Part shown: positions 1 to 64,000 of the stretch, in pieces | Layout: each line of letters begins with the position of its first letter | Position numbering within the stretch: the stretch's first letter is position 1 | From: Verrucomicrobiota bacterium | GTDB taxonomy: Bacteria; Verrucomicrobiota; Verrucomicrobiia; Chthoniobacterales; Chthoniobacteraceae | Direction: 5' to 3' | NCBI GenBank assembly: GCA_003402745.1 | Contig: QQND01000004.1 | Location: 1-64,000 of the forward strand | DNA: 64,000 bases | Program-made: the position numbers and the translations under genes | The notes under the pieces: model-generated | Database searches by the model: none | Seen by the model: the letters and a program-made list of their open reading frames with translations, nothing else | Told to the model about the DNA's origin: nothing

Positions 1-222
1 CCAGAAATCCTCTTTCGAGAAATGCACCTGACCAAACGATGCGCCGCTTCGGCCAATCACGATTCCGGGACCTTTAGCCAGCGAGGTGTCATGAAAGCCG
101 TTAGGCCCAGCAGAGCCTATTACAGGAATGCGACCAGTCCGGCGCTCGGGTTCTGTAAGATCATGTCCCCTTTGAAGCGCGACAAAGTCGCCAAGAGTAA
201 TATCTCGCCATTCGCTCGTCAT
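1..222 (-). CDS. hsdS: Type I restriction-modification specificity subunit (HsdS), N-terminal fragment, truncated by window edge
   Basis: Minus-strand translation from ATG (complement of 220-222): MTSEWRDITLGDFVALQRGHDLTEPERRTGRIPVIGSAGPNGFHDTSLAKGPGIVIGRSGASFGQVHFSKEDFW, open to the edge. Typical HsdS target-recognition-domain start (LGD...LQRG.DL...GxIPVIGSxGxxGxH...GPGIVIGRxG..G.V...DFW). AAGGA precedes the start. Not in the ORF track because no stop lies in the window. Confidence 0.85.
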   Translation of the reverse strand, partial: MTSEWRDITLGDFVALQRGHDLTEPERRTGRIPVIGSAGPNGFHDTSLAKGPGIVIGRSGASFGQVHFSKEDFW

Positions 223-536
223 ACCCGCGTTTCCTTCTTCTGGCGATCACGGGCCTCACCCTGTCCCCTTGCGCAATGTCCCCCCAAATACAAATAGGCC
301 AGAAATCCGGGGCCATCCCACCAAGCATCTCCGCGCAGCGCATCGATTTGTTTGCGCAGCACCTCCAAGTTGGCATTGGCGGGACGGGCAGCGAGCGAAG
401 CACTGGATGAGATTGCGAGTGGGGAGGAACCAGAGCGGGCAGACGGAATCGAACTCGCCTGGGCAGGGTTTGATCGGGTCGGATGGAGCGAGTTTCCGCT
501 GAACGGCTCTCTTTGCCGCCTGAGGCAGGCGAGGGC

Positions 537-1523
537 CTAGTTGCCGACGAGGCTGCGCTTCTGGGGTCTGGGAGTCTCTGGGCGGCCTGACGCGATCCAG
601 GCTTCGTGTTCCCCCCAGCCTGCATTCAAGAGTTCCTGAGCCTCAGCAAAACGGTTGTTTGAGCCGAGGACAACGACTTCTAGCCGGCGGGGGGTGACGA
701 AAAAGCTTTCGCCTTCTTTGCGGACTTCAGGCGAGCGGGCTGCGGAAATTGCGAGGCATTCGCCTGCGCGTTTGGTGGTACCGGTTTTGAGTCCGTCGAT
801 GGCGTTTTTGCCAAGCAATTGGTTGGTGTTTACAAGCTTGAATTCGCTTTTTGAGCCGTCTTCCCGCTGGACGCTGATGCGTCGTTCGCGTTGGGAGACG
901 AGGAAAAGAAAGGCGGGGGTGCTCATGGTATAGGCACTCAGTTTGGCCATATCTTCTGCGGTGGAATAAGGAAGTTTGCGTTCCAGCGTGTCCAGGCCGT
1001 GAGGGTTGAGGAACCGCGTGTTTGGCATGTTGAGCTTTCGCGCCAGAGCGTTCATCTGCGCGACAAAGGAAATGATGTGCAGATCGGGGTCGTTTCCTCC
1101 GGAAATCGCGCGACCGACGTGGGAGGCGAGGGTTTGGGCGGCGACGTTGTCGGATTGGAGCACCGAGGCGTAGAGCAGGTCCTTGAGGGAGGCTCGGTCC
1201 CCGGCGCTCCAGCGGACGCCCTGAGTGTTCATGATTTCTGGGCGGAGGGAGGGGACGGTGGCGAACTGGTCGAGGCTTTCGGAGCTAGCGTTGGCCCAGT
1301 CGAGCACGACTGCGGCGGTGGCGATTTTGGTGAGGCTGGCGACTTGCAGCTTCTTGTTCGCATTGAATTCCCGGAGTACGTGGCCGGTATGATGGTCGAT
1401 AACAATGTAGGCTTCAGCGGAAAGGCCTTCGGCGAGAGCGGCGGGAGAAGCCACGAAAGAGGTGCCTAAGGCGGTGAGGGTGAGGATAAATTTGCGGAGC
1501 GGCACTTTCATGATGCTAGTCAT
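537..1523 (-). CDS. D-alanyl-D-alanine carboxypeptidase (PBP5-like serine peptidase, S11)
   Basis: Signal peptide; SLTK (SxxK), SDN (SxN) and KTG motifs in order. Confidence 0.9.
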   Translation of the reverse strand: MTSIMKVPLRKFILTLTALGTSFVASPAALAEGLSAEAYIVIDHHTGHVLREFNANKKLQVASLTKIATAAVVLDWANASSESLDQFATVPSLRPEIMNTQGVRWSAGDRASLKDLLYASVLQSDNVAAQTLASHVGRAISGGNDPDLHIISFVAQMNALARKLNMPNTRFLNPHGLDTLERKLPYSTAEDMAKLSAYTMSTPAFLFLVSQRERRISVQREDGSKSEFKLVNTNQLLGKNAIDGLKTGTTKRAGECLAISAARSPEVRKEGESFFVTPRRLEVVVLGSNNRFAEAQELLNAGWGEHEAWIASGRPETPRPQKRSLVGN

Positions 1524-1650
1524 TTACCTTAATAACAGACTGCTTTAACGCAAGTGATCTCACAGGCGAATCTTAGTGAGTTTGGCCTGCGTGGGGAGAC
1601 CTGCTGGGTGTGCGTATTGCCGGAAGCCAACGCCTCCCGAGGGCTGCCCC

Positions 1651-1686
1651 GTGTGGGGGGACTCGTGTGGGGGGACTCGTGTGTGT
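1651..1686. repeat. Short tandem repeat, 14-bp unit gtgtggggggactc, two copies plus partial
   Basis: gtgtggggggactc gtgtggggggactc gtgtgtgtggg. Confidence 0.8.
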
Positions 1687-1689
1687 GGG

Positions 1690-2493
1690 TTAAAGTCCCG
1701 CCTGTCTCTGGATGGCCCGGCGAAACCGATTAGGGGCGTTAAAGAGACTGTCGAGGGAGTCGTGGGTGGCATCAGCCATGGGGCCCTGTTGCTGGCCGAG
1801 GCGGCATTGCAGGTAAACGGCTTCCCTGAGCACCATGCGCAGGTCGGCGGCGCGGGCTTTGTTCCAGGAAGGCTCGCTGATGTCGGTCTGGTTCCGGGCG
1901 TTTTCAAAGTCAATGAGGTGGGTTTCCAGAGGAGAGGGGCACACGATCAAGTTATGCAACTCCATGTCTCCGTGCACAAATCCGGCGTGGTGGAGGGTTG
2001 AAATGTGGGCGTGCGCCTGGGCCAGCAGGTGCCAGAGTCCGGCGGCGGCTGCGATTTCCAAGTCAAGGGCGACTTGGATGTTGGCCTCCTCCGGGTCGAC
2101 CCCGAAGGGAGAGATACGGTTATAGGGTTTTCCGGGCAGAAAACAGCTGCGGAAACTCAGGGGCGACCATCCGATGGGGGGCGGCACGGGCAGCAATTCA
2201 GAGGCGCGCTGCTGGCGTTCGAATTCCACTTGGGGGTCTCCGTGGAGGCTTGCTGGAAAGTAGGTTTTGCGGAAATGCAGCGGATAAATTTCTGTCAGAG
2301 GATAGGCCTTGCGGGACTCGGTTCCGGCGATGACGAGTTCAGCGGCCATCAGGGGCAAACCGCCCGCTTTGCGGTGGGCGAGTGTGCGCACAACAAAATC
2401 GTTTCCAGGGGGATGCAGTACCAGGTGGTGGTACTCCTGTGCCAGTCGCACGGAGTGTCGCGGGGACACGGCGATTAATCCATCGGGGCTCAT
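1690..2493 (-). CDS. Protein-kinase-fold / lipopolysaccharide-kinase-like protein
   Basis: HGDMELHN catalytic loop (HxDxxxxN) and LIDFEN (DFG-equivalent) motifs. Confidence 0.7.
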   Translation of the reverse strand: MSPDGLIAVSPRHSVRLAQEYHHLVLHPPGNDFVVRTLAHRKAGGLPLMAAELVIAGTESRKAYPLTEIYPLHFRKTYFPASLHGDPQVEFERQQRASELLPVPPPIGWSPLSFRSCFLPGKPYNRISPFGVDPEEANIQVALDLEIAAAAGLWHLLAQAHAHISTLHHAGFVHGDMELHNLIVCPSPLETHLIDFENARNQTDISEPSWNKARAADLRMVLREAVYLQCRLGQQQGPMADATHDSLDSLFNAPNRFRRAIQRQAGL

Positions 2494-2660
2494 GTTTGCA
2501 GGCTAATGGCAAGAGCCTCCGGAGGCGAGCGGCTGGGTGGGGGAGGATGGATTTTTTGCCGGCGAGTGCACTGAAACGCAGGTGCAGTTTTCGGCTAAGG
2601 TTTTCTAGTTGGAGAAGTTCGGGGCTGGGCAGGGCAGGGTTTGCTAGTTATGATGCCGCG

Positions 2661-3776
2661 ATGTCTTCTTCCCGACCGCTCCCGCTTCAAGTGATTGACT
2701 CGCTAAAAAACGCGTCCGCCCAGTTAAAGGAAACTAAAGTGCTGGTGGGATTTGACGGTTTTGTGGACAATATCCTGCACGTTGTAAAGGCGCGCGAGTC
2801 CGCTCTTAAGTACACGCGGATGGAACGCATGACGGAGTTTTCCGAAAAAATTGGGGAGGCGGCCGGTCTGAGTGCAAACATGGAGATGGTCGTGCAGATG
2901 CGCAAACTGGGGGGCAACGGTCCGATCATGGCCAACGCGCTGGGAGCTTTTGGGAACGCCGTGACCTACATTGGCAACCTGGGAGCACCGGCGCTCCACC
3001 CTGTTTTCACCGAATTTGCCGCCGCCGCGAAGGTGTTTTCGATCGCCGAACCAGGGGTGACCGACGCCATTGAATTTGACGACGGCAAGTTGATGTTTGG
3101 AAAACACGAGACGTTGCGGGAGGTAAACTGGGCCAACCTGATTAAACACGTTCCTGAGAAGGCGCTGGTGAAGATATTTTCCCAAAGCAGGTTCATCGCG
3201 CTGGTGAACTGGACGATGCTCACGCAGATGAAGGGAATCTTTCAGAAGATTGCTTCGGTGATCGCCCCGCAGCTCAAGGGACCCAAACGGATTCTTTTTT
3301 TTGACCTCGCAGACCCTGCCAAGCGTTCCAGCGGGGATATTGGCGAGGTGCTCAAGCAGATCGCCAAATTCGAAAAACACTTCCGGGTGGTGCTCGGGTT
3401 GAACCTGAGAGAGAGCCACCAGGTAGGGGAGGTTCTCGGCGTGCGTGCCCCGGAGGAAAACCACGCGGCTGTGACGGCCCATGCGTTGCGCTTGCAGGAG
3501 CTCCTGGACATCGACACGGTGGTGATTCATCCCACCCATTTTGCGGCGGCGGCCAACACTCACGGGGCGACTTTTGTGGAGGGCCCTTTCACTCCAAAGC
3601 CCAAAATCACCACGGGAGCGGGGGATCATTTCAACGCAGGCTTCTGTACGGGGCTGATTTTGGGGCTGGATTTGGAGCAGAGTCTCCAGGTTGGGGTAGC
3701 GACTTCGGGGTATTACGTGCGTAACGCGAAGAGCCCGAAGGTGGGGGATTTGGTGAAGTTTTTAAAGACGCTGTAG
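2661..3776 (+). CDS. PfkB-like carbohydrate kinase
   Basis: VGFDGFVDNI..., GGNGPIMANALGAFG, C-terminal TTGAGDHFNAGF anion-hole motif. Start placed at ATG 2661 (MSSSRPLPLQ) rather than the ORF-track start 2382. Confidence 0.8.
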   Translation: MSSSRPLPLQVIDSLKNASAQLKETKVLVGFDGFVDNILHVVKARESALKYTRMERMTEFSEKIGEAAGLSANMEMVVQMRKLGGNGPIMANALGAFGNAVTYIGNLGAPALHPVFTEFAAAAKVFSIAEPGVTDAIEFDDGKLMFGKHETLREVNWANLIKHVPEKALVKIFSQSRFIALVNWTMLTQMKGIFQKIASVIAPQLKGPKRILFFDLADPAKRSSGDIGEVLKQIAKFEKHFRVVLGLNLRESHQVGEVLGVRAPEENHAAVTAHALRLQELLDIDTVVIHPTHFAAAANTHGATFVEGPFTPKPKITTGAGDHFNAGFCTGLILGLDLEQSLQVGVATSGYYVRNAKSPKVGDLVKFLKTL

Positions 3777-3883
3777 CGCCGGCGCATTTTGAGGGATGCA
3801 CTATAGGTTGTAGGGAGCGGGGAGGGGGTCCCCTACAGGTTGGGCTTGCTTCCGTTCCTGCCTTGGGCGAAGTTACGGGCGCC

Positions 3884-6800
3884 ATGTATCTCCGTTCCCT
3901 CGAATTATTCGGGTTCAAAAGCTTCGCTCCCAAGACCGTCCTTGAGTTTCACCGGGGGGTGACCTGCGTGGTCGGCCCCAACGGCTGCGGGAAGTCGAAC
4001 GTGCTGGATGCGATCCGCTGGGTTCTGGGGGAGCAGTCGGCCAAGGCGCTGCGGGGAGGGGAAATGGCGGACGTTATTTTTTCGGGCACTGATTCCCGAT
4101 CGGCGCTGGGGATGGCGGAGGTGTCCATGAATTTCTCGGAATGCGAGAAGGAGCTTGGAGTGGACTGGAGCGAGGTGACGATCACCCGGCGGGTGTTCCG
4201 GGACGGTTCCTCGGAGTATTTGCTCAACCGGACTCCGTGCCGGCTGAAGGATATCCATAATTTATTTATGGATACGGGCATTGGGCGTTCGGCCTATTCG
4301 ATCATGGAGCAGGGTAAGATCGACCAGATTCTTTCGTCTCGCCCTGAGGATCGGCGTGCGATTTTCGAGGAGGCCGCCGGGATCACCCGTTTCAAGAGCC
4401 AGCGCAAGGAGGCGCTGCGGAAGCTGGAGGCGACGGAGGCGAATTTGATCCGCTTGGATGACATTGTGAAGGAGGTCAACCGGCAGATCGCCTCCATGCA
4501 AAGGCAGGCTGCTAAGGCGCGCCGCTACCAAGGCTTGCTGGCGGAGCTGCGCACCTTTGAAACTCACTCGGCGCGGCGGCAGTGGGAGGTCATTGAAGAG
4601 CGGCGGGAGGCGGATCGCAACGAGCTTGGGGGGTTGCGGGCGCGGCAGAGTGAGTTGGAAGAGGAGATTGAGTCGGGCGAAGGTGAATTGGCGGCGCGGC
4701 GGGCGAGTCTGGCCGCGATGGAGGAGCAGTTGGACGTGGCGCGGCGCAACGCGACGGATCTACGCAGCCGGATTTCCAACCACGAAAACCGGATTATTTT
4801 CAACAAGGAGAAGGAAACGGAGTACGAGGGGCTCATTTCCCGCTACCAGGGGGAGATGGCGGGTGCGCGGGAGCGCTTGCACGCGGCGGAGGCGGCTTTG
4901 CGCGAGGCGGATCAGGAGTTGCAGGAGATCAACGCGCTGTTGGCGAGCGAACAGGGACGCATGGAGGCGGTTCAGGGGGCTGCATATGCTGTGGCGAGCG
5001 AACGGGCTGAGGCCGAGCGGGGACTGCAGGGAGTGGTTCAGGAGATGCAGAGGGAGGAGCACCGGGTGTCGGGTCTCCGGGGGCAGCTCTCGAGCATGAC
5101 CCAGCAGCGGGACGGGATGGAGGCGCGGCTTTCGGTTTTGGGGGCGGAAACCGAGCAACTGCGGGAGGCGGCTGGGGAGGTGGGCGAGCTTTTGGCCCAG
5201 GCGCGCACGGATTTGGAGGCTGCGCAGCAGGCGGCGGACAAGAGCGCGTCGGAGGTGAACGAGATGGAGGGGCAGCTGCGGATGGCGCAGATGACGTTGT
5301 CCACGGCCGATGGAGAGTTGAGACAGGTGCAGCGCGTGTTTTCTGAAAAGGAGGGACGGTTGGAGGTGCTGAAGGGGTTGTTGGAGAGCGGGGAGGGGTT
5401 TTCGGCGGGAACGCAGGCGGTGCTCAAGGGGTTGGATAATCCAGATTTTTTTCTGCCGGCGGTCCAGGGGGCGCTGGCCCAGTTTATCGATGTGGAGCCG
5501 GAGTATGTGGCTGCGGCGGAGGCTGTGTTGGGGGCGAACCTGCAGGCGGTCGTGATGAAAGACACGGAGGCGGCTGGGCACATAGTGAAGACGCTTCGGG
5601 CGCAGAAGGGGGGGCGGACGGTACTCGCCCTGGAGGAGTTGGATGCGGCTTTTGAGCATGTTCAAAACGAAGACCTAGCCCTTCCGGAGGGGGCTTTGTG
5701 CTGGCTCATCCACAAGATTAAGCCGTTGCCGGAAGCCCAACGTCTCATTGAACGGCTTGTGAATTTTGCGGTGGTCGTGCCGGATGTAGAAACTGCGCTC
5801 AAGCTTTTCCCGCTTCGGGGCTGGACCCTCGTCACGCTGCAGGGGGAGGTGCTCTTTGGGGACGGAATGTTGCATGGGGGCGCGGAGAGCGGCACTGGAG
5901 CGGCGTCGGTTTTGGAGCGGCGCAACCAGATTTTGAATTTGGAGGCGGAGTTAGAGGGACTTAGCGCGCAGGTGCAGGAGCGGCAGCGCCGGCGGGAGGA
6001 AGCGGCCTCGGAATTGGAGGGGTGCGGCGTGCGCCTGGCGCAGGCGCGGGAGGAGAAACACGCATCGGCTTTAGATTTGGCAGGGTTGAAGACGCAGTTG
6101 GCGCAGTTGGAACGGCAGCTTGGGGAGACCCAGCGCAAGCAGGTTTCGATGGAGGGCGAGCAGGCCGGGGCGCAGAGCCGTTTTTCAGACGCGGTACAGC
6201 GTCTGGAGGGGCTTGAGGAGGACGTAAATACTGCTCTCGGGCGCATCGGTGAACAGCAGGAGCGCCGGCAGGAATTTCAGGAAGGAATGGAAGCGCTGCG
6301 GGCGAGGGAGGCGGAAGCGCAGTCTGAGTTAGGCGAAATGAAGGTGCGGGTGGCCACGGAAAAACAGAGGCACGCCTCCTTGTTGTCCCAGCGCCAGCCC
6401 ATGGAGGCTCGGCTCACGGAGCTGGGGGATCTCATTGAGCAGCGCCAGACGGATGTGGAGGGGTACCGGGGCAGGGTGGCTGCGTTGCTGGCGGAGTCCG
6501 CGGAAATTACGACGAGCTTGGAAGGGTTGCGCGGGCGTGTCGGGGAGTTTGAGGGCGCCTTGAACGCATTGCTTTCGGAGCGGGCTGCCGTGGCGGCCAT
6601 TGTGGAGGAGGAGACGGTCCAAGTGCGGGCCCGGCGGTCGCAGTTGTCTGGGTTGGTGGAAAAACGCACCCGCTTGGAGGTGCATCTCAACCAGTGGGAA
6701 ATGAAGGCGAACATCGTCGAGGAGCACATCCGGAAGCGCTACCAGATTGAGGTTTCGGAATTTAAGAAGGACTTATACGAGCTCAAGGTGGCGTACCGGG

Positions 6801-7693
6801 ATGCGCTGAAGCGGCCACGCGGGGGGGCGTCAGCGGAGGCGGAGGCTTCGAGTGAGGCGCCCGTGGAGTCGGATAGCGAGGGAGGGGCTTCGGTGGAAGC
6901 GGAGGCGTATGAAATGGACTGGTCGCACATTGATGCGATGGTACGCGAGATTGACCAGCGTCTGGACGCGATGGGGCCGGTGAACATGGAGGCGATCCAA
7001 GAGTACGAGGAGTTGGAGCAGCGCCAGGGCTTTCTTCAACAGCAGCACAACGATTTGATCAACGCGAAGACTGAACTGCTGGAAGTGATCGCGAAAATCA
7101 ACAACACCACCCGCCAACTTTTTGCGGAGACGTTTGCCAAGATAAAAGTCAATTTTCAGGAGATGTTCACGGAGCTTTTTGGCGGCGGGAAGGCGGATTT
7201 GATTTTGACTGATGAAAGCGACCCGTTGGAGAGCGGTATTGAAATCATCGCCAAACCCCCGGGCAAACAGCTCCAGAGCATTACCTTGCTTTCGGGCGGT
7301 GAGAAAACGATGACGGCCGTTTCCCTGCTGTTTTCCATCTACATGGTCAAGCCCAGCCCGTTCTGCGTGTTGGATGAAATGGATGCGCCTCTGGATGAAA
7401 GCAACATCAACCGATTCATCAAGATTCTCGACCGCTTCGTGGCACAGAGCCAGTTCGTGGTTATTTCCCACAATAAAAAGACGATTGCGCGGGCGGACGC
7501 TCTTTACGGCGTGACCATGGAAGAACACGGGGTATCTCGTCTGGTGGGCGTGAAATTCACCCGCCGTGATGAAAGCCGCGCGACGACGGACGTTGTGGGA
7601 TCGGGCAATTCAGAGTCCGTTCCGAGTGTGGCGGAAGCCTTTGGGAAGAGCCCGCGGTTGCACAGTGAGGATAAGGCTGAAGAGCGCGCGTAG
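3884..7693 (+). CDS. smc: Chromosome segregation protein SMC
   Basis: N-terminal Walker A GPNGCGKSNVLDAIRWVLGEQSAKALRG, long coiled coils around a hinge, C-terminal LSGGEKTMTAVSLLFSIY and CVLDEMDAPLDESN. Confidence 0.97.
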   Translation: MYLRSLELFGFKSFAPKTVLEFHRGVTCVVGPNGCGKSNVLDAIRWVLGEQSAKALRGGEMADVIFSGTDSRSALGMAEVSMNFSECEKELGVDWSEVTITRRVFRDGSSEYLLNRTPCRLKDIHNLFMDTGIGRSAYSIMEQGKIDQILSSRPEDRRAIFEEAAGITRFKSQRKEALRKLEATEANLIRLDDIVKEVNRQIASMQRQAAKARRYQGLLAELRTFETHSARRQWEVIEERREADRNELGGLRARQSELEEEIESGEGELAARRASLAAMEEQLDVARRNATDLRSRISNHENRIIFNKEKETEYEGLISRYQGEMAGARERLHAAEAALREADQELQEINALLASEQGRMEAVQGAAYAVASERAEAERGLQGVVQEMQREEHRVSGLRGQLSSMTQQRDGMEARLSVLGAETEQLREAAGEVGELLAQARTDLEAAQQAADKSASEVNEMEGQLRMAQMTLSTADGELRQVQRVFSEKEGRLEVLKGLLESGEGFSAGTQAVLKGLDNPDFFLPAVQGALAQFIDVEPEYVAAAEAVLGANLQAVVMKDTEAAGHIVKTLRAQKGGRTVLALEELDAAFEHVQNEDLALPEGALCWLIHKIKPLPEAQRLIERLVNFAVVVPDVETALKLFPLRGWTLVTLQGEVLFGDGMLHGGAESGTGAASVLERRNQILNLEAELEGLSAQVQERQRRREEAASELEGCGVRLAQAREEKHASALDLAGLKTQLAQLERQLGETQRKQVSMEGEQAGAQSRFSDAVQRLEGLEEDVNTALGRIGEQQERRQEFQEGMEALRAREAEAQSELGEMKVRVATEKQRHASLLSQRQPMEARLTELGDLIEQRQTDVEGYRGRVAALLAESAEITTSLEGLRGRVGEFEGALNALLSERAAVAAIVEEETVQVRARRSQLSGLVEKRTRLEVHLNQWEMKANIVEEHIRKRYQIEVSEFKKDLYELKVAYRDALKRPRGGASAEAEASSEAPVESDSEGGASVEAEAYEMDWSHIDAMVREIDQRLDAMGPVNMEAIQEYEELEQRQGFLQQQHNDLINAKTELLEVIAKINNTTRQLFAETFAKIKVNFQEMFTELFGGGKADLILTDESDPLESGIEIIAKPPGKQLQSITLLSGGEKTMTAVSLLFSIYMVKPSPFCVLDEMDAPLDESNINRFIKILDRFVAQSQFVVISHNKKTIARADALYGVTMEEHGVSRLVGVKFTRRDESRATTDVVGSGNSESVPSVAEAFGKSPRLHSEDKAEERA

Positions 7694-7832
7694 TGAAAGA
7701 ACGGGGGTGGGAAGATCTCTTGGACTGGCGGATTCTGTGAGGGTGGAATCTGGGGGCGTTACGCGCAGAGTGCGCTGGTCTGGGAGGACGTTGAAGTGCG
7801 CGGGCCTGTGGGTGGAGCGCTTCCAACTAAGT

Positions 7833-9431
7833 TCAAAGGCGCTTTTGCCGCGCCAGCACGAGGGCAGCGAGGCCGCAGCCTGCGATCCAGAGGTCGCCAA
7901 AGCGGGTGTAGGTTGTCTGCACTGGATGCTCCGGCACCAGCACGGCCACGGTGTCCACGCCCTCAGTAAACGCCGCCAAGCGTTGTTCGACGCGGCCCAG
8001 AGCGTCGACGGAGCACGTTTCGCCAGTATTGGCGCACCGGATTAGCGGGAGGCGCGTTTCGATTGCGCGGAACTTTGCGTTAGCCAGATGCTGCGCGGCG
8101 GCCGCGCTGCCGCCGAACCACGAATCGTTAGTGAGGTTCACGAGCACTTGCGCACCCGCCAGAACAAGCGCGCGAGTCTCTCTGGCGAGGCTGTCTTCAA
8201 AACAGACGAGAGCTCCGATGCGTACCGCTGGTTTTTCTAGAAACAAGAGGTTTGCTTCCTTCCCAGCCTCGAGATCTCCAGGCACAAGCATCCGGACCCA
8301 GCGCGGCAGCCAGTCTCGGAACGGCAGGAATTCGCCAAAAGGAACGATGTGCCTCTTTCTATAACTCTGAAGGGGTTTTTCCGGGCTGTTGATCAGGACG
8401 GCTGAATTGTATTCGTACATTTCACCGGTGCCATCGGGTCCGGTTGGTACGGGCTCGAGGGTTCCAAGTAAAAGCGGGGCTTTGGCCAAGGCGGCCTGAC
8501 GGAGCGTGAAATCGTGATTGGCTTCATCGGCGAACATCCCCCGGGGGGTGGCGGCCTCGGGCCACAGGAAAAGATCCGGCGCCGGTTGTATGGCTGCCGC
8601 CACCAGCATGAGAGCTTCGATCTTTTTAAGAACCGCGTTCTCCTCGGACTCGTCGAACTTCTCCTCTTGCGCGATATTGGGCTGGATTGCGATCGTTCTA
8701 AGGGGAACGGTGGGTCCTGTGTTTTTTTGGACCACGCAACGGACGCCGTAACTTACCGATAAGCCCACGAGAAGGAGCGCGGTCATTATCTCGGCCCGTA
8801 AATTTGGGAGCGTCCGGATAGAGGCGGTCTGAGCGATTCGCCGCACCACCAAAGCGAGGATCATATTTGTGAAGACGACGACAAACGTGACTCCGTGCAC
8901 ACCGAAGAGATCTGCGATTTGAACCAAGGCGAGATTGTTGTGGAGGGCGACGCCGGGGGAGTTCCAGCCAAAGCCCGTGAAAAGCCAACCCCTGAGCCAG
9001 TCGAGGGCCACCCAGGCACACGTTGCGCGGATTGCAAAATTGATATTGGCCAGGGAGGACGCTGCATTTGTTTTCCCCGGGTGAGGAGGGTAAGTCACCA
9101 ACCAGGACCAGAGCGCAGGGTAGAGGGCGAGATAGGCAGCCAGCAGCAGCGGGAGTCCGAACAGGGCGGGGCTGTCAAAAAGGTCGGCGAGCTCGCTCAG
9201 CCAGGAGAAGGTTGCGGTGAAAAAGACGATCCCGGAGGTGAAGCCTAAGAGGGGTGCCTTCCATTTTTGGGCGTCTTTCGGGAGAGACCAGAGCGCTGCG
9301 AGGAGAGGCAACAGTGCCACCCAGATGAGAAAGGGGAGGTTCCAAGGGGCGAAACAAAGCGTAAGCAAGACGCCGGAACCCGCGGCGGCCAGCCACGGCC
9401 AGTTTTTGCTGAAAGCGGCGGAAGTAATCAT
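7833..9431 (-). CDS. lnt: Apolipoprotein N-acyltransferase
   Basis: N-terminal hydrophobic helices plus nitrilase domain: FLWPEAATPRG, ICFEDSLA-like GALVCFEDS, NLTNDSWFGGSAAAAQHLANAKFRAIET. Confidence 0.93.
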   Translation of the reverse strand: MITSAAFSKNWPWLAAAGSGVLLTLCFAPWNLPFLIWVALLPLLAALWSLPKDAQKWKAPLLGFTSGIVFFTATFSWLSELADLFDSPALFGLPLLLAAYLALYPALWSWLVTYPPHPGKTNAASSLANINFAIRATCAWVALDWLRGWLFTGFGWNSPGVALHNNLALVQIADLFGVHGVTFVVVFTNMILALVVRRIAQTASIRTLPNLRAEIMTALLLVGLSVSYGVRCVVQKNTGPTVPLRTIAIQPNIAQEEKFDESEENAVLKKIEALMLVAAAIQPAPDLFLWPEAATPRGMFADEANHDFTLRQAALAKAPLLLGTLEPVPTGPDGTGEMYEYNSAVLINSPEKPLQSYRKRHIVPFGEFLPFRDWLPRWVRMLVPGDLEAGKEANLLFLEKPAVRIGALVCFEDSLARETRALVLAGAQVLVNLTNDSWFGGSAAAAQHLANAKFRAIETRLPLIRCANTGETCSVDALGRVEQRLAAFTEGVDTVAVLVPEHPVQTTYTRFGDLWIAGCGLAALVLARQKRL

Positions 9432-9546
9432 GTGCAGCCTGCCCAGTACAATGCCCGGGGCTCGGATGCGAGCGATGATTGCTTAGAATACTTTGTTGGA
9501 TTTGTCCGTCTGGATGTTTTGCGACTTTCACGTTAAGGATTGATTT

Positions 9547-12432
9547 ATGCGTACCCCTAAGATTTTAGCAGCAGGCGTGGCCTTACTTCTGAGCGGTGTG
9601 GTCGTTCATGCCGCCGAGGAGGCTGAGTTCCTCAAGAACTCAAGGCAGTTGATCTTTGAGGGGATTCGAAGTGGTGAGGGTTACTTCCGATCAGACGGTA
9701 AGTTCTTGGTGTTTCAAAGCGAACGCGATGCTTCGAATCCGTTCTATCAGATTTATGCACTTGACCTTCTTTCGGGAGATACGCGGCGGGTTTCTCCAGG
9801 GATTGGGAAAACAACGTGTGCCTTTTTCCAGCCTGGATTTGAACGGGTGCTTTTTTCTTCCACCCATGAGGATCCTCAGGCACAGGCGAAGCAAAAGACG
9901 GAACTGGAATTTAGAGCTTCTGGAAAAACCCGCCGTTACGCGTGGGATTATGACCCCGAATATGAGATCTATTCCGCAAATGTGGATGGCTCTGAAGTTA
10001 AAAGGCTGACTCGTTCTGTTGGATACGACGCAGAAGCTTCCTTCTCGCCGGACGGCTCTTTGATTGTGTTTTCTTCAACGCGCGCAGCTTATCCTCTGGA
10101 AAAGCTCTCGGCCGAGGACCGGGCTCGTTTTGAGAAAGACCCCGCCTATTTTGCCGACATTTACGTCATGAAAGCCGACGGGTCTGATGTTCGCCGGCTT
10201 ACGGAAAGCCCTGGGTACGATGGCGGTCCGTTTTTTTCGCCCGATGGAGCGCGCGTCCTCTGGAGGCGGTTTGATGCCGCGGGAATGAACGCCGACATTT
10301 ACACCATGAAGATGGACGGCGGTGATGTACGCAGGTTGACGGACTTCAAATGCATGTCTTGGGCGCCGTATTTTCATCCTTCGCAAAAGTACATCATATT
10401 CACTGCTAACAAGCTGGGGTTTGACAACTTTGAACTTTTCGTCGTGGACGCCGAGGGAAGCCGTGACCCGGTGCGCGTGACCTACACTCCCGGGTTTGAT
10501 GGGCTGCCTGTTTTTTCTCCTGATGGACGGCGTCTGAGTTGGACAACCAATCGAGGTGGGGATGGAAAAAGCCAGGTGCACATAGCGGACTGGAATGATG
10601 CGGCGGTGTTGCGTGCGCTTGATCAAAGTCCGCTTCGAACCAAGGCGGCGCCGGGGTTCACCGGTGAGATCCGCGCGGGAGATCTGCAGTCGCACGTGGA
10701 ATGGCTCGCAGCGCCCGAGCGCGAGGGAAGGCGCACTGGGACTTCCGGAGCGAAAGCCTCTGCGGACTGGATTTCGGAGTACGCAAAAAGCAACGGGATG
10801 GAGCCCTTGGAAAAAGCATTTGCACAGGAGTTTGAATTTCCAGCGGGCGTGGCTTTGAAGCCTGAGCACAACGCGCTCGCGGTGCTGACCGCCGGCAAGG
10901 AGCAGGTTTTCAAACTGGAGAAGGATTTCCGTCCTCTGCCCTTCAGTGATTCAGGGACGGCTGAGGCGGAGGTTGTTTTTGCTGGGTACGGACTGTCTGT
11001 TCCAGAAGCGAAGGAGGCGTTGCGTTATAATTCCTACGACGGATTGGAGGTGAAGGACAAGGTGGTGCTGCTGCTGCGGTATGTTCCTGAAGGAGTCGAT
11101 GCACCAAGACGCGCCCAGTTAAATCGTTACGCTGGATTGCGATACAAGGCCATGCTGGCGCGGGAACGGGGTGCGAAGGCGGTTCTGGTGGTTTCCGGAC
11201 CCGCTTCTTCGCAGCCTGGGGAGTTGCTGGGGTTGTCTTCGGACAATACTTTGGCGGGTTCGGGAATTGTCGCGCATTCAGTGAGCTTAAATGTGGCGGA
11301 GGCGCTTCTTGCTGGCACCGGAAAATCGATCAAGGAGATCCAGGCGGAATTGGACCAAGAAAACCCGCACGCGCCCGGAGGCTTCGTGCTGCCTGGCGTG
11401 AAGGTGCGCCTTGAGGCGGGAGTGGAACACCGGCGCGGTACGGACCGAAACATTGTTGCAGTGATTCCGCCGGGGCCGGATTCGCTGGGCGAGTGGGTGT
11501 TGGCGGGGGCGCATTACGACCATCTCGGGAAGGGAGCGGAATCAAATTCACTGGCGCGCTCAGGCGAAGAAGGGGGAGTGCACCACGGTGCGGACGACAA
11601 TGCTTCCGGAACCGCTCTGTTAATGGAGGTTGGCGCTGCGCTGGCGCTGGAAAGGAAGACACATCCCGAACGGTTCAAGCGCGGGGTAATCCTCGGCTTT
11701 TGGTCGGGGGAGGAAATTGGGCTGATCGGCTCAGCGGCGTTTGTGGAGAAGCCTCCGGTGGATTTGAGCAAGATTGTTGCTTACTTGAACTTCGATATGG
11801 TCGGTCGTCTGCGGGAGAACAAGTTGAGCCTGCAAGGAATTGCTTCCTCGAAGTCGTGGAAGAAGTTGATTGAGAAGCGCAATGTCGTGGCGGGTTTCAA
11901 CCTGGCACTTCAGGACGATCCGTATTTGCCCACGGATACGACGAGTTTCTACCCCCGCCGCATTCCCGTTCTGAGCTTTTTCACGGGTTCACACGAGGAC
12001 TACCACCGCCCGAGCGACACTCCGGAGAAGCTGGATTATGAGGGTTTGGAACGGATTACGCGGTTTGCAGCGGCGATGATTCAAGATCTCGCGGCGGCTC
12101 CGGAGCGGCCGGATTTCGCGCGCGTGGAGAAAACAGCGCAGCAGGAGTCCGGCTCAAGGGAAACGTTGAGGGCTTACATTGGCTCCATTCCGGACTATGC
12201 GACGGAGGTGAAGGGTGTGAAGTTGAGTGGGGTTCGGGCGGGGAGTCCGGCAGAAAAAGGCGGATTACAGGGTGGCGACGTGATTGTGGAGTTTGGCAAA
12301 CAGAAGGTGGCCAACATTTACGACTACACCTACGCGCTGGATGCTGTCAAAATCGGGCAGGCGGTTGACGTGGTGGTGGAGCGCAAGGGTGTTGCCACGC
12401 GTTTGAGTGTGACCCCTGAGGCTCGAAAGTAG
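9547..12432 (+). CDS. Secreted M28 family aminopeptidase with N-terminal TolB/PD40 beta-propeller, PA domain and C-terminal PDZ domain
   Basis: Repeated SPDG..PD40 motifs; GAHYDHLG, HHGADDNASGTA, WSGEEIGLIGS, NFDMVGR, HEDYHRPSDTPEKLDYEG (M28 zinc ligands); PDZ-like C-terminus (SGVRAGSPAEKGGLQGGDVIVEF). Confidence 0.9.
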   Translation: MRTPKILAAGVALLLSGVVVHAAEEAEFLKNSRQLIFEGIRSGEGYFRSDGKFLVFQSERDASNPFYQIYALDLLSGDTRRVSPGIGKTTCAFFQPGFERVLFSSTHEDPQAQAKQKTELEFRASGKTRRYAWDYDPEYEIYSANVDGSEVKRLTRSVGYDAEASFSPDGSLIVFSSTRAAYPLEKLSAEDRARFEKDPAYFADIYVMKADGSDVRRLTESPGYDGGPFFSPDGARVLWRRFDAAGMNADIYTMKMDGGDVRRLTDFKCMSWAPYFHPSQKYIIFTANKLGFDNFELFVVDAEGSRDPVRVTYTPGFDGLPVFSPDGRRLSWTTNRGGDGKSQVHIADWNDAAVLRALDQSPLRTKAAPGFTGEIRAGDLQSHVEWLAAPEREGRRTGTSGAKASADWISEYAKSNGMEPLEKAFAQEFEFPAGVALKPEHNALAVLTAGKEQVFKLEKDFRPLPFSDSGTAEAEVVFAGYGLSVPEAKEALRYNSYDGLEVKDKVVLLLRYVPEGVDAPRRAQLNRYAGLRYKAMLARERGAKAVLVVSGPASSQPGELLGLSSDNTLAGSGIVAHSVSLNVAEALLAGTGKSIKEIQAELDQENPHAPGGFVLPGVKVRLEAGVEHRRGTDRNIVAVIPPGPDSLGEWVLAGAHYDHLGKGAESNSLARSGEEGGVHHGADDNASGTALLMEVGAALALERKTHPERFKRGVILGFWSGEEIGLIGSAAFVEKPPVDLSKIVAYLNFDMVGRLRENKLSLQGIASSKSWKKLIEKRNVVAGFNLALQDDPYLPTDTTSFYPRRIPVLSFFTGSHEDYHRPSDTPEKLDYEGLERITRFAAAMIQDLAAAPERPDFARVEKTAQQESGSRETLRAYIGSIPDYATEVKGVKLSGVRAGSPAEKGGLQGGDVIVEFGKQKVANIYDYTYALDAVKIGQAVDVVVERKGVATRLSVTPEARK

Positions 12433-12520
12433 GCGAGGCGAGGTGGTTGTGGGAAAAAGGCGGAGGGAGTCCTTGGGTGAGAACTTGCTGCGGTTGGTCG
12501 GATTAGTGCAAACTCGGAGC

Positions 12521-12976
12521 ATGCGAGCACTCTCAATCATAGGACTTGGAATGGCTTTTGTTTTCACGCCGATCAGCGTGATGGCTCAGGCTGCCCTCAT
12601 TAAAGGTGAAACCTTTCTCAAACAGAACGCTAAGGTGAATGGGGTGAGGACGCTGCCCAGCGGTCTGCAGATTAGAACGATCAGCGATGGCAAGGGTAAG
12701 AATCCGAAATCCACAGACACTGTTGTGGTGCACTACCGGGGGCGGTTGATTGATGGGAAGGAATTCGACAGCTCTTACAAGCGGGGTCAACCCGCTGAAT
12801 TCCCGCTTAATCGCGTGATCAAGGGGTGGACGGAAGGCCTGCAGTTGCTGAAGGAAGGTGGAAAGGCTGAGCTCTATATTCCCTCCAACCTCGGGTACGG
12901 CTCCAAGGGTGCCGACGGGTCCGTCGGGCCGGATGAGACGTTGATTTTTGAGGTGGAGTTGGTTGCGATCAAGTAA
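12521..12976 (+). CDS. FKBP-type peptidyl-prolyl cis-trans isomerase
   Basis: TDTVVVHYRGRLIDGKEFDSSYKRGQPAEFPLNRVIKGWTEGLQLLKEGGKAELYIPSNLGYGSKG; signal peptide from ATG 12521. Confidence 0.95.
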   Translation: MRALSIIGLGMAFVFTPISVMAQAALIKGETFLKQNAKVNGVRTLPSGLQIRTISDGKGKNPKSTDTVVVHYRGRLIDGKEFDSSYKRGQPAEFPLNRVIKGWTEGLQLLKEGGKAELYIPSNLGYGSKGADGSVGPDETLIFEVELVAIK

Positions 12977-13001
12977 CGCAACTGCGCACTCGTCTCCGGG
13001 T

Positions 13002-13036
13002 AGGTCGGTCTACCGGTCTACCGGTGTACCAGTCTA
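13002..13036. repeat. Short imperfect tandem repeat, 8-bp period (taccggtc)
   Basis: ggtcggtc taccggtc taccggtg taccagtc taatg, just after the FKBP gene. Confidence 0.7.
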
Positions 13037-13062
13037 ATGTCCCGGCATTGCCGGCATCGCCC

Positions 13063-14019
13063 TCAGGGCCTTTTTTTAAGCCCCTCGAGCCAGCGTGCCG
13101 GGATTTCGTTTTCCATCCCCAGAAGGGCTCCTACGACGGCGCCCCGGTGGCAATTGTCACCACCGCAATGTGTGTTGGCGATGATCCCGGAGGAGAAGTT
13201 GTCGGCGTATTTCCAGCTGAGATACAGGGCTGCAGGAAAAGCGTCCTTGATGTAACAGGCGGGGCTAAGGCGCTGTCCGATGACTGCTTCGTCCGGCTCC
13301 TTGGCCCATTGGGAAAACTTGCGTTCACCGGCCCAACCCGAGGCGTGCTCAAAGATTGCCTCCCGCAGACCAGTGCCTGTTTCGACGGCGAGTAAAATTC
13401 GGGCGAAAGCCATGGAAGCCTCTAGAACCTCAGGACAGTTGTGTGTGAGCGCTACATGCCTGCGTACCATTCCGATGAATTCAGCTCCGCCGCTATTCAT
13501 GGCGGCGAACAAGGCGGGAACCGTGGCGAGGCCGCCGATGTGAACGTCTGCGACGCCGCAGTCTTCGAATTTTTTCCCGCGGGCTAAGTTGGTAAAAAAA
13601 GCTCGGTGATATTCTTCGACGTAGGTGTCGCGATGCCAGCCAGGAAGTCGCATGCAATCGACATAAAGGCGCAGCCAGGCGTTTGCATCGTAGCGGCCGG
13701 CCGTATGAACTTGGTGATAGAGGGCGCACGCCAGTTGGAAGTTGAGCGTGTTTTCACCTGCGCTCAGTTGCTGGTGGTAATGGATCCCTGGTTGGCCCCA
13801 AAATTTGGCTTGGTCGTGCAAAATGTCCGCAACCGGAAACTCGGGCTTGTAAATGGAGCGATGAAGAATGCTGTCGGGGTGGGGGTTGCGCGGAGCAAGA
13901 TAATGGTCTACGAGGCCGTAATCGCGCTTTAGTGCGATTCGGTCGTAGTACCAGTGGACAGGCATTGCAAGGGCGTCAGCCACAAGGGCGCCCTCGAGAG
14001 CGTGTAGGCGGTTCGACAT
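13063..14019 (-). CDS. ADP-ribosylglycohydrolase family protein
   Basis: EGALVADALAMPVHWYYD N-terminus and NTHCGGDNCHRGAVVGALLG C-terminal metal-binding motif. Confidence 0.85.
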   Translation of the reverse strand: MSNRLHALEGALVADALAMPVHWYYDRIALKRDYGLVDHYLAPRNPHPDSILHRSIYKPEFPVADILHDQAKFWGQPGIHYHQQLSAGENTLNFQLACALYHQVHTAGRYDANAWLRLYVDCMRLPGWHRDTYVEEYHRAFFTNLARGKKFEDCGVADVHIGGLATVPALFAAMNSGGAEFIGMVRRHVALTHNCPEVLEASMAFARILLAVETGTGLREAIFEHASGWAGERKFSQWAKEPDEAVIGQRLSPACYIKDAFPAALYLSWKYADNFSSGIIANTHCGGDNCHRGAVVGALLGMENEIPARWLEGLKKRP

Positions 14020-14049
14020 ATTCGGGCGGAGGTGTTTGCGTTTGCCAAC

Positions 14050-15675
14050 TCAGGCTTCGTAGCGGTGGGCGATGGGCATCCTGCGGCCCAGCCCAAAAGC
14101 ACGTGTTGTGACTTTAAGTCCCGGAGCGGCTTGCGCGCGTTTGTATTCGTTCAAGCGCACGCGCCGGAGCACCCAGCGGACGGTTTCAGGATCAAAACCC
14201 TGGGCTATGATTTCTTCACAGGAGCGTTGTTCTTCGACATGGAGGCGCAGAATGGGGTCGAGAATTTCGTAGGGTGGGAGTGTATCTTGGTCGCGCTGGT
14301 CGGGCTTGAGTTCGGCGCTGGGAGGTTTGTCGATCGTGTTTTGAGGAATGATTTCCTCGTGTCGGTTGATCCAGCGGGCCAGTGCATAGATGTCCACTTT
14401 GGGAACGTCACTGATGACTGCGAGGCCCCCGCACATGTCGCCGTAAAGGGTACAGTAACCCACGGCGAGTTCGCTTTTGTTTCCGGTAGATAAAACCAAG
14501 TGGCCGAATTTATTGGATAGGGCCATTAGGGTCATGCCGCGGAGGCGTGGCTGCATGTTTTCCTCGGTTTCGTTGGGCTCGAGGCCGGCAAAAATGGTCG
14601 TGAACTGCTCCTGAAAGGTATCAAAGGCTTTGGCGATGGGAATGTTCAGAAACTCAAGGCCCAGGGCGTAAGCCAGCTTTTCGGAATCTTCGACGCTGCC
14701 GCAACTGGAGAAACGGGTCGGCATCGTCACTCCGAGAACATTCTGTGGTCCGATGGCTTCCGCGGCGATACAGGCGGTGACTGCGCTATCAATGCCACCG
14801 CTTAAGCCTAGAACGGCCGTCCGGAAGCCACACTTGCTGAGGTAGTCGCGCACGCCCAGGACAAGCGCGTGGTAGAGCGATTCGGAGGGTTCTGGAAAGG
14901 TGAGTGTTTGAGGAGGAGAGTCGAGATCACCGACAAGGTTGCTTTCAAGGAAAGCAGGGAGGGCGAGCCTGGGGTACCCGTCGGCGCCTATGAGTAGGGA
15001 GTTGCCGTCGAAAACGAGTTGGTCATTGGCACCGGTTGAATTGCAATAGGCGATGGGGACCTGGTGCTGGCGCGCCACGCTTGAGAGCAGACTGAGGCGT
15101 TGCTGGGGCTTTCCCTGGGTGAAGGGAGAGGCGCTCAAATTCAGGATCAGCGTGGCGCCTTGTGCCACGAGTTGCCCGACGGGCGAGAGCGGGTAGTAGT
15201 CTCTGGGCAGATGCGCCTCGTTCCAAATATCTTCACACAAGGTGATTCCCACTTTTTGGCAGAGCAGCATAACGGGCTCAACCTGGTTGGCGGGCTCGAA
15301 GTAACGGGCTTCATCGAACACGTCGTACGTTGGGAGGAGCGATTTAAAGACACGCGCGGTGATCTGGCCGGTTTGAAGCACGGCGGCGGCGTTGCGAAAG
15401 GCGTTGCCTGTGCCGATATGGAAATCGGCGTACCCAACGATGAGAGGAACGGATTCGATGGAAGCGGCGAGTTCATCCAAGGCTTTTAAATTGCGCGGGA
15501 CGAAGTCTGATTCAAAAAGGAGATCCAGAGGAGGATACCCGGTGAGTGCAAGCTCCGGTGTCAGTACAATATCGGCGCCGTCTGCCACCAAGGCGCGGTA
15601 GGCTGCGAGGATTTTCTCGCGGTTGGAAGGGATGTCTCCAATGGTGGGATTGATCTGAGCAAAGCCAATTTTCAT
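14050..15675 (-). CDS. nadE: Glutamine-dependent NAD+ synthetase
   Basis: Nitrilase-type glutaminase domain (MKIGFAQINPTIGDI..., LTPELALTGYPP, LCEDIWNE) plus synthetase P-loop LGLSGGIDSAVTACIAAEA. Start set at 15675; the longer ORF-track call (to 16326) overlaps the neighbouring gene. Confidence 0.95.
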   Translation of the reverse strand: MKIGFAQINPTIGDIPSNREKILAAYRALVADGADIVLTPELALTGYPPLDLLFESDFVPRNLKALDELAASIESVPLIVGYADFHIGTGNAFRNAAAVLQTGQITARVFKSLLPTYDVFDEARYFEPANQVEPVMLLCQKVGITLCEDIWNEAHLPRDYYPLSPVGQLVAQGATLILNLSASPFTQGKPQQRLSLLSSVARQHQVPIAYCNSTGANDQLVFDGNSLLIGADGYPRLALPAFLESNLVGDLDSPPQTLTFPEPSESLYHALVLGVRDYLSKCGFRTAVLGLSGGIDSAVTACIAAEAIGPQNVLGVTMPTRFSSCGSVEDSEKLAYALGLEFLNIPIAKAFDTFQEQFTTIFAGLEPNETEENMQPRLRGMTLMALSNKFGHLVLSTGNKSELAVGYCTLYGDMCGGLAVISDVPKVDIYALARWINRHEEIIPQNTIDKPPSAELKPDQRDQDTLPPYEILDPILRLHVEEQRSCEEIIAQGFDPETVRWVLRRVRLNEYKRAQAAPGLKVTTRAFGLGRRMPIAHRYEA

Positions 15676-15701
15676 CGGGGATACGGTTTGGTTGTGCGCA
15701 G

Positions 15702-16616
15702 TCAGCTGGCGTAGAAACGTTTTGAAACGAGCCGGCTGGTCGGCCACAAGATTAGAAAAAGAAATGCAAAACCCGGTCCCAAGCTCTGGGATGCCCCGAA
15801 CCAGCAGGCCGCCGCCTGAAATGGCAACAGAAGCCGGATATGGCCGCCGATGAGCGGAGGCAGGGGGCTGGGGCGCACCAGTAGTTGGCGGAGGAGGCTG
15901 AGCCCTCCGAGAAGCGTGATTCCAAACAACAGTGCGGCGGGACCTTTGTCCGGAGAATAAAGAGCATTTTGGACGCCAATTCCCAGCCCCGGCAGCAGGG
16001 CGAGCACCGGAAAAAAGCGCGGGGAAATTGCGAGGTTTGAGTGCGTTTCGAAGCGGGCCAAATTGGTAACTGCGGCGATGTAAAGTCCGGCGGTTACCGC
16101 CATGAGTGCCGCAATTGGAACCATGGTGGGGCTGGGACCTGCGAGAGCTCCTGTGAGCATGCTCAGAGTGCGACAGGCGCCCATATTGAGCGCACCAAGC
16201 ACGGGGATTTTTTTTGTGATGCAGTTGTAAGACCAGACAGCGAGGACAGTTGCGGCACCCGCGAGGAAGGCCCGAGAGCAACCGGTCGCAGCAAGGAGTA
16301 GCAGCCCGATGACGTTGAGCGACCAAAGGACCGATTTGACCGCACCCGGGGAGGCATGGCCGGCGGGAAGGGGACGAAAGGGACGTTCGCGCCTATCCTC
16401 TGCGAGGTCGACGAGATCGTTCAGAAGAAGCCCTGCACCGTAAAAACAGAGGCTCGCCGCTGCCACTAGCACTAGGGAACTGTCAGTGAAGCCTGCATTC
16501 GAAATGAGATACCCGGCGATCGGGTCTCCGGGAACTGTGAAAAGATTTGGGGCTCTTAGAAGCTGCAGCCAAGTACGCAGACGACCGGGCGTTTGAAGAG
16601 GAGGTGGCGCGAGCAT
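15702..16616 (-). CDS. UbiA-family prenyltransferase
   Basis: NDLVDLAEDRRERPFRPLPAG first Asp-rich motif; polytopic membrane protein; GALNMGACRTLSMLTG resembles EboC-type UbiA proteins. Confidence 0.8.
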   Translation of the reverse strand: MLAPPPLQTPGRLRTWLQLLRAPNLFTVPGDPIAGYLISNAGFTDSSLVLVAAASLCFYGAGLLLNDLVDLAEDRRERPFRPLPAGHASPGAVKSVLWSLNVIGLLLLAATGCSRAFLAGAATVLAVWSYNCITKKIPVLGALNMGACRTLSMLTGALAGPSPTMVPIAALMAVTAGLYIAAVTNLARFETHSNLAISPRFFPVLALLPGLGIGVQNALYSPDKGPAALLFGITLLGGLSLLRQLLVRPSPLPPLIGGHIRLLLPFQAAACWFGASQSLGPGFAFLFLILWPTSRLVSKRFYAS

Positions 16617-16636
16617 TGGCAGAAGCCTCGGAAAGG

Positions 16637-17344
16637 CTAAGCCTTATATTGCCGGAACCGTTCGCCGACCACATCCCAGTTGAGGATTTGAAGGACGGCT
16701 TTGAGGTAGTCTGCTCGGCGGTTTTGGTACTTGAGATAGTAGGCGTGTTCCCAGACGTCCACGCAAAGGAGAGGGTAGGCACCGGTGCTGAGCGGGCAGT
16801 CCTGGTTGGGGGTGGATTCGATGGAGAGTTTGCCCTGACGGATGAGCAGCCAGGCCCAGCCGCTTCCAAATTGTTTGAGGCCTGCGGCCTGGATCTGCTC
16901 TTCCATCGCCTGAACGGATCCAAAGGATGCGGTTAAGGCTTTCGCAAGCTCGCCTTCCGGGGCGGAGTTTTCCTTTTTTCGCAACAACTGCCAGAACAGA
17001 GTGTGGTTATAGTGGCCGCCTCCCTGGTTGCGGATGTCTGTGCGGACGGACTCCGGAATGGACTCCAAGTTTTTGAGCAGGTCCTCGATGGAGCGCGAGG
17101 TAAGGGAGGGTTCCTTTTCCAGAGCCTGGTTGAGCTTGGCGACGTAAGCGGCGTGATGCTTGTCGTGGTGGAGTTTCATTGTTTCAGCGTCGATGAACGG
17201 CTCCAAAGCATCGTAATCGTATCCTAGCGGAGGGAGCTTGTGCACTTCGCTGGCCGGTTGCTGTGCGCTTGAAATAGCTGGATTCAAGGCAAATGCGCCA
17301 GTGGAAAGGGCCAGGGTTTTGAGGGCGTCGCGGCGGCTTAGCAT
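16637..17344 (-). CDS. Superoxide dismutase (Fe/Mn family) with Tat-like signal
   Basis: LPPLGYDYDALEPFIDAETMKLHHDKHHAAYV, GGHYNHTLFW, DVWEHAYYLKYQNRRADYL; N-terminus MLSRRDALKTLALSTGAFALNPA. Confidence 0.95.
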   Translation of the reverse strand: MLSRRDALKTLALSTGAFALNPAISSAQQPASEVHKLPPLGYDYDALEPFIDAETMKLHHDKHHAAYVAKLNQALEKEPSLTSRSIEDLLKNLESIPESVRTDIRNQGGGHYNHTLFWQLLRKKENSAPEGELAKALTASFGSVQAMEEQIQAAGLKQFGSGWAWLLIRQGKLSIESTPNQDCPLSTGAYPLLCVDVWEHAYYLKYQNRRADYLKAVLQILNWDVVGERFRQYKA

Positions 17345-17364
17345 AAGAGGGTAGATAACAGCAT

Positions 17365-17841
17365 CTAATTGCCATTCTCCAGCGCGGATTGCAACCGTGC
17401 GCAGTGCTCCTGCGAGGCGCTGCGCCACAGGAGCAGGCTTGGGAGCAGCAGGACGACGTCTTCAACCATGCGAGTGAGTGCGGAAGTGTAAAGGTCGGAG
17501 GTTCCAAAGCATCCGCAGCTCACGTCGAGGTTCCGTGCGACGGCAGATGCGAGAGCCGCTAGGAACAGGAGGTTCAGTGCGAGGCAGAGGGCGGTTGCGC
17601 CCAAGCGCGCCCTGGGGATCCAAAGTGCAAGTGCAGCAGTGATTTCCACACAGGGCAGGAAGGTTGCAGCGAGACCAGCGGCCTCCCAGGAAAGCAGCTT
17701 ATATTGGTAAACGGCCACCAGAGTGGCGTCTGCGTCCCGAAGTTTGAGCACGCCTGCAACGAGGAAAAGAGCGGACACAAAAAGCCGGAGCGTGCCGATG
17801 GACCAGGCTTTTAATCTGGAGATTTTTAGTTCCGAGGCCAT
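17365..17841 (-). CDS. MauE/DoxX-family redox-associated membrane protein
   Basis: Four-helix membrane protein with CGCFG motif (LDVSCGCFGTSDL). Confidence 0.8.
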   Translation of the reverse strand: MASELKISRLKAWSIGTLRLFVSALFLVAGVLKLRDADATLVAVYQYKLLSWEAAGLAATFLPCVEITAALALWIPRARLGATALCLALNLLFLAALASAVARNLDVSCGCFGTSDLYTSALTRMVEDVVLLLPSLLLWRSASQEHCARLQSALENGN

Positions 17842-18206
17842 GCCGCCCAGCCTCCCTCTAAAAGATAAACATCCTTGGTTTTGAATTCTTTTTGAATCAG
17901 ACGCGCGACGCGGAGCGCCCGGTCGCTGCCAGTGCCTTCGCCATAGACGACTATTTTTTTGCCGGGCGTCCAAACCAGACGGACGCTTTCCAGCGCCAAA
18001 GCTGCCTCGTTTTCATCAAAAGATATTGCTCCGGGGATATGATTTGAATCAAAGCGCTCTTTTTGACGAACATCGATCCAGACAAACTCGTATTGACGGT
18101 CGCGAGCCTCGAGCGATTTGAGATCGCGAAATTCCGCGGGTGGCTTCCACTTTAGATCAAAATGAAGCGTCGCTGCCGCGGGCACGAACGCGATACAGAG
18201 GAGCAC
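17826..18206 (-). CDS. Rhodanese-like domain protein lacking the catalytic cysteine
   Basis: VWIDVRQKERFDSNHIPGAISF...KKIVVYGEGTGSDRALRVARLIQ...VYLLEGGWAAW; the active-site loop reads GEGTGSDR instead of CxxGxR. The real start may be an upstream alternative codon. Confidence 0.75.
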   Translation of the reverse strand: MLLCIAFVPAAATLHFDLKWKPPAEFRDLKSLEARDRQYEFVWIDVRQKERFDSNHIPGAISFDENEAALALESVRLVWTPGKKIVVYGEGTGSDRALRVARLIQKEFKTKDVYLLEGGWAAWPRN

Positions 18207-18253
18207 CAGAGCCTGTTTCAGCGCAACTGCGATTGAGCTGGGGGCTGCGATTT

Positions 18254-19300
18254 TCAGAGGACGTCTACGATTGTTCCGGTGCGTGCGCTTTGGTAGCAGG
18301 CGACGATAATGGAGATGGCGCGGCGCGCCTCTTCCCCGGGGATCATAGGGGCGCGTTTATCGCGAATGGCGAGGGCGAGGTCTTCCACCAGACGGCGGTG
18401 CCCTTCCACGCTGATTGCCTTTGGGTCTGCGGTGCCGCCGCCGATTTTGCCACCGTCCTCGTTGGCCAGAATCGAGGCGTCCGAAGGCAGGGGGTCGGCG
18501 AAGTCCCATCGGACAATTTTGTCGTTCACTAGAGCCGCAGAACCCTTGTTTCCTGTGATTTCGATCCGCAGGTCAGAACCGGGGAAGCTGGAGGTGGCTG
18601 CCTCGATGACGCCCAGAGAACCGTCCGGGAACTGGAGTGTTGCCGAGAGGGTGTCTTCTGTTTCGATCATCGCGTGAGCGCGCGTCGCTGCGAAGGCTCC
18701 GACGCGTTGAGGAAGTCCGACCAACCATTGGAGGAGATCCACCGCGTGAATGCCCTGGTTCATGAGGGCCCCGCCGCCGTCGAGTTTCCACGTGCCTTTC
18801 CAGTTGGAGGAGGTGTAGTATTCGTCTGTGCGCCACCATTTAATGTAGGCGCTGCTGAGACTCAAGCGGCCGAATCTACCGGCCTCGACCGCCTGCTTTA
18901 GGAGTTGGGCGCCTCGGCCCAGCCGATTTTGAAAGACTCCGGCGAGTAGACCGCCTCCTTTTTGGGCTGCGGCAATGATCTTGTCCACCGACTCTAGGGT
19001 CACGTCCATGGGCTTCTCACAGAGAACTGCTTTGCCTGCGGAGAGCAAAGGGACGGCGGCTTCCGCGTGTGCGCCGCTAGGGGTGGTGATGCAGACCGCT
19101 TGGACGGCGGGGTCGTGGGCAAGCTCGTCGAGGTTTGAAGCCGCCTTCACGCCGAGGCTTGCGGCGAATTCGCGGCATTTTTCGGGTTGGCGCGAATAAA
19201 CGGAAACGAGGCGCGCCTCGGGGACCATTGCGATGGCCCGGGCGTGGAATTCCGCGATCATTCCTGATCCGACAATGGCAAATCCGATGGGTTGACTCAT
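18254..19300 (-). CDS. Gfo/Idh/MocA family oxidoreductase
   Basis: N-terminal Rossmann FAIVGSGMIAEFHARAI; VLCEKPMDVT (EKP motif). Confidence 0.93.
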   Translation of the reverse strand: MSQPIGFAIVGSGMIAEFHARAIAMVPEARLVSVYSRQPEKCREFAASLGVKAASNLDELAHDPAVQAVCITTPSGAHAEAAVPLLSAGKAVLCEKPMDVTLESVDKIIAAAQKGGGLLAGVFQNRLGRGAQLLKQAVEAGRFGRLSLSSAYIKWWRTDEYYTSSNWKGTWKLDGGGALMNQGIHAVDLLQWLVGLPQRVGAFAATRAHAMIETEDTLSATLQFPDGSLGVIEAATSSFPGSDLRIEITGNKGSAALVNDKIVRWDFADPLPSDASILANEDGGKIGGGTADPKAISVEGHRRLVEDLALAIRDKRAPMIPGEEARRAISIIVACYQSARTGTIVDVL

Positions 19301-19599
19301 AGATTGGTGAGTTTATGGGAGTCGGATACGTTGGCGCAATTGTGGCTTTTGAAAAGGATCTACAATTTGACTGCACGAGCGCTTCAAGCGGGGAGAGGTC
19401 TGGGCTGGATGGGTGATGCGTGGGGAGTTGCTTTTGCCGTTTTCTCCGTTCACGAAGGCTGCCGAGAGAGTTTGGTGGCTGCAGAATTGGAGGCGTCTCT
19501 TAGTTGCGGACGCCTGTTTATTCGCTGATGCGAGAGAAAAGCAGGCGAATGCGTCGAGAATTGCCTTCGTCTATCGGCGAAACTTGATAATTCAGTGGA

Positions 19600-20802
19600 A
19601 TGCGATCCCCCAGAGGTTCATTTTCGTTGCTCGGTTTGTTGCTAAGCGTCCCCGCTTCGATGGCGTTGGCTCAGGAGCCTGCGGTTTCTACGGGCGCGGC
19701 GGCTGTCCCTGTCCCTGCGGCCCCGGCCCCTGCCGTGAATCCCGCCAAACCGGCCAGCGTAAAAAAGCCACGCATTGTGACGCTGAAAATGGCGGAGGGC
19801 CTCCGGTTTGATCCGCCCCGGTTGGAGGCGCAACCTGGGGAATTGCTGAAGTTTGAAATCGAGAATATCGATATCTCTCACCAGCCGCACAATTTTGTGC
19901 TGGTTAAACCGGGGCAGGTGCAGGAGTTGGTGAAGATTTCCACGGAGATGGGAGAGACCGGTCCCAACAAAGGGTTCATCCCGGAGCATCCCTCGGTTCT
20001 GGCTTCGAGCGGCAAGGTGGTTGATCCCGACGGGAAGGTGGAGCTTCTTTTCACGACTCCGAAGGAACCCGGGGTTTACGGGTACGTCTGCTCCGTGCCC
20101 GGCCATGGAATGGTGATGTACGGCGCTCTCTACGTGGGCACACCGATGCCGCCGCTTGCAAAGGATCCCAACATTCCCCAGCTGACTTTGGAGAAAGGGC
20201 TCGTCGGTGGAGGACGCCGCCCTTTTGTGCAGAGGATTTTCATGCCGAAGTCCGGCCCGGCATCGGTCGCCGTCGCGCTTCCCGGGACGTTAAATTATTG
20301 CTTTGATGCCGGAACATGCAGCGTACGTTACGTTTGGAGCGGGCCTTTTTTGGATGGCAGCAAGCACTGGAGGGGGAGCGGTAAAGACCTTGGCGAGCTG
20401 GGAGATCTGGCTTGGTGGAGTTCCGACGCCTCGCTTTTGCGTTTCGGAGGGGGGAAAGAAGACTCCTCTGTTGAAAGGAAATTTCTCGGGTACACGATCG
20501 CCGAGGGGTTGCCTGAGTTTCATTACCGAGTTGGAAAGCAGGAGGTCTTTCAAACGGTGCTTGTCTCGGGCAGTGGCATCGAGATGCGTTTCCGGCTGCC
20601 TCAGGTGAAGTCCAAGGTGACGATCGCCACCGATGGCGGCGGACTCTGGAAGTGCTCGGCTGGAGTGGACCGCAAGGGGATGTTTGAGATTCCTGCGGCC
20701 AAGGCAAAACAGTTCAGCGTGTTTCTTGAACAAAAAGATCCACCACCGAACAAGGATGCAGCAACTCCTGTTTCCAAGAATACACACTCCCACACCCCCT
20801 GA
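19600..20802 (+). CDS. Cupredoxin (plastocyanin/azurin-like) domain protein with C-terminal PVC-type extension
   Basis: Signal peptide; SHQPHNFVLV and YGYVCSVPGHGMVMYG (type 1 copper H/C/H/M ligands). Confidence 0.8.
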   Translation: MRSPRGSFSLLGLLLSVPASMALAQEPAVSTGAAAVPVPAAPAPAVNPAKPASVKKPRIVTLKMAEGLRFDPPRLEAQPGELLKFEIENIDISHQPHNFVLVKPGQVQELVKISTEMGETGPNKGFIPEHPSVLASSGKVVDPDGKVELLFTTPKEPGVYGYVCSVPGHGMVMYGALYVGTPMPPLAKDPNIPQLTLEKGLVGGGRRPFVQRIFMPKSGPASVAVALPGTLNYCFDAGTCSVRYVWSGPFLDGSKHWRGSGKDLGELGDLAWWSSDASLLRFGGGKEDSSVERKFLGYTIAEGLPEFHYRVGKQEVFQTVLVSGSGIEMRFRLPQVKSKVTIATDGGGLWKCSAGVDRKGMFEIPAAKAKQFSVFLEQKDPPPNKDAATPVSKNTHSHTP

Positions 20803-20804
20803 TC

Positions 20805-22397
20805 ATGACATCCCGAGTTTCTGTTCTTAGTTTTTTAACGGTAGTGGCTGGCTCGCCTGTCGCTTTCACTGCGGAAAATGCTTCAACTCCGAAGCCTGTC
20901 GTCGCCGCCGCTCATGCGGGATTGGGCGCGCATGGTGGGTCGGGGAGAGACATTCTGATGGCCAAGTTTTATAAGATCTCAGAGATCAAGGGGCCCCAGG
21001 GCGTGGATCCGCAAGTGGGGGCGTTGTGCCCGATGCCTGACGGGCGCATGGCGGTGGCTTTTCACCGCGGGGAAGTGGCTTTTTATGACCCTGCGAAAAG
21101 CGCTTGGTCGATCTTTGCGGAAGGATTGCACGAGCCCTTGGGGCTTCTGAACGAGTCTGATGGCAGCCTTTTGGTGATGCAACGTCCGGAACTCACGCGT
21201 TTGCGCGACTCGAAAGGGGCTGGTAAGGCTGACATTTTCGAGACTGTTTGGGATGGGTTTGGAATGACCGGAAACTACCACGAGTTTGCTTTCGGCCCGG
21301 TTCGGAACGCGCAGGGGAAGTTGTTTGTGGGGCTGAATTTAGCTTCCTCCGGGGACACGGTCAATCAGGAGGTGCGCGGGGAGTGGCTTTCCATAGGACT
21401 GGATCGAAAGGAGTTTTACGGCGACTGGAAGAAGAACAGCAAGCTTGCCGGGCGCATGTATTCGCGGGTCCCGTGGCGCGGTTGGATTATGGAAGTTGAT
21501 CCCGTCAGCGGCAAAGCAAAGCCTTATGCGAGCGGGTTTCGTTCACCGGACGGTCTTGGACTTGATGGTGAAGGCAACCTTGTTGTGTCGGACAATCAGG
21601 GGGACTGGCGCGGTTCAAGCGAGCTGCACGTGGTGCAAAAGGGAGGATTTTACGGTCATCCCGCTTCTTTGCCCTGGAGGGAAGACTGGGGCAAACAGAA
21701 ACCGTTGGGAGTGTCTGTGGAGAAATTAAACAAAATGCGCACCCCAGCGGCGGTTTGGTTCCCGCATATGTCCTATGCGAACTCTCCTACTCAGATGGTG
21801 AGTATTCCAAAGACACCGGCTTGGGGTCCCTATGGCGGGCAGATGCTTATCGGGGAGATGAATGTTCCAAAACTGCTGCGCGTCACAACCGAGAAGGTGA
21901 GGGGAGTATGGCAGGGAGCGTGTTATCCGTTCATTGAGACGGCTGCGTTGAAACCTGGGCTTCACCGTCTGGCATTTTTAGGCGACAATTTGTGGGTGGG
22001 GCGCACGCACCTGACGTGGGCTGGGGGGGAAAACATCGGAGTGGTTCAACCCGTTGGACCGGCTCCTTTGGACGCTCTGGAGATTAACCTCACCAAAACA
22101 GGGTTTAAAGTGCGTTTCACACACCCCTTGTCAGCCTCTTGTAACAACCGCGCTCTGTGGAATATCCGCCGGTATACATACGCCTACCACGTAGAGTACG
22201 GTTCTCCTGAATTAGAGGAAGAGTGGCTGACTCCGACGGATGTGATTCTGACCGAAGACGGTCGCTGTGCCGAACTGATCTTCGGTGAACTCCGCGAGGA
22301 TTTTGTGTACGACTTTTTCTTCGACAAGCTCTACAGCGCATCGGGGCAGGTACCGCTCAACATTCGGGCAGCCTACACGCTTCGAAAGAAGTTTTGA
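20805..22397 (+). CDS. Beta-propeller protein, membrane-bound-dehydrogenase-like (PVC group)
   Basis: Repeats such as EGLHEPLGLL, SGFRSPDGLGLDGEGNLVVSDNQGDW; starts 3 nt after the cupredoxin gene stop. Confidence 0.65.
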   Translation: MTSRVSVLSFLTVVAGSPVAFTAENASTPKPVVAAAHAGLGAHGGSGRDILMAKFYKISEIKGPQGVDPQVGALCPMPDGRMAVAFHRGEVAFYDPAKSAWSIFAEGLHEPLGLLNESDGSLLVMQRPELTRLRDSKGAGKADIFETVWDGFGMTGNYHEFAFGPVRNAQGKLFVGLNLASSGDTVNQEVRGEWLSIGLDRKEFYGDWKKNSKLAGRMYSRVPWRGWIMEVDPVSGKAKPYASGFRSPDGLGLDGEGNLVVSDNQGDWRGSSELHVVQKGGFYGHPASLPWREDWGKQKPLGVSVEKLNKMRTPAAVWFPHMSYANSPTQMVSIPKTPAWGPYGGQMLIGEMNVPKLLRVTTEKVRGVWQGACYPFIETAALKPGLHRLAFLGDNLWVGRTHLTWAGGENIGVVQPVGPAPLDALEINLTKTGFKVRFTHPLSASCNNRALWNIRRYTYAYHVEYGSPELEEEWLTPTDVILTEDGRCAELIFGELREDFVYDFFFDKLYSASGQVPLNIRAAYTLRKKF

Positions 22398-22405
22398 GTT
22401 GGATT

Positions 22406-22438
22406 GCTGCCTGCGAAAGGCGTTTTTTTGCGGGCAGC
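22406..22438. terminator. Possible hairpin between convergent genes
   Basis: gctgcctgc ... gcgggcagc stem (one G-U pair) between convergent stops at 22397 and 22439. Confidence 0.4.
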
Positions 22439-23887
22439 TCAGCTTAAAATAGCTTTCACCACCTTGCCGTGGACGTCGGTCAGTCGGTACCGGCGTCCTT
22501 GGAATTTGTAGGTGAGGGCTTCGTGGTCCAGCCCAAGTTGGTTGAGCAGGGTTGCTTGAAGGTCGTGCACGTGGACGCCGTCTTGAACAACGTTGTAGCC
22601 GAGTTCATCCGTTTCGCCGTAGACCATACCGCCCTTGATGCCGCCGCCGGCCATCCACATTGTGAAGCAGCGTGGATGATGGTCGCGTCCGAAGTTATTG
22701 CTTAATTTTCCCTGGCAGTAGTTGGTGCGGCCGAATTCACCGCCCCAGACAACGAGTGTGTCGTCGAGCATTCCCCGCTGTTTGAGGTCTTGCAAGAGAG
22801 CGGCGCAGCCGCGGTCGGTTTCCTTGCACAGCTTTGGAATGGCCCCTGGGACCCCTCCGTGGTGGTCCCAGTCTTGGTGGTAGAGTTGGATGAAGCGGAC
22901 TCCTTTTTCGGCGAGACGTCTTGCTTGGAGACAATTTGCGGCGAAAGAGCCCGGGGTTTTCGCCTCGGGTCCGTACAGATCGAAGGTAGCCTGACTTTCT
23001 GAGGAGATATCTGTGACTTCGGGGATGCTGCTCTGCATCCGGAAAGCCATTTCGTAGTTCGCGATCCGAGCCTGGATGCCGGGTTCAATTCCGGCGGTCT
23101 GGAGTTGATGCTGGTGAAGGGTCTCCATTTTGGTGAGCATCAACTTTCTGCTCTCGCTTGAGATGCCTTCGGGATTGTTGAGGTACAAGACGGGATCCTT
23201 GGCCGGGCGGAATTGCAGGCCTTGGTACTCCGCAGGCAGGAAGCCGCTCCCCCAAAGATGGGCGCCAAGGGGCTGGCCCCCTTTGCCTTTTGTGATGAGG
23301 ACCACAAACCCCGGCAGGTTGCTGTTTTCACTTCCCAACCCGTAATTAAGCCACGCCCCCATGCTTGGGCGGCCCGGAATCTGTGAGCCTGTTTGAAAAA
23401 AGGTGACGCCTGGCCCGTGGTTGATGGACTCGGTGAACATGGAGCGGATGATGCACAACTCCGGAGCTACCTCCGCAGTGTTTGGGAGATGCTCGCCAAA
23501 CCACGCTCCGGCGGGGCCGTGTTGCGAAAACTTGAAGGGCGAACCCACCATGGGAATGGACGACTGGTTGCCGGACATGCCCGTGAGTCGCTGACCGCCG
23601 CGCACCGAGTCGGGGAGTTGTTCGCCGTGGCGTTTGATCAACTCGGGTTTGTAATCAAAGAGGTCCAGTTGGGAGGGCCCTCCGGACATGAAAAGATAGA
23701 TGACGCGTTTGGCCTTGGCCGCGAGGTGGGGGAGGCCGCGTGTCGTTTTCGGGGCATCCGCAGCCTTCGCCTGGCTACTGGCGAGCAAGTCTGAGAGCGC
23801 CAAGCTCCCCAACCCCAGACCGGACTGACGCAGAAAGTGGCGGCGCGGTAGAACCGTCTCTACGGCGGGGTTTGAAAATGTTTGCAT
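22439..23887 (-). CDS. DUF1501 domain-containing protein
   Basis: Tat-like PRRHFLRQSGLGLGSLALSDLL; VIYLFMSGGPSQLDLFDYKP; VWGGEFGRTNYCQGKLSNNFGRDHHPRCFTMWMAGGGIKGGMVYGETDELG. Confidence 0.93.
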   Translation of the reverse strand: MQTFSNPAVETVLPRRHFLRQSGLGLGSLALSDLLASSQAKAADAPKTTRGLPHLAAKAKRVIYLFMSGGPSQLDLFDYKPELIKRHGEQLPDSVRGGQRLTGMSGNQSSIPMVGSPFKFSQHGPAGAWFGEHLPNTAEVAPELCIIRSMFTESINHGPGVTFFQTGSQIPGRPSMGAWLNYGLGSENSNLPGFVVLITKGKGGQPLGAHLWGSGFLPAEYQGLQFRPAKDPVLYLNNPEGISSESRKLMLTKMETLHQHQLQTAGIEPGIQARIANYEMAFRMQSSIPEVTDISSESQATFDLYGPEAKTPGSFAANCLQARRLAEKGVRFIQLYHQDWDHHGGVPGAIPKLCKETDRGCAALLQDLKQRGMLDDTLVVWGGEFGRTNYCQGKLSNNFGRDHHPRCFTMWMAGGGIKGGMVYGETDELGYNVVQDGVHVHDLQATLLNQLGLDHEALTYKFQGRRYRLTDVHGKVVKAILS

Positions 23888-23889
23888 GG

Positions 23890-26800
23890 TTATTGTTTAA
23901 CGATGGAGCCGTCGTGGTTGAGGAGGCATTGGGCGAGAATCGCCGCTGCCGCGACTTCTGGAGCAGGAAGGGAGGGATCTGAGGGAGTTTGGCCGGTTTT
24001 CAAAAATGCTGCGGCGTCTTGAGGGTGCGCTTGAAAATGAGAGAGCTGTTCTTGGTAGAGCTCCGTTGTGATGCCTTTCTCCCGGGCGTCTGGAAAACGC
24101 GACAAGCAGGACAAAAATGCGTCTTCAATCAAGGCTTCGAGATCTCCTGAATGCGTTTTCTGGAGGCGTTCTCCAAGGACCCGAGCGGCCTCCACGTACT
24201 GCGGGCCATTGAGCAATACAAGGGCTTGGAGTGGGGTGTTTGTGCGCTCGCGCCTTGCGGAGCAAACGGCCCTGCGCGCAGAGTCGAAAGCCATCATGGC
24301 CGGTGGCGGCGAGGTCCGTCTCCAACGCGTGTACAAACTGCGTCTGAGGGTGCCATCCCCTTTGTCGGCGGCGATGGGACGGAAACTTTCGGAGCCCTCG
24401 TAGGGGTTCACCGGCGGGCCGCCGATTTTCGTGCTGAGCAAGCCGCTGGCGCTCAGGAAGGTGTCGCGTACGGCCTCAGCAGGAAGCCGGAACCTGGGGC
24501 CACGCGCCAGGAGGGTGTTTTCGGGATCGTCGGCCAGCAGAGCCGGTGGGGCGATGCTTTCCTGGCGATAAGTCCGGGAAAGAACCATTTCTTTGAGTAG
24601 CGCTTTCGTGTTCCAGCCGCTCTGGATGAAGCGCAGGGCGAGGCCGTCTAAGACGTCCTGATATTCCGGCGGCGCACCCTGGCTTCCAAAGTCGTCGGAG
24701 GTGCGTACGAGTCCGCGCCCGAAAAGAGCCTGCCAGAAGCGGTTGACGCTTACTCGTGCCAGGAGGGGATGGCCCGGGTCGGTGAGCCAGCGCGCAAGAC
24801 CGAGGCGGTTCCGGGGGGCATTGGAGGGGAAGGGCGGCAGGGAAGACGGGGTGCCGGCGAAGACTTCTTCTTTGCGCTGATCATACTGCCCGCGGGAGAG
24901 GACGTACGCTTTTTTTGGCGTCGGGAGCTCTTTCATTACGGAAATTTCGGGCTGCGATTCTAGGAACTGGAGTACCGCGCTTCGTTGGGTTCTGAGCGTT
25001 TCTAAAGCGGCGGTGTGAGTCTCGGGAGGCGCTATTGCCAAGAAGGTATCGAAGAGTTCATTCTCCTCCTCCTTCGAAAGTTTGTTCGGTTGCTTACTCC
25101 AGACTGCGCGCGCCTGTTTGGGGTCGAACACCGCTAGGATTTGTAAAGCGGACAGTTGGCCGTTGAAGACGCGGATGTCTTCGACAAGCCCGTCTTTAAA
25201 GCCCCGGTCGCGCATGCGGGCTCCGAGGGTGATGTTTTCTCTCGCAGGATTGATGTCTCGAGAGAGGTTGTCCTTGAGGGTTTCACACTCGGCCTTTTGC
25301 CCATTCACAAAAATTTGCAAGCCCCCAGCTTTGCCGGAACCGTCGGAGGTGATTGCAACGTGGTTCCAGGTTGCGGGTTGGAGTTGGGCCTTTGTTTTGA
25401 TGGATGCCGCATCTCCCGGCCAAAAGCGCACAAGCGACCATTTGAGTTTGCCGTCTTCGATGAGCAATTCAAAACCGCGGCTTGCGGCGTCCGTCCAGGC
25501 TTTGGAGCGGTGTAAGACGACTGCGCGTTCCTTAAGCGTGGGCGTTTGCAGCCAGAGGGAAACGCTGAAAGGATCGCTTCGGTTAAAGCTGCCTGTTGGA
25601 AGCGTCAGTTCGTCGTCGCCGGAAAGCCGGACAGCGGTCGTGTTTTCGAGGCGGCCCTGGACCACGATGTTTTCTCCCGCCAGTGGTGCGGGTTTTGCGG
25701 GATCCGTGAGGTTGAGGAGTTTCTTTTCACCAATCTTGGGGGCTTGGAAGCGGCCAATTTCGGCTGGGATGAGCAATTCGGGGGGGCGCTGTCCCAGCCA
25801 GTCCGCGAACAAATCGCGCGCCGAGACGCGGCTTTGGCTGAGTTTTTTTTCGGCGGTTGCGGCTTCCGCCTCCAGCGCAGCGAGTTTGGTTTTGGCGGCG
25901 GAGGGCAGAAGGCGGGTGGCAGGTGTGGGAGCGTCGCTTGTGAAAAACGAGTAAAGGCCTGCCTCGTCGATGTCATCGAAGAAAGCAAACATTTGATAAA
26001 ACTCCTTTTGGGAGATTGGATCAAATTTATGGTCGTGGCATTTCGCGCATTCGAAGGTCAAACCAAGAAACGCCGTGCCGAAGGTTTGCACGCGATCGGA
26101 TATATATTCGACCCGATATTCCTCTTCAACGGATCCGCCTTCGGCTTCCTGTTGGTGGAGTCGGTTGAAGGCGGTGGCGAGGATTTGTTCCTCCGAGGGG
26201 TTTGGGAGAAGATCGCCGGCAAGCTGCCAGGTGACAAAATCGTTGAAGGGCAAGTTGCGGTTGAAAGCGTCGACCACCCAGTCCCTCCAAGGCCAAACGG
26301 AGCGGTCTCTGTCGACTTGGAAACCAAAACTGTCGGCGTACCGCGCAAGGTCCAGCCAGTCGGCCGTCCAGCGTTCGCCATAACTGGGGGACTGCAAGAG
26401 ACGGTCTATGGCTCTTTCGTACGCGCCGGGGAGGGGGTCCGCGAGATAGGCGCGGACTTCTGCTGCGGAGGGGGGCAGGCCGGTGAGATCCAGGCTGGCT
26501 CGGCGAAGGAGCGCTTCCGGGCGGGCCTCTGGGCGCTGGGTGAGGCCGCGTTTTGAAAGGCTTGCTTGGATGAGATGGTCAATTCCGGAGGGGTTCACTC
26601 CCGTCGCCAGGGAGGCTGGTTTTGGCGGAATAAAAGACCAAAGCGCCTGGTATTCAGCTCCTTCCGAGATCCAGCGGCGGAGGGTTTCCGTTTCAGTTTT
26701 TGTGAGCCGTTCCATTTTAGCTTCGGGCGGCGGCATGACCTCGTCTTTGTCGGAACTGAGAACGCGGGCGAGGAGTTGGCTCGCCGCTGGATTGCCGGGA

Positions 26801-27015
26801 GTGAGGGGAACATCGCCACTTTTTGCCGGCTTAAGAGCAGCGTCCCGCAGGTCGAGACGGAGGCCAGCTTTTCGTTGGCCGCTGTCGGGGCCGTGGCAAC
26901 CAAAACACTTGTCGGAGAGGATGGGGCGGATGTCGCGATTGAACTCCAAGGGGGCTCCTTGGACCGCGGTTCCAGAGAGAAGAAACCAGAGTAGAAGGGG
27001 GTGGGGTTTATGCAT
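23890..27015 (-). CDS. PSD1/planctomycete cytochrome c domain protein (PSCyt1 + DUF1549 + LamG + DUF1553)
   Basis: FNRDIRPILSDKCFGCHGPDSGQRKAGLRLD (CxxCH); YGERWTADWLDLARYADS; LamG segment; HPLLARVSVNRFWQALFGRGLVRTSDDFG; TRWRRTSPPPAMMAFD. Confidence 0.93.
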   Translation of the reverse strand: MHKPHPLLLWFLLSGTAVQGAPLEFNRDIRPILSDKCFGCHGPDSGQRKAGLRLDLRDAALKPAKSGDVPLTPGNPAASQLLARVLSSDKDEVMPPPEAKMERLTKTETETLRRWISEGAEYQALWSFIPPKPASLATGVNPSGIDHLIQASLSKRGLTQRPEARPEALLRRASLDLTGLPPSAAEVRAYLADPLPGAYERAIDRLLQSPSYGERWTADWLDLARYADSFGFQVDRDRSVWPWRDWVVDAFNRNLPFNDFVTWQLAGDLLPNPSEEQILATAFNRLHQQEAEGGSVEEEYRVEYISDRVQTFGTAFLGLTFECAKCHDHKFDPISQKEFYQMFAFFDDIDEAGLYSFFTSDAPTPATRLLPSAAKTKLAALEAEAATAEKKLSQSRVSARDLFADWLGQRPPELLIPAEIGRFQAPKIGEKKLLNLTDPAKPAPLAGENIVVQGRLENTTAVRLSGDDELTLPTGSFNRSDPFSVSLWLQTPTLKERAVVLHRSKAWTDAASRGFELLIEDGKLKWSLVRFWPGDAASIKTKAQLQPATWNHVAITSDGSGKAGGLQIFVNGQKAECETLKDNLSRDINPARENITLGARMRDRGFKDGLVEDIRVFNGQLSALQILAVFDPKQARAVWSKQPNKLSKEEENELFDTFLAIAPPETHTAALETLRTQRSAVLQFLESQPEISVMKELPTPKKAYVLSRGQYDQRKEEVFAGTPSSLPPFPSNAPRNRLGLARWLTDPGHPLLARVSVNRFWQALFGRGLVRTSDDFGSQGAPPEYQDVLDGLALRFIQSGWNTKALLKEMVLSRTYRQESIAPPALLADDPENTLLARGPRFRLPAEAVRDTFLSASGLLSTKIGGPPVNPYEGSESFRPIAADKGDGTLRRSLYTRWRRTSPPPAMMAFDSARRAVCSARRERTNTPLQALVLLNGPQYVEAARVLGERLQKTHSGDLEALIEDAFLSCLSRFPDAREKGITTELYQEQLSHFQAHPQDAAAFLKTGQTPSDPSLPAPEVAAAAILAQCLLNHDGSIVKQ

Positions 27016-27316
27016 GGAGGACAAAAGCAGGTTGGATGTAACACTGAAGTAACCCTTCGCGGCGGGTCTCCTTAGAGAGGAGGGAACGAAGTTTTGCACT
27101 GCGGAGCGCGCGTGCAGCGAGGCCGTCTCAGTGTGGTTTGGGTTCAGGGCAAATTGCTCAGTGTGATTTTCAGGCGCCGCTATAAACCGCCTTTTTTGGT
27201 GGGAAAAATGCGGGCTTCAATGTGAGAAGGTCTTGGGAGGTTGAAGGACGAAACCTTTCGGCTGGGCCTCCCGATAAAAGTTCGGATTGCTCCGCCAAGC
27301 CGGCAGAAACGGGCGA

Positions 27317-27928
27317 CTAGGACCCTAGCAGTCGGCCTATTTCTGCTAAACAAATCTGCGACCAAGTCTCCAGATGTTCATGATTTTCCTGGAGAGTTTC
27401 TTTGTCGAGGAACGCGAGATCTGTGATGACGGCCTCTCCGCAGTTGATGGCATCGGTTTCGCACTCAAAGATATGAACGACACCCATGTGCACTTTACCG
27501 ACATCCGTGGAATCGTCGTTGAGCAGGGCGACGGCGCGTTGCGAGTAGGGTGAATTGATCTGCAACTCCTCGGCGATTTCGCGCTGCAGCGCCCTGTGGT
27601 AGGCGGCGAGGTCAAAGGCCTCGCCTGCGGCGTCACCATCGTTCATGTGGCCTCCAATGCCAATGGAGCGCTTTGCTGCGAGGCGCTTTTCTCCGCCCTT
27701 GCCGCCTCTCACATAGCTCAGGATCCGCCCCTCGTGGGTGAAAATCGCGTACGGGATGATCTGCTTAAATTTGGGGTCGGTTTCCGCAAGCGAGCGGGCC
27801 ATAAACCGGGGGGAGGGGGGCGTGAGCAGTTCGCTCAAGTAGCGGTCCACCTCAAAATGTAGTCCTTGGAAAGCGCCGAGACGGTCGAACTCGGCGCGGG
27901 GAACCACTAGAATCATTTCTTCAGCCAT
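27317..27928 (-). CDS. Nudix-like phosphoesterase
   Basis: SIGIGGHMN...YHRALQREIAEEL (Nudix-box-like) and FKQIIPYAIF. Confidence 0.75.
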   Translation of the reverse strand: MAEEMILVVPRAEFDRLGAFQGLHFEVDRYLSELLTPPSPRFMARSLAETDPKFKQIIPYAIFTHEGRILSYVRGGKGGEKRLAAKRSIGIGGHMNDGDAAGEAFDLAAYHRALQREIAEELQINSPYSQRAVALLNDDSTDVGKVHMGVVHIFECETDAINCGEAVITDLAFLDKETLQENHEHLETWSQICLAEIGRLLGS

Positions 27929-28056
27929 GCGCGATTTTCGTTAGGGAAGGCTGTTGTGTCGAGCTTGCGTCCTTGGGTGTTATTTTTGGTGGAGGCGAGA
28001 GAGGTTCGCTTCAATTTCTGGCATGTATCGGTATAAAACTCATAATCAGACTCATC

Positions 28057-29781
28057 ATGGAACTGTCGCCGGAACATAAAATGTCGGGTATTTTGGCTCC
28101 GCTGTTTGCCTTGCGGGGGAAAAATGACCTGGGAGTGGGGGATGTCGGCGCACTCAGGGAGCTTGTGGAGTGGGCGTCAGGCTGTGGAATGAGCGTGGTT
28201 CAACTGTTGCCGGTCAACGAAACGGGCAATGATCATTCCCCCTACAACGCAATCTCTTCGGTAGCCCTTGATCCGCTGACGATTGAGCTAACGGTGGAGG
28301 CTTTGGAGGACATTACGCCGGAGATTTTGGCCGAGGAACGGGAACGGTTCTATCTTCGGAGGATGTATGAGGGCCCGGTTTTTTATAAGATCGTTAAACC
28401 GCTCAAGCGTGCGATTTTGCACAGGGCTTTTGAACGGTTCACCGACGGGCCCTGGAAGAGGAAAGACGCCCGGGCGCAAGCGTTTCAAGCTTGGATGGGG
28501 CTTCAGGAGTCTTGGCTGCCGGGGTTTGCGTTGTTCCGTGTGTTAATGGCGGAGTTCGAGACGGAGCGCTGGGATCAGTGGCCTGAAGACCGGAGGACAA
28601 GGGCCTGTGCTCTGAGCTGGTTGGAGGTGCAGCCTGCGAAGACACGTAAGGTTTGGGAGTTGCGGATGAGGGAGGTGATGTATGGACAGTGGGTGGCATG
28701 GATGCAGTGGGGGGGGATCAAGGCTTATGCGGAAAAGCTGGGGGTGGCACTGATGGGGGATATTCCCTTTGGCGTTGGCCTTTACAGTGCGGATTATTTT
28801 TGTGAGCCCGAGATTTTTGACGTGCGCTGGAGTGGAGGGGCGCCTCCAGAGCCTGCATTTCATGGAGATCTGTTCACAGAGCGATGGGGCCAGAATTGGG
28901 GGGTGCCACTGTACCGGTGGGATGTTTTGAAAAAGACGGATCTGCACTGGTGGCGCCAGCGCGTGCACAAGGTGCGGGAGGTTTTCCACGTGTTCCGAAT
29001 CGACCACGTTTTAGGATTTTACCGAGTCTACGGCTTTCCGTGGAGACCTGAGAGAAATCCGGAGTTTGCCGTTCTGGATGAGGTTGCCGCACGGCAGAGG
29101 GCTGGTGGTGAACTGCCCCGGTTTCATCCGTATGCAGACGACACCGAGGCGCATCAACTCGCAAACCGAGCTCATGGCGAGGAGTTGCTGCGTGCCCTTG
29201 TCGAGGAGACTGGTCGGTATGCCCTCATTGGCGAGGATTTGGGAACGGTTCCGGATTACGTGCGTCCGAGTTTGGAGGCGCTGGACATCGCAGGGTTCAA
29301 GGTGCCGATGTGGGAGAAGGAGTGGGATACAAGGCTCACTTCGGGGAAAGCGTACGGTCGGCTTTCGGTGGCCACCTATGCCACTCACGATCACGAGCCG
29401 CTCAAAACCATGTGGGAAAGGTGGATGCGAACGATTGCTTCGGGGGATTCGGGGCGGGCGGAGGATGCGGACGCCCGGAACGTCGCGTGGTGGGAGGTTC
29501 GCCGCCTGGCGGCATGGGCCGGCTTTGAGGTGCCTAGAATTGTAGAATTTGAGCAGGTCCACGAGCGACTCTTACTGGGGCTCCTTGCGTGCAACTCTTG
29601 GATGGCGGTTTTTATGGTAACGGACCTCTTTGGAACGGCGCAGCGCTTCAACGTGCCGGGCGCAGTGGCCGATTCAAATTGGAGCGAGCGCATTGCATTG
29701 CCGGTGAGCGAGTGGAGCCGAGACAGGAGGTTGGCGCCTCTGCTTAAGCGTCTGGACGGAAAACTTAAGCGCAGGGATTAG
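28057..29781 (+). CDS. malQ: 4-alpha-glucanotransferase
   Basis: MVQLLPVNETG-type N-terminus (VVQLLPVNETGNDHSPYNAISSVALDP), FRIDHVLGFYRVYGFP, LIGEDLGTVPDYVRPSLEALDIAGFKV (GH77). Confidence 0.93.
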   Translation: MELSPEHKMSGILAPLFALRGKNDLGVGDVGALRELVEWASGCGMSVVQLLPVNETGNDHSPYNAISSVALDPLTIELTVEALEDITPEILAEERERFYLRRMYEGPVFYKIVKPLKRAILHRAFERFTDGPWKRKDARAQAFQAWMGLQESWLPGFALFRVLMAEFETERWDQWPEDRRTRACALSWLEVQPAKTRKVWELRMREVMYGQWVAWMQWGGIKAYAEKLGVALMGDIPFGVGLYSADYFCEPEIFDVRWSGGAPPEPAFHGDLFTERWGQNWGVPLYRWDVLKKTDLHWWRQRVHKVREVFHVFRIDHVLGFYRVYGFPWRPERNPEFAVLDEVAARQRAGGELPRFHPYADDTEAHQLANRAHGEELLRALVEETGRYALIGEDLGTVPDYVRPSLEALDIAGFKVPMWEKEWDTRLTSGKAYGRLSVATYATHDHEPLKTMWERWMRTIASGDSGRAEDADARNVAWWEVRRLAAWAGFEVPRIVEFEQVHERLLLGLLACNSWMAVFMVTDLFGTAQRFNVPGAVADSNWSERIALPVSEWSRDRRLAPLLKRLDGKLKRRD

Positions 29782-29903
29782 AGCTCCCCATCCAAAGACG
29801 GAAAGCAGCAGGGCCGCGTGTGAATGGGCTTGAGTGGGAGTGGGGCGCGGCACAGAGTAAGGGGGTCCTCCCCGGGGCGTAAGTGTAACTGAACAGGAAA
29901 ACT

Positions 29904-32471
29904 ATGCAGCCGATACACACTTTCAATGTCGTCCCAAAATTACCGGAGGTGCTTGAGCCTCTGAGAGAAATCGCGTTTAACCTATGGTGGACTTGGCAAC
30001 CGGACGCGCGGAAACTTTTCCGCCATCTGGACCCCGTCCTTTGGCACAAAACGAACCATAGCCCCTTGCGGATGTTGCAGCTTTGCCGCCAAGCCCGGCT
30101 CCGTGAGGTGGCTGGCGACGAGGATTTCAAGCGGGAGATGACGTCGATTTTGGAGCGCTTACAGTCCTACATGAGCCGGCCGGACACCTGGGGGAAACTG
30201 CGCAGGGGCGTGTCCCCGCTCCATAATCCGGTGGCGTATTTTTCTGCGGAGTTTGGATTCCACGAATCCGTGCCGAACTACTCGGGGGGGCTGGGAATTT
30301 TGTCCGGCGATCACTGCAAGTCCGCCAGCGATTTGGACATCCCCTTTATCGGTTTTACGCTTTTATATCGGCACGGGTATTTTCGCCAGCAGATCAACAA
30401 AGACGGCTGGCAGGAAAGCGTACAGTTGAATCAGAACTTTACGCATCTCCCTCTTTTGGAGGTTTTTGATGCGGACGGAAAGCCACTGTGCGTGCACGTC
30501 ACGGTACTTGGGGAATCGGTGGCGGTGAAGGTTTGGCGGCTGCAGGTTGGGCGCATCACGCTGTACCTTTTGGACACGGACCTTATGGAAAACCGGGAGG
30601 AGCACCGGTTGATCACTGCCCAGTTGTACGGAGGTGATCTTGAAATGCGCATCCGGCAGGAGATTGTGCTCGGGGTTGGGGGCGTGCACGCCCTCCACGC
30701 GATGCAGATCGTGCCTTCAGTGTATCACATGAACGAGGGACACTCCGCGTTCCTATCCCTCGAGCTGATCCGACGGCACGTGGCCGACCACGGGTTGGAT
30801 TTTTATGCCGCGCTGCAGGTGGTTGCTGCCGGAAATATATTCACGACGCACACGCCGGTTCCGGCGGGCAACGACGCTTTTCCCTTGTCGATGATGGAGA
30901 AGTACTTCGGAGATTATCCAGCAAAGGTGGGGATCGATTTCGAGAAGTTTGTAGGATTCGGGCAGACTCGAAAGACGCCTGACGAGCCCTTCTCGATGAC
31001 GATTCTTGCGCTGCGCACGAGCCGGCATGCAAACGGCGTGAGCGCTCTGCATGGGCGGGTTTCCCGGGGGCTTTGGCGTGACGTCTGGGCCGGGGTGCCG
31101 CAGCAGGAGGTCCCGATTACCAGCATCACCAACGGCGTGCACACCCGGACTTGGATGGCCCCGGAATTCGCGGCCCTTTACGATCGCTATCTTCCTAATT
31201 GGGAAGAGCATTTGGTGGACGTTGGGTTCTGGCGCGGGGTGTATGACATTCCGGACGAACAACTTTGGAGCACGCATCAGACTCTCAAACAGCGGCTCAT
31301 CAACTTTGTCCACGAGAGAGTTGGCTCCCAGCGGTTGCGTCTGGGCGAGTCTCCCGAGAAACTGCGTGCCGCCAACCGCCTGCTCAACCCCGACGTCCTG
31401 ACCATCGGATTTGCCCGTCGTTTCGCCACGTACAAACGTGCGACGCTGCTCTTTTCCGACCCGGAACGTCTTGTGAAACTCATGAACAACGCGGAGCGCC
31501 CGGTTCAGTTTGTGTTTGCAGGGAAGGCACACCCTAAAGACGAGCCTGGAAAACGTTTCATTCAAGAGGTTTACAAGTTCAGTCGGATGCCTGAATTTGA
31601 AAACAGGATCGTTTTTCTTGAGGATTACGACACCTATGTGGGGCGGAGGATGTACCAGGGGGTGGACCTGTGGTTAAACAACCCGCTTCGGCCTTTGGAG
31701 GCGAGCGGAACCAGCGGAATGAAGCTGCCGCCGAACGGCGGATTGAACCTCTCGGTGCTGGACGGATGGTGGTGCGAGGCTTTTGCGCAGAACCGGAAGA
31801 CAGGGTGGGCAATCGGCGAGGAAATCGAGGACGGCGCGGTCGAGTTTCAGAACGAGGTGGATGTCGCAAGCCTATTTCATATCCTTGAGACACAAGTTGT
31901 TCCATTGTACTATGCGAAGCCGGACGGACGTCTGCCGCTGGCCTGGTTGCAGCTGATGCGGGAGTCTATCCGTTCGATCACCCCGGTCTTCAACACGCAC
32001 CGGATGGTCGCGGAATACACGGAACGCCTCTACGAACCGGCGGCCCGCGGGCACGCCGTCCTCTCGGCGGATGCCGGGAAGAAGGCGAGTGCCCTATCTG
32101 AGTGGAAGGATGTGATCCGGGCTGCCTGGCCCAAGGTTCGGGTGGAGACGGTGGAAGTGGAGCGGCCCGGAGCGAACGTCCAGGTGGGAGATGTGCTTCC
32201 GGTGCGGGCGACCGTTTTTCTGGGGTCGCTGGCTCCTGAAAACGTGACGGTTCAGGCGTATTACGGAGAGGAATTCAACGCTGAGATCCTAGATCCTATC
32301 ACGGCTGGGCTTGTATTAGCGGCTAAACTCGATGGCGGTTCCTACCTTTATAAAGGGTCGATTGCGGCTGCAGAGAGTGGTTCCTACGGGTTGAGCGTTA
32401 GGATTATACCAACGCACCCGAATCTCATTCAGGCGCATGAGTTGCGTCTAATCAGTTGGGCCCGCCCTTAA
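29904..32471 (+). CDS. glgP: Alpha-glucan (glycogen/maltodextrin) phosphorylase, DUF3417-containing
   Basis: FNLWWTWQPDARKLF; VAYFSAEFGFHESVPNYSGGLGILSGDHCKSASDLDIP; ASGTSGMKLPPNGGLNLSVLDGWW. Confidence 0.93.
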   Translation: MQPIHTFNVVPKLPEVLEPLREIAFNLWWTWQPDARKLFRHLDPVLWHKTNHSPLRMLQLCRQARLREVAGDEDFKREMTSILERLQSYMSRPDTWGKLRRGVSPLHNPVAYFSAEFGFHESVPNYSGGLGILSGDHCKSASDLDIPFIGFTLLYRHGYFRQQINKDGWQESVQLNQNFTHLPLLEVFDADGKPLCVHVTVLGESVAVKVWRLQVGRITLYLLDTDLMENREEHRLITAQLYGGDLEMRIRQEIVLGVGGVHALHAMQIVPSVYHMNEGHSAFLSLELIRRHVADHGLDFYAALQVVAAGNIFTTHTPVPAGNDAFPLSMMEKYFGDYPAKVGIDFEKFVGFGQTRKTPDEPFSMTILALRTSRHANGVSALHGRVSRGLWRDVWAGVPQQEVPITSITNGVHTRTWMAPEFAALYDRYLPNWEEHLVDVGFWRGVYDIPDEQLWSTHQTLKQRLINFVHERVGSQRLRLGESPEKLRAANRLLNPDVLTIGFARRFATYKRATLLFSDPERLVKLMNNAERPVQFVFAGKAHPKDEPGKRFIQEVYKFSRMPEFENRIVFLEDYDTYVGRRMYQGVDLWLNNPLRPLEASGTSGMKLPPNGGLNLSVLDGWWCEAFAQNRKTGWAIGEEIEDGAVEFQNEVDVASLFHILETQVVPLYYAKPDGRLPLAWLQLMRESIRSITPVFNTHRMVAEYTERLYEPAARGHAVLSADAGKKASALSEWKDVIRAAWPKVRVETVEVERPGANVQVGDVLPVRATVFLGSLAPENVTVQAYYGEEFNAEILDPITAGLVLAAKLDGGSYLYKGSIAAAESGSYGLSVRIIPTHPNLIQAHELRLISWARP

Positions 32472-32611
32472 AGGAATGAAGGGGCGCGGATTTGGCGCGC
32501 GAAAGCGCGGGAAAGGGTTCCCGGACGGGCCGGGAACCGCAATTAATGGGTTTCCCGCTTGATCCGGCGGGGAACTCAGCCGATATCTTTTACTCGTTTC
32601 CTTTAATATCT

Positions 32612-33202
32612 ATGAAACTTAATCGTATTGCCCCCCTCCTCGCCATCACTGTTGGCGGTTTTTCCCTCGTGAGCTCTGCCCAGGCAGACATGAAGGTTGG
32701 AACCATCGATATGAAATTGGTTTTCGACAGCTACTCCAAAACCAAAGAAGCCGAGGGTAAAATCAACGAGGCGCGCGAACAGGCCAAGAAAGAGTTGGAC
32801 GATCGCCTCGGCGCCTTTAACAAGGCTCAGGAAGAAGCCCGTAAGTTGAATGAAGAGGCTAACAAGCCGGAGCTGGCTGAAAAGGCCAAGGCTGAAAAGG
32901 CGAAGGTGCTTAATGAAAAGCTTCAGGCCTTGGGGACGCTTCAGCGCGAAGTGCAAGAGTTCCAGCAGACCCGCGAACGCCAGCTTTCTGAGCAGTCGGT
33001 GCGTTCCCGCAATGCGCTGCTGGAAGACATCAACAAGGTGATCGCAGACAAGATCAAGGGATCCGGATACGATCTCGTGATCGACAAGTCTGGGCAGTCC
33101 TTGAACGCCGTGGGTATTTTGGTTTACTCTCGGGACTCCTTTGATTTCACTGCGGACATTATCGCTGAAATCAACAAGGGCAGCAAGCCGTCGAAGAAGT
33201 AG
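32612..33202 (+). CDS. OmpH/Skp family periplasmic chaperone
   Basis: Signal peptide MKLNRIAPLLAITVGGFSLVSSAQA; KVGTIDMKLVFDSYSKTKEAE; Lys/Glu-rich coiled coil; DLVIDKSGQSLNAVGILVYS. Confidence 0.88.
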   Translation: MKLNRIAPLLAITVGGFSLVSSAQADMKVGTIDMKLVFDSYSKTKEAEGKINEAREQAKKELDDRLGAFNKAQEEARKLNEEANKPELAEKAKAEKAKVLNEKLQALGTLQREVQEFQQTRERQLSEQSVRSRNALLEDINKVIADKIKGSGYDLVIDKSGQSLNAVGILVYSRDSFDFTADIIAEINKGSKPSKK

Positions 33203-33227
33203 CCTGTCTCTTAGTTAAGAAATTAAA

Positions 33228-33262
33228 CCGCCGGTCGCTCTTACTGGGCGGCCGGCTTTTTT
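33228..33262 (+). terminator. Rho-independent terminator downstream of ompH-like gene
   Basis: gccggtcgc-tcttactgg-gcggccggc followed by TTTTTT. Confidence 0.8.
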
Positions 33263-33281
33263 GTGGTAGTTTGATGAGGTC

Positions 33282-33659
33282 ATGAAGCGTCCGGATTTTG
33301 AAAACAACCCGCCACCTGGACCAAAGGTTGTTCCACTGGAGGTGGTTGGTGAAATCCCCCGGGAATCGGAGGCGAGCCGTGTTCCGCCTCCTGCAAGCGG
33401 GCAGGCTTCAACGCCGGGGAAGGGTGGTACCGCGCGGTTTTTGGTCACACTCGCAGTTGCTGCATTGGCGGACGGGGCGGAGGTACTGTTTCCAATGGCG
33501 TGGGTTCCCATTGATCTTGCGACAGTGGGAGTGTTTTTTTTGCTTTGGGGGGTCCGTTGGGAAGTCGCTTTGGTTCTTATTCCTGAACTGATTCCTGGTG
33601 CGAATGTTTTCCCCTCCTGGGTGCTACTGGCGCTCTATTTGGGGAATAAGCGTCTTTAA
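33282..33659 (+). CDS. Hypothetical small membrane protein
   Basis: Proline-rich N-terminus and two hydrophobic segments (FLVTLAVAALADGAEVLF; ATVGVFFLLWGVRWEVALVLIPELIPG). Confidence 0.55.
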   Translation: MKRPDFENNPPPGPKVVPLEVVGEIPRESEASRVPPPASGQASTPGKGGTARFLVTLAVAALADGAEVLFPMAWVPIDLATVGVFFLLWGVRWEVALVLIPELIPGANVFPSWVLLALYLGNKRL

Positions 33660-33706
33660 GTTTTAAGCACTGGACGAAGCCGCTGCGTTTTCAAATCGGG
33701 GCTGCA

Positions 33707-34966
33707 TTAGAGATTGCAGGCGAGTGTCGTGGGTGCGCAGAGGAGGGTCTTGCGGAGGAGGTTCAGAGCGGTTTGCACCACCAGGTGCTTGAAGGTCTGG
33801 CGCTCCGTGTTAAAGCGGTGCTTTTCGACGATTACGCCTCCCCCCTTGCATGCGAGTGCTATGAATACAGTACCCACTGGTTTGTCGTCTGATCCCCCGC
33901 TGGGCCCTGCAATGCCGGTGGTTGAGAGGGCATAATCGGCCCCAGCAATCCGGAGTGCATTTTGGGCGAGAGCCTCGGCCACGGCGGCGCTGACTGCGCC
34001 GTGTTCGCGTAGGAGTTGCGCAGGAACGCCAAGGTGCTGCTTTGCCGTATTTGCGTATGTCACAAAGCCGAAGCCGAAGATGGCCGAACTTCCGGGTGCG
34101 TTTGTGATTTGTGAGGCAAGGGCTCCGCCGGTGCAACTTTCTGCAGTGGAGAGTGTTTCGTTTCTGCGAGTCAGTTCCTGAACGAGCCATGTTTCCAAGC
34201 TGCGGGAATCTTCAGGTAACATCGCGTTTCCGAAAGCTTCCTTTAGAAGGGCTGCCGCAGATTCCAACTGTTTGCCGGAGCCGATGATCCGAACATCCAC
34301 TTCCCCGGGCCTTGCGCAATAACCGGGCTCAATTCCCAGGGCGATGAGCTTCTCGCCAACGGCTTCTTCGACGAGAGATTCCGGCACACCGACAACTCTC
34401 CAGGTCTGCATGCTGCGGGCGGGCCCGTCGGGTACTAGCGCCCTGAGACGCGGAACGACTTCGGTTTCGACCATCGGTTTGAGCTCCCGCGGAGGGCCAG
34501 GAAGCAGGAAAAGGTGGGGGGAGCGTTGTCCGCCCGGGAGAGGTAGCGGAGGAAAATACAGGCCGGGCGCCGTGCCGTGCGTATTGTGCAGGATCTCCGA
34601 ATGAGAGGGACGCTCTGCTTGCCGGAGGACTCTTGGGGTTAAAGGGATATTGCGAGTTTTGAGGCGTTCTTCAATAAGATGGGCGATGGAGTTGTCTGTT
34701 TCCATGTCGAGACCGAGAAGTTCCGCGGCGACATCCCGAGTGACATCATCGGTGGTGGGTCCGAGGCCGCCGGTGACGATGACGATGTCCGCCCGCCCGA
34801 AGGTTTCGCTTAGCGCTTTGCGGATGGGCGGGCCGTCAGGAACTGTGACCTGCAGTTCGATGGTGAGGCCGACTGGCCAGAGAGCCTCTGCAAGGTAATG
34901 CAGGTGGGTGTTTACCACCTGGCCAAGCAAGAGTTCTGAACCTGTGTTGATCAATTCGACGCGCAT
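33707..34966 (-). CDS. cinA: CinA-family protein (competence/damage-inducible protein; nicotinamide-nucleotide amidase C-terminal domain)
   Basis: VELINTGSELLLGQVVNTH; VTGGLGPTTDDVTRD; C-terminal STAESCTGGALASQITNAPGSSAIFGFGFVTYAN and STTGIAGPSGG. Confidence 0.95.
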   Translation of the reverse strand: MRVELINTGSELLLGQVVNTHLHYLAEALWPVGLTIELQVTVPDGPPIRKALSETFGRADIVIVTGGLGPTTDDVTRDVAAELLGLDMETDNSIAHLIEERLKTRNIPLTPRVLRQAERPSHSEILHNTHGTAPGLYFPPLPLPGGQRSPHLFLLPGPPRELKPMVETEVVPRLRALVPDGPARSMQTWRVVGVPESLVEEAVGEKLIALGIEPGYCARPGEVDVRIIGSGKQLESAAALLKEAFGNAMLPEDSRSLETWLVQELTRRNETLSTAESCTGGALASQITNAPGSSAIFGFGFVTYANTAKQHLGVPAQLLREHGAVSAAVAEALAQNALRIAGADYALSTTGIAGPSGGSDDKPVGTVFIALACKGGGVIVEKHRFNTERQTFKHLVVQTALNLLRKTLLCAPTTLACNL

Positions 34967-35111
34967 GAAATAAAGGGTTTGGCCGTGGGGTCTGTCTTGA
35001 GACTACACGGGTGGGCTCTGTGCGCCAGCAGGAGGCGGGCGAAAAATTCTCCATTTTAAAGAGGCGGGACTTTTCATTTTTGCCCGTCGCTGTTTGAAAG
35101 GTGTACTTCAT

Positions 35112-36002
35112 ATGAAAACCCCAGTTCACGCGCTTGTTTCTTTAGTTGGTATGTTTGGTTTTGTCTCCTTGGGTTTCGAGGGGTATGCGGCAGAGGCCAA
35201 GCCTCTGCGCGTGTTGATTATTGATGGTCAAAATAACCACAATTGGAAAAGCACAACTCCCGTGCTTGTCGACGCGCTTTCCCAGAGCGGGCGCTTTACG
35301 GTGGAGGTAAGCACTGCGCCGCCCAAGGGGCAACCGAAGGAGGCTTGGTCGACGTGGAGTCCTGATTTTGCAGGTTTTGCGGCGATCGTAAGCAACTACA
35401 ATGGGGAACTTTGGCCTGAGCCAGTGCAGCGCGCGTTCGAAACCTATGTATCCAGTGGCGGCGGTTTTGTTTGTGTCCATGCTGCGAACAATTCGTTCCC
35501 GGAGTGGCTCGAATACAACAAAATGATTGGGCTGGGAGGCTGGGGTGGACGCAATGAGAAAAACGGTCCTTTTGTGTATCGTAAGGGGGGAGAATTGGTG
35601 CGCGACACTAGCCCTGGCAGTGGGGGCGGCCACGGTCCTCAGCACGAATTCACTGTGGAAGTGCTTGATAGCGAGCATCCAATTACAAAGGGTCTCCCGC
35701 TCAAGTGGAAACACACTGCTGACGAATTGTACCACGCGCTTCGTGGCCCCGGGGAAAATCTCAAGCTTTTGGGTGTGGCGCACAGTCCCGTGACGCAGCG
35801 CGACGAACCCATGCTGCTCACGCTCTCCTACGGGAAGGGGCGCGTCTTCCACACGCCAATGGGGCATTCGGATGTTTCGATGAAATGTGCGGGGTTTCAG
35901 ACGGTGCTTGAGCGTGGCACGGAATGGGCCGCCTCCGGTGCGGTTACGCTGTTGGTGCCTGCGGATTTTCCGACGGAAGAGGCGGTCGCGCCGCGCAAAT
36001 AG
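35112..36002 (+). CDS. ThuA domain-containing protein
   Basis: VLIIDGQNNHNWKSTTPVL; GGGFVCVHAANNSFPEW; GKGRVFHTPMGHSD. Confidence 0.9.
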   Translation: MKTPVHALVSLVGMFGFVSLGFEGYAAEAKPLRVLIIDGQNNHNWKSTTPVLVDALSQSGRFTVEVSTAPPKGQPKEAWSTWSPDFAGFAAIVSNYNGELWPEPVQRAFETYVSSGGGFVCVHAANNSFPEWLEYNKMIGLGGWGGRNEKNGPFVYRKGGELVRDTSPGSGGGHGPQHEFTVEVLDSEHPITKGLPLKWKHTADELYHALRGPGENLKLLGVAHSPVTQRDEPMLLTLSYGKGRVFHTPMGHSDVSMKCAGFQTVLERGTEWAASGAVTLLVPADFPTEEAVAPRK

Positions 36003-36064
36003 CCGCTTGGGGCTGGCCCGTTTGTGGCGTTTTATAGACGTACATTTTTCAACCCCTTTTTACC

Positions 36065-36664
36065 ATGGTGGAAGCAATTGTTTTTGACATCGGTAACGTA
36101 CTGCTGCGCTTTGATTTCAATCTCGCGATCAAACGCATTGCGCCGCTGTGCGTTGTGTCGCCCGCGCGGATCGTGGAACTGCTAGAACCGTTGAAGGTGG
36201 AGCTCGAGTGCGGACGTTTGCTGGGGGACGCTTTTGTGAGCAAGGCCGCTGAGAGTATTGGTTTTTCAGGAGATCTGCGCGAATTGCGTGCTGCATGGCA
36301 GGAGATTTTCGAACCGATTGAGGCCAGTCACCAGTTGGTTGCCCGCTTGAGGGGGAAGGTTCCGCTCTATCTGCTCTCGAACACAAACGATCTTCATGCG
36401 GAGTATTTTCTAGAGAAATACGCCGTATTTGAGAGTTTCGACGGGGCGGTGTTTTCTCATCAAGCGGGGATGATGAAACCAGATGCCGCAATTTATGAGC
36501 ACGCGGTGCACCAGTTTGCGCTGAACCCGAAGACAACGTTGTTCATCGACGACCTGCTCCCGAATGTGCAGGCTGCAGCCAGCCTTGGATGGCAGGTCCA
36601 CCACTATGAGGCGCGAAAACATGAGGACCTGCTTTTTCAGTGTGGAGGGCTCGGACTGAAGTAG
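36065..36664 (+). CDS. HAD-superfamily hydrolase (subfamily IA)
   Basis: AIVFDIGNVLLRFD; LSNTN; MKPDAAIYEHAV; LFIDDLLPNVQAAASLGW. Confidence 0.92.
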   Translation: MVEAIVFDIGNVLLRFDFNLAIKRIAPLCVVSPARIVELLEPLKVELECGRLLGDAFVSKAAESIGFSGDLRELRAAWQEIFEPIEASHQLVARLRGKVPLYLLSNTNDLHAEYFLEKYAVFESFDGAVFSHQAGMMKPDAAIYEHAVHQFALNPKTTLFIDDLLPNVQAAASLGWQVHHYEARKHEDLLFQCGGLGLK

Positions 36665-36749
36665 GCAGGACGTTTTCTTCGACTGATTTTTCCACAATGT
36701 CGCCCGGTTGCAGGAAGAGCTTGCCGCCTTGTGAGTTGTTGCGCAACCT

Positions 36750-37775
36750 ATGCGCCCTATGAGTCAGAAACGATCCGGATGCCTGACTGCGGTTCTTGTA
36801 GTCGCATTTTTGGTGAGCATCATTCTCAACGTCTCCTTCCTTGCTGGCCGATCCAGTAGGATCGTACGCTCCTCGATGCAAACAACTCCAGGTGCGCCTT
36901 TTGGAGAGGAAATAATGGTGCCTGCTTCTGGCGAGGAAACAGGGAAACGCATCGCTGTTGTTGCCCTGCGCGGAGTCATCAGTTCAGCAGAGCCCGGTCA
37001 GGTTAACGAAACAGCACTCGATGATCTTCTTGCAGAACTCAAGCAGGCGCGCGAAGACCGCTCAGTCGGAGCTGTTTTGCTGAGGATCGATTCCCCGGGA
37101 GGGGAGGTCACGGCCTCGGATATCTTGTATCGGGAAGTTTTAAAAACACGGGCGGTAAAACCCGTCGTGGTGAGCATGGACTCTGTCGCAGCCTCGGGTG
37201 GATATTACGTGGCATGCGCGGGAAGCCACATTTTTGCGCATGAGACGAGCATCACTGCCTCCATCGGTGTGATCATGCAGAGTGTGAACTACCAGAACCT
37301 CCTTGGAAAAGTTGGGGTGGAGGTTAATACCTTCAAGAGTGGCGCTTTTAAAGACATGCTCAATGGGGCGCGTGAGTTAACCGAGGCCGAGCGCGAGTAC
37401 GTGCAGGGATTGATCGACCAGTCCTACGGCCGCTTTGTGGGAATCGTTGCCACTGAGCGGCATTTGGAGGAGTCCGCCCTGCGCGCGGGAGTAGCTGATG
37501 GACGGATTGTCTCCGGGGTAGATGCGCTTCGGGAAAAGCTGGTCGACGAGATTGGTGGTTTTGACGAGGCCTTGGAAAAGGCTCGTGAGTTGGCCAAGGC
37601 CCCCGGGGCGGCCGCGATACGGTACTCCGCTCCGATGGCATTTGGCCGCCTTGTACGCCTGCTGAGCGAGGCCCCGGCGAAGGGGGGCAAGGTGCAGGTG
37701 GAACTGGGGGGTAAACTTTCTTCAAACCTTCAGAGTGGCCGGCTCTACTTTTTAAGCCCCGTACTTGCCCCTTAG
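36750..37775 (+). CDS. sppA: Signal peptide peptidase SppA (S49)
   Basis: RIDSPGGEVTASDILYREV; SMDSVAASGGYYVACAGSHIFAHETSITASIGV; N-terminal TM helix. Confidence 0.93.
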   Translation: MRPMSQKRSGCLTAVLVVAFLVSIILNVSFLAGRSSRIVRSSMQTTPGAPFGEEIMVPASGEETGKRIAVVALRGVISSAEPGQVNETALDDLLAELKQAREDRSVGAVLLRIDSPGGEVTASDILYREVLKTRAVKPVVVSMDSVAASGGYYVACAGSHIFAHETSITASIGVIMQSVNYQNLLGKVGVEVNTFKSGAFKDMLNGARELTEAEREYVQGLIDQSYGRFVGIVATERHLEESALRAGVADGRIVSGVDALREKLVDEIGGFDEALEKARELAKAPGAAAIRYSAPMAFGRLVRLLSEAPAKGGKVQVELGGKLSSNLQSGRLYFLSPVLAP

Positions 37776-37804
37776 GCTGACCGGGGCGTTTCTCCTTCAT
37801 TTTT

Positions 37805-38623
37805 GTGGAGACTATTTCGCCGATTTTTTTGCAGATCCTCCTGGCAGTGCCAATTATAGGCGGCGGCGCTTATTATTTCGCACAGGCTAGGCAGTTGTCG
37901 GTGCGCGGGAGTCGGTTGGAGATCGGTCATTTTGGACTTCCCGACTTGTTCATGGGAACTGCTTTGGCTTTGTATTTTGGGTTGAGCGGGCTGCAAATTT
38001 TGCTCAAGGGGGATACGGCGCCGGAGCTCAGAGTCGAGCATGTACGCTCAAATTTCGGGTTCATGCTGGTTGTTTTGGTGGCGGTGCTCCTGTTCGTGTC
38101 TACGCGCCGGATTCCCTTGGCGAAGGCTTTCAACCTGGGGTTGGAGGACCTCGCCTGGGTGCCTTTGCGGTCCGCACTTGCCCTAGGGACGGCCTTGCCA
38201 CCTATTTGGGGGATTGGTTTTCTTTGGGAGCGCTATTTGCAGAATTCCAACCCGGAGCAGGCTTTGGTTGCCTTGTTTCGTTCGTCCGCGGAATCGGGTG
38301 ATTGGAGCTCGGTTTGGTTGGTGGTGTTGTCCGCCTTCTTGCAGGCGCCGGTTGTGGAGGAGGTGCTTTTTAGGGGGTACTTTTATGTCACACTCAAACG
38401 ATATTTGGGCGCCTTTGGGGCGGCTTTTTTGGTGAGTGCACTGTTCGCCGTTTGTCATGGGAATGTGCGAGTCATTCCTGGGCTTTTTATCCTCTCAATC
38501 TGCGAGATTATTACGCTGGAACGGTTTGGATCCCTTTGGGTGTGCATATGCATGCATGCCTGTTTTAACGGACTCAGTCTGCTTCTGCTCTACATGGAGT
38601 CTCAGGGATGGCTGCCTCATTGA
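37805..38623 (+). CDS. CPBP family intramembrane (glutamic) metalloprotease
   Basis: APVVEEVLFRGYFY (EExxxR) and FAVCHGN; polytopic; GTG start, overlaps thiL. Confidence 0.85.
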   Translation: METISPIFLQILLAVPIIGGGAYYFAQARQLSVRGSRLEIGHFGLPDLFMGTALALYFGLSGLQILLKGDTAPELRVEHVRSNFGFMLVVLVAVLLFVSTRRIPLAKAFNLGLEDLAWVPLRSALALGTALPPIWGIGFLWERYLQNSNPEQALVALFRSSAESGDWSSVWLVVLSAFLQAPVVEEVLFRGYFYVTLKRYLGAFGAAFLVSALFAVCHGNVRVIPGLFILSICEIITLERFGSLWVCICMHACFNGLSLLLLYMESQGWLPH

Positions 38624-39525
38624 CTCTTTCCGACTTGGGGGAGGACGCCGTGGTCAGGGCGCTCACCGCACTTTTACCTGAAGCCGTCCAGAGCGTGCCG
38701 CTCGGTCCTGGGGACGATTGCGCCGCCGTTGCGATTGCTGGCAGTGACGAGGTGGAGTTATTGAAGGCCGACTCGGTGGTGGAGGGGGTACATTTTCTCG
38801 CCGGGGAGGATATGCGGCGGGTTGGATGGAAGGCTCTGTGCAGGGCCATCAGTGATATCGCTGCAATGGGCGGGCTCCCGCTGCATGCGTTGGTGACGAT
38901 CGCTGCCGCGCCATCGATGCAGATGCTCGATCTCCTCGCATTTTACGAAGGGATTACGAAGGCAGCAGCTTCTCATGGCATTTCCATTGTAGGTGGGGAA
39001 ACCGGGAAGACCACGGGGCCACTGGTCTGTAGCATCTTTCTGACGGGAAAGGTTCGCGCATCAGAGTGCGTGACTCGAGGCGGAGGAAGGCCCGGAGATG
39101 TTTTGTTTGTGACTGGGCTTTTTGGCGGCTCGCTGGCGAGCGGAAGGCACCTGGATTTCAAGCCGCGGCTGGAGGAAGGCCGCTGGCTTGCGACGCACCA
39201 CTTTCGCTCGGCAATGATGGATGTTTCCGACGGGCTTGCTGCCGATCTTCCGCGCCTCGCCTTGGCGAGCAAGTGCGGGGTGAGTCTCGCTCCTGAAAGG
39301 CTGCCGCGACATGCGGGCTGCTCGGTGGAGGAGGCGCTTTGTGAGGGCGAGGATTTTGAATTGTTGCTGGCGGTTCCTGCGCAAAAAGTGGAGGGTTTGA
39401 AGCGGGATTGGAGAAGGGCGTTTCCGCTGGTGTGTCTCACCGATATTGGAAGTTTGACTGAGGCGGACAAGGGGTGCACTCCATCCGGGATTTTTACAAA
39501 AGGTGGATACGATCATTTCCAATAG
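38608..39525 (+). CDS. thiL: Thiamine-monophosphate kinase
   Basis: GDDCAAVAI; KADSVVEGVHF; VGWKALCRAISDIAAMGGLP; MMDVSDGLAADL. Confidence 0.93.
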   Translation: MAASLTLSDLGEDAVVRALTALLPEAVQSVPLGPGDDCAAVAIAGSDEVELLKADSVVEGVHFLAGEDMRRVGWKALCRAISDIAAMGGLPLHALVTIAAAPSMQMLDLLAFYEGITKAAASHGISIVGGETGKTTGPLVCSIFLTGKVRASECVTRGGGRPGDVLFVTGLFGGSLASGRHLDFKPRLEEGRWLATHHFRSAMMDVSDGLAADLPRLALASKCGVSLAPERLPRHAGCSVEEALCEGEDFELLLAVPAQKVEGLKRDWRRAFPLVCLTDIGSLTEADKGCTPSGIFTKGGYDHFQ

Positions 39526-39919
39526 TCCAGAGGACACTATCGCCGCGGGAAGGGCTCTGGCTGCGCGCCTGCGAGCAGGTGATGTGGTTGCGTTGTCTGG
39601 TGATTTGGGCGCGGGCAAGACACATTTCGCCAAGGGGGTTGTGGCTGAATTGGGTGGGGATCCAAGCGGGGTAACCAGCCCGACATTTACCCTAGTGCAC
39701 GAATATCGGGAGGGCAGTCTGCCCGTGTTCCACTTTGACTTTTACCGTCTCGAGCAGGCGCGTGAACTTCGGGGGATTGGCTGGGAGGATTATCTTCAAG
39801 AAGACGGCATTTTGCTTGTGGAGTGGGCGGACCGCTTTCCTGAGGCTTTTCCGCCAAACACGATTCATGTTCGCTTTTTAATTGGAGAGGGTTTCCAGCG
39901 GGTGCTGGAGGTATTATGA
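39503..39919 (+). CDS. tsaE: tRNA threonylcarbamoyladenosine biosynthesis ATPase TsaE
   Basis: LSGDLGAGKTHFAKGVV Walker A; SPTFTLVHEY; HFDFYRL; EWADR. GTG start overlapping thiL 3' end. Confidence 0.95.
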   Translation: MDTIISNSPEDTIAAGRALAARLRAGDVVALSGDLGAGKTHFAKGVVAELGGDPSGVTSPTFTLVHEYREGSLPVFHFDFYRLEQARELRGIGWEDYLQEDGILLVEWADRFPEAFPPNTIHVRFLIGEGFQRVLEVL

Positions 39920-40527
39920 AAACACTTTTGGCACTCGAGGCATCTTCAGATTTTGCGTCTGTGGCGCTTTGGGGGGATGGAAAAATTATTGCGAGCCGGG
40001 AGTTTGCCTCAAAGCGTTCTTTATCCGCGGATTTATTCCCGGTTCTTGCCTCGCTGCTGGACGGTGTTTTGGGTGTGGAGACGATTGTTGTGGGGCTTGG
40101 CCCGGGCTCTTATGCCGGCGTGAGAATAACCATTGCAGCGGCGCTTGGCCTGCAGAGCGTGTGGGGATGCAGGATGGTGGGGATTCCCAGTGTGGCTGCG
40201 CTTGGTTCGTTGCATGGAAGCTACCAGGCAATTGGTGACGCGCGAAGGGGGACCTGGTATTATGCTCAGGTGCGCGATGGACTGTGCGTGGAAGGGCCGC
40301 TGCTTTTGGAATCGGCTGAACATCTGAGGCTCGCGATTTCACGGGGGGCGGGGCCGGTACGCTGCTCTGAAGCAGTTGCCTCAGAATGGAATGCAGAGAG
40401 GTTTCTGCCGCAGGCTGCGCTTCTTGCGGATTTGGCGGCGCTCGGCCGTGGAATTCTTCAGCAGACCGACCTCGAGCCTCTTTATCTTCGCGCGCCGCAC
40501 ATCACGGTGGCGGTGCCGAAGTCATAG
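39916..40527 (+). CDS. tsaB: tRNA threonylcarbamoyladenosine biosynthesis protein TsaB
   Basis: LLALEASSDFASVALW; VGLGPGSYAGVRITIAAALGLQ; ATGA overlap with tsaE. Confidence 0.93.
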   Translation: MKTLLALEASSDFASVALWGDGKIIASREFASKRSLSADLFPVLASLLDGVLGVETIVVGLGPGSYAGVRITIAAALGLQSVWGCRMVGIPSVAALGSLHGSYQAIGDARRGTWYYAQVRDGLCVEGPLLLESAEHLRLAISRGAGPVRCSEAVASEWNAERFLPQAALLADLAALGRGILQQTDLEPLYLRAPHITVAVPKS

Positions 40528-40543
40528 GCCGAGGAGGAAGGGT

Positions 40544-42196
40544 TCATGCACCCTTCATGCGTGTGACACACTTCAGCAGATAGGGGAGGAGTTGTTTTTT
40601 GCGCGAAACAACACCGGTGAGTTCCCAGATATGGTGATTTTTTTGCGGGTAGTCGATGCTCGCGAGGAAGGCTGGTTCGCCACGCACTAAAAGAAGAGAG
40701 GTCTGTTCATTGATGTCAGTGACAAGCAGCGCTGAGAACAGCAGGTGGGCTGCGGCGCGCTGTTTTTCAAGTTCCTCCAGAAGTGCATCCTGCTTGGGTT
40801 CAAAGTTTGCGAAGGAGAGTTCTTCAATTTGGGCGACACTGAAACGGTAGCCATTTTCTTTGTATACCTTGGAATCCGCGCCCACTGCCTGTGCCGCAGT
40901 CATGGTTAAGAGGGGCGAGCCGACGGCGAAAATTTCGGTTGCGAGTTCGTTAGGGTCAACGCCTGCCACTTTGGCAAGCTCCGTGAGGAGATGTTTGTCC
41001 GTAGTTGTGGTTGTGGGTGAGCTCAGATTGAGGGTGTCTGAAATGAGGCCGGACATGAGGAGCCCTGCTATGGCTTTCGGGATAGGAATGCCTGCATTGT
41101 TGAAGCACATCGTCACGATGCTGCTGGTGGAGCCAACGGGGTTGTTCCAAAACAAAATGGGGGTGTGACTGGAAAAGCCGCCGAGTTTGTGGTGGTCGAG
41201 AATCTCAACGATGGGGATTTCAGCCGCGCCTCGGACCGCTTGCGTGAGTTCGTTGTGGTCGACTAAGATGAGTTGCCTGGGAACAGGTTTGATAAAGTCG
41301 GACTTCGAGAGGATGCCTACCAGCCTGCCTTCGTCATCCAAGACCGGAAAGACAAACTGACCGCTTTGTGCGGCAACTTGTCTGGCCTCCTCCAACGGAG
41401 TTTCGCAGTGAAAAGACGCGTATTCCGTCTGGACCATACTTTCCACGCGCACAGCGCCGCGTGCGAGGAGGACTGTGGAGGCGGTGTCGTGGGGAGAGGA
41501 GATCAGCGTGATTCCTGCGGCATGGGCTGCCGCTTTGATGTAGTCGGGCACTTCCAATCCGCCGGTCACAATAATGGCGTGTACGTTTTCGTCGATTGCC
41601 AGAAGTTGGACATGCGGCCTGTCTCCGACGAAAAGAATCACCTGCTTGTCTTTGTAGCGGCGCAAACGCGGAATGAAGCTGTCCTGCGCCATCGCGCACA
41701 CCATTAAAAGACTTTCGGAGGGTTCCGAGCTGAGTTGTCCGGTCACGAGTTCGCCGCCAAAGGTCGCAACAATGTCCTGAAGGGAGGCGGTGACCATACG
41801 GGCGGAATTTGCCTCATCGCGGGAGGGAAACAAGTGGTGAGTAATCTTGAAAGCGCTCAGTAGTCCGAGACAGCGGTTCCCGCCGTCAACGACGGGGAGG
41901 CCGCGCAGGCCCTTTTGGTCGATGAGTTGAATGGCGTCGTAAACCGGAGAGTCGTTTCTGACGCAAATGACTTTTGGTTGCATGACGTCACGCACGACAG
42001 GAGAGAGGTCTGTGACGAGCATTGGTGCGGCGACACCAAATTTTTTGAGAACATAATCAATGCGCTCGTTGGTGTTGCCGCAACGTGCCGCCACCACGTC
42101 CGTGAAGCCGGCGAGCTTTTTGTATTCCGCATAAGCGATTGCAGAACAGATCGAATCCATGTCTGGATTGCGGTGGCCGATGACGATGGTTTGCAT
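40544..42196 (-). CDS. Manganese-dependent (family II) inorganic pyrophosphatase with CBS pair and DRTGG domain
   Basis: VIGHRNPDMDSICSAIAYAEYK; CBS segments; VDHNELTQA; EILDHHKLG; SGLISDTLNL; GEPAFLASI...SRKKQLLP. Confidence 0.92.
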   Translation of the reverse strand: MQTIVIGHRNPDMDSICSAIAYAEYKKLAGFTDVVAARCGNTNERIDYVLKKFGVAAPMLVTDLSPVVRDVMQPKVICVRNDSPVYDAIQLIDQKGLRGLPVVDGGNRCLGLLSAFKITHHLFPSRDEANSARMVTASLQDIVATFGGELVTGQLSSEPSESLLMVCAMAQDSFIPRLRRYKDKQVILFVGDRPHVQLLAIDENVHAIIVTGGLEVPDYIKAAAHAAGITLISSPHDTASTVLLARGAVRVESMVQTEYASFHCETPLEEARQVAAQSGQFVFPVLDDEGRLVGILSKSDFIKPVPRQLILVDHNELTQAVRGAAEIPIVEILDHHKLGGFSSHTPILFWNNPVGSTSSIVTMCFNNAGIPIPKAIAGLLMSGLISDTLNLSSPTTTTTDKHLLTELAKVAGVDPNELATEIFAVGSPLLTMTAAQAVGADSKVYKENGYRFSVAQIEELSFANFEPKQDALLEELEKQRAAAHLLFSALLVTDINEQTSLLLVRGEPAFLASIDYPQKNHHIWELTGVVSRKKQLLPYLLKCVTRMKGA

Positions 42197-43019
42197 GGGA
42201 GGGGTGATCCTACGGCGCTTGTGGGGCTGGAATGAAGCGCGAATCGCTACAATTTGGGAGCCTTGTGAAAAACAGGATGCGCCCGCGTCGACCTTAGCCG
42301 GGCGCGGGTATTGGGTTTGAGTTCGAACGATGCATGGAGATCTCCGTGTGGTTCCGTTTTGTGCGCTCGGAAAAAATGAAATCTGGAGACCGAAACCAAG
42401 CGCATCCCCAAGGCGGTCTCGCTACGGGAGGGGCGCGAATTTGTGGTGCTGCCCCAAAGAGACGTGGTCGAAGTCTTGTTGGCCGGAAGGCTGGCGTCTT
42501 TCTTCAAGTCCTAAGCAATACGACAACAGGCCAAATCCTTGGAGATGCTTACGAAGAATCAAATGGATATGCACGATGACGATTTAAGCGTCAAAGTGGG
42601 AGTTCCGACTCCCTATGAAAATAAGCCGCCTCAAGGATGCTGACGTTTCGAAGGGGAAATGCCTGGCATTGGGTATTGATGAGACTTACTGCGGGGGTGC
42701 AGTCCCGCAAAGAAGATGTAAACCAATCAATGCGAATTATTTAAATATTTGTTTTGAAGCCTCGGCACATCTATTTTGAGCGGCGAGTGGCTGGGAAATG
42801 TGGGATTGGTCTAGTCGCCGATCTATTTTTCCTTAGCCCTAAATTGCCGAAGGTGTGGACACAAAGCCGACTTTGTGGCACAGCCTCCCTCTTGATTTCG
42901 ATTTCGGTTCGTTTTGAAAGACACAGCAACGTTCTGCGTAGTTCCGCAATCTGCTGTTATTTTTTGGAACGGATTCGGTTCTTAATCAGTTCCTTTTAGT
43001 GATTGAACATCTATTAGAC

Positions 43020-45977
43020 ATGCCCAAAACATCCAAAAAAACGAAACCCGCCGCGAAGACGAGTGGCGCAGCGAAACCTGCAGCGAAGGCTGCGCACAAG
43101 AGCCCTGAAACAGCTTCGCGCCAGAAGGCTCAGAAGTACGTGTACACCTGGGGCGATGGCAAGGCCGACGGCGACGGTTCGCAGAAGGCGCTCCTCGGCG
43201 GCAAAGGTGCAAACCTTGCAGAGATGACCCGAATCGGTCTTCCCGTGCCTCCTGGATTTACGATTTCAACGGAGGTTTGTTCCTATTTTTACGACAACGT
43301 CAAATCCTATCCTCCCGTCCTGCAGTCCCAAGTGGAAGCTGGCGTGAAGAATATGGAGCGCATCATGGGATGCGGTTTTGGAGATGACAAAAACATGCCC
43401 CTTCTTGTGGCGGTGCGCTCAGGCGCCCGCGACTCCATGCCGGGCATGATGGATACTATTTTGAATCTTGGTCTGAATGACCAGACCGTGCTTTCCCTCG
43501 CGAAGGCGACCAACAATGAGCGGTTCGCGTGGGATTGCTACCGTCGCTTTGTGCAGATGTACGGCGACGTGGTGCTTGGAGTGCAGAAGCGCGAAGGAGA
43601 AGACCACGAACCGTTCGAGGTCGTCATCGAAGAGTACAAGCACGAGCACTATCACGCTGAACTTTTGGACAGCGAGTTGACGGCCGCCGACCATCAAGAA
43701 CTGGTCAAGCGCTTCAAGAAGCTCGTCAAAGACCGCACTGGGAAAAGCTTCCCGGCGAATGTTTACGATCAGCTCAAGGGAGCCGTCGGAGCCGTGTTTA
43801 GTTCCTGGATGAATGACCGCGCCATCGTGTACCGCCGCAAATACAATATCCCAGCGGCATGGGGCACGGCAGTGAACGTACAGGCGATGGTGTACGGGAA
43901 CACAGGGCCGACTTCCGGTTCCGGCGTGGCCTTTACCCGTAATCCAGCCAATGGCGTGAATGAATTCTACGGAGAGTTCCTTATCAACGCCCAGGGCGAA
44001 GATGTTGTAGCAGGGGTGCGTACTCCCGAGCCCGTGTCGCGCTTAAAGAAGGAGATGCCCAAGCCCTTCGCCGAGCTCATGAAAGTCCGTGCGATCTTGG
44101 AAAAACACTTCAAGGACGTTCAGGATGTGGAGTTTACCGTCCAAGAAGGCCGGTTGTTCATGCTGCAGACCCGCAACGGAAAACGCACGGCGGCGGCGGC
44201 ACTCAAGTTCTCGATGGACATGTACAAGGAAAAGCTTATCGACTGGGAGACTGCGGTTTTGCGCAATCCCGCCGATCAGCTTGACCAGTTGCTTGCTCCG
44301 ATTTTTGATCCCGCGGAAGTCAAGAAAGCCAAGGCTCTGGCCAAAGGCCTCCCGGCAGGCCCCGGCGCCGCTTCCGGCAAGATCTACCTCAACGCCGACC
44401 GCGCTGCAGCCGCAGCACATGAGAAAAACGAGCACGTATTGCTCGTGCGCAACGAGACCTCTCCGGAAGATCTCCGCGGGATGATTGCCGCCGAGGGGAT
44501 TCTCACAGCGAAAGGCGGGGTGTCCTCGCATGCGGCGCTCGTGGCAAGGCAGATGGGCAAGGTTTGTATCTGCGGCGCGTCGGACGTTTTAATCAACTAC
44601 GAGAAGAAGACGGTGACGATTTCCGGCCAGGTGTTCAAAGAAGGGGACTTCCTCTCCATCGATGGAACCAGCGGGATTGTTTATGGCGGCAAGCTGAAGA
44701 CCTCCCCCAGCGAGATCATCACGGGCACCATCAGCAACAACAAGGCGGCCCAGAAGACGGAGAAGTTCAAGCACTTCCAGCAGTTGATGAAATGGTGCTC
44801 GCAGGCCACCCGCCTCGCCGTTCGCACCAATGCAGACACGCCCGAGCAGACCGCCAACGCGATCGCCTTCGGAGCGACTGGCATCGGGCTGACGCGCACT
44901 GAACACATGTTCTTCGAAGGGAACCGGATTGATGCCGTTCGGGAGATGATTCTTGCCGACACTAAGGAGGGGCGTGAGAAGGCTCTGGCAAAAATCCTGC
45001 CCTACCAGCGTGCAGACTTCGCGGGAATTTTCAAGGCGCTTAAAGGCTTCCCAGCCACCATCCGCCTTCTCGATCCCCCGCTTCACGAGTTCGTTCCGCA
45101 CGACTCTGCCGCGCAGGCTGACTTGGCGGCCAAGCTTAAGTTGTCTCCCGCAAAAGTTGCGGAGCGCGTGGCTGCGCTGCACGAAGCCAACCCGATGCTC
45201 GGGCATCGCGGATGCCGGCTTGGGATCGCATATCCCGAAATCACAGCCACTCAGGCCCGCGCCATTTTTGAGGCCGCCGCCGATGTTCAGAAAAAGGGCA
45301 TCAAGGTGAAGCCCGAGGTGATGATTCCCCTGGTCGGATACAAGCGCGAGTTGGATCTGCAGGTGGCTATCGTTCACGAAGTTGCTGCGCAGGTGCAGAA
45401 GGAAAAGAAGGTGAAGCTGAGCTACCAGGTTGGGACGATGATTGAAGTGCCGCGTGGCGCTTTGACTGCGGATGAAATCGCCCAGACGGCTGAGTTCTTC
45501 AGTTTTGGAACGAACGATCTGACCCAGACTGCTCTCGGAATCAGCCGTGATGACATGGGCAACTTCCTCAACGCCTACGTCGAAAACGAAGTGTTCTCCA
45601 AGAACCCTTTTGCAAGTCTTGACCAGAGCGGGGTTGGGCAGTTGGTGAAAATCGCCATCGAGAAAGGGCGCTCTACGCGTCCCGACATCAAGCTGGGAAT
45701 CTGCGGTGAACACGGCGGGGATCCTGAATCGGTGAAATTCTTCCACCGGGTCGGTCTCAACTACGTCAGTTGCTCGCCCTTCCGCGTGCCCGTTGCGCGG
45801 TTGGCCGCCGCCCAGGCTGCCATTGAAGAGAAACGCGCCCTTGGACACAGCGCGCCAGCCAAGAAGGCGTCTGTGAAAAAGAAGGCTGCGGCACCTGCAA
45901 AAAAGACCGTTGCAGTGGCTTCCAAGAAGGCTGCCGCCGTGAAGGCGAAGGCTGTTACGAAGAGGGCTTCGAAGTAG
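43020..45977 (+). CDS. ppdK: Pyruvate, phosphate dikinase with Lys/Ala-rich N- and C-terminal tails
   Basis: [124 protein letters not shown]. Confidence 0.97.
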
Positions 45978-46005
45978 AAAAGCGCTTGCGGTAAACGTTA
46001 AATTC

Positions 46006-46041
46006 AAAAACCGCCCCTGGGAAACTTGGGGCGGTTTTTTT
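46006..46041 (+). terminator. Rho-independent terminator after ppdK
   Basis: aaccgcccc-tgggaaactt-ggggcggtt followed by a T run. Confidence 0.85.
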
Positions 46042-46113
46042 GATGTCGGCAGGGCTCGTTCGCCTTGGGCCCCTGGTGAGGGACTTCACACATGGGGGGC
46101 GAGGGAGAAAGGT

Positions 46114-46641
46114 TTAGCGGAGACTGGCTGCTTTTTTGACCGAGGCAACGATCTCCGCATCGTTGTCTCCGCAGTCCCAGACGAGTTTGAGAAAGCTTGG
46201 AAGCGTCATGCCCATGCGAATAACAAAAGGCCGGTCGCCGCCGCATCCATACATGAGGTCCGGGGGCATTTCGCCGCGAAGTTTTAGCCGAGCCTTCACG
46301 ATCAGTCTGGGCAGCCAAGCAATGCCGTCCACGGCCTGAGATTTCGGAGGGAGAGATTCCATGGAGGCAGTGTGGGAGGAGGGAATCTCGTTCATGATTT
46401 CTTTGAAGTAGCAGTGGCGAAGCACCTGGATGCCGTACACGGTCTCGAAGTCGGGTTCGCCATAGCTTTGGAGATCGTCGACGAAATCAAACATTTCTTG
46501 AGCTGAACAGCCACTGGAATGCAGGAACTCCAAGGCCCCTGGGGTGAACATGTTTGTCGGTGAGCGGTGGCCCGCTTTCCATGCTGCCACACCCTGGCTG
46601 TGGACTTCGTTGAGCAGGGTTTTCCAAGCATCGTCAGTCAT
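46114..46641 (-). CDS. DUF5069 domain-containing protein
   Basis: WLPRLIVKARLKLRGEMPPDLMYGCGGDRPFVIRMGMTLPSFLKLVWDCGDNDAEI. Confidence 0.8.
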   Translation of the reverse strand: MTDDAWKTLLNEVHSQGVAAWKAGHRSPTNMFTPGALEFLHSSGCSAQEMFDFVDDLQSYGEPDFETVYGIQVLRHCYFKEIMNEIPSSHTASMESLPPKSQAVDGIAWLPRLIVKARLKLRGEMPPDLMYGCGGDRPFVIRMGMTLPSFLKLVWDCGDNDAEIVASVKKAASLR

Positions 46642-46726
46642 CCGTTTGTTTTAACATGATTGAAAGACGGGGTCGATCCCGCGCTTGAGTTTGTCTGTGT
46701 GACGCTTGGTTTCGGGGGTCAGGCGC

Positions 46727-46761
46727 CAAAAAAGGGGCAGGAACCTTTCGGATCCTGCCCC
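46727..46761 (-). terminator. Rho-independent terminator for the ThuA gene
   Basis: aaaaaa then ggggcagga...tcctgcccc on the plus strand; on the minus strand this is a stem followed by a T run. Confidence 0.75.
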
Positions 46762-46787
46762 TGGCAAATCAATGACGGAACGAGGGG

Positions 46788-47615
46788 TTACTTTGCGTAG
46801 CCTTCTTTTGGAGTGCCGTCTTTGTTTAAGTGGTTCGTGGCCCAGAGCGCGCCGCGGGCGACAAAGTTGAGGTACCGTTCATCAGAAACCGTGTCGTTGT
46901 TGTGGCCGATGGTGTTGCTAAAGACACGCGTCTTACCCTTGTAGAGGTTGGTCCATGCGGTTACGAATTCCATTTCTTTTTCGGTGCCGTCCTTGTTTTT
47001 TACCAGTTGCTTCCCTTTTGTGATGGGCTTTGCAGTGTCGAACACCTTGACGTTGTTATAGAGTTCCTCCTTGAGGGTAGTCCAGTCGGGAAGGTCTTTG
47101 GAGAGGGGTTCCTCCTTGTCGAGATGGCTGATGCTGATGGGTTCTTGCGGGCCGTGGCCGCTGGACTGGAGGCCGAGGTATTCGAACCAGAGGCCGTGCG
47201 GTGTGCCGAACTCCGCGGGCTCTGAGGCTTTGCCGATGCGGTAGCAATGCATGGCGCAGTGCAGATTCAAGCCAGGGGTGCCGTCGATGTGCGGCTTGAG
47301 GACGCCACGAATGACTTCTTCGTCGTCAATGGATGCGGCGCATTCGTCGTGGATGACGAGGTCGAAGCCTTTGGCGTAATCTGGATTGCCGTAAATTTCG
47401 AGTGGGGGCTTGGTGCTTTTGTCGTCGGTATGGACTTGGACGACTTCCGCATTGAGGCGACTTTCAAGGCCCGCTTTCAGGATATCTTTCTGTTTGGGGT
47501 AATCGTGACAGCAACCGCCGGTGATGAGGAGGATTCGGAGAGGTTTGGGCGCCTGAGCGTAGGCGCTACCGAGAAGCAGTCCTAAAGAAAGGAGAATAGA
47601 CGGAAGGATTTTCAT
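46788..47615 (-). CDS. ThuA domain-containing protein
   Basis: Signal peptide; ILLITGGCCHDYPKQKDILKAGLESR; LVIHDECAASIDDEEV; GKTRVFSNTIGHNNDT. Confidence 0.88.
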   Translation of the reverse strand: MKILPSILLSLGLLLGSAYAQAPKPLRILLITGGCCHDYPKQKDILKAGLESRLNAEVVQVHTDDKSTKPPLEIYGNPDYAKGFDLVIHDECAASIDDEEVIRGVLKPHIDGTPGLNLHCAMHCYRIGKASEPAEFGTPHGLWFEYLGLQSSGHGPQEPISISHLDKEEPLSKDLPDWTTLKEELYNNVKVFDTAKPITKGKQLVKNKDGTEKEMEFVTAWTNLYKGKTRVFSNTIGHNNDTVSDERYLNFVARGALWATNHLNKDGTPKEGYAK

Positions 47616-47734
47616 GATTGGGTGGAGAGCAGACACGCTCTGTATACCAACAATCAAGCCGCGATCGAGTTAAGTTCTTAGGGAGGAAACTCTCGTCTCG
47701 ACACCTTGGGTCCTGGACGCTTCGATGGCTTTTT

Positions 47735-49282
47735 ATGAGCAAGCTTTGGGATCGTTACCAGCAGTATCATCTTTCTCACCATGGACTGGGCATCTCTCTG
47801 GATGTTTCCCGGATGGGTTTCAGTGGGGAGTTTTTGTCTCGCATGGACGCTCCGGCGCGCAGCGCTTTGGAGTCCATGGCGGCGCTTGAAGCCGGTGCGG
47901 AAGCCAATCCCGACGAGCACCGCATGGTTGGCCACTACTGGCTGCGCAACGCCGGCCTTGCCCCATCGGCCGAGTTGGGCAAAACGATTGCCGACACCAA
48001 TGCTGCGATTCACCGTTTTGCGGCCCAGGTTCACGAGTCGGGTGAATTCACGGACGTTCTCGTTATTGGAATCGGCGGTTCTGCGCTCGGGCCCCAGTTT
48101 ATTTCCGACGCGTTGGGCACCCACGAAAATCCGATTCGATTGCACTTTTTAGACAATACGGATCCGGACGGGATGGACCGGGTGTTTGAATCGCTGCAGG
48201 GCCGTTTGGATCACACGTTGACAGTGGTGATTTCAAAGTCTGGTGGAACGAAGGAGACCCGGAATGGGATGCTCGAAGCCAAGCGCCAGTACGAACTGGC
48301 TGGAGTTCCCTTCGGAGCGCGAGCTGTGGCTGTGACAGGCGACGGGAGTGAATTGGATGTTTACGCCAAAACCAACGGTTGGCTGACTCGCTTTCCGATG
48401 TGGGACTGGGTTGGGGGCCGCACGTCGGTAATGAGCGCAGTGGGAATGGTTCCGCTCATGCTGCAGGGGATTCCGATGGAACGGTTGCTCCTCGGGGCTG
48501 CGGAGATGGATGTTTGGACGCGCTGCGCGGAGCCACTCAAGAATCCGGCGATGCTCCTTGCTTTGATGTGGCATTACGCGGGCAACGGAAAGGGGGAGAA
48601 GGATATGGTCGTTCTGCCTTACAAGGACAGGCTGGTGCTTTTTTCCAAATATCTTCAACAGCTTGTGATGGAGTCCCTCGGCAAGCGTCATGATTTGGAT
48701 GGGAAGGAAGTTCATCAAGGGATCGCTGTCTATGGCAACAAGGGTTCAACCGATCAGCACGCGTACGTGCAGCAGCTGCGCGATGGCGTGCATAACTTTT
48801 TCGTCACTTTTGTAGAAGTGCGCAAGGATCGCTCCAGCGCCGGATTCGACGTTGAGCCCAACACGACAACGGGGGATTATCTGCAGGGCTTTTTGCGAGG
48901 GACGCGCTCAGCGCTTTTTGACAGCGGTCGCGAGTCCATCACGGTGAGTCTGCCGGAAGTGAGCCCTGAGGCTGTGGGCGCTTTGATTGCCTTGTACGAG
49001 CGTGCGGTTGGTTTTTATGGCTCGTTGGTGCACGTCAACGCATACCATCAACCCGGCGTGGAGGCGGGAAAGAAGGCGGCATCGGCTGTTTTGTCGCTAC
49101 AGCATCAGGTGCTTGGAGCCCTTACAAAGGAGGCGCAGACTGCGTCGGAGATGGGGGCGTTGTTGGGGGCTGATCCGGAGGACGTCTATCATGTGCTGCA
49201 ACACCTGAGTGCCAACCGTGCCTCGGTCCATTTGCATGCGGGCGGAAGTCCAAATGTGGACCGATTTAGCCTCACGGCATGA
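47735..49282 (+). CDS. pgi: Glucose-6-phosphate isomerase
   Basis: [67 protein letters not shown]. Confidence 0.92.
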
Positions 49283-50004
49283 AGCTGACCAGCGGAAAGA
49301 CGGCGCCGGAGGTGTGCGCCGCCCGGGAGAGTTACGTGGAAAATGTCTCGGTGGAGCTGTTGGAATCGTTTTTGCGGCAGCTCTCTCATGACGTGCGCAA
49401 CGATCTGAACGCCATGGAGCTGCTTATTTCCTATGTGGAGTGCGAGCGTTCGGGCGGTGACGTGGGTAGCGCACTGATGCAGCTGCACGACGCGGTGCGC
49501 TATGGTGCCCAGCGGATGCTGCGCGTTTCCCGGTCTGTACAAGTTCCTGATTTGGATTACATTCCGTATCCTGCGGACATTTTGTACGAAGATCTCAGGG
49601 ACCGTGTAGCCCTGGAGCGGCCGCAACTTGCCGCCCGAATTGTGTGGGGCCGCTGCGAGCTTAAGACAATTGCTCCTGTGGATGCGACGCTTGCACTGGA
49701 AGCTCTTACGGAGTTGCTGGAGAACGCCGCTGCTTTTTCCTCCTGCGAAAGTCCCGTGCAAATCGGAGTGGAGGCGTGTGAGGCGGGGGTTCGTTGGAGG
49801 ATTTTGCAGCATGCGTTGGACTGCCCGTCCAACTTGGAGCAATGGGGATTGCTGCCCCTAGTCAGCACGCGCAGGAGCCACTACGGGCTGGGGCTTTTTC
49901 GGGTGCGGCGTATCATCAGGGCGCACCAGGCGACTCTAGGTTTTAAATACGATGCCGGGGGCAAGAAACTGGCCACGGAAGTCGTCTTCAGTTCTGCGCC
50001 GTGA
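49279..50004 (+). CDS. Sensor histidine kinase-like protein without a recognisable sensory domain
   Basis: [15 protein letters not shown] (H box), [11 protein letters not shown] (N box), [15 protein letters not shown] (G2 box). Confidence 0.75.
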
Positions 50005-51383
50005 GTACGGGGCCTTCTAAGGTTTTGGTCATCGACGATGAGCGACCGGTGCTCATGACGTTGGATGCTCTTTTGACGCGGCGAGGTTTTTCAGTGCAAA
50101 CGGCGTCGACTGCTGCGGGTGGACTTCAGGCGGTGGGCCGCTGGAAGCCGGACTTGGTGCTTCTGGATCTCGGGCTGCCTGACGGCGATGGTTTGGACGT
50201 GCTGCGGGAAGTGCGGACCGTGCTACCCGCCGTGCAGGTGCTTATTTTGACGGCCAATGATTCGCTGGCGAATGCGATTCAGTCCATCAAGTTAGGGGCG
50301 TTTCATTTCATCAGCAAACCGTATGCCCCGGAGGAGTTGATGAGTTTGATGGGGCGCGCTTTGGATCAGAAAAGGCTGGAGCAGGAGGCGGTGGTTTTGC
50401 GTGAGGAAAGCGCGCGTTTGGTGAGGCGCCTTGCGGAGGTAGAGGAGCGGTCTGCCCCTGTATTTCACAGCCGCTCAATGCGGCAGCTGGAGGACCTTTT
50501 AAAACGCGTGGCGCCCACAGATGCGAACGTGTTGTTGCTTGGAGAAAGCGGCGTTGGGAAAGAAGTGCTGGCCAATCGGCTGCACGGGCTCAGCCGTAGG
50601 GCGGGCAAGGCGATGGTTAAGCTGAATTGCGCCGCTTTCCCTGCGAACATGATTGAGGGCGAACTTTTCGGCTATGTCAAAGGCGCCTTTACCGGGGCTG
50701 TTTCAGACTTTGCGGGCCTCATTTCGCAAGCTGAGGGCGGGACTCTTTTTTTGGACGAGGTGGCGGAAATGCCGCCCGAACTTCAGACCCGTTTTCTGCG
50801 CGTGCTGCAGGAACGGGAATACCGCCAGCTTGGGGGTCTGAAGACGGTTAAGGCTGATTTTCGGCTCGTGGCTGCCACCAACCGCCCGGTGGCTGAGGCG
50901 ATGCGAACGGGGGCGCTTCGGCAGGATTTGTACTATCGTCTTAACACGTTTCAGGTGGAGATTCCCCCGTTGCGCGAGCGCAGAGAGGACATTCCCGCCT
51001 TGGTCCAGCGCTTTGTGGCGCAGTTCTCGGCGAGGCACGGGTTACCGTTGCCCAAAGTCCAACCGGAAGCTCTCGAGAGGCTGCGGGTTCATCCCTGGCC
51101 AGGCAATATTCGCGAGCTGCAGAACGCGATAGAGTATGCCGTCGTCCTCGCCGAAGCAGAGGGCATTGGCATCAAGCAATTGCCAGCGGATTTACGAGTG
51201 GCACCGGTGTTGCATAGCGCTCTTGGGGAGGCCGCTAACGCCCTGGATTTGGAGTCTCGCGAGCGCCAGGCGGTGCTGCAGGTTCTTATTGAAACTGGCG
51301 GTAACAAAAAACGGGCAGCAGAGATTCTCGGGATCCAGCGCCCGACGCTGTACGCGAAACTGCGCAAGTACGGCGTGCATTGA
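50001..51383 (+). CDS. NtrC-family sigma-54-dependent response regulator
   Basis: REC (VIDDERPVLM, LLDLGLPDGDGLD, SKPY); AAA+ GESGVGKEVLANRLH, GAFTGA, GGTLFLDEVAEMP; Fis-like HTH NKKRAAEILGIQRPTLYAKLRKYG. Confidence 0.95.
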   Translation: MSTGPSKVLVIDDERPVLMTLDALLTRRGFSVQTASTAAGGLQAVGRWKPDLVLLDLGLPDGDGLDVLREVRTVLPAVQVLILTANDSLANAIQSIKLGAFHFISKPYAPEELMSLMGRALDQKRLEQEAVVLREESARLVRRLAEVEERSAPVFHSRSMRQLEDLLKRVAPTDANVLLLGESGVGKEVLANRLHGLSRRAGKAMVKLNCAAFPANMIEGELFGYVKGAFTGAVSDFAGLISQAEGGTLFLDEVAEMPPELQTRFLRVLQEREYRQLGGLKTVKADFRLVAATNRPVAEAMRTGALRQDLYYRLNTFQVEIPPLRERREDIPALVQRFVAQFSARHGLPLPKVQPEALERLRVHPWPGNIRELQNAIEYAVVLAEAEGIGIKQLPADLRVAPVLHSALGEAANALDLESRERQAVLQVLIETGGNKKRAAEILGIQRPTLYAKLRKYGVH

Positions 51384-51473
51384 GGCCCGCCCGTGGTGGG
51401 GGAGGACGCGGGTGGAGTCGGATAGGAATTGGGGGAAGGGGAGGTTTGGTATCCAGAGCCAGAGGCGTGCCGC

Positions 51474-52532
51474 CTAGCACCAGTGGGCGCCGATGGCTTC
51501 GGTGTGGACGGCATAAAGGCTGCGGCTTGCTGTCATAAAAAGCCGGTTCCGGCGCGGTCCGCCGAAGCAGACGTTTGAGCAGATTTCAGGAAGGAGAATT
51601 TGGCCGATGCGCTGTCCCTCGGGTGAAAAGACGTGGACGCCGTCGTAGCCTTCACCGACCCAACCCATTCCCGCCCAAATGTTTCCGTCTTTATCGCAGC
51701 GAATTCCGTCGGCCATGCCAGCGACCTCTTTGCCGTTTAAGCGCATGCGCATGGAAGCGAAGATGCGACCATTTTTAAGTTTTGTGCCATCGACATCCCA
51801 GACTTTGATGACCTTCTGGGCCGCTTCGTAGTGTGAGGCTCCAGTGTCGGCGATATATACCTTCTTGTAATCTGGGGAGAAGCAAAGGCCATTGGGTTTG
51901 AAAATATCATCCGTCACCATCTCGAGTTTGCCTGACGGATCGATTCTGTAGACGGCTTCCTTCAAGAACAGTTCGCCTTTGTGTCCCTCAAAGTTCACAA
52001 GGCTGCCGTAACCTGGATCGGTGAACCAGAGACTGCCGTCGGGATGCCCGGATCCATCGTTCGGGGCGTTGAGCGGTTTCCCCTCAAATTTGTCAGCCAT
52101 GACGGTGATTGAATTGTCGGGTTCATAGCGCACGACCCTGCGGTTTCCGTGTTCGAAGGAGATCTGGCGACCGGATTGGTCAAAAGTGTTTCCGTTGGAG
52201 TAACTGGAGGGTTTTCGCAGGGTGGTGACTTCTTTATCATCCTGCAGCCAACGGAGTTGGACATCGTTTGGGATGTCGCTCCAGACAAGATAATTGCCCC
52301 AACCACTCCAGGCGGGCCCCTCTGCCCAGTACATTCCCGTGTGGAGCCGTTCGATGGGAGACATCGCGATCTTGTATTTTGCGAAGGAAGGATCGAGCAC
52401 TAGAACGTCTGGCTCGGGATAACGAACGGGCGCAGTGCCGGAACTAAAGTCCCGGGCGAATAAGGGCGAGGCGGCGAAAACTCCGAGGCTGGCAAGGAAA
52501 GATCGGCGGGAGGCTGGTGTGTTTGGATTCAT
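51474..52532 (-). CDS. SMP-30/gluconolactonase/LRE family protein, Tat-like signal
   Basis: SRRSFLASLGVFAASP; EGPAWSGWGNYLVWSDIPN; NAPNDGSGHPDGSLWFTDPGYG; KPNGLCFSPDYKKVYIADTG; GMADGIRCDKDGNIWAG. Confidence 0.93.
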   Translation of the reverse strand: MNPNTPASRRSFLASLGVFAASPLFARDFSSGTAPVRYPEPDVLVLDPSFAKYKIAMSPIERLHTGMYWAEGPAWSGWGNYLVWSDIPNDVQLRWLQDDKEVTTLRKPSSYSNGNTFDQSGRQISFEHGNRRVVRYEPDNSITVMADKFEGKPLNAPNDGSGHPDGSLWFTDPGYGSLVNFEGHKGELFLKEAVYRIDPSGKLEMVTDDIFKPNGLCFSPDYKKVYIADTGASHYEAAQKVIKVWDVDGTKLKNGRIFASMRMRLNGKEVAGMADGIRCDKDGNIWAGMGWVGEGYDGVHVFSPEGQRIGQILLPEICSNVCFGGPRRNRLFMTASRSLYAVHTEAIGAHWC

Positions 52533-52860
52533 AGTCAGGGGGGGAGGCAGGGGAGATGGTCTTATTCAAAACAAACCGGCTTTGATTGCAAGCGGTTGAA
52601 ATAGGAAGAATCGGACGATAGGGGACTAGTGGACTTTTTGGAAATGCACCTGTGGGTTAGGTCTGCATGAATCTTTCTATAATAAACTGGCGCGCTGCAG
52701 ATTGAAACTAGTGTTGGTTCGCTGTGAAGCGCACATCCATTTCAGATGGTTTTTCCATGCGACCTGTGTTTTCCAGGGAGCAAGCGGCCCGCAGAATGAG
52801 ATGGATTTGTTTATCTTAGCGTAAATAGTACAACGCTGATTGCAGTTCCCCCCCTAAACC

Positions 52861-54228
52861 ATGCTCAAAATTTTGTCCCCCGCAGACAAGTCGCAACCCT
52901 TTTGCGATGGGATGTCCCGGCGTAATTTCCTTAAGATCGGCGGGCTTGGTTCGTTGGGCCTGTCCCTGCCGAAACTCCTTGCGTTGGAGGCAGCTGCGGG
53001 CATCCGGAATTCTCACAAGTCGGTGATTCTCATTTATCTGGTGGGAGGCCCTCCGCATCAGGACATGTTTGATTTAAAGCCCAACGCGCCGAGGGAGATT
53101 GCCGGGCCGCACAAACCGATTGGCACGAATGTGGCGGGGATTGAGATTTGCGAACTTTTTCCAAAGATGGCGCGGATGATGGACAAGTTTGCGCTTATCC
53201 GATCGCTCGTTGGCGCGCAGAGTGAACATGACGCTGCCCAGTGTTACACGGGTCGAGCGCCTCGAGGTGGGTCCATTCCCCCGGGAGGTTGGCCGCAGTT
53301 CGGGAGCGTCATCAGCCACATGCAGGGCTCTCTTACTCCAGCGGTCCCGCCGTTCGTGAGTCTGTGCTATGAATGCACTCACGGTCCCTACAATGAGCCG
53401 GGGCCCGGTGCTTTAGGGCAGATCAACGCGCCCTTCCGTCATGTGGGTCCTACGCGCGAAGACTTGACTCTGCAGGGAATCACGAGTGACAGACTCGCGG
53501 ATCGGGTTCGTTTGCTTTCGAGCTTCGATCAATTCCGCCGAGATGTTGATTCAAGCGGTAAGATGGATGCGATGGACTCGTTTACCCAGCAGGCGATGGG
53601 AATTTTGACCTCTTCAAAACTTGCTGAGGCACTGGACCTTTCTCGTGAAGATCCGAGGATTGTAGCACGCTACGGTACGGGTGATGTTCATAAACGGATC
53701 GATGACAACGGCGCGCCGAGGGTCCCTCAAAGCTTTTTGACCGCTCGCAGACTAGTGGAGGCCGGCGCCCGAGTGGTTACCGTTAATTACAGCAAGTGGG
53801 ATTGGCACGGGGGTAAGGGAAACGATATTTTCACGCGGGAGCGGGAGGATTTCCCGATATTCGACCAGGCGATAACGGCTCTGGTGGAGGATCTTCACCA
53901 GAGGGGGTTGGATAAGGATGTCTCGGTTTTGGTGTGGGGCGAGTTCGGGAGGACTCCTACGGTGAATGCGCAAGTGGGCCGGGACCATTGGCCAAGAGTG
54001 GCCATGGCATTGCTGGCGGGAGGCGGGATGCGTTGTGGGCAGGTCATCGGATCAACCGATAGGCTTGGAGGCGAGGCTGACAGCCGCCCTGTGACATTTG
54101 CGGAGGTTTTTTCCACCCTTTATCATAATCTGGGAATCGACGCTGACGCTGCGACATTCACCGACGCGAAGGGGCGTCCTCACTATCTCGTGGAGAACGG
54201 AGCGCGTCCGATTTCTGAGCTCATTTGA
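52861..54228 (+). CDS. DUF1501 domain-containing protein
   Basis: MSRRNFLKIGGLGSLGLSLPKLL; VILIYLVGGPPHQDMFDLKPNAP; VWGEFGRTPTVNAQVGRDHWPRVAMALLAGGGMRCGQVIGSTDRLG. Confidence 0.93.
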   Translation: MLKILSPADKSQPFCDGMSRRNFLKIGGLGSLGLSLPKLLALEAAAGIRNSHKSVILIYLVGGPPHQDMFDLKPNAPREIAGPHKPIGTNVAGIEICELFPKMARMMDKFALIRSLVGAQSEHDAAQCYTGRAPRGGSIPPGGWPQFGSVISHMQGSLTPAVPPFVSLCYECTHGPYNEPGPGALGQINAPFRHVGPTREDLTLQGITSDRLADRVRLLSSFDQFRRDVDSSGKMDAMDSFTQQAMGILTSSKLAEALDLSREDPRIVARYGTGDVHKRIDDNGAPRVPQSFLTARRLVEAGARVVTVNYSKWDWHGGKGNDIFTREREDFPIFDQAITALVEDLHQRGLDKDVSVLVWGEFGRTPTVNAQVGRDHWPRVAMALLAGGGMRCGQVIGSTDRLGGEADSRPVTFAEVFSTLYHNLGIDADAATFTDAKGRPHYLVENGARPISELI

Positions 54229-54326
54229 GGAGAGAAGGCGGGCCGGTGTTGGAGTGGGTGGAATGCGTTTGTTGGTAGCAGGATGCGTGGCTGAGCCTGA
54301 AGCGAGTAGTGAAATTCGTAGGAGTT

Positions 54327-55568
54327 TTAGCAAGCGGCAGCAGTGGGGTTGAGGTGGCGGCTCATTTTTTGCCAGAAGGGAAAGAAGCCAGCGGTGGCAA
54401 AGGAGAAGGCGATGGTATCTGACGGTCTGCGGATGAGGGTGAGAGGAATCTTTAAAGCTTCGAGTTGCTGCTTTAGGCGGGGCAGAAGGTCTCGGGTTGG
54501 CCCGACCATGGGCGCGAAGGCAATCACGTCCGTAAGTGCCTGGTCCCTGGCCCAAACTCCAAGTGCTTGTGCCTGATCGTCTGCTGCAAGAACGGTTGCT
54601 GGACACCCGTAGTGTGCCTGAGCGCGCTCCATCCCGTCACGAATCACGGTGTGGAGCGATGCGATGCGCTGGGAGCTGAGATGGTAGTTTGCCTGGTAGA
54701 CGCTGTTACTGATACACGAGAAGATCGCCGCCGGAGCGAGGTCCCTCAGCGGGCCTATTTCAGGAGAGAGGTCATCTGCGTGCATCCACAATCCGATGCG
54801 TTTTGAGGTCTGAGAGAATGAGGTGGGATACTGAACAAGTGCCTGTGCGCCAGGGGTTGCTGTGTCCTGAATCACGCGGGCGCTCACAATATCATCTGCA
54901 AGGCGTTCGCTGCCGGTCGCATTCTCGCGGAGGTAAGAGGGCGCATATTTCTCGAGGTTTGAGAGGCGCACAAGGTATGTCTTTCCAGGGGTTTGCAGGC
55001 CGGCGACCCAGCGCCACGAAAGCGTGTTGCTGGCGGGATCGGCATCCAAGAGATGCCTGAAGAAGAAATCAGCACCAAGCTCCCATGGAAGTTGTTCGAC
55101 GTGGACCCAAAAGCTGGCCCACCACATGCGAGCGTGGTTGTGAAGGTAGCCTGTTTCGAGCAGTTCCCGGGCAATTTTATCCATGCAGTCCACGCCGCTC
55201 CGAGCGGCTGAGACGGCCCGGGCCCTCGCCAAAGTCTCCGCTGGAAGCACGTGTTTCAACTCGCGTACCTGACGGCGCCAAAGGCTCCAAACCTGCGGGT
55301 GCGTCTCCAGCCAGCCCCGCCAATAGCGGCGCCAGCAAATTTCCTGGAGCCACTTTTCAGCCGTCCGAAAAGAGTGTGTTTTGAGGGTGTCGTGGATGAT
55401 TTCGTCCTCGAGCAAGGTCCGGAAGCGAATGCACGCACTCAGACGCGAAACATTTTCGTGGCCGGGCTGCACGCTGTTTCTAGCGCCTGCATACGCGGCC
55501 ACCTTTGGGAGGAAATCGGCCCAAGTGTTGAGTGCATCTTGGCGGGTTAACGGTGTAAAGGGGTTCAT
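54327..55568 (-). CDS. Photolyase/cryptochrome-family FAD-binding protein, apparent swapped domain order
   Basis: N-terminal half matches the photolyase FAD domain (SRLSACIRFRTL, AEKWLQEICWRRYWRGWL, GYLHNHARMWWASFWVH...WELGADFFFRHLLDADPASNTLSWRWVAG); C-terminal half looks like the alpha/beta antenna domain (IGLWMHADDLSPEIGPL...FFPFWQKM). Confidence 0.85.
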   Translation of the reverse strand: MNPFTPLTRQDALNTWADFLPKVAAYAGARNSVQPGHENVSRLSACIRFRTLLEDEIIHDTLKTHSFRTAEKWLQEICWRRYWRGWLETHPQVWSLWRRQVRELKHVLPAETLARARAVSAARSGVDCMDKIARELLETGYLHNHARMWWASFWVHVEQLPWELGADFFFRHLLDADPASNTLSWRWVAGLQTPGKTYLVRLSNLEKYAPSYLRENATGSERLADDIVSARVIQDTATPGAQALVQYPTSFSQTSKRIGLWMHADDLSPEIGPLRDLAPAAIFSCISNSVYQANYHLSSQRIASLHTVIRDGMERAQAHYGCPATVLAADDQAQALGVWARDQALTDVIAFAPMVGPTRDLLPRLKQQLEALKIPLTLIRRPSDTIAFSFATAGFFPFWQKMSRHLNPTAAAC

Positions 55569-55722
55569 CGTAAAAATAGAGGCTCACAACATTGTGCAGG
55601 CGTGGAGATATTGGCGTATTTTGAAAGAGTCAGGGGTGAAATAAGGTCCTGATTTATGGAGGAAAGGGTTGGGCGGGATTGCTGTTTCGGTGCTGGACGT
55701 CTTCGTCTGAGTTGACGACCGT

Positions 55723-56814
55723 TTGAAAATGACAGACTACCAAATTAAGACCGCCCGGCGGCGGCTAGTTTTGGGCATTTCGAATGTTGGTTTTTGGGTG
55801 CTAGCATCCTTGGGCTGCCTCGCATGGTTTGCTGCGCCGGGTGCGGCTGCGATCAGTCCAACTTACCTGGTCGGGTTGATGCTCGTGGCGGTGGGGGTTC
55901 AGGCGTGTTTTGACGGGGTGGGAGGCGCTTTTTTGATGCCGGCCCCCTTGGTGGAATTTGGGGTGTTCCTGAGGCGTTGGGTCAGAGGCGTTGCTGCCCA
56001 CACCACCCTGCTTTGCGCGGTGGGGGGCCTGAGCTACTGGAGCTTCCGGCTGACTGAGGGCTTCTGCGTTGGGGTTGTGGCTTCCTCGCTGGGACTTTTT
56101 CTCTTTCGCAGGCAGATTTTGCGTCTGGTTTCAGGCCTTCCCGCGCGCCCGTTCTTGTCCGCGGGGCCTGCGTGCTGGAGTGCGGATTCCTCGGACCCCT
56201 CCTTCACCGGAGGAACTTGCGGCATGGGATCCACGGCGATGATTCTTTTGCCGGGGCCGTGGACGTCAGATCTCAACGCGGCTGAACTTCAGACGGTCAT
56301 TCAAAGAAGGGTTTGGGAGATCAAAAACAACCTCCCTGCTCGCTCCTTTTTGTTCGCTCTATCTTGGAACTTGGCGGGATGCAGAGTCGGTTCGCTTCTT
56401 TTGGAACTCCCTAACCGTTTGCCGGAATCCGCGATGCTTCTTCAAGGGTGCTGGATGACAGTGTGGGGCTTCCTCGGGCTGTTGATTCTTCCCACCGTAA
56501 GCCGGAGCTCGGTATTCGGCGCAGATCGTGCGACTGCGGCACAAGGGTTTGACTCAATCGCTTGGATTCAGCGGTTCCCAAAAATGACGGGTGAGGATGG
56601 CAACCCTAAGACGCTTTTGCAGCGGGTGTTTTATCCCATTCCTTCGGCGCAAGAGCGGTTGGACTGCCTGGAGAGGTCGCCCGTCCTTCCGATTTTTGGG
56701 AATGTAGCCCGAACCAATTTGTTTTTGTCATTGGCAACGCTGACCTTTCTTGGAAGGTGCGTTCACTGCAATGTCGGGCGTCCCGAGCTTTGGGTTTTTC
56801 CGCCCTCCGACTAG
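55723..56814 (+). CDS. Membrane protein resembling M48 metallopeptidase but lacking HExxH
   Basis: Hydrophobic N-terminal helices; AMILLPGPWTSDLNAAELQTVIQRRVWEIKNN and YPIPSAQERLDCLERS align by eye to M48 segments. Confidence 0.5.
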   Translation: MKMTDYQIKTARRRLVLGISNVGFWVLASLGCLAWFAAPGAAAISPTYLVGLMLVAVGVQACFDGVGGAFLMPAPLVEFGVFLRRWVRGVAAHTTLLCAVGGLSYWSFRLTEGFCVGVVASSLGLFLFRRQILRLVSGLPARPFLSAGPACWSADSSDPSFTGGTCGMGSTAMILLPGPWTSDLNAAELQTVIQRRVWEIKNNLPARSFLFALSWNLAGCRVGSLLLELPNRLPESAMLLQGCWMTVWGFLGLLILPTVSRSSVFGADRATAAQGFDSIAWIQRFPKMTGEDGNPKTLLQRVFYPIPSAQERLDCLERSPVLPIFGNVARTNLFLSLATLTFLGRCVHCNVGRPELWVFPPSD

Positions 56815-57049
56815 AAGTCTGGCCTCTGCCCCGCAGGCTTCTCAGATCAGTAACCGCGAGTCACGCTGTCTAGTGCGGCCCGGTTTTCCAAGTCTCTCGA
56901 GAGCGCTATCGCAGTAATTTGCTTCGGTCGCTGGGGGGGACGACAATGGAATTTCTCTCTCAAGGCCCCCCCGTTTAAGAGAAGAAATCTGGGGCTCGGG
57001 GCCACAGAAAGGGGGGGCTTCCCAAATTAAATATGGTTCTGGCGAGAGG

Positions 57050-57490
57050 TTAACTGAGGACTTCTTTGTGAAAGCTCCCCCAATCATCGAGGTTATTGAG
57101 GTCGACTGCGGCGGGGCTTACGGAGCCGTCGTCTGCGATTCCGTTCGCTTCGAGGATGTGGCGCCGGGTGTCATCGGTGTGGATGTAACCGAGAATGGCG
57201 GCGTTATTTTTATAAATTGTTGCTTTGTCGAGTTTTACTCCAGGTTGCTGGGTGATCCAGTGTTCGAATTGGGGGTAGCTCGGTTTGGTTTTGATGAACG
57301 CCCGAACGTCAGTTTCGTTTAGATGCAGCGCAGCAAGCACCATGGAGTCATACCCTTTTCCAATTCCAGGGTAATCCGGATCGAGTTTACCCAGCGCTTC
57401 TAGGGAAGCTTTTTGCCAGAGGCGGGGCAGGTGGAGGACGCCGAGGGGGCCAGCGAGGCCGGAACTGATCAACGGAACATATTTGCTCAT
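57050..57490 (-). CDS. DUF5069 domain-containing protein
   Basis: GPLGVLHLPRLWQKASLEALGKLDPDYPGIGKGYDSMVLAALHLNETDVRAFI. Confidence 0.8.
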   Translation of the reverse strand: MSKYVPLISSGLAGPLGVLHLPRLWQKASLEALGKLDPDYPGIGKGYDSMVLAALHLNETDVRAFIKTKPSYPQFEHWITQQPGVKLDKATIYKNNAAILGYIHTDDTRRHILEANGIADDGSVSPAAVDLNNLDDWGSFHKEVLS

Positions 57491-57714
57491 GGAGGTCTTA
57501 ATGGTTGTGGATTGGAGCGGTCCGCCTCGTGGTTTTCCTCGCGACGGCCGCCCTCAGTTAAAAGTCTGGGAGGTACGGTGCGTTTACTCCATCTCAATTT
57601 TCAGGTTGCCACACCCTTCCTGGGACCAAAACTCTCTGTCGGCACCGGCGCTTTTTTCCGTTCCGGGCACCCTTTTTAAGGGCAGAAGGACCGGTGCCTG
57701 TTGTAGGTTTTAGC

Positions 57715-58473
57715 ATGCACCGCAGTTCTCACGACTACACCCACCTGATTGGAAGATGGCGAGTGCTCGCTTCATCCTTGGGCCTCCGGTTGTCATTGAT
57801 TGCCAAGGTTGACGGGTATCCTATTTACTGCGTGAAGAGTGCGAGGCTCCGTTCCGCTCCTGGAGTTTATCTTTCTGCGGGAATTCATGGGGACGAACCT
57901 GCTTCCACCGAGGGGCTGCTTGCCTGGGCGGAAGGCAATCCGGTTTGCCTGAGGGAGATGCCGTTTTTAATATTCCCGTGCCTTAATCCCTGGGGGCTCG
58001 TGAGAAACAAACGCTCGGACGCGTCTGGCAACGACGTCAACCGGACGTTTCAAGGAGACGAGCACCCGACTTCAGCGGCTGTGCGCAGGGTGGCTGAAGC
58101 CCATCGCCTTGCTGCGGCCATGTTGTTGCATGAGGATTACGACGCACACGGCATTTACCTCTACGAGCAACGGCAGCCCTCACTTTTTGGGGAGTTGATC
58201 CTTCAAGCCGCCGAGACATTCATTCCGAGGGACACAAGAACAAGAGTGGATGGGCGCAAGGCGCGCGAAGGGATTTTACGGCCGCGGTTATCGGCGAAAC
58301 TCTTTGAGAAAGGGGGGTGTCCTGAGGCCGTTTGGCTGCATCTAAGGGGTTGCAGGAGGACTGTCACTTTTGAAACTCCGAGTGAAATGTCTCTAGAGGC
58401 ACGTACTCTGGCGCAAGTAGCTGCCATTGAGCGGTTAGTTGATCTTCAAAGGCAGGGGGCGGATGAAGGGTGA
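57715..58473 (+). CDS. M14-family / succinylglutamate desuccinylase-aspartoacylase-like zinc carboxypeptidase
   Basis: VYLSAGIHGDEPAST (HxxE zinc motif), FPCLNPWGLVRNKRSDASGNDVNRTF, LLHEDYDAHGIYLYE, TFETPSE. Confidence 0.85.
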   Translation: MHRSSHDYTHLIGRWRVLASSLGLRLSLIAKVDGYPIYCVKSARLRSAPGVYLSAGIHGDEPASTEGLLAWAEGNPVCLREMPFLIFPCLNPWGLVRNKRSDASGNDVNRTFQGDEHPTSAAVRRVAEAHRLAAAMLLHEDYDAHGIYLYEQRQPSLFGELILQAAETFIPRDTRTRVDGRKAREGILRPRLSAKLFEKGGCPEAVWLHLRGCRRTVTFETPSEMSLEARTLAQVAAIERLVDLQRQGADEG

Positions 58474-58580
58474 GGACTCCACGCCCGGGTTCTGGGCGAG
58501 GGCAGGCTGAGTTTTACGGCCCGCTCTAGGCTGCGGTGGGGTTTTCCTGACGTTCCCTTTTGTCGTTTCGTTTTTGAGGG

Positions 58581-61500
58581 TTACCGGGAATCAGCCAGCC
58601 TGCCTTTTGGAAGTGCAAAGGCCACCCAGGTGTCCCCGGCGGGACCGCCTAACTTTCCGCCGCCGGTGGCTGGTTGGAGAATGAACTGCCGCCCTTCGGC
58701 CTCGTAGGAGGAGGGCGGCGCCGTGCCGTGCAAGGGAAGCGATTGGCTCCACAACTCCGCGCCGGTGGATGCGTCGAAGGCGCGGATTTTCTTGTCGCGA
58801 GTGCCGCTGACGAAGACGAGGCCGGAGGAGGTCACTATCGCGCCACCAAAATTTTCCTGCCCGGTTTTTGGAACGCCTTTTTCTTTGAGTTCAGGATATT
58901 CGCCCAAGGGAACGCTCCAGGCGGTTTCGCCCGTATTCAGGTTGATGCAGTTAAGAGTGCCCCAGGGCGTGGAGCAGGCCGGGTATCCGTTGGAATCGAG
59001 GAGGCGGTTGAAGCCGGAGAAAGTCCATTCTTTACCCTTTGAGGCGCCCTGGGGGGCGGAGGGGCGGTCGCGGCAAAGCACAAAATCGAGGAGGGGTTGA
59101 AGTTGTTCTTCGGTGAGGTGCGGCATGGGAGGCATGGAGGCGCGGCCTGTTTTCAGGATGGCTCGCACATCCGGTTCGGCGAGGCGGTGCCGGAGACCGC
59201 GCATGGGCGGCGCGTGGCCGAGTCCTTTGCGGTCGGGGCCGTGGCAAGCCGAGCAGTTGGTTTGGTAGATTTGTTCGCCAGCGCTTGGGGGAAGCAAGGG
59301 GGCGGGGTCGTCATCCCGGAAACAGGTGATGCTCCAGGGGATTTCGTTGGAGGTGACGTATAGAAAGCCTTTTGGATCGGCGGCTGCACCGGTCCATTCG
59401 GCGCCGCCGTGGATATTAAAGAGGAGGGTGGGGCGGGCTTCATCGAAGGAAGGAAAGGGGCCGAGATTGGCGCGATCAAGAAGCGGAAGGAGGGCGGCGC
59501 GGGCCTCGGGGTTGGAGGGCATATCGGCGCGGGTGTAGGCTTGGCGGGCGAAGGGTTGGGGGAGTTCGGGGGCGGGTTGGTAGACTGCGGTGGAATCGCC
59601 GGGCAGCCCGTGGGTGTCGACGCGCACGAAGCGGAAATCGTACAGGGGCTCGCCCGTGACGCGGTCGAGCAGGAGGGTGTTACCGAGTTTGGTGACTTGG
59701 GCGAGGGCGTCGACGCGGCGGCCGTGGCGTTCGACAGTGACGAGGTTGGGGGGCGCGGGGATGTCCCAGTCCCAGATATCGTGGCGGAGCTCCTGGAAGT
59801 GCCAGAGTCGTTTGCCGTTTGTGGCGTCGAGGGCCAGGACGCAGTTGGAAAAGAGGTTGTCGCCCTGGTGGTTAATGCCGATGAAATTGGGTTTGGGGGA
59901 ACCGAGGCTAATGAAAGCGATTCCCCGGGACTCGTCCATGGCCATGCCTCCCCAGCAATTCGCGCCGCTTTCAAGTTTACTCCAGGTTTCGTTGCCGAAT
60001 TCGCCCGCAGGCGGACGTGTCTTGAATGTCCACAACAACTTGCCGTCCCTTGCGTCAAACCCGTACACATCCCCTCCGTAACCGGGCAGGACGAAAATGT
60101 GGCCGTGCAGCGCTCCGACCGCCGTGGTGCCGGTGGGCACCTGGGTTTTTCCACCGGTGCCAAAGCCTTCCACGGGCAAGCCTGTGTCGGGGTGCAGAGC
60201 GATCAACCAGTTGCCGTCCCCAAAGAGAAGGCGAGGTGGGGCGATGGCGTCTCCCTTCCAATAGAGCAGGCCGCGCCGGGCGGGGTTGGAGGATTCGCCT
60301 CCGATGAGCGTTTTTGGGGCAAACCGCCAGCGTTCTTTCCCGGTGGCGGCGTCCACGGCGACGATGTTTTTGCCGGGCGTTGGGGTGAACATTGTTCCAT
60401 GAACAACGATGGGGTTGCACTGGATGTTAGCGTTCCCGTCCCCGCTGCGGTAGGTCCACGCCGGCTCGAGTTGGGCGACGTTTTCGCGGGTGATTTGTTT
60501 CAAGTTCGAAAATCGATTGGAGGTGGGGCCTCCCAGAGAGCGTTCCCAGTTGCCAGAGCTGGTGTCCGAGGGCCAGCCATTGGCCGGGGTGAGCCGCTCC
60601 GGTTTGGCTGCGGGCAGAATGAAGCTCGAGGCGAGTTGGCTGCGGTCGAGTTCGGGGATGGGGGCAATGGCGGCGGCCTGCGCCGGGGTGGCTGGCAGGG
60701 CCTCAAAATCCCACAGCCCGAGGGTGGTGGCGTCGGTTTTTAAGGGTGCGTCTCCTGGCGCGCTGATTTCGCGTTCTCCGGAGGAAATGCGGACATTGTC
60801 GAGAAGGCCGTCGCAGCTGGGCCTGCCTTCTACGAGTGCGCCCAGAGCAAGTCCACCCGGTATTGGCGTGCCGACCCGTGGGCGCAACGGGGCTTCTTTC
60901 ACGAGTTTGCCATCGACGTAAAGGCGCACTTTTTCGGGGCCGATCGTGGCGGCGAGCGCGTGCCACGTTCCATCGCAGACGTTGATTTCACTGCGGATTT
61001 CGCCCCCGCGGCCCGGCATGTAGAGACTGAGGAATCCAGATTTTGAGTAGGTGTAGAGTTCCCAATGGTCGGCGGAGGCCTTGGTGTCGGAGGCCACAAG
61101 AATGTTAAAACTGGTGGCGGAGTTGAGTTTCGCGCGGCACTCCACGCTTAGGGGAGGGGTGCGGTAGGAGTCTTTGCCCTCGAGTGCGAGACTGCCATGG
61201 AGGGCGTTTCCGAATGCCGGCGAGAGGGAGGGGACGCTGGTGGCGGAGGCGCTGCTTGGGGCGGCTTTGGCCCCGGCCGGAGCTGGGGTGGCGTTAAAAG
61301 AGCGTGGGACGGGTTTGGGGCCGGCGGGGTCTCCTTGGAGTTGGGGAGTGAGCCAGCGGAGCCCTTCGAGATTGTCCTGCAGGCGCGCCTCGGCGTCTTC
61401 GCCGGTGTGGTTGAGGATGCCGATTGGTCCGGTATAGCCGCTTTTGGCGATGATTTTGAGGAGAGAAAGGTCTTCCGTGCCTATCCCCAGGGGGAGGATT

Positions 61501-62264
61501 TTGCGGCCGACTTGATCCCCTCTAATATCCATCCCATTGAGGTTTAGAAAAATCAAGTGGGGCTTCATGCGCTCGAGCAGCTCCTTGAATCCTTCGATGT
61601 GGCCGTGGCCGTGATGTTGGTTATAGACCAGCCCCACGTTTGAAAAGCCCTCCGCTTTGAGAGCGTTGAGGATCTCGATTTGGTTGTCGGGTTCGCCAAA
61701 CCAAGAGCCATGATTGTAGAGGCCCACGGTGAGCCCGTCGGCTCTGGCAGCTTCCGCAATGGGTTTGAGTCGGCGCACTTCATTGGCGACCCGGCGGGCT
61801 TGTTCCTCGGCGGAATCCGCCTTCAGGGAACCTCCGCCACCGCTCACCCAGAGCTGGGGTTTGAAGTGGTGTTTGCGGAAGAGTTCGAGAGCGGTGAGGG
61901 CTTCCGGGTTGAGGCTGCCAGGAAACCACCACCCAGTGAGGTCAACATGGTGGCGTTTGAGCGCCTCCATTTCGGCGTCCCATTCTAGGATGTGTTCTTT
62001 CCGGTAGTCGTAGACAAACTTACTAAAACCCAGCTTTTCGAGCATTTCGGCCCTTTGTTCCGGGTTGCGCTTGCCTTTGTCGAAGGGAACGATGCACCAG
62101 GCCGCCAAGTTTGAGCTTCGGAAAAGCTCGGGAGATTTTTGTGCGGGAGCCGCACTCGCGGGCTGGGAGGGGGGAGTTGCCGCCTGGACGGGCGGGGCAA
62201 GGGCGCTGAGGGCAAACGCGGCGAGCGCGGATAGCGTGTGATTTAGGAGAAACGTGGTTTTCAT
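58581..62264 (-). CDS. Secreted multidomain protein: sugar-isomerase-like TIM barrel + LamG + PQQ-type beta-propeller dehydrogenase with internal cytochrome c
   Basis: Signal peptide from 62264; GLYNHGSWFGEPDNQIEILNALKAEGFSNVGLVYNQHHGHGH (xylose-isomerase-like TIM); DGTWHALAATIGPEKVRLYVDGKLV (LamG); PQQ propeller repeats; YQTNCSACHGPDRKGLG (CxxCH). Confidence 0.85.
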   Translation of the reverse strand: MKTTFLLNHTLSALAAFALSALAPPVQAATPPSQPASAAPAQKSPELFRSSNLAAWCIVPFDKGKRNPEQRAEMLEKLGFSKFVYDYRKEHILEWDAEMEALKRHHVDLTGWWFPGSLNPEALTALELFRKHHFKPQLWVSGGGGSLKADSAEEQARRVANEVRRLKPIAEAARADGLTVGLYNHGSWFGEPDNQIEILNALKAEGFSNVGLVYNQHHGHGHIEGFKELLERMKPHLIFLNLNGMDIRGDQVGRKILPLGIGTEDLSLLKIIAKSGYTGPIGILNHTGEDAEARLQDNLEGLRWLTPQLQGDPAGPKPVPRSFNATPAPAGAKAAPSSASATSVPSLSPAFGNALHGSLALEGKDSYRTPPLSVECRAKLNSATSFNILVASDTKASADHWELYTYSKSGFLSLYMPGRGGEIRSEINVCDGTWHALAATIGPEKVRLYVDGKLVKEAPLRPRVGTPIPGGLALGALVEGRPSCDGLLDNVRISSGEREISAPGDAPLKTDATTLGLWDFEALPATPAQAAAIAPIPELDRSQLASSFILPAAKPERLTPANGWPSDTSSGNWERSLGGPTSNRFSNLKQITRENVAQLEPAWTYRSGDGNANIQCNPIVVHGTMFTPTPGKNIVAVDAATGKERWRFAPKTLIGGESSNPARRGLLYWKGDAIAPPRLLFGDGNWLIALHPDTGLPVEGFGTGGKTQVPTGTTAVGALHGHIFVLPGYGGDVYGFDARDGKLLWTFKTRPPAGEFGNETWSKLESGANCWGGMAMDESRGIAFISLGSPKPNFIGINHQGDNLFSNCVLALDATNGKRLWHFQELRHDIWDWDIPAPPNLVTVERHGRRVDALAQVTKLGNTLLLDRVTGEPLYDFRFVRVDTHGLPGDSTAVYQPAPELPQPFARQAYTRADMPSNPEARAALLPLLDRANLGPFPSFDEARPTLLFNIHGGAEWTGAAADPKGFLYVTSNEIPWSITCFRDDDPAPLLPPSAGEQIYQTNCSACHGPDRKGLGHAPPMRGLRHRLAEPDVRAILKTGRASMPPMPHLTEEQLQPLLDFVLCRDRPSAPQGASKGKEWTFSGFNRLLDSNGYPACSTPWGTLNCINLNTGETAWSVPLGEYPELKEKGVPKTGQENFGGAIVTSSGLVFVSGTRDKKIRAFDASTGAELWSQSLPLHGTAPPSSYEAEGRQFILQPATGGGKLGGPAGDTWVAFALPKGRLADSR

Positions 62265-62759
62265 GAGAGCGGGGGAGCGGTGTTTTTTACAGGCCTGACA
62301 GCGGAGGATTGGAGTTTTGGAAAAGGAGGGACCGCACCACGGTGGCGTGCTCATTGGGGAAGTTGGCGGCGGTAGTGACGGACTTGGGGCAAGTCGTTGG
62401 CGAGTTTCAACGGGGTGTAGAGGGGTAAATCCTCCAAAACTGTAAGCGAGCCGGGGGGTGGGGGCTAGAACCCAGGCGTCTAGTTTGTGTATCTACGCGC
62501 CAAATTAGGATTCTACTTTGGCGCTCGAAGGGTGCAGGAAAGGGGCCCGACCCTCTGGCTCTTAACGGTCAGGTTCGTACTGTAAATGCCTGGATTCAAT
62601 TAAAGTGGAGCGGCAAGGATAGCCCTCAAAGAGTTGGGGAAGGTGCGTGTTTGTGAAAGATCTTTCCGCCAAGGCAGCCGGCAGGTTAGGGCTCCAAGAG
62701 GAAGAGAGCCGCAGCACGAAGAGAAAAAGGGAAGGGGTTCTTCCCAGGAGCGGGAGAGC

Positions 62760-64000
62760 CTACTGCGCGAGCCACTGTGCGGCGTCCGCAATGACGTGGC
62801 CTGTGGTGCCCTCATTGCGGATTTCTAACCAGCCCGACTTGCCGGTTTCAAAACGAAAGGTTCCGAGCACCTGCACTCCGCCGGGGCCTGCGGGCGGTTC
62901 CTGCTGGTTGACGTACACGGTGGTTTCCCCATCTGCATGATGGACCACCACAGGCACTTTTTTGGAACGGTTGCCAAGGGGGGGATAGGCAATCGCCACC
63001 CTGTAACGACCTGCCGACGGGAGTTCCGGAGTGAAGCGGACTTTCTGGCGCCCTTTGTCGGTGTTGCCGTCGTGGCGGTAGCCGGTGCCGACGAAGCCAC
63101 CCACGGAGGAGGCCTCCGTGGCGAATCCTTCAATTTGGGCATTGGAATCGTCTACGACGATCCCGGGCAATTGGATGGCGGTCCGGCTGTCCTTTGGATC
63201 CGGAATGAAATCGAGCACCTGTTTGTCCGCGAGCAGGCGCGCTTTGAGTTTTTCTGCATTGATGGATTGAATGTTTGTTTTTTGTTCAATGGCCTGGACG
63301 GCGGCGGTCGCGGCACTCTGTCCCATGACCATGAAGACGGGCTCCATGCGAATACTTCCGTAGGCGATATGGCTTGCGCTCAGGCAGACGGGTACCAGCA
63401 GGTTGGTGCATTCGGAGGCTTTAGGACGGATGCTCCGGAAGCTTATGGGGTAGGGTTTTGTGGCGATTTGAATGTCGCCTTCGTTGCGGACGAATCCTTC
63501 CTTTGTCACGTAACGCTGCACGTGGTGGGAGTCCATTTGGTAGGCGCCCATCCCGACACTGTCCTCGACGACCTCGGAACGCTTGCAGTTCTTTTCAGAC
63601 ATTACGTAGTCGCCGATCATCCTGCGCGCTTCTCGCACGTAGAGCTGCCTGGGCCAGTTTCCGTTTTCGGTGAACTCATCCTTGGCGAGGCCGAATTTTT
63701 GGTAAGACTCTCGCAGTGCCTGCGGGACGCGCGGGGAGTTTGCCAAGGTCCAAAAGAGGCCCTTTTGCCAGTCCTCGTGTGCCCTCCAGATGCGCTCCCG
63801 GGTGGCGTAGTCGGCCTCGGGGTAGTCCCAGTTCATGCCGATAAAGTCTGAACTGATGGCGAAGTTGTTGTTTGTATCGGTTTTGCGATTGGGCATGGCC
63901 GTGGGGTTCCAGGAGACGCGGGTGTCCCCGGCTTCGGCGTTGCGCAGGGCTAGCTCGAACCATTGTGGGTCGTAGTTGGCGGGTTTCTCCCAGTCCCGGC
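62760..64000 (-). CDS. FAD-dependent oxidoreductase, C-terminal part, truncated by window edge
   Basis: Frame stays open upstream of the listed ORF (minus strand reads ...RDWEKPANYDPQWFELALRNAEAGDTRVSWNPTAMPNRKTDTNNN...); GEYVMSEKN-like GDYVMSEKNCKRSEVVEDSVGMGAYQMDSHHVQRYV; YGSIRMEPVFMVMGQSAATAAVQAIE. Confidence 0.85.
   Translation of the reverse strand, partial: RDWEKPANYDPQWFELALRNAEAGDTRVSWNPTAMPNRKTDTNNNFAISSDFIGMNWDYPEADYATRERIWRAHEDWQKGLFWTLANSPRVPQALRESYQKFGLAKDEFTENGNWPRQLYVREARRMIGDYVMSEKNCKRSEVVEDSVGMGAYQMDSHHVQRYVTKEGFVRNEGDIQIATKPYPISFRSIRPKASECTNLLVPVCLSASHIAYGSIRMEPVFMVMGQSAATAAVQAIEQKTNIQSINAEKLKARLLADKQVLDFIPDPKDSRTAIQLPGIVVDDSNAQIEGFATEASSVGGFVGTGYRHDGNTDKGRQKVRFTPELPSAGRYRVAIAYPPLGNRSKKVPVVVHHADGETTVYVNQQEPPAGPGGVQVLGTFRFETGKSGWLEIRNEGTTGHVIADAAQWLAQ

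Follow-up and report, generated by a model that had tools for sequence, protein, structure and literature searches.

The window analysed here is a stretch of 64,000 nucleotides from a genome of the phylum Verrucomicrobiota (contig QQND01000004.1). At 54327–55568 on the minus strand it carries an open reading frame of 413 amino acids with an ATG start and no internal stops; the frame, its full-length conservation and its AlphaFold model mark a complete gene for a predicted photolyase of the NewPHL type. This gene is solitary on its strand, flanked by a DUF1501 protein and by an uncharacterised 363-residue protein with no Pfam match (55723–56814, plus strand), which is also found near the photolyase gene in the loci L001 (65% identity), L031, L063 and L047. 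Elsewhere in the window, at 58581–62354 on the minus strand, a 1257-residue protein carries a TIM-barrel (AP_endonuc_2), a laminin-G-like domain, a PQQ dehydrogenase propeller and a cytochrome c.

By scanning bacterial genomes, we found relatives of the window protein encoded by 127 stretches, the best 80 of which are all, judging by their titles, from Verrucomicrobiota and show 40–73% identity over nearly the complete length. These conserved relatives exclude an assembly accident as the source of an open frame in which the usual order of photolyase domains is reversed. Of 195 genomes sampled across the phylum, nine, including the window's own, have a strong match (E ≤ 3.4e-58); the remaining matches covered the FAD domain alone and almost always lay in open frames of the length usual for canonical proteins. 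Phage records searched for the same protein yielded partial matches to the FAD domain and none at full length. At L133:331-2523, a 731-residue open frame shows NewPHL homology from residue 321 onward, reflecting either a fusion or a mere upstream open frame.

An AlphaFold2 model of the whole protein, built from an alignment of 59 sequences (pLDDT 94.4, pTM 0.91), is helical in its N-terminal half and ends in a domain of five strands interspersed with helices. The N-terminal half is the catalytic FAD domain (residues ~6–215, 54924..55553, minus strand), all helical and identified by PF03441, PDB matches, a residue map and its fold. PF03441 (FAD_binding_7) matched residues 73–204 with an E-value of 5.8e-22, covering profile positions 1–131 of 203, so that the last ~70 positions are missing from this domain. 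Sequence matches in the PDB were 1dnp, 1owl and 1tez, with phmmer pairing residues 35–199 with residues 229–396 of E. coli photolyase 1dnp, and structure comparison of the model showed a resemblance to photolyase structures. When aligned with class I photolyases, among them the one encoded in the same genome, the protein proved to lack the ~200-residue antenna domain that comes before the canonical FAD domain. A reading made previously from the sequence alone (the sequence-only reading) had placed the start of the FAD domain about 45 residues in; the helices at 9–29 and 44–49 align where the helical domain of canonical proteins starts, and homology begins near residue 6–9.

A tblastn search of plasmids returned full-length homologues from Niveispirillum, Peteryoungia and Ruegeria TM1040 that contain both domains (34–36% identity, ~96% coverage) and are annotated as 'FAD-binding domain-containing proteins'; Ruegeria is a member of the Roseobacteraceae and a close relative of D. 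shibae. These alphaproteobacterial comparators are presumed orthologues of the characterised NewPHLs A8LJA9 and M7YZC8, and the class membership of the window protein rests on them. Two Deinococcus plasmids also encode inverted photolyases (L086:2839-4206 and L087:2824-4239), in which a cluster of cysteines, RYCAGCPLADAECPF, accompanies a C-terminal domain resembling PF00875. In a tree of FAD domains, a branch with 100/100 support parts all inverted-order proteins from all canonical ones, and the window protein forms one group (95/92) with the verrucomicrobial and alphaproteobacterial proteins, with which it shares common descent, leaving Deinococcus outside. Within this group the window protein falls into a Verrucomicrobiota-only subgroup (97/94), whose sister is a mixed subgroup containing the alphaproteobacterial proteins (99/86). 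The tree program gave a long-branch warning, and the branching order of the deep groups is therefore less sure than the split between inverted and canonical proteins; moreover, since the window subgroup is sister to that of the characterised members, a drift of function is possible.

We took the positions contacting the CPD and FAD to be those assigned from the A. nidulans and E. coli photolyase structures. At these sites the window protein has the residues of class I enzymes, the sole exception being a Glu in place of D177 in the class I enzyme of the same genome, and E76, W79, N144, M148, N181, D175, D177, W187, W185 and W162 are invariant in all 59 aligned sequences. This conservation favours CPD repair as the predicted activity, and the His-His positions of eukaryotic (6-4) photolyases presumably correspond to Asn and Met in the window protein. 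W185 and W162 are, we assume, the inner two tryptophans of the electron relay. The distal one (E. coli W306) is replaced by A110, and none of the inverted proteins in the alignment has it; W94, which never varies among the 59 relatives and occurs in most other inverted proteins, may stand in for it. Relatives carry W, Y or F at position 97, and the C-terminal domain has its own invariant sets, W261/H263/D266 and R315/G356/R381. It is possible, although unlikely, that W94 with W/Y/F97 and the invariant C-terminal residues reflect a specificity or an electron path peculiar to the Verrucomicrobiota-rich subgroup, which would imply a different substrate or a C-terminal domain with a function beyond merely covering the FAD.

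A linker (residues ~216–256, 54801..54923), for which the AlphaFold model predicts little helix or strand, leads to the five-stranded alpha/beta C-terminal domain (residues ~257–413, 54330..54800, both on the minus strand), which its model, Foldseek and hhalign point to as a divergent relative of the antenna domain in photolyases. Because Foldseek comparison is sequential, the whole-protein model matched over essentially one half (TM ~0.45), and the C-terminal domain was therefore modelled separately, giving the same five-stranded fold at a pLDDT of 90.7. Pfam returned nothing useful for this domain alone, with PF00875 unmatched there and seen in one of 59 relatives at an E-value of 0.068, so that kinship to the antenna had to be established from the fold and from profile alignments. 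Most PDB neighbours of the isolated model were photolyases or cryptochromes (CryB, PhrB, the Caulobacter (6-4) enzyme, cryptochrome 3, and class I and II enzymes), with a query-normalised TM of up to 0.60. The matched part of these proteins is probably their antenna domain, as the alpha/beta fold and the profile alignments suggest; the Foldseek output leaves the region unstated.

Universal-stress-protein-like (Usp) folds were also among the structural neighbours, one Usp domain having the best E-value, and a profile of window-type C-terminal domains aligned directly to 26 canonical antenna domains with a probability of only 27% (score 30.5, 118 columns in register). Both observations would fit a truncated canonical photolyase joined to an unrelated alpha/beta domain, for example a Usp-like one, with no reversed antenna. 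However, TM values to most photolyases (0.50–0.60) exceed those to Usp folds (0.42–0.50), and the direct profile similarity, although weak, lies clearly above the controls, which scored 21.7 for a Usp profile and no more than 17.2 for any of 20 column-shuffled profiles. Merging all of the C-terminal domains into one profile lowered the direct score (27 against 30), and the argument for an antenna origin therefore runs through Deinococcus, whose inverted proteins have a C-terminal domain near PF00875 (E 7.2e-4 in L086), unlike that of the window protein. By hhalign, the window-type domain connects to the Deinococcus C-terminal domain at 92.9%, and the latter connects to the canonical antenna at 97.6%, whereas Usp reaches 4–6%; a further comparison linked the window domain to those of the alphaproteobacterial NewPHL-type proteins at 99.3%. 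An unrelated C-terminal domain is thus quite unlikely. The sequence-only reading, whose quoted motifs are all present in the 413-residue frame, had proposed a reversed domain order, FAD first and antenna-like domain second, and this is borne out by the N-terminal position of PF03441 and by the agreement of the model, the photolyase fold match and the Deinococcus bridge. Its likening of the last ~155 residues to an antenna domain is likewise upheld, including an LVWFRRDLRL-type start, since GLWMHADDLSPEIGPL of the window domain aligned to AVVWVHGDRLSPTNEAL in the bridge alignment; for the proposed VFTPFW-type end, the likeness of FFPFW to VFTPFW found weak support.

The same reading had treated the architecture as new unless it proved to belong to a described subfamily, and our literature check found that it does. 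According to PMC9426592 and PMC13274461, which cite Emmerich et al. 2020, NewPHL or short photolyase-like (SPL) proteins have an N-terminal FAD domain and a C-terminal 'Z-domain' and repair CPDs in ssDNA; PMC13274461 uses both names and describes an inverted domain topology. PMC9426592 places this activity of NewPHL/Phr7 in D. shibae and M. mesophilicum. The two NewPHLs studied biochemically are both alphaproteobacterial. Like these proteins, including Phr7 of Prochlorococcus, the window protein has an N-terminal FAD domain with no antenna before it, a short, antenna-like Z-domain, a length of ~400 residues, a CPD-type site and no Fe-S cysteines, and it groups in the tree with the alphaproteobacterial members; it differs from them in belonging to a sister, Verrucomicrobiota-rich subgroup. 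We conclude that it is very probably a NewPHL/SPL photolyase, with the catalytic FAD domain first and a shrunken, diverged antenna-like domain second, and predict repair of CPDs in ssDNA. The window gene is a further bacterial example of a reversed architecture known since 2020, and novelty is unsupported.

Two canonical-order families share part of this profile. Class I CPD photolyases (E. coli PhrB, and L094 in the same genome) have the same FAD-domain fold and CPD-site residues, but differ in their N-terminal antenna, full-length FAD domain, distal Trp and an Arg at the position of H145; assignment to this class was rejected, as there was no PF00875 match and nothing ahead of the window FAD domain. 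DASH photolyases/cryptochromes probably share the niche of CPDs in ssDNA, but have the canonical order. This assignment was also rejected, with the window protein scoring 60.3 bits on TIGR02765 against a cut-off of 317 and not having the canonical domain order.

Besides the window gene, the host genome (69% complete) contains a class I photolyase gene and a PF04244 (FeS-BCP-type) gene; when further photolyase-like genes from the host and related genomes were scored, none reached the DASH cut-off. Within 4 kb of the relatives' genes, among the best 80 loci, we observed a PF04244 protein in 13, a canonical-order photolyase/cryptochrome in 13 (L047, L049, L055, L059, L063, L067, L069, L070, L071, L073, L076, L077 and L078), a radical-SAM protein in eight and a flavin amine oxidoreductase in 19; DUF4130, a frequent neighbour of the radical-SAM protein, occurred in 10 of 80. 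At least one of the PF04244, photolyase and radical-SAM proteins was present in 30 of the 80 loci, although these loci are related to one another and the counts are therefore not independent. In genomes with a NewPHL gene, second genes of similar size cluster with cryptochromes of haloarchaea, those scored falling below the DASH cut-off.

The separate class I gene could make repair by the window protein redundant, and repair has been lost repeatedly among photolyase-fold proteins, which would suit a light-sensing cryptochrome with the same fold and chromophore that signals and does not repair. Such a role is very unlikely, given the invariance of E76, W79, N144, M148 and W187, the absence of a signalling extension, the repair genes neighbouring the relatives and the DNA repair by published class members. 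Highly improbable, too, is an inverted (6-4) photolyase of the kind of Phr4/Phr5 and Phr6 from Synechococcus and Cyanobium. This second inverted form, with Fe-S cysteines, shares the reversed order, and the published tree places Phr4/Phr6 closest to Phr7/NewPHL (PMC9426592). However, alignment found in the window protein no Fe-S cysteine cluster like that of all Phr4/Phr6, the C-terminal domain of the protein is unrecognised as PF00875, and a separate PF04244 (6-4)-type gene is present in the genome. The cysteines of the window protein (46, 78, 128, 285, 322 and 413) also avoid the positions of the Deinococcus cluster, identified by eye. The Deinococcus proteins L086 and L087, with the same reversed FAD-antenna order, appear to be single-gene relatives of Phr6 from cyanobacteria that join Z-domains to antenna domains.

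For the window protein as a NewPHL/SPL photolyase, the most likely function is light-driven repair of CPDs in ssDNA without an antenna pigment, the ssDNA preference and the missing pigment being adopted from published members of the class. The protein would bind FAD, as we infer from that class, and blue light would excite FADH-. A cyclobutane pyrimidine dimer, turned out into the pocket, would accept an electron from the excited FADH- and split, and the electron would return. The C-terminal domain would pack over the FAD site, taking the place of the end that this FAD domain lacks relative to canonical ones, and would harvest no light. The substrate would probably be CPDs in ssDNA, a role held elsewhere by DASH-type photolyases.

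We recognised no NewPHL structure among the PDB entries searched, and any member is therefore a reasonable target for structure determination. The host offers one genome in which a NewPHL gene occurs together with class I and FeS-BCP-type genes and a DASH gene went undetected. Verrucomicrobiota members find no mention in the literature that we found on the NewPHL/SPL class. This class has been proposed to sit close to the root of the photolyase family, and the present analysis adds to it a large subgroup from Verrucomicrobiota.
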